A stretch of DNA of 64,000 bases, taken from Pseudofrankia inefficax. GTDB taxonomy: Bacteria > Actinomycetota > Actinomycetes > Frankiales > Frankiaceae. The notes under the pieces were generated by a model. It was given only the letters and a program-made list of their open reading frames with translations, did no database searches and was not told the DNA's origin. The stretch covers positions 3,844,001-3,908,000 of the forward strand of contig NC_014666.1 in NCBI RefSeq assembly GCF_000166135.1, read 5' to 3'. Position numbers and translations under genes: made by a program. Shown here piece after piece: positions 1 through 64,000 of the stretch. The stretch's first letter is position 1. Every line of letters starts with the position of its first letter.

Positions 1-2
1 TG

Positions 3-614
3 GCCATGATGGTGATGGGCCCGATCTCCGGCCGGGTCGTCGAGCAGTTCGGGCCTCGCCCGCCGATGGCCGTCGGCCTCGCCCTGTCCGGCGTGGCCCT
101 GCTTCTGCTGACCAGGCTCCAGGTCAGCTCCGGCTTCAACACGCTCTGGCCGTCCCTGCTCATGCTCGGCATCGGGATGGGCCTGGTCATCACGGCGAGC
201 GCGGAGGCCATCATCGGCAACGCGCCGGTCGACGACGCCGGGGTCGCCGGCGGCCTGCAGACCACGGCGCTGCAGCTGGGCGGGGTCGTCGGCACGGCGG
301 TCCTGGGCTCGATCCTCACCAGCCGGGTGGCCTCCGTCCTGGTCGACCGGCTGACCGGCGCAGGCACGCCAGCCGACGTCGCGAACCACCTGGCCGGCTC
401 GACCGAGCTCATCAGCCAGGGCGTCGCGCCCACGGTCACGGACAGCTCGGCCTCGGTGCAGGCCGCCGTGAACGCCGGCAGCCATTCCGCCTTCATGACC
501 GGCCTGCACACCTCACTCGTCGTCGCCGGCGTCGCGACCCTCGTCGCCGCGGCACTGAGCCTCCTGGTCCGCCGGGGCGCCAACACCGAAGGCGCCCCTG
601 TCGTCGTGCACTGA
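3..614 (+). CDS. MFS drug/solute exporter, DHA2-like, C-terminal part
   Basis: The reading frame is open from the window edge, so only the C-terminal 203 residues or so of a major facilitator superfamily transporter are present. Several hydrophobic helices are visible, including one near the start, a pair around residues 45-70, one at 80-105 and a last one just before the C-terminus. The stretch GGLQTTALQLGGVVGTAV and the long loop before the final helix are typical of the last helices of 14-TM DHA2 exporters of the EmrB/QacA type, which drive efflux by proton antiport. It converges on the TetR gene 30 bp away, which may control it, although that regulator is also divergent from the amidohydrolase operon. 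Substrate cannot be told. Confidence 0.8.
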   Translation, partial: AMMVMGPISGRVVEQFGPRPPMAVGLALSGVALLLLTRLQVSSGFNTLWPSLLMLGIGMGLVITASAEAIIGNAPVDDAGVAGGLQTTALQLGGVVGTAVLGSILTSRVASVLVDRLTGAGTPADVANHLAGSTELISQGVAPTVTDSSASVQAAVNAGSHSAFMTGLHTSLVVAGVATLVAAALSLLVRRGANTEGAPVVVH

Positions 615-643
615 CGAAGCGGGAGGCCGAGAGAGCCCGAGCC

Positions 644-1300
644 TCAGGAACGCGGCTCCTCGGGGCGTTCGAGGGCCGACGTGATCCAGCGCTGGCAGGT
701 GTCGCGGACGCGGCCCATCTCGGTCAGGTCGGCGTCGGTCAGCAGGGTGGCGGCGACACCGCGGACCAGGCCCTGTAGCAGCACCGCCACGGTCTGGGCG
801 TCCAGGTCGGGCCGGATCGAGCCGTCGCGCTGGCCTGTCTCGATCAGCCCGGCCCAGCCTTCGAGGCTGCGCCGGTCCGCGTCGATCATCCCCTCGACGG
901 AGGCCTCGGCGGGGAAGGTGGCGCCCCACATGACGATCAGCGCGCGGTCGTCGGAGTGCGGGTGCTCGAAGCGCTCCAGGAACCCGTCGACCGTCGCGCG
1001 CACGAGGTCCAGGCCGCGGGCGTCCTCGACGTTGGGCACGCGCTCGCGCAGGGCGGCCCAGGCCGAGTCGTCGATCTGGTTCTGCGCGCGCCGGGCCAGC
1101 CGGGCGACGAGCGCGTCCTTCGAGCCGAAGTGATGGGTCGGCAGCCCGCGGCTGGTCCCGGCGCGCTCGCCGATGCTGGCCAGCGAGGCGCGTTCGACGC
1201 CGCGCTCGGCCACGAGGTCGGCGGCGGCGTCGAGGAGGGCCTCCTCGGACTCGTTGCGCCGTTCGACCTGGGTCCGGCGTCGGGGAGTGGCTGCGTTCAC
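644..1300 (-). CDS. TetR/AcrR family transcriptional regulator
   Basis: A TetR repressor of about 218 residues. The helix-turn-helix occupies roughly residues 18-65, with the family pattern around SLASIGERAGTSRG followed by HHFGSKDALV. The rest is the helical ligand-binding domain (TetR_C-like). I chose the GTG at 1300. The frame can be extended to a TTG at 1336, but that codon lies inside a palindrome at 1317-1338 that looks like the operator, and the GTG start leaves it outside the gene. No clear Shine-Dalgarno precedes either start, so a leaderless transcript is possible. It is divergent from the amidohydrolase pair (57 bp gap) and convergent with the MFS gene. Autoregulation and control of the amidohydrolases is an inference from layout. 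The inducer is unknown. Confidence 0.85.
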   Translation of the reverse strand: MNAATPRRRTQVERRNESEEALLDAAADLVAERGVERASLASIGERAGTSRGLPTHHFGSKDALVARLARRAQNQIDDSAWAALRERVPNVEDARGLDLVRATVDGFLERFEHPHSDDRALIVMWGATFPAEASVEGMIDADRRSLEGWAGLIETGQRDGSIRPDLDAQTVAVLLQGLVRGVAATLLTDADLTEMGRVRDTCQRWITSALERPEEPRS

Positions 1301-1316
1301 GGGGTTTAGCCTACTT

Positions 1317-1338
1317 ACTTGATAGTCAGCCAACAAGT
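1317..1338. promoter_or_regulatory. Candidate TetR operator between divergent genes
   Basis: A 22-bp imperfect palindrome has ACTTG and CAAGT arms separated by 12 bases, with further matches inside the arms. It lies in the 56-bp gap between the TetR gene and the first amidohydrolase, where a divergent repressor would be expected to bind and block both promoters. The assignment rests on position and symmetry only. Confidence 0.45.
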
Positions 1339-1356
1339 TAGGTACCGTCCGGGGCC

Positions 1357-3084
1357 ATGGCCACGTACGACATCATCATCAAGGGCGGGACCGTCATCGA
1401 CGGCCTCCGCACCCCTCGCTACAGGGCCGACGTCGGGATCAAGGACGGCGTGATCGCCCAGATCGGCGTGATCGACGCGAGCGAGGGCGCCGAGGTGGTC
1501 GACGCGACGGGCAAGATCGTCGCCCCGGGCATCGTCGACATCCACACCCACTACGACAGCCAGCTGTTCTGGGACCCCTGGTGCACGATGTCGGCCTGGC
1601 ACGGCGTCACCACGGTCGTCCTGGGCAACTGCGGCTTCGGCTTCGCCCCGTGCCGGCCGGAGGACCAGGACCGCACGATGCTCAGCCTGTCCCGCAACGA
1701 GGCCGTGCCGATCAAGACGATGCGGGCCGGGATGCCGTGGGACTGGGTGAGCTATCCCGAGTTCCTCGACAGCGTCGAGCGGACGCCCAAGGGCGTGAAC
1801 GTCATGTCGCTCGTCCCGCTCGCCCCGCTCTACACCTACGTCGTCGGCATCGACAAGGCCAAGAAGGACCGGGCCTCCGACGAGGAGCTCGCCCGGATGT
1901 GCGAGCTGCTCGTGGAGGGCATGGAGGCCGGCGGCTGCGGCTGGAGCTCGCAGATCTCGGGCGACCTGAACAACGTCCAGCTCGACTACGACGGCTCGCC
2001 GATGGTCACCGACATGATGACCGAGCGCGAGGTCACCGCGTTCGCTCGGGCGTTGAAGAAGCTCGGGCGGGGGAGCACGCAGATCACCGGGCAGCTGGAG
2101 ACCGCGGCGCTGATCGCCCGGGAGAGCGGCCGCCCGATCATCTGGAACGCGCTGGCGCCCACCGGCTCGGTCAACCAACACGGCGAGTCCCAGTTCCCGC
2201 ATCTGGAGACCATCCGGCGGCTGGAGGAGCTGAACTCCGAGGAGGGCCTGCGCGTCTTCGCCTCGGCCCAGATCGTCCGGTTCCAGTCGGAGATCGTGCT
2301 GGAGAACTACAACCTCATGGACATCTTCCCGGCCTGGAAGGACGCGGGCCTGGGCACGCTCGAGGAGAAGATCGCCAAGTTCTCCGACCCCGAGCGACGG
2401 CCGGCGCTGAAGGCGGCGGTAGACGAGCTGGAAGGCGGTTTCGGCGCCGCCCGCTACCCGATGGCCGAGATCACGGTCAACTGGATCACCAGCGACGCGC
2501 ACGACGCCCTGGCGCTCAAGGAGCGCTACGAGGGCTTCACCCTCGGCGAGATCGCCGAGCGCGAGAACAAGCACCTGGTCGACGTCCTGCTCGACATCGC
2601 CGTCGCGGGCGACCTCAACGTCGGCTTCGGCACCACCATGATCGACATGGACACCCAGGCGGTGCGGGAGGTGTCCACCTGCTCGGTCGCGCTCCCCGGG
2701 ATCAGCGACGGCGGCGCCCACACCAAGTTCGTGACCACCGCCCGGTTCGGGACGGAGCTGCTCGCCCACTGGGTCCGCGACCACGGGGTCATGTCGCTGG
2801 AGGAGGCGCACTGGCGGCTGTCCGCCTACCCGGCGCAGGCGATGGGCCTGCGCGACCGCGGCTCGCTCGCGGAGGGCAGGCCCGCCGACGTCATCGTCTA
2901 CGACCTCGACCGTCTCGAGGCGCTGCCCCAGGAGCGCCTGTTCGACTACCCGGCGGACGAGTGGCGGCTCGTGCAGAAGGCCGTCGGCTACGACCGGATC
3001 ATCGTCAACGGCAGGACCACCTTCGTCGACGGCGTCTGCACGGACGCGACCCCCGGCAAGCTGCTGCGCCACGGCAGGGCTTAG
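1357..3084 (+). CDS. N-acyl-D-amino-acid deacylase-like amidohydrolase
   Basis: A 575-residue metal-dependent hydrolase of the amidohydrolase superfamily. The N-terminal strand segment (about 1-58) leads into the metal-binding motif DIHTHYDS with His63 and His65. The GVTTVVLGNCGFGFAPC block near residues 82-99 and SDGGAH near 450-455 are hallmarks of the D-aminoacylase / N-acyl-D-Asp/Glu deacylase branch, which cleaves N-acyl bonds in the cytoplasm using one or two metal ions. The C-terminal beta segment (GSLAEGRPADVIVYD onward) is complete, so the gene looks intact at normal family length. In Frankia and mycobacteria such proteins often sit with acyl-CoA dehydrogenases, as here, so the natural substrate may be an acyl amide and not a D-amino acid. 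It is first in a two-gene operon with the next amidohydrolase 37 bp downstream. Confidence 0.85.
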   Translation: MATYDIIIKGGTVIDGLRTPRYRADVGIKDGVIAQIGVIDASEGAEVVDATGKIVAPGIVDIHTHYDSQLFWDPWCTMSAWHGVTTVVLGNCGFGFAPCRPEDQDRTMLSLSRNEAVPIKTMRAGMPWDWVSYPEFLDSVERTPKGVNVMSLVPLAPLYTYVVGIDKAKKDRASDEELARMCELLVEGMEAGGCGWSSQISGDLNNVQLDYDGSPMVTDMMTEREVTAFARALKKLGRGSTQITGQLETAALIARESGRPIIWNALAPTGSVNQHGESQFPHLETIRRLEELNSEEGLRVFASAQIVRFQSEIVLENYNLMDIFPAWKDAGLGTLEEKIAKFSDPERRPALKAAVDELEGGFGAARYPMAEITVNWITSDAHDALALKERYEGFTLGEIAERENKHLVDVLLDIAVAGDLNVGFGTTMIDMDTQAVREVSTCSVALPGISDGGAHTKFVTTARFGTELLAHWVRDHGVMSLEEAHWRLSAYPAQAMGLRDRGSLAEGRPADVIVYDLDRLEALPQERLFDYPADEWRLVQKAVGYDRIIVNGRTTFVDGVCTDATPGKLLRHGRA

Positions 3085-3121
3085 CTCCTAGAACCGCACA
3101 GCGCCCAGTGAGGATCACCTG

Positions 3122-4339
3122 ATGACCGAGACCGGTGCGACCGCCCCGAAGCTGTTCGACGCGGACAACCACTACTGGGAGACGACCGACGCCTTCACCC
3201 GTCACCGCGACCCGAAGTTCGCCGACCGCGGCGTGCAGGTGAAGGAGGTGGACGGGGTCCTGCGGTATCTGGTCGACGGCCAGCAGACCGAGTGGCTCCC
3301 CGGCCCCGCCGACGTGCACCCGCGCCCGCTGCCCGGCGCGTTCCTGGACTACTTCAAGGGCGGGACCAGCCGCGACGTGTTCCTCTCGGGCTTCACCGAG
3401 CAGGCCGCGGACCATCCGGACTGGTACGAGCGCGAGGCCCGCCTGAAGGTGATGGACTCCCAGGGCCTCGACGCGACCTGGCTGTTCCCCTCCCAGGGTG
3501 TCGTGATCGAGCCGCTGCTGCACACCGACCTCGAGGCCGCGATCGAGTGCTACCGGGCCTTCAACCGGTGGCTCGACGAGCAGTGGGGCTTCGCCTACCA
3601 GGACCGGATCTTCGGCGTCCCGTTCATCACCATGTGCGACCCGGACGAGACCGTCCGGGAGCTGCGCTGGTGCCTCGACCGGGGCGCCCGCGTCGTGAAC
3701 ATCCGCCACGGGGCCGCGGTGACCCGGTCCGGCAACCGGTCGCCCGCCGACCCGATGTTCGACGGTTTCTGGGGCCTGGCGGCCGAGGCCGGGGTCGTCG
3801 TCGCCACGCATGACGGCCAGGACGAGACGTACACGCCGGTGACGGACCTGATGGCCTCGGTGTGGGGCGAGGCCCACATGGCGGGCATCGCCCCAGGCGA
3901 CACCGCGCACCTGGGCCAGTCCTCGACCTTCTCCGGCCTGATGAAGCACCGGACGGTGCACGACTTCGCCTACGTCCTCGTCGCCCACCGGCTCTTCGAG
4001 CGGTTCCCCGCGCTGAAGGTCGCCTACATCGAGAACGGCTGCGCCTGGGTGCCGTCGCTGCTGCTGTCCCTGGACTACCTGGGGCACGGCGAGGCGTTCA
4101 GGACCAGCCCGCGCGACCAGTTCATCGAGCACTGCTGGGTCGCGCCCTTCGTCGAGGAGGACGTGCGCGACCTGTCCCGCTACCTCCCCGTCGAGCGGAT
4201 CCTCTTCGGCTCCGACTGGCCGCACGGCGAGGGGTTTCCCACCCCGAAGCACTTCCTGGCCAACGTCGCCGGCTTCACCCCGGCAGAGCAGCAGCGGATC
4301 CTCTACGACAACGCGCGGGAGCTCACCTTCCCGCGCTGA
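3122..4339 (+). CDS. Amidohydrolase-2 family TIM-barrel hydrolase/decarboxylase
   Basis: A 405-residue member of the amidohydrolase 2 family (Amidohydro_2), which contains aromatic decarboxylases and C-C or C-N hydrolases. The N-terminal DADNHYWE near residue 13 corresponds to the first metal-binding motif. WLFPSQGVV, VATHDG and the C-terminal ILFGSDWPHGEG supply the later barrel-strand ligands, ending in the conserved catalytic Asp. A GAGGAT-like Shine-Dalgarno precedes the ATG. It follows the deacylase-like gene by 37 bp on the same strand, so the two are probably co-transcribed. Its 3' end overlaps the convergent acyl-CoA dehydrogenase by 17 bp. The substrate cannot be deduced; a role in ring or amide cleavage in a CoA-linked catabolic route is an inference. 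Confidence 0.85.
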   Translation: MTETGATAPKLFDADNHYWETTDAFTRHRDPKFADRGVQVKEVDGVLRYLVDGQQTEWLPGPADVHPRPLPGAFLDYFKGGTSRDVFLSGFTEQAADHPDWYEREARLKVMDSQGLDATWLFPSQGVVIEPLLHTDLEAAIECYRAFNRWLDEQWGFAYQDRIFGVPFITMCDPDETVRELRWCLDRGARVVNIRHGAAVTRSGNRSPADPMFDGFWGLAAEAGVVVATHDGQDETYTPVTDLMASVWGEAHMAGIAPGDTAHLGQSSTFSGLMKHRTVHDFAYVLVAHRLFERFPALKVAYIENGCAWVPSLLLSLDYLGHGEAFRTSPRDQFIEHCWVAPFVEEDVRDLSRYLPVERILFGSDWPHGEGFPTPKHFLANVAGFTPAEQQRILYDNARELTFPR

Positions 4340-5330
4340 GCAGCGCCGCGAGCGGCACGGCGGTGTCGCCGCGGGTCTGGCGCAGCCGGGCACCGAGGCC
4401 GTGCGTGAGCGCGGCCGAGGTGCCCAGCAGCGCGTCGAGGGCGAGCACGCGGCTGTGGAGGTGGTGGTGGCTGTGCTCGCTGGTGAAGCCGATGCCGCCG
4501 AGCACCTGCAGGGCCCGTTCGCAGACGAGCCGCCCGTTGCGCCCGGCGAGCGCCTTGACGACCTCGTCGTGGTGCGGGGGAGCGGCCGCGTCGAGGCTGA
4601 CCGCCTGCGCGGTGACGCTCGCCAGCGCGGCGGCGTCGGTGGCGGCGGCCGCGAGCAGGTGGCGGACGGCCTGGAACGTCCCGATCGGCCGGCCGAACTG
4701 CTCGCGGGTGCCGGCGTAGGCGACCGCGTCCGCGAGCGCGGTCTCCGCCGCGCCGAGGATCTCACTGGCGAGGGCCACCCGGCCGAGGAACAGGCTCCTG
4801 GCCCGGGCCGCCGCGGCCGTGCTCTCGTCGAGCGTGATCACGGCCGTGGCCGCGTCCGGGTCGAGTTCGTGGACGGCGAGCCGGCCGGCGATGGCGACGG
4901 GCCGCAGGGGGACGTCGGCCGCCGCGAGGACGACGGCGCCGTCGCCGGGCCGGTCGACGAGCAGATGCCTGCCCGTCGCGTCCCCGAGGACGACGTGACG
5001 CGGGCCATGACGTCCAGACTGCCGGGTGACGGTGGCGATCATCGTGCCGGCCGCCAGACCGGTCGCGGGACGGAACGGCTCCGCGAGCAGCGCGCCGAGC
5101 GCTGCGGAGCTGGCCAGCTCCCGGCCCTGGGCGCGGAACAGGGTGAAGACGGCCGCGCGGGTCTCGGGGTCCGCCAGGTCGGTGAGCAGATCCCACCAGC
5201 CGAGCGTGTCCAGCGGGTCCTCGCGGCCCGCGTCCGGGTCGTCCTCGCCCGGGGCGCGCAGCGCGAGGCACGCCGCCGCGAGAAACGCGTCCTCGTCGGC
5301 GCGCGCGGGGCCGGTCGTGGTGCCCGTCAT
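4323..5330 (-). CDS. Acyl-CoA dehydrogenase, small partner of a pair
   Basis: A 335-residue flavin-dependent acyl-CoA dehydrogenase. The C-terminal four-helix half is clear: YAGTREQFGRPIGTFQAVRH followed by QVLGGIGFTSEH, the segment that contacts FAD across the dimer. The N-terminal half is degenerate and shorter than in classical enzymes of about 380-400 residues. Mycobacterial and Frankia side-chain or terpenoid-type systems use heterotetramers in which such a short protein pairs with a longer partner encoded alongside, as here. The frame can be extended upstream, but the ATG at 5330 overlaps the TGA of the preceding gene in an ATGA arrangement, so this start is favoured and implies translational coupling. 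The likely reaction is alpha,beta-dehydrogenation of an acyl-CoA in the cytoplasm. Confidence 0.85.
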   Translation of the reverse strand: MTGTTTGPARADEDAFLAAACLALRAPGEDDPDAGREDPLDTLGWWDLLTDLADPETRAAVFTLFRAQGRELASSAALGALLAEPFRPATGLAAGTMIATVTRQSGRHGPRHVVLGDATGRHLLVDRPGDGAVVLAAADVPLRPVAIAGRLAVHELDPDAATAVITLDESTAAAARARSLFLGRVALASEILGAAETALADAVAYAGTREQFGRPIGTFQAVRHLLAAAATDAAALASVTAQAVSLDAAAPPHHDEVVKALAGRNGRLVCERALQVLGGIGFTSEHSHHHLHSRVLALDALLGTSAALTHGLGARLRQTRGDTAVPLAALLSAGR

Positions 5331-6556
5331 GGGAGCCGCAGGATCTGCTTGGCGATCGTGTCGAGCTGCATCTGCTGGGAGCCCCCGTAGACGGTGACGA
5401 TCCGCGAGAACAGGTAGTCCTGTCGGGCCACGGCGACCTCGTCGTCCTGGATGCCGATGGCGAGGTCGGGGTCGGCCGCGAGCATCCAGTCGCCGACCGA
5501 ACGCTCGCTGGCGCACAGCAGGAGCTTCACGAACGCGGCGCGCGGGCCGAGCGTCGCGCCGGCGGCGTGCGCGAGCAGCCCGTCGAAGCTGGTGGCCCGC
5601 ACGGCCGCCAGGTCGAGGACGGCCGCGCCCAGTTCGCCGTCGAACGCCGCCGCGCCGGGCCCGACCTGCTCCAGGTGCTCCTGGAGCCGGCGCTGGAAGA
5701 AGCAGTGCTTGAACCAGGCGAGCGTCCCGCGCTCGCTGCTGAGGATGTGCATCGCCACGGCCCAGCCGCCGCCCGGCGCGCCGACGATCCGGCCGGCCGG
5801 GACGTGCACGTCGTCGAAGGTGACCTCGGCCAGCTCATCGGTGCCGTTCGCCTGCTCGATCACCCGGACCTCGACCCCGGGGGAGCGCAGGTCGACGGCG
5901 AACGCGGTCAGCCCGCGGTGGCGCTCGGCCGGCGTCCCGGTGCGGGCCAGCACCAGGCACCAGGTGGCGTAGCGGGCCCAGCTCGTCCAGATCTTGCGGC
6001 CGGTGACCACGTAGCCGCCCTCGGCGGGGACCGCCCTGGTCCGCAGGCTCGCCAGGTCGGAGCCGGCCTCGGGCTCGGAGAAGCCCTGCGACCAGGTCTC
6101 GTCGCCGCGCAGGAACCGGGGGAGCACCTCGGCGACGAACGCGGGCTCGCCCAGCGCCGCGAGCGTCGGCGCCAGGATCTCCAGGTGCTCGTACAGCGCC
6201 ATCGTCGGCAGGCCGGCCCGCGCGAGCACGTCCCACAGCGCGGCTCGGTGCTGGATCGCGCCACCGAGGCCGCCCAGCTCGACCGGCCAGCCGTAGCGGG
6301 ACCAGCCCTCGTCGAAGAGGACCCGCATCAGGGCGGACGTCGCCGTCACCCGGTCGGCGTACTCGGCGATCGGCCGGGCCGCCGCGCGCAGCGCCGCCGG
6401 GCCAGCGGCCGCCCACTGCTCGAAGGCGGCCGCGAACCCGAGTGGATCGGCACGCGGATCACCGACACCGGGCGCGGCCGGGTGCGGATCGCCGTCACGC
6501 GATACGTCGTCGCCCTGACCCGGGGTGAAATGCAACATTGACGTCAATATAGACAT
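5327..6556 (-). CDS. Acyl-CoA dehydrogenase, large partner of a pair
   Basis: An acyl-CoA dehydrogenase of about 409 residues with all three domains. The middle domain shows WSQGFSEPEAGSDLASLRT (FAD and substrate contacts) and TGRKIWTSWA. The C-terminal domain ends YGGSQQMQLDTIAKQILRLP, the usual GG(T/S)xxxQ signature. Several starts are possible. The ATG at 6556 has AGGA six bases upstream and is preferred over the ATG at 6538 and a TTG at 6574. A perfect 12-bp palindrome lies inside the first codons if this start is right. It is coupled by ATGA overlap to the shorter dehydrogenase, so the two probably form one enzyme. The partner amidohydrolases and CoA-transferase suggest catabolism of a carboxylate activated as a CoA thioester. 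Confidence 0.88.
   Translation of the reverse strand: MSILTSMLHFTPGQGDDVSRDGDPHPAAPGVGDPRADPLGFAAAFEQWAAAGPAALRAAARPIAEYADRVTATSALMRVLFDEGWSRYGWPVELGGLGGAIQHRAALWDVLARAGLPTMALYEHLEILAPTLAALGEPAFVAEVLPRFLRGDETWSQGFSEPEAGSDLASLRTRAVPAEGGYVVTGRKIWTSWARYATWCLVLARTGTPAERHRGLTAFAVDLRSPGVEVRVIEQANGTDELAEVTFDDVHVPAGRIVGAPGGGWAVAMHILSSERGTLAWFKHCFFQRRLQEHLEQVGPGAAAFDGELGAAVLDLAAVRATSFDGLLAHAAGATLGPRAAFVKLLLCASERSVGDWMLAADPDLAIGIQDDEVAVARQDYLFSRIVTVYGGSQQMQLDTIAKQILRLP
6537..6548. promoter_or_regulatory. Candidate operator at start of dehydrogenase operon
   Basis: The 12-bp perfect palindrome ATTGACGTCAAT is embedded in a wider set of CAATGT/ACATTG half-sites covering about 6534-6560. It sits at the 5' end of the acyl-CoA dehydrogenase operon. 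A related sequence lies upstream of the CoA-transferase (9316-9343): GACGTCAATGTTG here against GACCTCGATGTTG there, 11 of 13 matches. TetR-family regulators of CoA-thioester genes use sites of this kind, but the regulator is not identified. Confidence 0.45.
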
Positions 6557-6643
6557 TGGGTCCTGATCGCGCAATCCGGACGGCGCCGGCTCGGCGCGAA
6601 ACGCCTGGCCGGCGCCGTCGCGGCGCGCTCGCGCGGCCCGAAT

Positions 6644-7903
6644 TCAGGCGGACGCCGCCTGCGCGGCGTAGCGGGCCGCCCATTCCTTGCGGGTCCGGAC
6701 CCTGACGTCGACGTCGGTCGCCTGGGCCCGCAGCGCGCCGACCGTCGCCTGCTCGTGGGCGAGGCCACGGAAGGGGTCCCAGTCGAAGAACCGGCAGGAG
6801 TTCTGCCAGGTGATCTTGTTGATGTCGTCGTCGGAGGCGCCGGCGTCGGTCATCTCGGCCATGACCTGCTCGGGGGCGTCCGGCCAGATCGAGTCGGAGT
6901 GCGGATAGTCGCACTCCCAGGCGATGATGTCGATGCCGATGTCGTGGCGGACCTTCAGCGCGACGGGGTCGGTGACGTAGCAGGCGAGCGAGTGGTCCCG
7001 GAAGACCTCACTCGGCAGCTTGCCGCCGAAGTCGCGGCGCAGCCAGCGCTAGTTGAGGTAGTGCCGGTCGCAGCGGCTGAGGTAGAAGGGGATCCAGCCG
7101 ATCCCCGCCTCCGACCAGGCGATCTTCAGGCTCGGGTAGTTCCGCATGGCCGGGCCCCACAGCAGGTCCTGGGCGGCGAGCGTCGACACCTGGGTCGCCA
7201 GGATGATGAAGTTGTCGATCGGGGCGTCCGACGGCTGCTTGAGGGCGCCGAACCCCTGGCCGATGTGCAGGCACATGACCATGCCGGTGTCGCTGAGCGC
7301 CTCGAACACCGGGCCCCAGTGGCCGAGGTCGTGATAGCTCGGCAGGCCCTCGATGTGCGGCAGCTCGGGCATCGACACGGCCCGGCAGCCCTTGGCCGAC
7401 ACCCGCCGGATCTCGGCCACCATCAGCGCGCTGTCCCAGGTCGGCAGCAGGGCGAGCGGGATGAAGCGACCGGGGTAGGCCGTGGCCCACTCGTCGATGT
7501 GCCAGTCGTTGTAGGCCTGGACCATCGCGTAGGCGACCTCGTCGCGGCCCCGGTTCAGGTTGCCCGCGCTGAAGCCGGGGAACGTCGGGAAGCACATCGA
7601 CGCGAAGATCCCGTTGCGGTTCATGTCGCGGACCCGCTCGTGGATGTCGTAGGCGCCGGGCCGCATCTCGGCGTAGCCGGCGGGGTCGAGCCCCCACTCC
7701 TCCGGCGGCCACGACACCACCGCGTTCAGGGACAGCGTCCCGGTCCGGTTGCCGTTGAACTCCCAGGACTGGAAGCCGTCCTCGGTGGTGACGACCTTCG
7801 GCGCCTGGTCGGCCCACTTCGCGGGCACGTGCCGGGTGAACATGTCGGGCGGCTCGACGACGTGGTCGTCGATGCTGACCAGGATCATGTCCTCGACCCT
7901 CAT
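6644..7903 (-). pseudogene. Amidohydrolase-2 family protein interrupted by an amber codon
   Basis: A third amidohydrolase. The ATG at 7903 is preceded by GAGGAG at good spacing. Residues SIDDHVVEPPDMF near the start carry the first metal motif. About 285 codons in, an in-frame TAG at 7049-7051 stops translation. The same frame then continues for another 134 codons to TGA at 6644, and that part is plainly the rest of the family: GGKLPSEVF, the terminal metal-site motif WECDYPHSD and a family-like C-terminus (NSCRFFDWDP). There is no frameshift and no gap in the homology, so a single substitution such as CAG to TAG explains it. Either this is a young pseudogene, or the stop is read through, or the base call is wrong. 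The truncated product would lack the catalytic Asp. It lies 88 bp downstream of the CoA-transferase on the same strand. Confidence 0.8.
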
Positions 7904-7991
7904 GGTCGTCACTCCTCTGTGGCTTTGGCGTCTGTGGCGGTCAGCGTCTGGGCGTTCGGTGTCCGGGCGTTCGACGTCTGTGGGGTTCGGG

Positions 7992-9209
7992 TCAGGCGAC
8001 GACGCCGTCGACCTTGAGGGCGACGACGGTGTCCCAGTCGTAGCCGAGCTCGGCGAGGATCGCGTCGCCGTGCTCGTTGAGCTCGGGGGCGCGGCCGGGC
8101 TGGGCCGGCTGCTCGTCGAACTGGACCGGCGCGGCGACCAGCTGGAACGGAGTGCCGGCGGCGTTCTCCAGGGACTGGACGTAGCCGTTCGCGACCGCCT
8201 GCGGGTCCGTGATGGCCTCCAGCGTGGTCTGGACGGCCGTCCACTGGCCGCTGAACGGGCGCAGCCGGTCGCGCCACTCGGCCAGCGGCGCGCTCCCGAA
8301 CACCGCGCGCAGCTCCTTGGTGGCCTCGGCGGCGTTGGCGCTGATCGTGGCGAAGTCGGCGAAGCGCGGGTCGGTGGCGAGGTCCGGGCGGCCGACGAGG
8401 CCGCACAGCTCGGCCCAGTACCGGGTGACCTGCAGGCAGGAGAAGCTCAGGAAACGGCCGTCGCTGGTCTCGTAGCTGTTGACCAGCGGGTTGCCGGTCC
8501 GCCCGCCGGGCGGCTGCGCCCACGGGATGCCGAGTTGCCCCGACAGCGCGATCGCCTGGCCCATCGACCACATGCCCGCTCCCATCAGGGAGACGTCCAC
8601 GATCGCGGCGTGGCCGGTGCGCTCGCGGTGGAACAGCGCGCCCATCAGGCCGCCGGCGATGGTCATCGCGCCGATCGAGTCGCCGAAGCCGGGTGCCGGC
8701 GGGAACGGCACCCGCCCGGGGCCGTCGTCCATCATCATCGCCGCGGCGATGCCGGCCCGGCCCCAGAAGGCGAGGAAGTCGTAGGAGCCCCGGTCGGCGT
8801 CCGGCCCGCGTTCGCCCTGGCCGACGCCGCGCGCGTAGATGATGGTCGGGTTGTGGGCGCGGATGTCCTCGACGTCGATCCTGAGCTTCGTCCGGACGCT
8901 GGGCAGTTTGTTGGTCAGGAAGATGTCGCAGGTCGCGGCGAGCTCGTAGAGGATCTTCAGGCCCTGCTCGGTCGTGAGGTCGAGGGCCAGGCTGCGCTTG
9001 CCGCGGTTCGAGTGCTCCAGCAACACGTGGACCCCGCCAGCGATGGGGGCGGTGCCGGTCGAGGCGAGGCCGCGCATCGCGTCGCCGCGTTCGACATGCT
9101 CGATCTTGATGACCTCGGCGCCCCAGTCGGCGAGCAGCGCCGAAGCGGCCGGGACGAACGTGTGCTCGGCCACCTCGAGCACGCGGACGCCCGTCATGAT
9201 TGCGGTCAT
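7992..9209 (-). CDS. CaiB/BaiF family (class III) CoA-transferase
   Basis: A 405-residue family III CoA-transferase, which moves CoA between acyl thioesters and free carboxylates through an aspartyl-CoA intermediate. Signatures in order are GVRVLEVAEHTFVPAA and LLADWGAEVIKIE at the N-terminus, NRGKRSLALDL near 68-78, FLTNKLPS near 97-104, and FGDSIGAM with the presumed catalytic Asp near residue 177, followed by ALFHRERTGHAA and the smaller-domain tail NEHGDAILAELGYD. GGAGG lies at good spacing before the ATG. It is the first gene of the minus-strand run into the broken amidohydrolase. A palindrome about 115 bp upstream resembles the site at the dehydrogenase operon, so the genes are likely co-regulated. 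It probably activates or recycles the CoA substrate for the dehydrogenase pair. Confidence 0.88.
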   Translation of the reverse strand: MTAIMTGVRVLEVAEHTFVPAASALLADWGAEVIKIEHVERGDAMRGLASTGTAPIAGGVHVLLEHSNRGKRSLALDLTTEQGLKILYELAATCDIFLTNKLPSVRTKLRIDVEDIRAHNPTIIYARGVGQGERGPDADRGSYDFLAFWGRAGIAAAMMMDDGPGRVPFPPAPGFGDSIGAMTIAGGLMGALFHRERTGHAAIVDVSLMGAGMWSMGQAIALSGQLGIPWAQPPGGRTGNPLVNSYETSDGRFLSFSCLQVTRYWAELCGLVGRPDLATDPRFADFATISANAAEATKELRAVFGSAPLAEWRDRLRPFSGQWTAVQTTLEAITDPQAVANGYVQSLENAAGTPFQLVAAPVQFDEQPAQPGRAPELNEHGDAILAELGYDWDTVVALKVDGVVA

Positions 9210-9325
9210 GCAAGTCCTCCGGCGGTCTGTGCGGGGTACCCGTGGCGAGGCGTCGGCCCTCGTCGTGATCCGGCCCGCTACCAGGCCCGGTGCGTGATCC
9301 GATCAGGACGTTGGTTTCAAAGTCG

Positions 9326-9341
9326 ACATCGACCTCGATGT
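9326..9341. promoter_or_regulatory. Palindrome upstream of CoA-transferase
   Basis: A 16-bp inverted repeat with arms ACATCGA and TCGATGT around CC lies 117 bp upstream of the CoA-transferase start. Its right half, GACCTCGATGTTG, matches the site at the dehydrogenase operon at 11 of 13 positions. A common TetR-type regulator is the simplest reading, but this is inference. Confidence 0.4.
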
Positions 9342-9479
9342 TGGCGAAGATAGTGGTCCACGCCCGCACTGGCAAGGCCGGGGGCTCGTCGCGGGCGGCC
9401 ACCGGCTCGCGAGGCAGCGCCACTGGTGACGGACGGTTATGTTTCAGCGACAGACTGTCTGCGGAAGGTTGGCGCGACG

Positions 9480-9641
9480 ATGAAGGCTGTACTGCCCTGG
9501 GCGTTCTGGATCTTCGTGGCCTTCTACGTCGTGACCGCGCCGACCGAGGCCGCGGCGTTCCTGCACACGGCGGCCGGCTGGCTCGGCGCGCTCGGCAACG
9601 GCCTGTCCACCGTCGTCACCGACACCACCAACTCGGCCTGA
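9480..9641 (+). CDS. Small membrane protein, 53 residues
   Basis: A short ORF starting at ATG 9480, about 10 bases after GGAAGG. The first 20 residues, MKAVLPWAFWIFVAFYVVTA, form one hydrophobic helix. It is followed by an amphipathic segment, TAAGWLGALGNGLSTVV, and a polar tail. Small proteins with this layout, one TM helix followed by an A/G-rich amphipathic stretch, are common and conserved in actinobacteria, but no function is known to me. It stands alone on the plus strand between two minus-strand genes, with its own apparent ribosome binding site. Longer starts in the same frame (9426) lack the Shine-Dalgarno support. Confidence 0.55.
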   Translation: MKAVLPWAFWIFVAFYVVTAPTEAAAFLHTAAGWLGALGNGLSTVVTDTTNSA

Positions 9642-9730
9642 ACGAACAGCGCCTGAACCAGCTCCGCCTGACCGGCGCCGGCCGGACTGCCGGCTTCGCC
9701 TGAACCAGCCGGCCGCGCGCCTCGGCCCGG

Positions 9731-36538
<26,808 letters not shown>

Positions 36539-36544
36539 CCAGGC

Positions 36545-36556
36545 GCCCGCGCGGGC
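36545..36556. terminator. Possible bidirectional terminator between convergent giants
   Basis: The two giant genes end 98 bp apart. The gap holds a perfect GC palindrome (GCCCGCGCGGGC), and an 8-bp inverted pair CTGAGCAG/CTGCTCAG spans 36578-36640. Neither has a T-run, and the palindrome has no loop, so this is only a candidate. Confidence 0.25.
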
Positions 36557-36636
36557 CGTCGTCAGGCCGGTCTGAACCTGAGCAGTAGCCGGAGGCGAGG
36601 TCCACGCTCTGTCCACAGCCACGACGGGCGTCCTGC

Positions 36637-39600
36637 TCAGTGGTCGGTCGCGAGGCTTTTCGGGGGTCTGGTGCCGAAGCCGCCCAGGCTCGGGGGCGCC
36701 AGCGGTGGCGCCGGCGGGAGCGGTGCCGGTGGGCCGGTGGGGACCAGGTCCGGCCCGGGTGCGTTCGGCGGTTTCGCCTTGAGCGGCAGCCCGGTGCGTC
36801 TCCCCACGAGGTCCCGGATCGGGCCTTCGAGCGCCGCGCCCCTGGGTATGGGCGGCAGATCGGGGACCTCGACCCGCCCGAGGTAGTCGGACGTGGTCGG
36901 TTTCCAGGACTGTTCGGCCGGGTCCCAGCGGTAGCGCTGGATCCAGACGTCGCCGGTCTCCGCCTCGTACTGGACCAGGCCGAACTCGCCGTTGGCCCGC
37001 GCGGGCAGGCGCCACTCCGAGGCCTGCCGCATCGCCTTGCGCGTGCCCGAGTTGTTCAGCGGCTTGACCTCGCCGACGGAGAAGCCGCCGACCCGCGGGT
37101 TGAGCCGGGCCTCGGCGGCCGCCGCGGCTCCGTCGAAGAACAGCATGACCTGGGCGGCGTTCCCGAGGCCGTGCAGGACCTGGAGGGTGCCGACCACGAC
37201 CCGCTCGCCCGGGGTGAGGCCGTTCCCGTTGCCACGTACCCCCTGGTGGACGTTCTCGCTGCCCTCGGACAGCAGCGTCGGGATCTCCGACGCCGCGACG
37301 ACCAGCGCCGGGCCGACGGCGAGCGCGTCGCCGATCACCTGGATCGCGGTCGCGACGACCATGCCCGCGAGCGAGGCCTGCGTCCGCCGGATCTCGGCAT
37401 CGAAGCCGTTGTCGAGTCGCGCGCTGCCCAGGTCGGTGACGAACCCGCCGGCGGCGTCGGCCACCGAGCTGACGCCGCGCTGCCAGCTGGCGAGGCTGCT
37501 CTTGATGTCGCCGAGGACGGAAGCGGCCAGGCCGTAGGGGTCGGCCCGGTTGACCGGGTCACCGGCCGCGTACTCGTAGAGGTCGAACCCGTCGAGCGGG
37601 CCGAGGGGATCGGGCGTCAGGAACTCGCCGAGCGCCGGGGAGTACCAGCGGTCGCGCAGGAAGACGAGGCCGGTGATGGCGGACCGGTAGCCGCCGAAGG
37701 CGCCGAACGGCACCCCGAGGGTGGCGACCTGATCGGGCCCGGTCTCCACGGTGATCAGAGCGCCGGTGTCGTCGAACACCGTCACCCGGCCCTCGGGCGT
37801 GTAGGACGCGGACCGCGTGAGGCGCCCGGTCGACGGCCGCCACAGGCCGCTGACGTTCTTCGACTGGTCCGCGAGCACGACCATCGGGTCGCCGCCGGCC
37901 AGGTCGCCGACCGCCAGCAACTCGTCGACCGTCCCGCCCCACTGGGCCTGCCAGCTGGGCGATCCTCCCGGGCCGTAGCCGGTGACCGGCTGGTCGCCGT
38001 CCCAGCCGACGAGTGACGCGACGCCCGCCCCTCCCGGGGTCGGGCTGACGGTCGCGACGAGCCGGCCGGCGTCGTCGTACAGGTAGCCCTCGGCGAGGTG
38101 GCCGGAGCGCCGCATGGTGGCGAGCCGCCCGGCCGGGTCCCAGCTGTACGCCGCCGACCCGGCCGACGTGGTCCGCCCGGCCGCGTCGTATCCGATGGGG
38201 ACACTGACCGCGTCGATCTGGACGTCCGCCAGTTCGTGGCCCGGCGAACGGGGGGCACCGAGCGCCCAGCGGGGGGTGCCGGCGCTGTCGGAGACCGACC
38301 GGACGGAGCCGGTGCCCGGTTCTCGGTCGTACGTCCAGGCGCTCGTGCCGTCGTCGGCGGAGGCCAGCCGGGAGCGTTGGTCGTAGCCGTAGCCGGCCGT
38401 CCGTGACCGGGTGGTCGTTCCCCCTCCGGGCTGGGGCAGGACCAGCTCCTCGGCGACGGACGCATACCGGCCGGCGGTGTCCCGGGGGGTCACCGAGCGG
38501 CGCAGCACCCCGGCCGGGCCGGGCACCTTGGCGACCGACGCGGTCGGCAGGGCGAAGGCGTCGACCGTGATCGCCTCGGCGAACGTCTCGACGCCGGCGA
38601 CGGTGTGCCGTCGGCCGGTGGGCACGGCGCCGAGCCAGGACAGCTCGATGGTGGGCTGCCCGGCGGCGGGTGGGCCGGCGGCCAGCGTTCGCAACCGTCC
38701 GGCGAGGTCGTAGGTGTGCTGGGTCGGCCAGGTGAACGGGCCGCAGATGTGGTCACTGGAGCGGCGCCAGGCATTCCCGGCTACCGACCAGGTGTGGGCG
38801 ATGTCCACGGGCGGGCTGGTGCCGACGGTGACCCGCTCGGCGTTCACCCGACCGAACCGGTCGTACCCCAGCTCGCGGACCACCGCCGAGTCCGCGGGCG
38901 CCACCCCGCTCGCCGGGTTGGCGCGCTCGGCGCGGACCACCCGGGCCAGGTCGTCGTAGGTCCAGGACGCGAGCGTCCGCCAGCGCGGCGCCGCCCAGTA
39001 CTGCTGCGCCCGGAGATCGCCGCCGGCGTCGTACTCGGTGCGCAGCAGGGTGACGCCGTCGTCGCGCAGGACCTCGCGGCCCAGCTGGTCGTAGACCCAG
39101 GTGCGGGCAGCCGCCCCCGTGCGTTCCAGCCGTTCGACGGCGCCGAACGGGTCGCGCACGTAGTGGGTCGTCTCCCCGTCGGGGTCGGTGAGCAGCCGCG
39201 GGGCGCCGCGCCCGTCGTACTCGACGGTGGCGCGGGCGAGGGCCGGCGGGCGTGCCGCGTCGAGCTCGTCGGCAAGCGCGGTCGGCCAGCCCAGCCAGTT
39301 GGTCCAGACCTGGGTGGCGGAGCCGTCGGCGTGGGCGACCCGGCGGACATGGCCGTCGGGGCCGCGTTCGATCACGGTGGCGCGCTCCTGGCCGCCGGCC
39401 CAGCTCGACTCGCGCACGAGGCGGCCGGAGGGGTCGAAGGCCCGCACGGTGGTGACCGTGCGCCGGGTGGCCCCGTCGACCATGATCGCCGCCTCCGTCG
39501 CGACCCGGCTGAGCGGGTCCCAGGTGCGGACGGTCTGGTTTCCCTCGCCGTCGACCGTCCAGACAGGCTGCCCGGACAGGTCGAACGTGGTGTGGACCGG

Positions 39601-42600
39601 TCCCGCGCCGGTCGGCTCGTTGCGCCAGCCGCGCCCGCCGGGGGTGCGGCGCCACCGGGCGGTGACGACCCCGCCGTCGATGCGGCGCGACAGGTCGCCG
39701 AACTCGTCGTACTCGAGGCTCAGCTCCCATGTCGAGGTCGCCGGCACCTGGTCGGGGTACGGCGCGTCGTCCCGCTTCACCCGCGACAGCTGGTCGCCGG
39801 CGGTGTACGCCAGCTGCCAGGCGAAGCCGCGGCTGTCGACGCGCAGCGTGCATCGGCCCAGCCCGTCGTAGCCGTACTGCTCGGCGAGCTCCGGGCCGCC
39901 GAGAGCCAGGCTGTCGCCGGCCCGCAGCTCCAGCAGGTGGCCGTCGTCGGTGTAGCGGGCGCGGTGCCGGCGGCGGTCACCGGGGCGGGCAGGGTGGCTC
40001 GCCTCGGTGAACTCGCGGCGCTTCGCCGCGTCATACCGCAGGGTCGTGACCAGGCCGGTGGGGTCGACCGCCCGGCCGAGGGCGCCCTCGGGGGTGTACT
40101 CGTAGCTGTGGGTCACCGGGTCGCCCGCCGCCGAACCGGTGAACTCCCGGGTGGCGGTCACCCTGCCTTCCTCGTCGTGGTCGATCTCGGTGTGGCCGCA
40201 GAGCGCCCCGTCGGAGCCGTACCGGTCAGTCGTCCGGGGGAAGCCGTCCTGGTCGAGGGCGATCACGAGCCGTTGGTCGGGCGTGCTGACCGTGCGCACC
40301 CGGCCGTCGGTGTCACGCTCCACGGTGGTGACGGCACCGTCCGCCCAGATCCGGCGGGACACGCCGAGAACGCTGTGCGTGAACGAGGCTGACCGTTCCA
40401 GCGGTCCCGTCGAGGCGAGGACCGCCGCGACCGTCTCGGGAGGCAGGCCAGCCGTGGCGAGCGCCGCCTGCACAGCGGCCTGGTCGGCCGGCACGGTGCC
40501 CGGCAGCATCCACTGGTAGGGGCCCGGCAGCCCCGGGCAGGGCGCGGCGGCCGGGCCGAGCGCAAGGGGATAGACCGCGCCGTCGTGCCGGGAGACCCGG
40601 ACCCGGGCGAGCAGGCCCGCGTAGCCCGGGTTGACGGCGCTGTCGGGCGGCAGCGTGCCATCGCCATACCGGTCCGCCTCCGACCCGTTCGGGGCCAGCG
40701 GGTAGTACGCGAAACTCACCCGCCCGCCGTCGGGGTCCATCGCCCACGCGAGCCGGCCGGCGCTGTTCCAGGCCAGCGACGACACCCGCCGAGTCCCAGC
40801 GGTGCCCGTGCGGACGACCAGCACGGGCCGGCCCTGACCGCGCCGGTGCGGCCCGGGCCCGGCACCGAGAACTCCGTCGCCGTTCAGGTCGACCCCGTAC
40901 AGGGGCAGCCTGAGCTGCCAGGTCACGACCGTGTCCCGGTCGTAGCCGGTCGGCGTCCGGGCCCAGCCGAAGCCCCAGGGCGCGAGCTCGTCGAGCAGCG
41001 GGGCGAGGCTGCCCGGCGAGTCGGGAGGGACGTCGAGGCTCAGCTCCTGGTAGTCCATCACCCAGCGCACGATCTCGGCGGGCACATACACCGGGGACGG
41101 GCCTGTCAGCTCGATCGCGCCGCGCTCGAACTCGCGCAGCTGGTTGAACAGCGGCTCGTAGCTGTAGGCCAGGTAACGGCCGGTCGCCTGGGGGAAGCCG
41201 GCCGGGCCGTGGTCGTTCGCCGCGCCGCCGGCCGCGCGTTCCTCCTCCCGGAGCAGGTTGCGCCGCCGCGTCCAGTAGGCCGGCAGGCTCCCGTCCCAGC
41301 CGAGTGAGCCGGTGGGGTCGATGACGTCGTAGGTGTAGACGGTCGTCGCGACCCCCGTGTCGAGGGCGGCGCCGCGCTGGGCGGCACGGACCAGCGCCGG
41401 ATCGCCGTCGGCCGTGACGAACCGCTCGAGGAAGACCCAGGCGAGCTCGTCCTCGGGGTTCGCGCCCCGGTCGAGGCGTGCCTCGACCAGCAGGTCGCCG
41501 CGGTAGTTGAGCCCGTAGTACCGCAGGTCCCCGTCCCGGTCGACGATCGACGTCCACCGGCAGACCCGGTTGGCGTTCACCGCGACGAGCTGGCGCCGGC
41601 CGGTGATCCGGTGCGGCCGCTGGACCTGCTTCGTCGCGCCGCCCGCGACCGGCACGTCGAGCATCTCGAGGGCCGACAGCAGGTCGTTGTGGGTGGGATC
41701 GCCGACCTGGGCCATCGCGAGCTGGTCGGGGCTCAGCCAGGTGCGGGTCAGCCGGGTGGTCGGGGCGGGTGTGGCGAGCGCCGGGTCGCCCGCCGTGTAC
41801 GGGACGTACGGGCGCCAGCCCGGGAGCTGGGCGCGGGCCTGCTCCATCGCGCCGTAGTCGCACCAGCCGTCCTCGTCGGGCTGGCCGGTGACCGGGTGGG
41901 CCGGGTCGCTGGCCGGCTCCGGGCGCGGTTCCAGCGGGTAGCGGCGCGCGACCGGGCCCGGCAGGAAACCGTCGGTGCGGTCGGTGGCACCCTCTCCGGG
42001 TGGCAGCGGGCCCGCGTCGGCGTAGCCGAAGGCGGCTTTGGGCAGCGCGCCGCGCCAGTCGTCGCCGGGCTGGTCGGGCGGGACCACCCCCGGGGCCGGG
42101 AGCGCCACCGAGCTTCCGTACCGCTGGGCGAGGACCCGCCCGTAGGTCACGGAGAACGGGTCGTTGTCGTACCGGGTCTCCGACTCGATCCGGCCAGACC
42201 GGGTCACGGTGCGGATACCGGCGGCGACGGACGCGATGTAGGCGAGGGCCTCCCGGCGGGCGAGCACCGCCGGGTCGCCGGCGCTGGACTCGATGAGCGG
42301 GCGGATCACGAGCTGCCCGTGGCAGTCGAACACCGACCGGTGCAGGCAGTTGACGAAGGTGCGGAAGTACGCGCCGAACCGTCTCTCGACCTCGTCGGCG
42401 TACGGCTCCCACGGCACGACCGCCGGCGCCTCATGGGTCGGCGGTGTCACCGGGCGCCGCGGCCACTGGTACTCGTACGTGTACTCGACGGCCGACGACG
42501 CCGTCACGTCGGCCGGGCGGGCGGGCGCGTCGGTGCGCGCGGCCCGCAGGAGGAAGAACTGGTTGAGCTCGGCCGGGTGGCCCGCCGGCTGCGCGTAGGT

Positions 42601-45600
42601 ATAGGTGACGGACGTACCGGCGGGACCGGCCACGCTCGTCAGCAGCTCCGCGTCGGGTGTCTGGGCGAAGCCGTACAGCGGGTCGCCGTCGGCGTCGGTC
42701 CCGACGGCCGGCGCCGTCCCGTAGCTGAGGACGAGGTCGCGGCCGAGGTCGTCCGTCACCAGCACCGGCCGTTCCCGGGCGAATCCGTAGGCGCACTCCG
42801 CGTTGGGCCCGCGGCCTGCGACGTCGAGCAGGAGGCCGCGCGCGTACCCGAGTGGAGCGCGCGCCACGGGGTCGGCGGGCAGCGGGTAGTCGGCGGCGTC
42901 GAGCTGGTAGGCGGACGCGTCGCCGGGCCGCGCCCCGAGGTCGAGCAGCCACGCCAGCAGGGCGAAACGCCGGTGCGCCAGGGTCTGGCCGGGCGGGGCC
43001 GCCGCCCAGTAGTGGTCGAAGAGCGCCTGCAGGGGGGTGCGTTCGAGGCGGAGCGCGAAGCCGTTGCCGAACCGGTCACGACGGGAGGTGAGGTGGCCGA
43101 GCTCGTCGTACCGTTCCAGCGCGCCGTCCGCGGCGCGGCGCAGCCAGCCGTCGTCGACCCTCAGGATGGTGTCCGTGCTGCCGGCGGGCGGCATGAACAG
43201 CTGGCTGTCGAGGTCCCTGACGAACAGGTCGACGGCCCCGGCCCGATAGGCCAGCACCGCGTTCCGGTCGGCGCCGTCGGGCCCGCCCGCGCAGTAGGGC
43301 GCGGCCCAGGCCGGCATCGTGTCGGCCGTGAGCGCGACGATCCTCGCTGACCAGTTGTGGTCCCAAGCGGTGCCGAGCACCGAGCGGCCCAGGTCGCCCG
43401 ACGTGTAGTGCCGGGCGAACTCGAGGGGCGCCGCCGGGCCCGCGAACGACAGGTCCGTCGTGTCGATGGTGAAACGGCCGTCGGCGACGGTGACCGGGTC
43501 CGCGTGAACCGGTTCCTCCCCCCTGGCCGCCTTCGCGGGCGGGACCGGCTGGGACGGTGCCGGTGTCGGGGTCTCCGGCGGCCTGGGTGCCGGGTTCGGG
43601 CCTTCCCGGGTGTGCGGCTCGCGGTCCCCTTCCGGCGGCTTCTTCGCCGGTGGCGTCGGCGTCCGGTTGCCCGTGATCGACGCCGGGTCGAAGTCCGCTT
43701 CGTTCCAGTCACTCCTGGGCTGCGAGCCAGGGGTGGGCTTCTCCGGCGCCTCGGTGCCGGCGGGGCCGTCCGTGTCGGTGCTCTCGCCGTCGTTCGAGGA
43801 CCCCCCGTCCGCGTACGGGTCGACGTCGGGGCGTCTGTACTCCTGATGGCAGGCGCCGGCCGCGTCGCACACCGCGCACACCTCGACGTCGAGCCGGTCC
43901 GACTGCGTGCAGTGCCGCGCCTCGTGGCCGGGAATCCAGCCGGCGGCCAGCTGGAGCGCGCCGTTGGCCAGCGCCTTCTCGGTCTCCGTCTGGGCATGGC
44001 AGGCGCCCTCGTCGCCGTACGGCCGGGCCACGACGCACCCGGGTGGCACCGAGCTGTGCGCCGCGTAGGGCCCGCCGCAGCTGTCGCACCAGCCGCCGCA
44101 CTCGGGTGGCAGGGTCTCCCAGTGCCCCACGGTGCAGTGCGCCGGAACGTCGTGCCCGGCGCGCGCGCCACCCCCGCCGACCCCGCACGGATCGGACGAC
44201 GAGTTGCTGCCCGGGTCGTCGCTCGTGAAGACGCCGTCGCCGGGGTCGCACACGGGCGTCGCGACCGCGCATCTGGGGTCGCGGACGTCGACGCAGTCGC
44301 CGAACACCGCGTGGAGCCCGTCCGGGCCGAACCCGTACATCGCCGCGTTCACCCGTCCCCGCCCGGTCGCGTCGCGGGCGGTGAGCCGCAGCGGTGGGAC
44401 CGCGGAGACGCCCAGCTCGTCGGACGGCGGCAGCCACGGCACGCCGCCATCCACCGGGTCGCCGCCGCCGGGACCCGAGCCGCCTCCCGGCCCGCCCGGG
44501 CTGGACGAGCCGGCGGTCGGGACGCAGATCGTCGCGGGCCCGCAGCAGGCCTGGCCCAGCGACCCGAGGGCGCCGGACGCCGCGAAACGGGCGGCGCCAC
44601 CCAGCCAGGTGGCCGTGCCGGCGAGCTCGATCGCGGCGACGCTCATCCGTTCGGCCTCGACCAGGCCGCGGGTGTCGTCCACCCGCGGGTCGTCGACGAC
44701 GAGGAACAGCGAGCCGCGGAAGCCGACGGGCTGCCCCTCCTCGCCGCGGCGGACCTGGGCGACGACGCGCAGGGTGGCCGGGTCGCCCGCCCGCGCGGCG
44801 AGGCGCGCCGCCGCGACCGACGTCAGCGCGTCCGTTCCGCGGGCCTGCCCCGACTCCGTCGCCCGCGCGACCGCCAGGTCGAAGTCAGCCCGGGACAGCA
44901 CGATCGCCGCAGGGTCAGCGGGAGTGAACCCGTCCACGCGGGTCGCGACGGCGTGCGTTACGGAGACCAGGGCGCGGATCGCGGCGGCCCCGACCGCCGG
45001 CGACCGCGCGGGCGCGCCGTCGCCGTCTACCTGGCACCCACGGCCCGTCAGCAGGATGGCGCTCGGGGTCGCGGTGACGCCGAACCGGCGGGCGATCGCC
45101 TGGCCGTCGTCCGCGACGGCAGACCGCAGCCGGTGGCGGCGGGCCAGCTCGCGCGCCTCCGACGCCGACCCGGAGATCACGACGCGCAGCGAGAGGACGT
45201 CCTGCCACTGCTCCAGCGACGGAAGCAGGGCAAGGCAGGGAGCGCAGCGGGCGTGGAGGAAGACCAGCAGCGTGCGGGGCCGTCCGGGCGTGGCTGTACC
45301 AAGCGTCAGCCGGGCTCCCTCGACCGTCGTCGCCGGCTGCCGGGGCGGCCGGGCGCACTGACCGCGGCGCAGCCCTACCACCGCCACCGCGGCGCCCACG
45401 GCCAGCAGGGCCAGCGCCACAGCTGCCGCCGTCGCCAGGTCGAGGCCGCGCCGGGGATGGCCCGCGCGTGCCGCGACCGCCAGGGCGGCGGCGACGAGAA
45501 TCCCGTTGCGGACGAGCGCCAGCGGGAACGGCGTGCGGTGGGCCGAGCCGAAACAGGCGCAGCCGTCGTCTGCTCCCGTTGCCTGCCGCTGCGCGAGCAG

Positions 45601-45861
45601 CGCGGCCGTGAAGACCGTGAACAGCCCCGCGGCCGCGGCCGCGGCGACAGTGGCGCTGGCGCTGGCCAGCATTCCGGCCGCGACCAGGATCTCCACGATC
45701 GGCACGGCGAAGGCCAGCGGAACGGAGAGCGAACGGGCCCGGCGCCCGAGGACGGCGAGTTCCGAGAGCTCGCCGCGGAAAGCAGGTAACTCCAGACCTT
45801 TGGCCGTCGCGCCCAAGCAAAGAATGAGGCCGAGGACAAGCCGCGCGGCCAGGTCGAACAT
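36637..45861 (-). CDS. MauE-thioredoxin-RHS fusion protein
   Basis: One open frame of about 3,074 residues. The ATG at 45861 has GGGAGG nine bases upstream; a longer frame to 46107 is not supported. Residues 1-165 are MauE/DoxX-like: about five membrane helices with CACF at 101-104. Residues about 180-300 form a thioredoxin fold, CAPC at 206-209 and the cis-Pro motif GVTATPS near 261-267. Residues 300-450 are unassigned and end in a CC/C cluster (439, 440, 446). Residues 510-680 are cysteine-rich, with GHEARHC giving an HExxH motif at 646-650. After a Pro-rich linker, a DUF6531-type RHS start appears near 785, then YD repeats. The RHS core ends near 2,775 with DPLG, 19 residues, then DPYGL, the known self-cleavage arrangement. 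The last 297 residues are the cargo, with hydrophobic stretches and a GEVKPLN motif. No immunity gene follows, because the next gene is the convergent giant. With five TM helices the C-terminal bulk should be outside. Confidence 0.88.
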   Translation of the reverse strand: MFDLAARLVLGLILCLGATAKGLELPAFRGELSELAVLGRRARSLSVPLAFAVPIVEILVAAGMLASASATVAAAAAAGLFTVFTAALLAQRQATGADDGCACFGSAHRTPFPLALVRNGILVAAALAVAARAGHPRRGLDLATAAAVALALLAVGAAVAVVGLRRGQCARPPRQPATTVEGARLTLGTATPGRPRTLLVFLHARCAPCLALLPSLEQWQDVLSLRVVISGSASEARELARRHRLRSAVADDGQAIARRFGVTATPSAILLTGRGCQVDGDGAPARSPAVGAAAIRALVSVTHAVATRVDGFTPADPAAIVLSRADFDLAVARATESGQARGTDALTSVAAARLAARAGDPATLRVVAQVRRGEEGQPVGFRGSLFLVVDDPRVDDTRGLVEAERMSVAAIELAGTATWLGGAARFAASGALGSLGQACCGPATICVPTAGSSSPGGPGGGSGPGGGDPVDGGVPWLPPSDELGVSAVPPLRLTARDATGRGRVNAAMYGFGPDGLHAVFGDCVDVRDPRCAVATPVCDPGDGVFTSDDPGSNSSSDPCGVGGGGARAGHDVPAHCTVGHWETLPPECGGWCDSCGGPYAAHSSVPPGCVVARPYGDEGACHAQTETEKALANGALQLAAGWIPGHEARHCTQSDRLDVEVCAVCDAAGACHQEYRRPDVDPYADGGSSNDGESTDTDGPAGTEAPEKPTPGSQPRSDWNEADFDPASITGNRTPTPPAKKPPEGDREPHTREGPNPAPRPPETPTPAPSQPVPPAKAARGEEPVHADPVTVADGRFTIDTTDLSFAGPAAPLEFARHYTSGDLGRSVLGTAWDHNWSARIVALTADTMPAWAAPYCAGGPDGADRNAVLAYRAGAVDLFVRDLDSQLFMPPAGSTDTILRVDDGWLRRAADGALERYDELGHLTSRRDRFGNGFALRLERTPLQALFDHYWAAAPPGQTLAHRRFALLAWLLDLGARPGDASAYQLDAADYPLPADPVARAPLGYARGLLLDVAGRGPNAECAYGFARERPVLVTDDLGRDLVLSYGTAPAVGTDADGDPLYGFAQTPDAELLTSVAGPAGTSVTYTYAQPAGHPAELNQFFLLRAARTDAPARPADVTASSAVEYTYEYQWPRRPVTPPTHEAPAVVPWEPYADEVERRFGAYFRTFVNCLHRSVFDCHGQLVIRPLIESSAGDPAVLARREALAYIASVAAGIRTVTRSGRIESETRYDNDPFSVTYGRVLAQRYGSSVALPAPGVVPPDQPGDDWRGALPKAAFGYADAGPLPPGEGATDRTDGFLPGPVARRYPLEPRPEPASDPAHPVTGQPDEDGWCDYGAMEQARAQLPGWRPYVPYTAGDPALATPAPTTRLTRTWLSPDQLAMAQVGDPTHNDLLSALEMLDVPVAGGATKQVQRPHRITGRRQLVAVNANRVCRWTSIVDRDGDLRYYGLNYRGDLLVEARLDRGANPEDELAWVFLERFVTADGDPALVRAAQRGAALDTGVATTVYTYDVIDPTGSLGWDGSLPAYWTRRRNLLREEERAAGGAANDHGPAGFPQATGRYLAYSYEPLFNQLREFERGAIELTGPSPVYVPAEIVRWVMDYQELSLDVPPDSPGSLAPLLDELAPWGFGWARTPTGYDRDTVVTWQLRLPLYGVDLNGDGVLGAGPGPHRRGQGRPVLVVRTGTAGTRRVSSLAWNSAGRLAWAMDPDGGRVSFAYYPLAPNGSEADRYGDGTLPPDSAVNPGYAGLLARVRVSRHDGAVYPLALGPAAAPCPGLPGPYQWMLPGTVPADQAAVQAALATAGLPPETVAAVLASTGPLERSASFTHSVLGVSRRIWADGAVTTVERDTDGRVRTVSTPDQRLVIALDQDGFPRTTDRYGSDGALCGHTEIDHDEEGRVTATREFTGSAAGDPVTHSYEYTPEGALGRAVDPTGLVTTLRYDAAKRREFTEASHPARPGDRRRHRARYTDDGHLLELRAGDSLALGGPELAEQYGYDGLGRCTLRVDSRGFAWQLAYTAGDQLSRVKRDDAPYPDQVPATSTWELSLEYDEFGDLSRRIDGGVVTARWRRTPGGRGWRNEPTGAGPVHTTFDLSGQPVWTVDGEGNQTVRTWDPLSRVATEAAIMVDGATRRTVTTVRAFDPSGRLVRESSWAGGQERATVIERGPDGHVRRVAHADGSATQVWTNWLGWPTALADELDAARPPALARATVEYDGRGAPRLLTDPDGETTHYVRDPFGAVERLERTGAAARTWVYDQLGREVLRDDGVTLLRTEYDAGGDLRAQQYWAAPRWRTLASWTYDDLARVVRAERANPASGVAPADSAVVRELGYDRFGRVNAERVTVGTSPPVDIAHTWSVAGNAWRRSSDHICGPFTWPTQHTYDLAGRLRTLAAGPPAAGQPTIELSWLGAVPTGRRHTVAGVETFAEAITVDAFALPTASVAKVPGPAGVLRRSVTPRDTAGRYASVAEELVLPQPGGGTTTRSRTAGYGYDQRSRLASADDGTSAWTYDREPGTGSVRSVSDSAGTPRWALGAPRSPGHELADVQIDAVSVPIGYDAAGRTTSAGSAAYSWDPAGRLATMRRSGHLAEGYLYDDAGRLVATVSPTPGGAGVASLVGWDGDQPVTGYGPGGSPSWQAQWGGTVDELLAVGDLAGGDPMVVLADQSKNVSGLWRPSTGRLTRSASYTPEGRVTVFDDTGALITVETGPDQVATLGVPFGAFGGYRSAITGLVFLRDRWYSPALGEFLTPDPLGPLDGFDLYEYAAGDPVNRADPYGLAASVLGDIKSSLASWQRGVSSVADAAGGFVTDLGSARLDNGFDAEIRRTQASLAGMVVATAIQVIGDALAVGPALVVAASEIPTLLSEGSENVHQGVRGNGNGLTPGERVVVGTLQVLHGLGNAAQVMLFFDGAAAAAEARLNPRVGGFSVGEVKPLNNSGTRKAMRQASEWRLPARANGEFGLVQYEAETGDVWIQRYRWDPAEQSWKPTTSDYLGRVEVPDLPPIPRGAALEGPIRDLVGRRTGLPLKAKPPNAPGPDLVPTGPPAPLPPAPPLAPPSLGGFGTRPPKSLATDH

Positions 45862-46163
45862 GAGGGTCATCCTCCCGGACCGGTCACACGGCGCCGCACT
45901 CTGGCGAATTCTGCTGCCAGTCTCCACGGGGAGCGCGAGGCGCGCAACGAAGTATTGTTGCTGCCCGCGGCTGGCGATTGCGACGGGCTCCGAGGCGCGG
46001 GCAGCTGGCTTCACTGCGCCCGGCCATGCCCTCGGGTGGGCGCGGTTCCAGGCGGTGCCGGAGGCCGGGGTGGGTGATGAGGACGCCGCGTTCCTCAGCG
46101 GCCGCACCGGAGTTCCGTGAGCCCTTTCCCGAAACGGTCAGGGTGTTTTTCCACACTGGTGGT

Positions 46164-46183
46164 AAGTGTTCTGGAACGCTTAC
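46164..46183. promoter_or_regulatory. 20-bp inverted repeat upstream of RHS gene
   Basis: TAAGTGTTC and GAACGCTTA face each other around TG, matching at 8 of 9 positions. It lies about 300 bp upstream of the RHS fusion gene and 200 bp beyond the methyltransferase stop. It has the size and symmetry of a dimeric repressor site, and the GTTC/GAAC core is loosely like actinobacterial LexA boxes, but the spacing is not the canonical one. Confidence 0.35.
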
Positions 46184-46241
46184 AGAAAGCTTTCGTCACC
46201 GTCCCGTCGACGTCCTGTTCGCCCCGCCCCCAGAACCACAA

Positions 46242-46271
46242 CAGCCGAACCCCACGCTGAGGGTTCAGCTG
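46242..46271 (-). terminator. Hairpin downstream of methyltransferase
   Basis: The arms CAGCCGAACCC and GGGTTCAGCTG form an 11-bp stem with one wobble around an 8-base loop, 113 bp after the methyltransferase stop codon. It lacks a T-run, which is common among actinobacterial terminators. Confidence 0.4.
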
Positions 46272-46383
46272 TCTCCGAGGTCGTCGGCCAGGTCGGAGGC
46301 AGACAGCCAGGTGATCTCCATTCCCCACGAGACGAGGCACTCGCGGCCGGCCAGAGCTCGTCGGGCGGCGCCGACGATCCGGC

Positions 46384-47247
46384 TCAGGCTGCAGGGGGCG
46401 CCACGGCGGTGACGGCCCAGCACGCCGCCGTATAGCGGACTCGGCCGTCCTGGAGGTAGGGCTCGAAACCCGTCCGGACCGCGTCGATCACCTTCGCCCG
46501 CAGGTCGCCGTCGAGTTCGGCGAGGGCGCGGCCGGCGGGGCCCACCAGCGTGAAGTAGCGCTCCAGCTCCGCCTCGGCGAGCGAGCAGGGCACGTCGAGG
46601 CGCTGGATGTCGATGCCGGTCCAGCCGCTGTCCGTGAGCACGCGCCGGGTGTGGTCGTGGCGGGCGAGGGCGAACGGGCCCGGCGCGTCCGGGTCACGGG
46701 ACGCGAGGCCCGGCAGCAGCGGTGACGCCGCCTGCTCGGCCGCCGTGAGGAACGGATTCTCGGCCGGGCCCCGCCAGGCGACGAACCGGAGCCGGCCGCC
46801 GGGCCGCGCGGCGCCTCGGAGGTTCGAGAAGGCGCCGACGGCGTCGTCGAAGAACATGACCCCGAACCGCGAGATGACCACATCGAACGCGGCCGGCTGG
46901 AACGTGTGGCTCGCGGCGTCGCCGTGCAGGAACCGCGCGGCCACGTCCTCCCGCTCGGCCCGTGCCCGGGCCGCCTCGATCATCGGCTCGGAGATGTCGA
47001 CGCCGACGCAGCCCCCGCGCTCACCCGCCCGCCGGGCGGCCGCGAGAGTCGTGGCGCCCGCGCCACAGCCGACGTCGAGCACCCGCGAGCCGGGGGCCAC
47101 GCTGTCGGCGAGCAGGTCCTCGAACGGCTGGTACATCCGGTCGAGAAGCTCCTGGGCCGCCACCCATCCGCGCCCCGCGACGCCGCTCCACAGCGCCTTC
47201 TGCCCGCCACCCGCCTGCCCGCCGTCACCGTGTGCTGGGACATCCAT
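46384..47247 (-). CDS. Class I SAM-dependent methyltransferase
   Basis: A 287-residue methyltransferase. The ATG at 47247 follows GAGGAG by six bases. An upstream start at 47280 in the same frame lacks such a site. Motif I, RVLDVGCGAGATT, binds the SAM methionine near residue 55-67. VGVDISEPMIEAA follows as the acidic loop after strand 2, and FDVVISRFGVMFF is the motif IV region. The C-terminal lid contains an aromatic segment, LERYFTLVGPAGRAL, common in UbiE/Methyltransf_11-type enzymes of small-molecule metabolism. The acceptor substrate is unknown. It is probably monocistronic: the next gene on the same strand, the RHS fusion, lies more than 500 bp away behind a hairpin. Confidence 0.88.
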   Translation of the reverse strand: MDVPAHGDGGQAGGGQKALWSGVAGRGWVAAQELLDRMYQPFEDLLADSVAPGSRVLDVGCGAGATTLAAARRAGERGGCVGVDISEPMIEAARARAEREDVAARFLHGDAASHTFQPAAFDVVISRFGVMFFDDAVGAFSNLRGAARPGGRLRFVAWRGPAENPFLTAAEQAASPLLPGLASRDPDAPGPFALARHDHTRRVLTDSGWTGIDIQRLDVPCSLAEAELERYFTLVGPAGRALAELDGDLRAKVIDAVRTGFEPYLQDGRVRYTAACWAVTAVAPPAA

Positions 47248-47350
47248 GAGCGTCTCCTCGCCTGGGTCCAATCCACCCAATCACGGCCGAGGCGGGCCCA
47301 CCGTGCGGCGGCCAGGACCGCGTCGGGCCCAGGGTCGGATGGCGGCCCCA

Positions 47351-47378
47351 AGCTGTCCGTAGGCGGACGGCTTTTCTT
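47351..47378 (+). terminator. Rho-independent terminator upstream of tRNA-Leu
   Basis: AGCTGTCCG, loop TAGG, then CGGACGGCT form a 9-bp stem with one wobble, followed by TTTTCTT. This is a textbook plus-strand terminator, unusual for this GC-rich window. No plus-strand gene ends before it, since the methyltransferase runs the other way, so the transcript it stops is not known. Confidence 0.6.
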
Positions 47379-47398
47379 GATCTCCTCATGGTCTGGGG

Positions 47399-47458
47399 TT
47401 GCGTCAGACCCCCCGTCGGACCGTGTAGCATCTGGTTCGCACCGGGGCGGCGCCCCGG
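47399..47458 (+). promoter_or_regulatory. Candidate promoter and leader hairpin of tRNA-Leu
   Basis: TAGCAT at 47426-47431 is a fair -10 box 35 bases before the tRNA. TTGCGT at 47399 could be a -35 box, but the spacing of 21 is long. CCGGGGC and GCCCCGG at 47442-47458 form a tight hairpin in the 5' leader. Confidence 0.35.
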
Positions 47459-47465
47459 GTCACCG

Positions 47466-47550
47466 GTCCGGGTGGCGGAATGGCAGACGCGCTAGCTTGA
47501 GGTGCTAGTGCCCTTTAACGGGCGTGGGGGTTCAAGTCCCCCCTCGGACA
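47466..47550 (+). tRNA. tRNA-Leu (anticodon GAG)
   Basis: An 85-base class II tRNA. The acceptor arms GTCCGGG and CTCGGAC pair with one wobble. The D arm has GGCGGAATGGCAGACGC, and the anticodon stem CTAGC/GCTAG encloses TTGAGGT, giving GAG. A long variable arm GCCC-TTTAAC-GGGC is followed by the T arm GGGGG-TTCAAGT-CCCCC and discriminator A. CCA is not encoded. The serine recombinase remnant ends inside its T arm on the other strand. Confidence 0.95.
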
Positions 47551-48815
47551 CGATCCATTACCCTGCGGTAGCTAGAGTCGATCTTCGCGTCGACTCGCAC
47601 CGTGTTGGTGGCCGGCTGGTAGGCCAGGCGCAGGTTGAGTTGGCGGTAGAGGTCCGCTTTGTCGGCGGGCTCGGCGGCGGCGAGCGCTGCGGCGACGTCG
47701 CCGATCGAGTCGATCATGTTGCTGATGTCGTCGCGGGTCAGGTGTCGTTCCTGGTCCTGGTTCGCCTGGCGGAGGTCGCGCTCGGCGGTGGTCTTCTCGG
47801 CTTGGGCTTGTGCGATCCACGCGGTCACGACCTGGGGGTCGGCTCCTGCGTCCAACGCCGCCCGGTAGCGGGGTCAGCTTGGCGTTGCTCTCCTCGATCG
47901 CCCGTCGCGCCTGTGCGACGGTGGCGTCGTCGCATGACGGACTGGACTGGGCCGCGACCATGGCATCGAGGGTGCTGGTGAGCTGCGGGGGTGCGAGCGC
48001 GCGGGCGAGCCAGCCGTCGAGGGCAGGCAGGACAGTGTCCTCGCGCAGGTAGACGTTCGCTGGGTGGCTGACTGTGTTCGCCAGGGCGTACTCCTGGGGG
48101 TAGCGGCAGCGGTAGTAGGTGACGTCGCGGACAGTGTGCCCTTGCATCTTCCGGTCGCAGACGGCGCAGTAGAGCGCGCCTCGGAGTGCGTAGGGCCGGC
48201 GCGTGCGCGGCATCTTCTGGTCGCCGGGGCCGCGTCCCCGGCCGGCGAGAATCTGCTGGGCCTGGGTGAACACCTCGGTCGTGATGATCTCCTGGTGGAC
48301 AGTCTGGTCCGACCAGACCCAGTCCGCGGCGGCGTTCCAGCGCAACCTGGTGGTGTGCCCGAGATGACGTCCTCGACGTCGAGTAGGACCTCGTCCTTGC
48401 GTTGGCGGTTCCAGACCTGCCGGCCGGTATAGCGGGGGTTGGTCAGGATCGCGCGGATGGCGCCCTTCGACCAGGCCAGTCCGTCGCGGTGGGAGTTACG
48501 AGCCGGATCGTGGGCGGAAGGGCAGGGGGTGCCGTCACGGGTCAGGCCTTCGGCGATCGCGAACAGGCCGCTGCCGCGGAGGAACTCGGCGAAGATCCGG
48601 ACGACGACGGGCGCGGCCGTCTCGTCGATCGCGAGTCCGTGTAGCTGTCGGCCGTCGGCTGCCTTGGCGGGGTTGGGATGCGGGCCGAGGTTGGTCAGCC
48701 GGTAGCCGTAGGGCGGGCGGCCGCCGAGGTAGCGTCCTTCGACCTTGGCCTGGGCGGCCATCGCGCTGCGGACGCGGATCTTGATGCGGTTGCGTTCGCC
48801 TTTGGACATGCCTCC
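47532..48815 (-). pseudogene. Large serine recombinase remnant with two frameshifts
   Basis: Recombinase and zinc-ribbon parts of a large serine recombinase in three reading frames. The first piece starts at GGMSKGERNRIKIRV (48815 downward) and runs through GRYLGGRPPYGYRL and NPRYTGRQVWNRQRKDE. Near 48357 one C is missing, and homology continues in the next frame (LRWNAAADWVW, then RPYALRGALYCAVCDRKMQG, the zinc ribbon). Near 47871 one base is extra, and the last 107 codons follow with a coiled-coil-like helix and the C-terminal YRQLNLRLAYQP. The N-terminal resolvase catalytic domain with its serine is absent: upstream sequence is unrelated. The TGA lies inside the tRNA-Leu T arm, 19 bp of overlap, as expected for an integrase whose attachment site is the tRNA 3' end. 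It cannot be active. Confidence 0.85.
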
Positions 48816-49283
48816 TTGAGCGGGCGTGGGACCTTTAACGCGTAGATATTCGGGCATGCCCTGGACGCTCGACGATGGCGCCCTCGGGACTACCCTCGCG
48901 CGGGACATTGCGTCGACGTCGCCGTGTAACGCGTCCCCGGGAGGGACCTCCGTGAGGGTGCCTTGACGCGTCGGCGGTCGCGCGAGCATGGCGCTGGCCT
49001 TCTCCGACCAGCCGGCCTGGGCTGGCTCCTGGATCCACAAAAGTAGGTTCGGCTTTCGCCAATGTCCTGAAGCATCACGGTGCTCGGGCGGGCGGGGCCT
49101 GAACCTGCGGCCGAAAGACTATGAGATCAATCTTCCGGAACATTCCTTGCTGACGATTGCTGTCGTCGGGTGTCTCTTGTGGAGGATTTCTGTTGGCTCT
49201 TCGGAGTTCCAGGGCGGAGCGAACCCGGTCAGCATGCCATCGAACGCTAGTTCGATGATGTGCTGAAGGGGAGCCGTCCTCGT
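48816..49283. other. Non-coding junction region beside the recombinase remnant
   Basis: No gene is supported here. The segment lies where the missing catalytic domain of the recombinase should be and contains the tRNA-like fragment at 49081-49125. Short plus-strand ORFs reading GLNLRPKDYE are translations of that fragment and not proteins. Confidence 0.5.
49081..49125 (-). pseudogene. 3' half of a tRNA-Met-like gene
   Basis: On the minus strand, from CTCATAG (anticodon loop with CAT) the sequence continues TCTTTCGGCCGCAGGTTCAGG and into a CCCGCC-rich acceptor-like end. This follows the anticodon loop, variable loop, T arm and acceptor order of tRNA-Met. The upstream bases cannot pair with the anticodon-stem strand, and no D arm precedes it. 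A break exactly at the anticodon loop is what integration into a tRNA leaves behind. The T stem has one mismatch, so it is decayed. Confidence 0.5.
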
Positions 49284-49371
49284 CTGTAGGTTCCCAGCTC
49301 ACGCCGCCACTTCCCAGCTTGCTCCGCCACTCAACCGTCAATTGGCAGAAGCAATCTTGCGGTCGGTTCCC
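49284..49371 (+). repeat. Dispersed ~88-bp repeat, copy A
   Basis: It begins CTGTAGGTTCCCAGCTC and, 69 bases later, has AATCTTGCGGTCGGTTCCC. Copy B at 51654-51740 has the same 17-base start and a matching AATCTTGCG-TCGG-TCCC end at offset 67, in the same orientation, with a diverged middle. Confidence 0.6.
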
Positions 49372-49538
49372 GCAGCCATTGCAGACGGTGGGATGGCTGG
49401 CGGTCTCTGGGCGTCTGGTAGCAGTCGCTGTTCGTGGCTGCTGGTGCGGTGTGTTGTGGTGTCCCACTGTTCGCGTGACAGACGGGGGCGGCGTCGACAC
49501 GTCGATCGGCGCGGGGGATACGTCGTGGATCGCCGCCT

Positions 49539-50504
49539 TCATCGCCGCGGCGGTCCCGGCGTCGGCGGCATCGTAGGCGCGGGCGACCCCGTCGGCGGAA
49601 CCCTGATCGGCGGCTGCTGGCCGAGGACCAGTCCGGCGCCGATCTGCCGCAGCACGGCGACGTCAACCGGGCTGGAACTGTCGGCCTCGACGCCGAGCAA
49701 GGTTCCGTTCGGCGTGTACCAGGTGAGCAGACCACCGTAGCTGTTGCTGTGGGTCACCGGGACGAGTAGGTCACCCGGGCTGAAATGGACCGAGAGGAAG
49801 GTGGCGGGCTGGTGGCCCATCGTCGTCGCCGACACCTCGGCGCGGCCCTGAAATCGGTCCGTCTTAAGGGAATCCCAAAGGGCGGCCGAGATCCTGTCGT
49901 CCGTCTGCCAGGTCACGCTCACCCAGACAGTGGACAAGCCGACCGCCGCGGGCGTGGAAGCCGCGGGCCGCGCGACGAACCTGCTGACGAACGAGGCCCT
50001 TTCCCCGTTGAAGAGGTGACCGAAGACGCTGAGCGGCGGATCTCCCGGTAGCCCCATGCCCCCATAGGGACGTGACTGGGAGGCGATGTCCACGTCGTGA
50101 GTCATCGCGGCGGGCAGCCAGGTGACGGTCACCCCGCCGAAGCTGTACGGGACTGCCGGCGGCGCGGCCGCAGCAGACACCCGGTCGTTCCCGCCGACAC
50201 GGAGGCCCACGGGAATGGCGACGCCCACAGCGATTACCAGGACAAGCGCGGCGACGGCGAGGACGCGAGCACGTGACCGGTGACGGCGGGCTCGCGCGCG
50301 GATCAGGTCGGGGAACACGGGGCCGACGCCGCGCCGGGGCATATCGGCCCACAGCGCGCGCGCCCGCGCCGCCAGATCCTGGTCGGTCGCGTCCGTGAGG
50401 TCACGGGTCTGCCGAGTCCCCGCGGGGATCTGGACCCGCGGGGTGAACCTGCCCCGGGAGGCTGATCCAAGCGGGTCGGTGCGTCCGTCTGCTTCTGTGC
50501 TCAC
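49539..50504 (-). CDS. Membrane protein, likely anti-sigma partner
   Basis: A 321-residue protein with a cytoplasmic N-terminal part of about 75 residues (DLAARARALWADMPRRGVG), one TM helix near 80-102 (VLAVAALVLVIAVGVAIPVG) and an extracytoplasmic domain of about 200 residues rich in Ser, Thr and Trp, ending in a Pro-rich tail. It starts at GTG 50504 with GGGGGAAG upstream, only 13 bp after the SigE-type sigma factor gene, so the two are co-transcribed. One-helix proteins encoded directly after SigE-family sigma genes are usually their membrane regulators. No HxxxCxxC zinc anti-sigma motif is visible, so the anti-sigma role is inferred from position and topology. Confidence 0.75.
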   Translation of the reverse strand: MSTEADGRTDPLGSASRGRFTPRVQIPAGTRQTRDLTDATDQDLAARARALWADMPRRGVGPVFPDLIRARARRHRSRARVLAVAALVLVIAVGVAIPVGLRVGGNDRVSAAAAPPAVPYSFGGVTVTWLPAAMTHDVDIASQSRPYGGMGLPGDPPLSVFGHLFNGERASFVSRFVARPAASTPAAVGLSTVWVSVTWQTDDRISAALWDSLKTDRFQGRAEVSATTMGHQPATFLSVHFSPGDLLVPVTHSNSYGGLLTWYTPNGTLLGVEADSSSPVDVAVLRQIGAGLVLGQQPPIRVPPTGSPAPTMPPTPGPPRR

Positions 50505-50517
50505 AGCGTCTTCCCCC

Positions 50518-51171
50518 TCACCGGGTGGGTCGCGTCGAAGGCGGGGCGAACGCCCCCGATGAGGACGGAGCGCGGTGGCCGTCCCCCTTCTCGTTGGTCA
50601 GGACGTCGGGACCCACCCCGCCGCGGTGGCGTCCTCCCGGAACGCGGATGGCGCCGAGCGCGGCCAGGTGCTCGCTGCCGCGCAGCCGGGCGAGGCCCCG
50701 CGATGCCTGGCTGCGCACCGAGCCGACCGAGCACCCGAGCGCGGCGGCGACCTCGGCCTCAGGCAGGTCCTCGAAGTAGCGCAGCACCACCACGGCGCGC
50801 TGCCGGGGTGGAAGGGACCGCAGCGCGCGGACCAGGTCCTCATGCTGGGACAACCGGTCAGCATGGTCGATGTCCGCCGCGGCGACGTCGATAGCCCACT
50901 CGCCGTCCACGACGAGCGGCACCTCGGCGACCCGCACCCGCAGGCGCCGCCACCGACTCGTCGCGGCGTTGACCAACGCCCGGCGGACATACGCCTCCGG
51001 CTGGCCGTCGGCGACCCGTGACCAATGCCGGTAGACGCGTTCGAACGCCCCCTGCAGCAGGTCCTCCCCGGCCGCCCAGTCCCCGCCGACAAGCAGCACC
51101 GCGCTCAGTAGCAGCCGGTCCGCCGCCCCCACCACAAACGCCTCAAAGGCCAGCTCCTCATCAGCACGCAC
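50518..51171 (-). CDS. SigE family RNA polymerase sigma factor
   Basis: A 217-residue ECF-like sigma factor of the actinobacterial SigE family. Region 2 covers about residues 8-75 (LLSAVLLVGGDWAAGEDLLQGAFERVYRHW), with the SR..R motif NAATSRWRRLR after it. Region 4 covers about 115-170: LPPRQRAVVVLRYFEDLPEAEVA and the recognition helix GCSVGSVRSQASRGLARLR. The tail is longer than usual. It starts at GTG 51171, with GGAGG upstream. It directs core RNA polymerase to a small regulon, probably including its own operon with the downstream membrane protein. Copies of an 88-bp repeat lie on both sides of this operon. Confidence 0.9.
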   Translation of the reverse strand: MRADEELAFEAFVVGAADRLLLSAVLLVGGDWAAGEDLLQGAFERVYRHWSRVADGQPEAYVRRALVNAATSRWRRLRVRVAEVPLVVDGEWAIDVAAADIDHADRLSQHEDLVRALRSLPPRQRAVVVLRYFEDLPEAEVAAALGCSVGSVRSQASRGLARLRGSEHLAALGAIRVPGGRHRGGVGPDVLTNEKGDGHRAPSSSGAFAPPSTRPTR

Positions 51172-51943
51172 CCTGCCTCCCTGTATGGCTCGTCCCAGTC
51201 GAAACGCGCCAAACCGTTGGCCACGATGAGCCCCGGCCGATGCCCGCGCCGACGGCGGTCACCCGACCGCGACCGCCGCGATGAACACGACGCCAGACGC
51301 CCGTCCCACCTCAATGACGGTCCAGGACATCAAGTCCTGGACGACCGAGGACCGGGGGTGTCGGGACAGGAACGGAGCCCGATCGGCTCAAGCGGCCCAA
51401 GGACTGGACAGAACGCCCAGTCTCGCTCGGCCGAGTACGGCGATCAGATGATCACAAGCCGCAGAGATCGGTCCCAACGTCGATCGCTCCCAGCAAGCTC
51501 AACGAGCACGTCTCGCCGCATCTCGCGCAGAACTGCCACCGAAACCCGGGAAGTCAGCACTGCGCCCAATGACACCCAGCCCGGGAAACCCCATGCGGCA
51601 CGCCGCCGAATGGAAGATCAACGGGGGGAATCTACACTCGCCCCGCCGCGCCGCTGTAGGTTCCCAGCTCCCAGGTTGGTCCGGCGCTGGAAGGTGGGGC
51701 CAGAACTCGCTACCAGAGCCAATCTTGCGATCGGCTCCCCGGAGTCGTCGCCGAGTGCTCGTCTGCTGTCGATCGAGACCACGGCAGGCAACCCCGAGGG
51801 GTCGGGGCGTACTTCGCGCGGGGTACGCGGATCAAGGGGCACTCTCGACTCAGGACGCTCGGCGCAATTTCGCGCGAATCATCTAACAGGGCTCCAAGGC
51901 GCGGCGCGCCAGTTTGCGAGAATCCAGCCCGGCCCGCAGGGGT
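51172..51943. other. Intergenic region between sigma and EAL genes
   Basis: About 770 bp between divergent genes. It must hold the promoter of the sigma operon and of the EAL gene, plus repeat copy B at 51654-51740. I see no conserved ORF. Base composition is lower in GC and less codon-like than the flanks, which fits decayed or imported DNA. Confidence 0.4.
51654..51740 (+). repeat. Dispersed ~88-bp repeat, copy B
   Basis: Direct-orientation partner of copy A, 2.37 kb away. The first 17 bases are identical, and the distal AATCTTGCG-TCGG-TCCC block is conserved. The two copies enclose the sigma/membrane-protein operon. Confidence 0.6.
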
Positions 51944-53191
51944 ATGGGTGCGGTGCGAGCTGGTGCAGCCGCGTGTGGCGGGGTGGTGGTGAGCGTGGTG
52001 GTTGGCCCGTCGCTTCTGGGGACGCAACGCGATGTGCTGGAGCCGGACGCGGCCGTGGTAGAGCTGCTCGGTACCCTGCGCCGGCAGCTGGGGATGGACC
52101 TGGCCTGGCTGTGTCGGGTGCAGGGCAATCGGACCATCCTGCAGGCGTTCCACGGTGACCTTGCCAGCTTCGGGGTCAGACCGGGGGCAATTACGGAGTG
52201 GCCCGTCAACGAAAGCCCGATCACCGAGACGGGCATGGTGCCCGACACTCACGCGGACCCCACTGCGTGCCGCCGCACTGTCGTGTCGGAGCTCGGGATC
52301 GGTGCTTATGCGATGGATCTGGTCTATACCGATAGCGGTGAGGTATACGGCAAGGTCGGCTGCCTCGCGCACGAGCCGTGCCCCCACCTGGACGCCAGAC
52401 ACATGCAGATCTTGACCCTGGTCGCCGGCCTGCTGACCGCCTCGGTCCAGGATCTGCACCAGATGTGGGAGCGGTCCGTTCAGACCTGGCGGGCTGTCCG
52501 TCGTGTCCTGGACAGCGGTGGACCCGACCTCGTCTACCAGCCCATCCTCGATCTGCGCACGAGTGTCACCGCCGGGGTCGAGGCGCTGTCTCGATTTCCC
52601 GCCCCGCCCGCTGATCCCGAACAGTGGTTCTCCCGCGCCGCCAGCGTCGGCCTCGGGGTCGAGCTGGAACTCGCCGCCGTCCGCAAGGCACTGCCCGCGC
52701 TACACCGAGGCCCTCCCACGGCCCGGCTGGCAGTCAACGTGTCTCCGACGACGCTCACAGATGGCCTGATCGACCTGCTGACCTCCACCACAACCCCCGC
52801 CGATCTCGCTCACCTCGTCGTAGAGATCACCGAGCACGAACGCAACTTCGAAGATCCGGCGGTCCTGCACGCGGTAAGCCAACTGCGTGCCCACGGCGTG
52901 GGGATCGCCGTCGACGACATCGGAACCGGCTACTCCGGGCTGCAACGCCTCGTCAATCTGCGCCCCGAGGTCATCAAGCTTGACCGGTGCCTGATCCACG
53001 ACATCGACACCGACCCCGTCCGCCGGGCCACCGCGATCGCGCTCGTCTCCATCGGCAAAGAGATCGACAGCGCGCTCGTTGCCGAGGGCATCGAGACCCA
53101 CGCCGAACTCGCCGCGGTTCAGGACGCCGGAATCGGCTACGGCCAAGGACACCTCCTCGCCCGGCCGGATGCCCAACCAGCCTTCGCCTGA
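51944..53191 (+). CDS. GAF-EAL cyclic-di-GMP phosphodiesterase
   Basis: A 415-residue protein. Residues about 40-170 form a GAF-like sensor domain (LGMDLAWLCRVQGNRTIL, YGKVGCLAHEPC), and residues about 185-412 an EAL domain. The catalytic residues of active c-di-GMP phosphodiesterases are all visible: EAL at 213-215, Asn265 in NVSP, Glu297 in ITEHE, Asp324-Asp325 in VDDIGTGYS, Lys345 in EVIKLDR and Glu381 in AEGIET. There is no GGDEF domain and no TM helix, so it should be a soluble enzyme cleaving c-di-GMP to pGpG in response to a ligand or redox cue sensed by GAF; the HEPCPHLDARH stretch is Cys/His-rich. I start it at ATG 51944. The frame opens 30 bases earlier with TTG, and no start has a strong ribosome binding site. 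Confidence 0.85.
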   Translation: MGAVRAGAAACGGVVVSVVVGPSLLGTQRDVLEPDAAVVELLGTLRRQLGMDLAWLCRVQGNRTILQAFHGDLASFGVRPGAITEWPVNESPITETGMVPDTHADPTACRRTVVSELGIGAYAMDLVYTDSGEVYGKVGCLAHEPCPHLDARHMQILTLVAGLLTASVQDLHQMWERSVQTWRAVRRVLDSGGPDLVYQPILDLRTSVTAGVEALSRFPAPPADPEQWFSRAASVGLGVELELAAVRKALPALHRGPPTARLAVNVSPTTLTDGLIDLLTSTTTPADLAHLVVEITEHERNFEDPAVLHAVSQLRAHGVGIAVDDIGTGYSGLQRLVNLRPEVIKLDRCLIHDIDTDPVRRATAIALVSIGKEIDSALVAEGIETHAELAAVQDAGIGYGQGHLLARPDAQPAFA

Positions 53192-53518
53192 ACCAACCGC
53201 CTGGGCAGAGGCCGCGCCGACCTCACCGACCAGCGTCACTACCCAGCGGCTGGCACAGCCTCACCAGATCATGATGTCGGGCGGCTGGACGCCAGCTCCA
53301 CTGCCGATCTGCCACGGAGATAGCCAACTGCGCCGGAATCCGGCCGGCGGCGACACATCGAACTGTCGCGCACCAGGCCAGGGCGGCGTCACCTGTCATG
53401 ATCCCCGGGACAGGACACGCGAAGCAGCCCGACTCACGCTCCGGGGACTGCTTCAAGATCAGTGGTTCCGGCCCGAGACGCCGGGCCCAGGGTCCGGCGG
53501 GATGGGACACTGTGAGTG
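53192..53518. other. Intergenic region before the IS256-type fragment
   Basis: About 325 bp with no supported gene. The last 70 bases (from GGGGACTGCTTCAAGATCAG near 53444) have the look of an insertion-sequence end placed ahead of the transposase start, but I could not find its inverted partner. Confidence 0.35.
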
Positions 53519-53683
53519 ATGACATCGGGTGATATGACCCCTCGGAAGCAAGATCGGGATGTAGGGCGGCTGCTGTCGCCGGAGCAGGCCGCCGCGGCGG
53601 CGATGGTCGCGGACGCGAAGGCGCGTGGGCTGGCGCTGACGGGCCCGGACGGCTTGTTGAAGCTGTTCACGAAGAACGTGTCT
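53519..53683 (+). pseudogene. IS256-family transposase, N-terminal fragment
   Basis: ATG at 53519. About 55 residues match the start of IS256/Mutator transposases: MTPRKQDRDVGRLLSPEQAA, then ARGLALTGPDGLLKLFTKNV. After FTKNV the family normally continues LETAL..E..EHLG, but here the sequence turns into unrelated VPAALDPGRVQP and runs on to an arbitrary stop at 53920. The DDE catalytic domain is gone. It is a different subfamily from the fragment at 55.4-56.4 kb. Confidence 0.7.
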
Positions 53684-53876
53684 GTCCCGGCGGCGCTCGA
53701 TCCCGGCAGGGTGCAACCCGCGACCGCGCGCGTGAGCAGGACGGCGAGGGCGAACCGTCGCGGGCGAATCGTGGCGCCGATTATGGCGCCCACCAGCCAG
53801 GTCGTGCTCGGCTGGCCGCCAGTCGAGTTACGAGCTTTCGGCCCGAACTCGTTGGTCCCACTCGACACATGCGGAC

Positions 53877-53897
53877 GTCTGCGCGATTCTCGCAGAC
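53877..53897 (+). promoter_or_regulatory. Hairpin upstream of the PKD-domain gene
   Basis: GTCTGCG, seven bases, CGCAGAC is a perfect stem 42 bases before the ATG of the PKD-FN3 gene and just after the transposase fragment. It could be a leftover terminator or part of the leader. Confidence 0.35.
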
Positions 53898-53939
53898 CGG
53901 GGAGTCGTCAGAATTTCTAGGCACTTCTGGGAGGGCCGG

Positions 53940-54767
53940 ATGCGATTTCTTGGCAGCCACCGAGGCGGGGACGGCGAGGACAGCACAAATGGACGCGCCC
54001 TGCGAGAGCGAGGCAGATCCAGGTCGGGGAGCTGGGGCCCGAGAGCCATCGTCCTGACCGGGGTGACAGCCGCTCTGGCCGTGGTCCTGGTGGCCGTGAG
54101 CGGTCCAGTCTCCGCGGCACCGGCAGATCCGCCGCAGACAAGCCAGCGGTCCTTGAAACCGACGTGGAAGCCGGTACGCGCTCGGCTCTCCGTCGCTCCG
54201 ATACAGGGCACTACACCGTTGGCCGTGACGGCGACCGCCTCGGACTCGACTGGTGTCCCACCCCTGGCCTATCGATTCAGCTTTGGCGACGGAACACCGG
54301 CGGTCATCGGATCAGCCTCGACGGTCACCCATAGCTATTCCCACGCCGGATTCTTCCTGATCACGCTGACCGTCCGCGGCCGAAACGGCGCTACCGACAC
54401 CGCGTGGCAATGGGTGAGAGTGGCACCGGCCGTCGTCCCGGGTCCCGTACGTAACCTGCGAGTCCAGGTGGGCGCCGATGAACCGGGGCTCCTGGAGCCG
54501 TGCTACCTGCACTACTACGTGTCGTGGGACCCGCCGCTGCGTGGCGCCAACCAGGTGACCTCTTACACCATTACCCCGGAGATCTCGGGCTACACGGTCA
54601 TGACCACCGGCACGAGTTTCACCTACTTCCACTACAACGACGTCGGTCACAACGGACTCTCCGTGGTCACCGTGCGGGCGAATTCCGCCGCGGGTCCCGG
54701 CCCCGTCGTCTCCACGGCCGTCCACCTGCCCGCCGACCCCTGTGACGCGGTCGCGCCCGTCTCCTAA
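53940..54767 (+). CDS. Secreted PKD / fibronectin type III domain protein
   Basis: A 275-residue exported protein. ATG at 53940 follows GGGAGG by five bases. A basic n-region (about 1-35) and a hydrophobic stretch near 36-57 (AIVLTGVTAALAVVLVAVSG), ending in SAAPA, make a signal peptide or anchor. Residues about 80-165 form a PKD domain, marked by YRFSFGDGTP and VTHSYSHAGFFLITLTV. Residues about 170-265 resemble a fibronectin type III module (VSWDPPLRGANQVTSYTITP). Such modules mediate carbohydrate or protein binding outside the cell. There is no enzymatic domain, so it is a binding or structural surface protein. It stands alone among mobile-element fragments. Confidence 0.8.
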   Translation: MRFLGSHRGGDGEDSTNGRALRERGRSRSGSWGPRAIVLTGVTAALAVVLVAVSGPVSAAPADPPQTSQRSLKPTWKPVRARLSVAPIQGTTPLAVTATASDSTGVPPLAYRFSFGDGTPAVIGSASTVTHSYSHAGFFLITLTVRGRNGATDTAWQWVRVAPAVVPGPVRNLRVQVGADEPGLLEPCYLHYYVSWDPPLRGANQVTSYTITPEISGYTVMTTGTSFTYFHYNDVGHNGLSVVTVRANSAAGPGPVVSTAVHLPADPCDAVAPVS

Positions 54768-55250
54768 TCTCGACCGGCACTCACCAGACAAATCGCTCTG
54801 CCCGCGCGGGGCGATCGCGATGAACCACCGGGAATTCCGCCGCCCCATCGCGGTCGCCCCCATTGCCCTGTCAGCCTCACGGCGGTGTCCCGCCACGGCC
54901 GCATCGTGCACGCAATCAGCCCGGCCGACCTCGGGCAGTTGGAACGCGCGACCGAGCCCCGACAGGCGGACACCAGCAGGCCAAAGCAAACATCCTCGAG
55001 GCAGGGCCGACGGCGGCAGCGCCCACGCGGCCGACGGGCCGATCGAGCCGTCGTGACACTGCCGGGACCAATCCCTGGGGCCGTACCGCCGTTGATGCCG
55101 GCCGTGTCGATCGGGTGCCTCGTGCGCCTCTCCCGAGACGCCATCGGCGGGTGCCTAGCAGCTAACGATCATAAATAGTCGCGACGTGACGACCGACCCG
55201 ACGCTGGTAGCACCTGCCCGTGCGGGGATTGCCGTGTGCGGCCAGCGGTG
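54768..55250. other. Intergenic region downstream of PKD gene
   Basis: About 480 bp in which no frame on either strand shows recognisable motifs or a credible ribosome binding site. It precedes the WD40-type fragment on the minus strand and is probably decayed sequence. Confidence 0.4.
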
Positions 55251-55394
55251 TCACGGACAAGGCGGGTCGTACGGGACGTCGGGAAGTACCTGGTGCCACT
55301 CGGCGGCGGTGAGAGAGTTGGCTGAGTCGACACAGGCGGCGGCGACGAGCTGGGCCACGTCCGGTGGCGTGGTGTACGGAGGGTGACGTCGCGT
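55251..55394 (-). pseudogene. C-terminal fragment of a WD40/STAND-type protein
   Basis: A minus-strand frame reads VAQLVAAACVDSANSLTAAEW, then HQVLPDVPYDPPCP and stop. Actinobacterial WD40-repeat and STAND/AAA proteins end in just this pattern: a cysteine, a N-x-L-T..EW segment and P-Y-x-x-x-C-P. Only about 45 codons remain, with no start, and the upstream side runs directly into the IS256-type element, which probably truncated the gene. Confidence 0.6.
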
Positions 55395-55409
55395 GATCCT
55401 CGGTGCAGG

Positions 55410-56415
55410 TTATGCGGCGAGGGCGTCGGTGGTGACGCTGATCTCGGGTGTGTCGGCGGGGTTTTCGTTGGGGTCGGTTTTGGCGAGGATTTCCAGTCCG
55501 AAGTAGCGGTGGGTCTCGATCCATTCGTCGTGCTGTTCGGCGAGGACGGCGCCGACGGGGCGGATGATGGCTTCGCGGTTCGGGAAGATACCGACGACGT
55601 CGGTGCGCCGGCGGATCTCCTTGTTGAGCCGTTCCTGCGGGTTCGATGACCAGATCTGACGCCAGATCTCTCGAGGATAGGTGGTGAACGCGAGTACGTC
55701 GGCTTTGGCTTCCTCCAGGTGCGTCGCGGCGCGGGGTAGCTTCTCGGCCAGGCCGTCGACGGCCCGGTCGAACTGTGCGTTCACCTCGGTCGCGTCGGCC
55801 TGATCGAAGATTGTTCGCACGAGCGTGGCGACCCAGGGCTGCGACGTCGCGCCGATCGAGGCGACCAGGCCGGCATGCGCGTCGGAGGTGACCAGGCGGA
55901 CGCCGGTCAGGCCGCGGGCGACCAGGCCCCGGAAGAACGCCAGCCAGCCGGCGCCGTCCTCGCTGCTCACGACGTCGAGGCCGAGGATCTCGCGGTGCCC
56001 GTCGCCGTTGACGCCGACCGCGAGCAGGCAGTGCACGTTGATCACTCGGCCGTCCTCGCGGACCTTCATCGTCAACGCATCCGCCTGCACGAACCGGTAC
56101 GGACCGGCGTCCAGCGGCCGGGAGCGGAACGCCTCGACCTGGCCGTCGAGGTGCCGGGCGAGCTCGGAGACCTGGGATTTGGAGATATGCGCGACGCCGA
56201 GTTGCTCGACCAGTCTGTCGACCCGGCGCGTCGATACTCCGCGCAGGTAGGACGTCGCGACGACCGAGATCAGTGCCTGCTCGGCGCGCCGGCGCCGCGT
56301 CAACAGCCATTCCGGGAAATACGAGCCCTGCCGCAGCCGCGGAATCGCCAGCTCGATCGTCCCGGCCCGGGTGTCCCACGCCCGATCCCGGTAACCATTC
56401 CGACGATTAGCTGGT
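55410..56415 (-). mobile_element. IS256-family transposase with N-terminal loss and internal deletion
   Basis: Minus-strand Mutator/IS256 transposase. The frame begins without a proper start near 56415 (RRNGYRDRAWDTRAGTIEL) and stays open to 55410. Catalytic positions are recognisable: Asp in FVQADALTMKVRE, Asp in LVTSDAHAGL and Glu in NPQERLNKEIRRRTDVVGIF. About 25 residues are missing between GLVASIGAT and SQPWVATLV, exactly where the family has its W-x-x-C-R-x-H motif. The deletion is in frame. The first 70-80 residues are also lost. The protein is therefore unlikely to transpose. It separates the WD40-type and XRE-type fragments, so the insertion probably disrupted older genes. Terminal inverted repeats were not found. 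Confidence 0.8.
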
Positions 56416-56484
56416 GGGAAGGTCTCGGCCTTCCTCTGATCTTCGTGCGGTGCAGGCTCAGTGCGGCCGGGTCGCCCTGGTCCA

Positions 56485-56742
56485 GGTGCACCCGGAGCCA
56501 GGCTGAGAACGGTCGGCCGTCTGCATCGCGTGTTCCGCCGCGATCCAGCTCAAATCTGCCTCGCCCAGCTTGCTCAGCGTCGTGGCCGCCAGATGATGCG
56601 TCCGAGTCGAGGCCGACCAAGCACCGTGCTCGTAGTCGGCACCCGCACCCGCTGTCACGCCCTCCAGATGCTGCGCCGACCCGATCAGCCCCGGCAGAGT
56701 CACCACAACGCGGCCGATCCGCCCCCGCGCCTGGAGCGTCAA
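56485..56742 (-). pseudogene. Fragment of an XRE-family regulator (TPR-like region)
   Basis: A minus-strand frame reads LPGLIGSAQHLEGV, then RTHHLAATTLSKLGEADLSW and IAAEHAMQTADRS. This is the helical repeat region of the large actinobacterial XRE regulators, whose usual form is LTKLGEADLAWIAADRAM. Neither the N-terminal helix-turn-helix nor the rest of the C-terminus is present; homology stops at ADRS near 56510. It overlaps the end of the next gene by 4 bp and was probably cut by the neighbouring insertion. Confidence 0.55.
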
Positions 56743-57146
56743 AACGTTCCGGCCAGGGCCGCCGCCACCTGCTGGGCGCCTGCGAGGTTGACCCGAGGAA
56801 CGTCGAACTGCCAGACCGAACCGTCGTCGAACGCAATCTCGAGGACGCCGGCGAGCCTGCCCTTGTCGACCCGGGCGGCCCGGACCGCCGCGCGCGGCAC
56901 CGACGCGATCACCTCAGGAGTCGGTTTCGGCTTGAACGCGCCTCTCTTGGCCGTAAACAGGACGACCTCGGCGTCATAGACACCGAAGTAGGCGATCGCT
57001 CCCTTACCCAGCGGGGACGTCCCCTGGGTGCCCGCTGACGCGACGGCGGCGCCGATCAAGCCGCCGGTCGCACCCGCGACCGCTGAACGGACCATGCCAC
57101 GCGGCTCAACGAACGTCGCTACCCGCGCCTGCCTGGGATCTGGCAT
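56739..57146 (-). CDS. Small conserved actinobacterial protein, PH/GRAM-like
   Basis: A 135-residue protein starting at ATG 57146 with AAAGGGAGC upstream; the longer frame to 57296 has no such support. The N-terminal part has a glycine-rich hydrophobic helix, MVRSAVAGATGGLIGAAVAS, followed by a beta-rich domain (IAYFGVYDAEVVLFTAKRG, VLEIAFDDGSVWQFDVPRVN). Similar short proteins occur in Streptomyces and Frankia and look like a membrane-associated pleckstrin-homology-like fold. The function is not known. It stands alone. Confidence 0.7.
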   Translation of the reverse strand: MPDPRQARVATFVEPRGMVRSAVAGATGGLIGAAVASAGTQGTSPLGKGAIAYFGVYDAEVVLFTAKRGAFKPKPTPEVIASVPRAAVRAARVDKGRLAGVLEIAFDDGSVWQFDVPRVNLAGAQQVAAALAGTF

Positions 57147-57496
57147 TTTGGGCTCCCTTTCTTTGGTTCTCTCCCGCGGATTCCGGTTGATCGACAGCGA
57201 CCCGGACGTCCCAGCCACATCCCAACTGCCGTCCACCCCGGGATGCGGATCACCTGGCCGGCCCAGCTCGGCTCGAGAGCCCTGACCACCCAGCAACCAT
57301 GGTCCGTCTACCGAATGTGCGCCAGAGTCGATCTTGAAACGTCCAGACCGTCATCCAAGCACGCGGCATTTCCGTCGGCGGGGGCACCGAGCCAGAAGCC
57401 TCCTACATGAACGCGACGCTACGACCATCGCGCTGAAACAGCCGCGCTCTTTTCAACCTCTGAACCACCTGCTTACCGTGCCCAGCACCGCGTAAC
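57147..57496. other. Intergenic region
   Basis: About 350 bp between two minus-strand genes. I see no ORF with coding character, no RNA gene and no clear hairpin. Confidence 0.4.
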
Positions 57497-57889
57497 TCAT
57501 CCCGCGACCGCCAGCGCCGACACGTCAGGCAGCCGGCCGCTTGAGTACGTGACCCGGCTGAGCTGCCAGCCCGCCGTCGTCCGGATGGCCGTCCCGGGCA
57601 TGCCCGCAGAGAACTGGGTCGTGAGGCCGCCGGGCACCGGTACCGACGGGTCCGTGAAAGTCAGCGTCATCCCGACTTCCACGTCGCCGCCCCCGAGCGT
57701 CGACATGCCGTCCACGGCCACCGCCTCCGTACGCGCCAGCCCCGGGAACCGCGCGTTGATCTGCCCGCGCAGCCCGATCAGCGCCGGGCCATCCTCGGCC
57801 GCGTTCGCCCACTGCGCCGATGGCACCCCCGCGGTGAACGCGTCGTAGAAGGCCGCCCGCACCGCCGCGTCGGTCGCCGTCGGCGTCAT
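57497..57889 (-). CDS. Short MTB12-like domain protein
   Basis: A 130-residue protein with the compact alpha/beta layout of the low-molecular-weight antigen MTB12 C-terminal domain: AAVRAAFYDAFTAG at the N-terminus, then GLRGQINARFPGL, VEVGMTLTFTDP and GWQLSRVTYSS. Family members are usually secreted with a signal peptide. Here none is visible from the ATG at 57889 (AGGT nine bases upstream), and an upstream frame reading MLAGCGR is out of phase. It is either a cytoplasmic variant or a gene that lost its export signal. Function unknown. Confidence 0.6.
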   Translation of the reverse strand: MTPTATDAAVRAAFYDAFTAGVPSAQWANAAEDGPALIGLRGQINARFPGLARTEAVAVDGMSTLGGGDVEVGMTLTFTDPSVPVPGGLTTQFSAGMPGTAIRTTAGWQLSRVTYSSGRLPDVSALAVAG

Positions 57890-58389
57890 GAACTACCTGG
57901 GTCAGCAGAGCGCTGCGCGGCCAGACGCGTTCGCGGAGATGCGGTTCGTCACGGCCATCAGAGCCGGATGCCACCGCCCGCCCACAACCCGCCAGCACCC
58001 GCCCTTACCAAACAGGCCCAGTTTCTCCCGCGCCCGCGCTGGCCGGCGTTCTCGTTACGCCAGCAAGCCTGTCGTGCTGCCACCGAGAGCTGGTCCGGTG
58101 ACGCCAAACTCATCGCGCGGCGGCTCGCGGTCGCGTCAGGCGCGCAGGCAGCCTAACCGGCACCCCGCTACCGCTACATCCCCCGCCACACACACAGCCG
58201 GCGGGATGGGCTATAGCAACAGCACCTTTACCGGGCCCCCTCGCCCTCCACGGCGCTCGCGGCGAGCAGCCGCGCCGCCCGGGGACCGCGTCACGATGTG
58301 ACGTGGTCCGCCCTTGACGATGGCGCTGGCCCGTAGCACGCTTCGGCATCCGAGAGTTAGCCGTACGCCACCGAACAAGCGTCTTCGGG
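57890..58389. other. Intergenic region between divergent genes
   Basis: About 500 bp separating the MTB12-like gene from the membrane protein gene on the other strand. Several frames are open because of GC bias, but none shows a motif, a ribosome binding site or plausible residue composition. Confidence 0.4.
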
Positions 58390-59148
58390 ATGGCAAAGAG
58401 TGCAGCGAAAGGGCATGCATTGCGTGACGTTGCGCCAGAGCCTGACAAGTCGACGCGGTTGAAGTCATACCGGCTCGCGGTGCGTAAACCTTCGGTCGTC
58501 AGCCGCGACGGCAACATCGAGATGACCCTGCCCACCTACTTCGGCGGCCGGAAGTGGATCATTCCCTTACGTCAGATAGCGGTACGGGATCTATCTGCGG
58601 CGCCTTCCGTCGACAACACGGCAGACCGCGAACCCGTCCTTGCCCGTGAACTGCGCGTGCCCTACCTGTTCACCACAGGGCCCGTCACGAAACCGAACCT
58701 GCAGTTGATGTTCGACGAGCCGCAGCGTGTACCACCGGTGCGACTCGCAGCCGCGTTCGCGCCGAACACCGACCTGCCGTTCGGCTACCGCTCGACCCGG
58801 TCGCAGATCGGAGACCACGTCGACGGTGTCCTCCTGCGAGCCTACGACTCAGCGAAGCTCAGCCGCCTTCTCAAGGCGGCCGGCGCGCGTCCATTCGACG
58901 ACCCGACCAGCTGGATGCACGAGCACCGAACGATCGTTTCGGACGCCACGGAACGGGATACCCTCACGCGGCGGCGCCGCACCGGGCGCAGTCTTCAACG
59001 CGTCGCAGCGGTCCTACTCTTCGCGACCTTGGTAGCCGGCCGGTGGCTTCTCCCGGGCAACGGCCCGTGGTGGCCAGTACTGCTCCTGCTAGGCGTCCTC
59101 ATCGGGCTTCTCGGACTGGCCGCGGTCGGCCGCCGACTGGCGCGGTAG
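58390..59148 (+). CDS. Membrane protein of unknown function, 252 residues
   Basis: A soluble N-terminal domain of about 195 residues, with several beta-strand-like blocks (RLAVRKPSVVSRDGNIEMTL, GGRKWIIPLRQIAVRDL, VPYLFTTGPVTKPNLQLMF), is followed by a basic RRRRTGR stretch and two TM helices near 205-225 and 228-248. By the positive-inside rule the large domain is cytoplasmic. The strand pattern is reminiscent of PH/GRAM-like bacterial domains, but I do not recognise the family. It is followed 218 bp downstream by another membrane protein gene on the same strand. Confidence 0.7.
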   Translation: MAKSAAKGHALRDVAPEPDKSTRLKSYRLAVRKPSVVSRDGNIEMTLPTYFGGRKWIIPLRQIAVRDLSAAPSVDNTADREPVLARELRVPYLFTTGPVTKPNLQLMFDEPQRVPPVRLAAAFAPNTDLPFGYRSTRSQIGDHVDGVLLRAYDSAKLSRLLKAAGARPFDDPTSWMHEHRTIVSDATERDTLTRRRRTGRSLQRVAAVLLFATLVAGRWLLPGNGPWWPVLLLLGVLIGLLGLAAVGRRLAR

Positions 59149-59366
59149 CGGCCGGAACCGTACCCTTCCGCCGCTTACGGCCCGTACACCCGGTCCGCGA
59201 CCATCGTGACCAGAGCAGATCGACGCCGGCCCATTTGTCCCCGGAGCCCGCGACGCCGAGGACGAGCAGCGCGGTGAGCGCGGCCGACGAGGTCCTACTT
59301 TTCGTCCGGTATGCCGGGAAGCCTGGTCAGCGGTCCTGTCCGTCATCGCCAGTCCCGGGAGGCGCG

Positions 59367-60500
59367 ATGCCCAGCCACGACGTGAAGCCCGGACGAGCGG
59401 CCCGTCGGCGCCGCCCTGCGGGGCGACCCCGAGCGTTGGCCGGGCCGGCGTCGCGCTGGATCCGCCACGTGATGACATCCAGCCGCGCGCTCCTCCCGGA
59501 GCGGCCTGAGACCAGGCTGGCGGCGATGGTCATCGGCCTGCTGCTCGTCGCGCTGGCACTGGTCGAGGGGGTGACGTCCTGGCAGATGATCGTGACGCGG
59601 GCGGCCCGCGCGCAGGCGACGGCGGTAGCCGTCGGAACGCTCGACCCGAGCCACCAGCAGTACAAGGACGAGATTTGGGTCCGTTGGGTCGACGCGGGCG
59701 GCGACCCACACACGCAAGGTGTCAGCACGAACGACGACGTCGCTCCCAAGCCGGGCACGACCTTCTCTGTGGCATACGACCCGCGCCATCCATCCGCGCC
59801 TGCCTACCTCTCCGGCCCCGCCACCGAGGTCAACGACAGCCACATCGTGCTTGCGCCGGGAATCCTGTACGGCGTGTCGCTCGTGGCGCAGTTCCTGTGC
59901 TGGTGTGGCCGGCGTGCTCGGAGCCGGTGGACCTCCCGGTTGCCGGCCCGGCCGATGACAGCGGTCGCCTACTCGGCGAACTACCCCAGGGGTAACCGCG
60001 CCGACGACCTGTTCCGGCTGGTCGGGCCATCCACCTGGCTGCGGCTGAGCCCGCCGGACGGGGCGAGTTCGGCCCCGGGCGCGGCGGTGTGGCAGCGGGT
60101 GATGTGGAACCCGACCTTCGAAGGCGCCTCGGCGCGTGGCGCGGTCACCGTCCGCGGAACGCCCGCGGTCGACCATGTGGTCGGCGTGGAGCTGGCCGAT
60201 GGGACGCAACTGGTCCCTATCGGACCGGTCCGTGACCGGCCGCGTAACCGTCTCCTACTCACGGAGCTGGGCGCCAAGCCACGGCAGGGCAACCGTCCTA
60301 GGCCCCCGCTCGCCCGCAACGCCACCGTCTGCCTGCTCGCCCCGGCCGCGGCGCTGGTCGGAGCGGTCGGCGGCTTCCTCTCGCACAGTTCGGCGTCGTC
60401 GATCCTCGGTGGAGTTTTCGCGTCGCTCGGCTGCGCACTCGCCGGAGCCGCCTTGGTCATCAATGGATGGGCCCTCACCGGTGGAGCCCCGCGACGGTGA
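59367..60500 (+). CDS. DUF3592-like membrane protein
   Basis: A 377-residue protein from ATG 59367, with GGGAGG four bases upstream; the open frame extends 5' but without support. After a basic N-terminus there is one TM helix (AAMVIGLLLVALALVEGVTS), then a beta-rich extracytoplasmic domain with the DUF3592 style of repeats (VAVGTLDPSHQQYKDEIWVRW, YDPRHPSAPAYL), a second hydrophobic helix (GILYGVSLVAQFLCWC), a soluble stretch and two C-terminal helices. Function unknown. Similar proteins are common in actinobacteria near other membrane genes of unknown role. Confidence 0.7.
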   Translation: MPSHDVKPGRAARRRRPAGRPRALAGPASRWIRHVMTSSRALLPERPETRLAAMVIGLLLVALALVEGVTSWQMIVTRAARAQATAVAVGTLDPSHQQYKDEIWVRWVDAGGDPHTQGVSTNDDVAPKPGTTFSVAYDPRHPSAPAYLSGPATEVNDSHIVLAPGILYGVSLVAQFLCWCGRRARSRWTSRLPARPMTAVAYSANYPRGNRADDLFRLVGPSTWLRLSPPDGASSAPGAAVWQRVMWNPTFEGASARGAVTVRGTPAVDHVVGVELADGTQLVPIGPVRDRPRNRLLLTELGAKPRQGNRPRPPLARNATVCLLAPAAALVGAVGGFLSHSSASSILGGVFASLGCALAGAALVINGWALTGGAPRR

Positions 60501-60930
60501 CACCGGCGCCAGTTACAGGCTCCATTGACATGGCGAAGGCCAACTGGGTCGCCCTTACCGCGGGGAATGACCCCCAGCCACCGCCGACGGCGATGTCGCG
60601 ATCTCGCCGCGTCGCTGCCGATCCGGCTCTGCGTGCTCGGTCTTCGGATCCCATTGTCCGCGACAGCGTCGACATCCACGGCCCTACCTGTCCGTGCCCG
60701 CTACGAGTGGCGCGCATTTTGAGACTGCATGATCATCCGGTTCGTACGGAGAAATGGTCTCCGCTAGACCCCACTGGCCCTCACAGCCGCGGGCCACAAG
60801 CCATCGCACAGCGTCGTCGGACAGATCGATCCAACCGGCGAGATCCGCTACCGTGCCCCTGCGAACCGCCACACCTGGTACTCGACCGGCCGGCTGGACA
60901 GCCGGCTCACGAGCGTCACTGTGCATAACC
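60501..60930. other. Intergenic region with one marginal small ORF
   Basis: No gene is firmly supported. A 62-codon minus-strand frame (60684-60872, GTG start) reads GTVADLAGWIDLSDDAVRWL with fairly natural composition and could be a small protein or fragment, but I find no motif. Confidence 0.3.
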
Positions 60931-61068
60931 CATCGCGCCCTGACCTCCGAACAGATCGCCGACGCCCGCATCCTGCTCGGCGCCGGACAAACCCGAACCG
61001 CCGTCGCCGCCAAGCTACGCGTCTCCCGCTGGACACTTAGCCGCGCCCTCGACACCGCGCCCCGCTGA
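60931..61068 (+). pseudogene. C-terminal HTH of a resolvase/invertase
   Basis: The last 45 codons read THRALTSEQIADARILLGAG, then QTRTAVAAKLRVSRWTLSRAL. This is the Hin/Tn3-resolvase DNA-binding helix-turn-helix. The catalytic serine domain that should precede it (about 140 residues) is absent; upstream sequence is unrelated. It is a remnant of a transposon or invertible element. Confidence 0.65.
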
Positions 61069-61377
61069 CGCCCGCCACCGGGTGCCAACGCTTGACCGCA
61101 GCGGACAGGCCACGCGCGGATCGCGGCACGACAAGATGCTTTCTCAGCTTGCTGACCACCACTGGGCGTGGGTCCGCTTCGCCCGGCAGCCAGGGTGACA
61201 GGAGTTGGGCAACGGGAGACTGTCACGCCGAGATCTGGGATGGCCGGGAGGTGAGACTCCTCCCGGCTACTCGACCTGAGGTAGAGCCAGCTATACCGCG
61301 CGGGTACCGCAGCCTCACCCGGTTGTGCTAGCTCATGTGCCATCGCGCTCCGAGCGGCCCTTCTCTACTGTCGTCCC
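61069..61377. other. Intergenic region upstream of the two-component operon
   Basis: About 310 bp between the resolvase remnant and the membrane protein gene. The promoter of the downstream three-gene operon must lie here. I see no convincing -35/-10 pair or operator. Confidence 0.4.
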
Positions 61378-62232
61378 ATGCGATTTCGATCGATCACGAC
61401 AACTGGTGCCGCCGAACCAACACCAGGTTCCGACCGCAAAAATGTTCGACTGGATTCGAGGTCCGTGATCGGGTTGCTGCTGGTGGCCGGCGCAGCTTTG
61501 GTGGCAGCATTCGTGTTCGCCCCTGCCGCCCTCCTGAGGCCAAGTGACGCGAAACTGCAGGACGACATCGGGCGCGCTCTCGTCGAGTATTGGCGAAGCG
61601 GATCCCCGGCGTTCCCCGCCCGGCTGACGACGCTGGTCGACTACTGGTTTCAATGGCATGCGATCAAGGTGGCAATCAGCGCGTTGTTGGTTATTGTCCT
61701 CGCCCTGCTCGCCACCGCGCTGTGGCAGAGATACCTGCGTGCCCGGCCCTGGTACGCGGCGGTCGCCACAGCCGCAACGGTGTTGACGGTTTTCGCCATA
61801 TGGGTGCTGTCGGTGAACATCCAGGTGATGGCCCTACCTCTGATCCCGTTGCTGGGGCTGCTACCCGGTAGAACCGCCGACGGAAATCTCGCACAGGTTT
61901 TGAGTGAGATGCGCGAAGGGCTGACGGATTCGGCCAGCCCGCACGCCGGTTCCCCTACGCTGACGGCGCTGCTCGGCGAGGTCGAGCGATACTACTGGGT
62001 CACGGCGGCGATTTCCGCCACGCTGATGGTGGCAACCGGCCTGGCGAGCGCCCGTTTCTGGAAGCGGCGTATCGCCAGTGACCCGAGCGCCACCCGCGTC
62101 AGATTCATGCACAGTACACTCGGTGTCATCACGGCCCTGACCGCATGCCTGCTGCTACTCATGACAGCGGCCAGTGCATTCTCGGCGCTCGAACCCGCCA
62201 CCTCGCTGCTCGGCGTCATCGGTGCGGCCTGA
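61378..62232 (+). CDS. Polytopic membrane protein preceding a histidine kinase
   Basis: A 284-residue membrane protein with about five hydrophobic segments: near 30-50 (IGLLLVAGAALVAAFVF), 97-114 (SALLVIVLALLATALW), 125-165, 210-225 (AAISATLMVATGLAS) and the C-terminus (LGVITALTACLLLLMTAAS). A loop of about 45 residues around 165-205 is probably extracytoplasmic. No family recognised. It lies 37 bp upstream of the kinase on the same strand, so it is likely part of the signalling operon as a sensor accessory or a regulated target. No clear Shine-Dalgarno precedes the ATG, so the transcript may be leaderless. Confidence 0.7.
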   Translation: MRFRSITTTGAAEPTPGSDRKNVRLDSRSVIGLLLVAGAALVAAFVFAPAALLRPSDAKLQDDIGRALVEYWRSGSPAFPARLTTLVDYWFQWHAIKVAISALLVIVLALLATALWQRYLRARPWYAAVATAATVLTVFAIWVLSVNIQVMALPLIPLLGLLPGRTADGNLAQVLSEMREGLTDSASPHAGSPTLTALLGEVERYYWVTAAISATLMVATGLASARFWKRRIASDPSATRVRFMHSTLGVITALTACLLLLMTAASAFSALEPATSLLGVIGAA

Positions 62233-62269
62233 CCCGCTCCTCCAGCTGCTGCGTCGAAGGGTCGTGACC

Positions 62270-63508
62270 GTGGAGACGAGCGTGTGGCGGGCGATGGCGG
62301 GCAACCCCGTCCGATTCGTCCTGTCGCGATGGCCATGGCGCAGCCTGGCCTATGTGGTCAGTAGCGTGGCGGTCATCTCGATCGCCTGGCTGGCCATCAT
62401 GCCGCTGGTGCTGTTTCCGCCGCTGCTGCTGCTCGTCGGCATACCGATCGGGGCGCTGGAGCGCCACCGGCTCGGCTTCATGGAGCCGCTGGCGGTCCCC
62501 GACCCGCACGCACCCGCGCCCCCGAGCGGCTGGGCGTGGGTGCGGCTGCGGGTGACCGAGGCTGCCACCTGGCGCGAACTCGGCTATTGCGCATGCCTGC
62601 TGTCGGTGCTTGCGCTCCTCGACCTCGCCGCGGTGTTCGTTCTGTTCATCTGCCTCCTCCTGCTGGCGTTGCCGCTGTTGGTCGGGTTGGGCGCGAACGT
62701 CCATATCGCGGTGGGCACCTGGACGGTCGAGACCGTCGGGCAGGCGTGCGCCGTCGCCGGTCTGGCCGGGGTGCCCGCGACGGTGGTCACCCTGTACGGA
62801 ATCGGCGTGCTCGGCGGTGCCCAGGCAGCCTTCGCCAAGTGGCTGCTCGCGCCCACCGGCACCGAGCTGAACCGTCAGGTCGAGGAGCTGGCCCGGTCAC
62901 GCGGCCGGTTGGTCAACGCGTTCGAGGCCGAGCGCCGTCGGATCGAGCGAGACCTGCACGACGGCGCGCAGCAACATCTGGTGCTCCTGACGATGAAGCT
63001 GGGCCTGGCCGAGCGGCATATGGCCGACGCAGATGGACGCGCCGGTGAACTCGTCGGCGAGGCCCACGAGCAGGCTCGGCTGGCACTCACGACCCTCCGG
63101 GACCAGATCCGCGGCATCCATCCTCAGATCCTCACCGATCTCGGGCTGGCCGAGGCGGTACGCGAACTCGCCGAACGGTGTCCGATTCCGGCCGAGGTCG
63201 ACCTCGACCTGCCCGGCCGGCTGCCGCCCGAGATCGAGTCCACCGCCTACTTCGTGGTCTCGGAGGCCCTGACCAACGCGGTACGACACGCTGCAGCCAC
63301 TCGTATCCAGATCAGTGGCAGACTCGCTGAGCAACGGCTGGCGCTGACAATCGTCGATGACGGTAGGGGCGGCGCTGAACCGTCACTGGGCACGGGCATG
63401 CGGGGGCTGGCCGACCGAGTGGCCGTCGTGGCTGGCGCCCTGGAGATCAGCAGCCCACAAGGAGGGCCCACCACAGTGCGGATCGACCTGCCGTGTCGCT
63501 ACGAATAG
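62270..63508 (+). CDS. NarL-type sensor histidine kinase
   Basis: A 412-residue kinase. I start it at GTG 62270, which has GAAGGG eight bases upstream; a GTG at 62222 would overlap the preceding gene. Residues about 15-205 hold four TM helices in two pairs with a loop between (a putative sensor module). After a short linker comes the HisKA_3 dimerisation helix with EAERRRIERDLHDGAQQHLV and the phospho-accepting His near residue 230. The HATPase domain shows VVSEALTNAVRHAAAT (N box) and VDDGRGG plus GTGMRGLADRV (G boxes). It should phosphorylate the response regulator encoded next, whose start overlaps it by 16 bp. Confidence 0.9.
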   Translation: METSVWRAMAGNPVRFVLSRWPWRSLAYVVSSVAVISIAWLAIMPLVLFPPLLLLVGIPIGALERHRLGFMEPLAVPDPHAPAPPSGWAWVRLRVTEAATWRELGYCACLLSVLALLDLAAVFVLFICLLLLALPLLVGLGANVHIAVGTWTVETVGQACAVAGLAGVPATVVTLYGIGVLGGAQAAFAKWLLAPTGTELNRQVEELARSRGRLVNAFEAERRRIERDLHDGAQQHLVLLTMKLGLAERHMADADGRAGELVGEAHEQARLALTTLRDQIRGIHPQILTDLGLAEAVRELAERCPIPAEVDLDLPGRLPPEIESTAYFVVSEALTNAVRHAAATRIQISGRLAEQRLALTIVDDGRGGAEPSLGTGMRGLADRVAVVAGALEISSPQGGPTTVRIDLPCRYE

Positions 63509-64000
63509 TGCTTGCCGAAGACGCCACGCTCATGCGGGCCGGACTCGTCAGCCTGCTCGAAGGACTGGGTCACACCCTGGCGGCGGCGGTCGGCGACGGT
63601 GACTCGATGTTGGCGGCCGCCCGGGAGCACCGACCCGACCTGGTCATCACCGATGTCCGCATGCCGCCCAGTTTCACCGACGAAGGGCTGCGTGCCGCGG
63701 TGACACTACGCGCCGGCGACCCGAGCGCGGCGGTCCTCGTGCTGTCGCAGTACGCGGCCACCGCGTACGCCGCTGAACTGCTCGGCCCGTCCGGACGGGC
63801 CGGAGTTGGCTACCTACTCAAGGATCGCATCGGCGAGGTCGCCGACTTCTCCGACGCGGTGTCGCGGGTCGCGGCTGGCGAGACCGTCATCGACCCCGAC
63901 GTGGTACGGCAGTTGCTGAACCGCCCCCGCACGACCAACCCACTCGACCGGTTGACCGCACGGGAACGGGAGGTGCTCGGGCACATGGCCGAAGGACACA
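63493..64000 (+). CDS. NarL/LuxR-type response regulator, truncated by window end
   Basis: Starts at GTG 63493 inside the last codons of the kinase gene, so the two are translationally coupled. The receiver domain has the acidic pair Glu9-Asp10, the phospho-acceptor Asp54 in LVITDVRMPP, the Ser/Thr position in VLVLSQYA and Lys in GYLLKDR. The LuxR helix-turn-helix begins at LTAREREVLGHMAEG and continues beyond the window. It is the cognate partner of the kinase. Target genes are unknown. Confidence 0.9.
   Translation, partial: MSLRIVLAEDATLMRAGLVSLLEGLGHTLAAAVGDGDSMLAAAREHRPDLVITDVRMPPSFTDEGLRAAVTLRAGDPSAAVLVLSQYAATAYAAELLGPSGRAGVGYLLKDRIGEVADFSDAVSRVAAGETVIDPDVVRQLLNRPRTTNPLDRLTAREREVLGHMAEGH

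What the first reader, a model, noticed from the sequence alone, without database searches (positions are those of the whole stretch)
36637..45861. Disulfide-relay module (MauE plus thioredoxin) fused to a complete RHS protein
A single frame joins a five-helix MauE-like domain with a CxCF motif, a thioredoxin fold with CAPC and cis-Pro, a cysteine-rich segment and a full RHS/YD shell with the DPxG..DPxGL self-cleavage motif. MauE and its thioredoxin-like partner MauD are normally separate proteins that form disulfides in methylamine dehydrogenase. I know of no described RHS protein that carries its own thiol-oxidation machinery. It would anchor the shell to the membrane and could oxidise its own cysteine-rich segment or other exported proteins.
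Basis: partly seen in the sequence, partly recalled or inferred. Interest (0 to 1): 0.88.

Follow-up and report, generated by a model that had tools for sequence, protein, structure and literature searches.

The report
RHS protein with fused redox module
A soil actinomycete encodes one giant protein that joins a membrane-embedded thiol-exchange module to a large toxin-type protein shell, a combination not seen in the other genomes sampled and still without a proven function.

Summary
One uninterrupted minus-strand frame (ATG 45861 to stop 36637, 3074 aa) encodes, in order: five hydrophobic helices with a MauE domain (Pfam 61.7 bits, cut-off 27), a ResA/MauD-like thioredoxin fold (CAPC, cis-Pro), an orphan stretch, a 17-cysteine segment, a Pro-rich linker, an RHS shell with RHS core (DPLG...DPYGL) and an orphan 296-aa C-terminus. 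Codon-position GC and start sites argue against a frameshift or second start.

One correction: MauE-thioredoxin fusions are not new. 16 loci (15 mycobacterial, one Gaiella) carry them; the 15 add a Cys-rich domain of their own. The fusion to RHS is what stands alone: of 85 MauE-type matches in 286 class genomes only this one lies in a frame above 800 aa, and 7 congeners lack it (capped searches).

Best reading: a membrane-anchored RHS protein with a built-in thiol oxidoreductase, most simply for its own Cys-rich collar. Orientation and direction are inferred; loop charges argue against the outward orientation. The convergent neighbour, an 8463-aa adhesin with 72 repeats and 144 paired cysteines, is a tempting second substrate. 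New variant of a known kind.

The parts
36637..45861 (-). MauE-Trx-Cys-rich-RHS gene, 3074 aa
45361..45861 (-). Five hydrophobic helices, aa 1-167; MauE domain aa 3-130 with CxCFG (aa 101-105)
   Evidence: Pfam; helices 2-23, 49-66, 70-95, 112-133, 142-166; invariant residues
44962..45309 (-). Thioredoxin fold, ResA/MauD-like, aa 185-300; CAPC 206-209, TPSA 265-268 with the cis-Pro at 266
   Evidence: Pfam alone below cut-off
44572..44934 (-). Orphan alpha/beta stretch, aa 310-430
   Evidence: model only, block pLDDT 34-70; within aa 300-686, two other genomes of 246 searched gave short weak hits
43849..44547 (-). Cys-rich segment, aa 439-671, 17 Cys; a helix plus three strands at 626-676 is modelled with block pLDDT 74-90 over 631-680
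   Evidence: no similarity to one mycobacterial Cys-rich domain, that of L048
43507..43824 (-). Pro-rich linker, aa 680-785, 23.6% Pro
37528..43500 (-). RHS shell, aa 788-2778: DUF6531 (788-844), RHS repeats, RHS core (2723-2778) with DPLG...DPYGL
36640..37527 (-). C-terminal domain after the RHS core, aa 2779-3074, no family; FDG 2909, EVKP 2931, Q 2946
   Evidence: no family over a cut-off; low-confidence model
11147..36538 (+). Convergent neighbour: 8463-aa adhesin, pAdhesive_15 plus 72 repeats of 111-112 aa with paired cysteines; proposed second substrate only
   Evidence: (first 951 aa scanned)

Best explanation
A membrane-anchored RHS protein that carries its own thiol-disulfide relay. 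Shown: one frame joins an intact MauE domain, a Trx domain with CxxC and cis-Pro, a 17-Cys segment, a Pro-rich linker and an RHS shell with the processing core. Inferred: five helices anchor it with the Trx and everything after it outside; MauE passes the electrons to the membrane (as VKOR or DsbB do for DsbA), keeping the Trx oxidised; the Trx forms disulfides in the adjacent Cys-rich collar, which stiffens the stalk between membrane and shell; the Pro-rich linker spans the wall; the RHS core cleaves after DPYGL and holds the C-terminal domain inside the shell, as in other RHS proteins.
For: Intact motifs and 32-37% identity to 13 other MauE-Trx fusions along both domains. The 15 mycobacterial MauE-Trx proteins also carry a Cys-rich domain C-terminally, unrelated in sequence in the one pair compared; that the same arrangement arose twice is inference. 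The genome has no VKOR match, while the same search finds VKOR in 3 of 14 control genomes; its other MauE gene sits in a row with genes that read, by eye, as DsbA-like and SCO1-like, as an export-side redox operon would. In class I lasso peptides a DoxX-family membrane protein and a Trx protein are assigned to disulfide formation (PMC7168211, passages). A polytopic membrane enzyme fused before RHS has a precedent, PrsW-RHS (PMC3482391, passages). RHS core over its cut-off.
Against: Charge distribution points the other way: with the N-terminus inside, outside loops carry 5, 2 and 7 K/R and inside loops 0, 0 and 3; the same bias appears in two of three other fusions checked (L042, L039; for L048 only four helices were found). 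The stand-alone MauE is not clear-cut either (3, 4, 1, 3 and a long tail with 16), so the rule may not fit this family. The Trx resembles ResA, a reductase by established knowledge. 17 Cys is an odd number. The gene is known from one genome, so no conservation argument exists for the fusion.
Confidence: 0.45

Rival explanations
1. The module serves the neighbouring giant adhesin. The RHS protein would be a surface-tethered oxidase that forms the one disulfide expected in each of the adhesin's 72 repeats, so the convergent pair would be one surface system.
For: 98 bases lie between the two stop codons. 144 of the adhesin's 146 Cys lie in 72 repeats; all 69 singly spaced repeats have exactly two Cys, 13 apart, and one 333-residue gap counted as three repeats holds six. 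No VKOR match in this genome. In Actinomyces oris oxidative folding of pilus proteins depends on MdbA and the electron transport chain (PMC5478893, abstract).
Against: Convergent genes share no promoter. Cys pairs are a general feature of such repeats: 9, 12 and 4 pairs 13 apart in Streptomyces, Phyllobacterium and Loktanella proteins (the last two cut short). Co-occurrence elsewhere was not tested.
Confidence: 0.15
2. The module runs in the reducing direction, like ResA, or works as a redox switch: it would reduce or rearrange disulfides in the collar or the target, for example to release the shell.
For: Best profile and structural relatives include ResA (no Foldseek E-value under 0.001).
Against: CxxC and fold do not decide polarity; MauE has been speculated to help form disulfides (PMC7794033, passage).
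Confidence: 0.15
3. The module and everything after it are cytoplasmic; the Cys-rich segment binds metal and the RHS shell is assembled at the membrane before release.
For: Charge bias of the loops; C651, C662, C665 and C671 lie on the confidently modelled three-strand element, which could hold zinc.
Against: The neighbour of the genome's other MauE reads as a DsbA-like protein with an N-terminal hydrophobic anchor (by eye), which suits an outward face. No secretion genes were recognised beside the gene (a partial annotation).
Confidence: 0.15
4. Accidental fusion: the MauE-Trx part now acts only as a membrane anchor for an RHS toxin whose tip is a REase-like nuclease domain.
For: Single-genome occurrence; C-terminal FDG, EVK and Q resemble motifs listed for Tox-REase clades (PMC3482391, passages).
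Against: All redox residues are intact; no toxin family reached in Pfam or NCBIfam; no immunity gene follows, only 98 bases to the convergent gene.
Confidence: 0.2
5. Frameshift or misassembly joins two genes.
For: None found.
Against: Continuous codon phase, one-contig genome, no second good start.
Confidence: 0.03

Closest known systems
MauE-Trx fusions of mycobacteria and Gaiella (found here)
   Same: MauE then Trx in one chain with the same motifs; the mycobacterial ones also end in a Cys-rich domain
   Different: Mycobacterial ones are about 480-500 aa from the MauE start, have an RR plus hydrophobic stretch before the Cys-rich domain and no RHS; Gaiella has MauE-Trx-Trx
MauE/MauD of methylamine utilisation (Pfam PF07291, TIGR02661)
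   Same: MauE domain over its cut-off; Trx weakly matches MauD
   Different: One chain; MauD equivalog cut-off not reached; fused to RHS
PrsW-RHS polymorphic toxins (PMC3482391, passages)
   Same: Multi-helix membrane enzyme at the N-terminus of an RHS protein
   Different: PrsW is a peptidase; here a thiol oxidoreductase. 'thioredoxin', 'disulfide', 'MauE' and 'DoxX' do not occur in the held part of that survey, the first 300,000 of 357,715 characters
RHS/Tc/T6SS shells (PDB 7q97, 8qja, 6suf, 9c4k and others listed)
   Same: RHS core at the end of the shell
   Different: None of the 19 listed is named as carrying a redox module (molecule names only)
VKOR-Trx fusions (recalled)
   Same: Membrane thiol oxidase fused to Trx
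   Different: Different membrane domain; no RHS

Membership tests
MauE (PF07291) | Score over Pfam gathering cut-off | tested here: met
   61.7 and 64.5 bits against 27
MauE (PF07291) | Place in a methylamine utilisation cluster | not tested
   no mau genes were searched for apart from MauE
MauD equivalog (TIGR02661) | Score over curated cut-off | tested here: not met
   19.5 bits against 188.6 on the 300-aa piece
Thioredoxin fold | CxxC, cis-Pro, thioredoxin core | tested here: met
   CAPC 206, TPSA 265, block pLDDT 78-87 over 201-270, profile hits to ResA and thioredoxins; single-sequence Pfam match below cut-off
RHS protein | RHS/YD repeats and RHS core | tested here: met
   PF05593 44.2 bits against 22; TIGR03696 51 bits against 32.5, profile positions 21-76 of 76
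Polymorphic toxin system | Recognised toxin domain after the core | tested here: inconclusive
   no family over a cut-off; motif likeness only
Polymorphic toxin system | Immunity gene directly downstream | tested here: not met
   98 bases to the end of the convergent adhesin gene
PrsW-RHS | PrsW peptidase domain | tested here: not met
   not among Pfam matches up to E 1 for the whole protein or E 10 for four pieces
Disulfide oxidase pair (DsbB/VKOR-DsbA type) | Net oxidation of exported thiols | not testable with these tools
   needs biochemistry

The most novel reading that the evidence does not exclude
A self-contained surface machine: an RHS shell tethered by its own disulfide-generating module, which staples its Cys-rich stalk and the 72 paired-cysteine repeats of the adhesin encoded tail to tail with it, in a cell without VKOR where MauE modules have taken over oxidative folding.
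Probability: 0.1. Interest if true: 0.82.

Novelty: new variant of a known kind. Interest (0 to 1): 0.52.

Why it matters
No RHS protein with its own redox chemistry turned up in what was searched here. If the module works, one could test in a single polypeptide whether disulfides control the stalk, release or stability of an RHS shell. It also points to MauE-Trx modules as possible dedicated thiol oxidases with varied C-terminal substrates, and to a genome where MauE may stand in for VKOR.

Tried and rejected
Single-sequence scan of genome contigs with aa 1-700: 0 of 111 candidate stretches confirmed. tblastn of aa 1-700 and of aa 778-1500 against plasmids: no match. The hit of aa 326-381 in G317 lies in what reads, by eye, as a glutamate 5-kinase frame: chance. 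Two weak hits to aa 300-686 are short and were not followed. Relatives of the RHS entry region: 14 other genomes, 19 other match rows, in 296 genomes searched with the own one counted. 15 stretches covering 15 of the 19 rows were fetched (4 rows left out: G429 contig 49, G624, G443, G651). Reading what one search printed, by eye, no MauE-Trx lies upstream; but 9 of the 15 frames run to the edge of the stretch, so their N-termini are unseen, and for two (L068, L070) the printed part is not the RHS entry. The Cys-rich segment shows no similarity to the Cys-rich domain of L048. The C-terminal model (mean pLDDT 45.2) was judged too poor for a fold search. The class-wide Pfam MauE search (334 of 393 genomes match) prints only the strongest matches, so it cannot exclude other long frames; the profile search scored at most 8 candidates per genome, and the 699-aa search at most 2. 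Paper searches, listings only: MauE with 'RHS repeat' gave one genome paper; Rhs with disulfide, thioredoxin domain and self-cleavage gave 4 listed, none on this; Rhs with DUF6531/MauE gave 8 listed of 10, none with MauE. Searches returned mostly author-name or unrelated matches.

Full report
What is there. The gene runs on the minus strand from ATG 45861 to the stop at 36637, 3074 aa, with no stop. Third-position GC stays between 0.83 and 0.97 in all 31 bins of 300 bases. GGAGG lies before the ATG at 45861; among in-frame starts in the first 900 codons only codons 406 and 664 show even GAGG. The genome is one contig of 8,815,781 bases, the size printed for Frankia (now Pseudofrankia) inefficax EuI1c in PMC9680954 (passages).

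Domains. MauE 3-130 is over its Pfam cut-off. The Trx part is below cut-off in Pfam and in the MauD model taken alone, but a profile of 14 fused proteins finds thioredoxin-type structures including ResA, and the model shows five helices and then a Trx core with block pLDDT 78-87 (the mean over 700 residues is only 52.5). Foldseek's top rows are ResA and a secreted mycobacterial disulfide oxidoreductase, with no E-value under 0.001. The 17 cysteines of 439-671 contrast with 10 in the 2403 residues after them. A Pro-rich linker (23.6% Pro) leads to the RHS shell, which ends in the RHS core, profile positions 21-76 of 76. The 296 residues after it reach no family cut-off and had one weak match outside the own genome in 296 class genomes.

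Relatives of the module. A genome-contig scan with three fused proteins gave 16 relatives out of 88 candidate stretches. Their frames are all MauE-Trx: 15 mycobacterial, each with an RR-hydrophobic stretch and a Cys-rich domain, and one Gaiella with two Trx domains (read by eye). None of the 16 has RHS. Across 14 aligned sequences CxCFG, the RN pair, CxxC and TPSA are invariant. A profile of these searched 286 genomes of the class: 76 have a match at E 1e-12 or better, 85 matches in all, own ones counted; only the window's own lies in a frame over 800 aa (3166), the next being 753 and 719 (at most 8 candidates scored per genome). In eight further genomes a stop-free match runs to profile position 199 or beyond, so MauE-Trx fusions are not confined to mycobacteria. 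With aa 1-450, 14 of 57 other relatives match, all within query residues 5-134, and none of the 7 congeners.

Relatives of the shell. The first 478 residues of the shell match 14 other genomes in 296 searched, at 24-45% identity over short stretches, and nothing else in the own genome, although two other DUF6531 genes exist there. So this shell is divergent.

Setting. Downstream, with 98 bases between the stop codons, is a convergent 8463-aa gene with a pAdhesive_15 domain and 72 repeats. 144 of its 146 cysteines lie in the repeats, two per repeat, 13 apart in all 69 singly spaced ones; three repeats are inferred from one long gap with six. Three plasmid-borne relatives show such pairing too, so this is a trait of the repeat, not of this locus. 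Upstream are a methyltransferase (Pfam), tRNA-Leu, a recombinase-like region split over frames, and by eye a sigma factor, an EAL protein and an IS256-type transposase. The own genome has a second MauE gene beside DsbA-like and SCO1-like genes, named by eye, and no VKOR match.

How it probably works. The simplest reading is anchor and relay: MauE in the membrane, Trx outside, cysteines of the collar as the nearest substrate, linker through the wall, shell at the tip. The direction of electron flow and the side of the membrane are inferred. The charge rule points the other way for this protein and for two of three other fusions checked; it is not decisive for the stand-alone MauE. In the mycobacterial relatives the extra hydrophobic stretch before the Cys-rich domain (seen in L048) is hard to fit with an outward Trx, and I could not resolve this.

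Known or new. MauE, MauE-Trx, RHS, and even a multi-helix membrane enzyme before RHS (PrsW, PMC3482391, passages) are known kinds or were found here repeatedly. The redox module on an RHS shell was not met elsewhere in the searches made here, several of them capped. One genome is thin ground, hence new variant of a known kind.

Noticed in passing
11147-36538 +: 8463-aa adhesin: pAdhesive_15 plus 72 DUF7507-type repeats with one Cys pair each; it ends in VPVTG with no membrane segment after it.
   Followed up: partly
whole genome (G000): No VKOR (PF07884) match; two MauE genes. MauE may replace VKOR in oxidative folding here. DsbB was not searched.
   Followed up: partly
L039-L054 except L042: Mycobacterial family MauE-Trx-RR stretch-Cys-rich domain, about 480-500 aa, apparently a fused oxidoreductase with its own Cys-rich partner.
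   Followed up: partly
L042:9332-10798: Gaiella protein with MauE followed by two thioredoxin domains (by eye).
   Followed up: no
47466-49040: tRNA-Leu next to a serine-recombinase-like region whose reading is split over frames: possible remnant of an integrated element.
   Followed up: partly
55410-56303 -: IS256-type transposase, judged by eye.
   Followed up: no
26252-26344 -: ARAGORN call with a four-base anticodon inside the adhesin repeats; probably chance.
   Followed up: no
36640-37527 -: Orphan C-terminal domain with FDG, EVK and Q, a pattern that recalls REase-fold toxins; no immunity gene beside it.
   Followed up: partly
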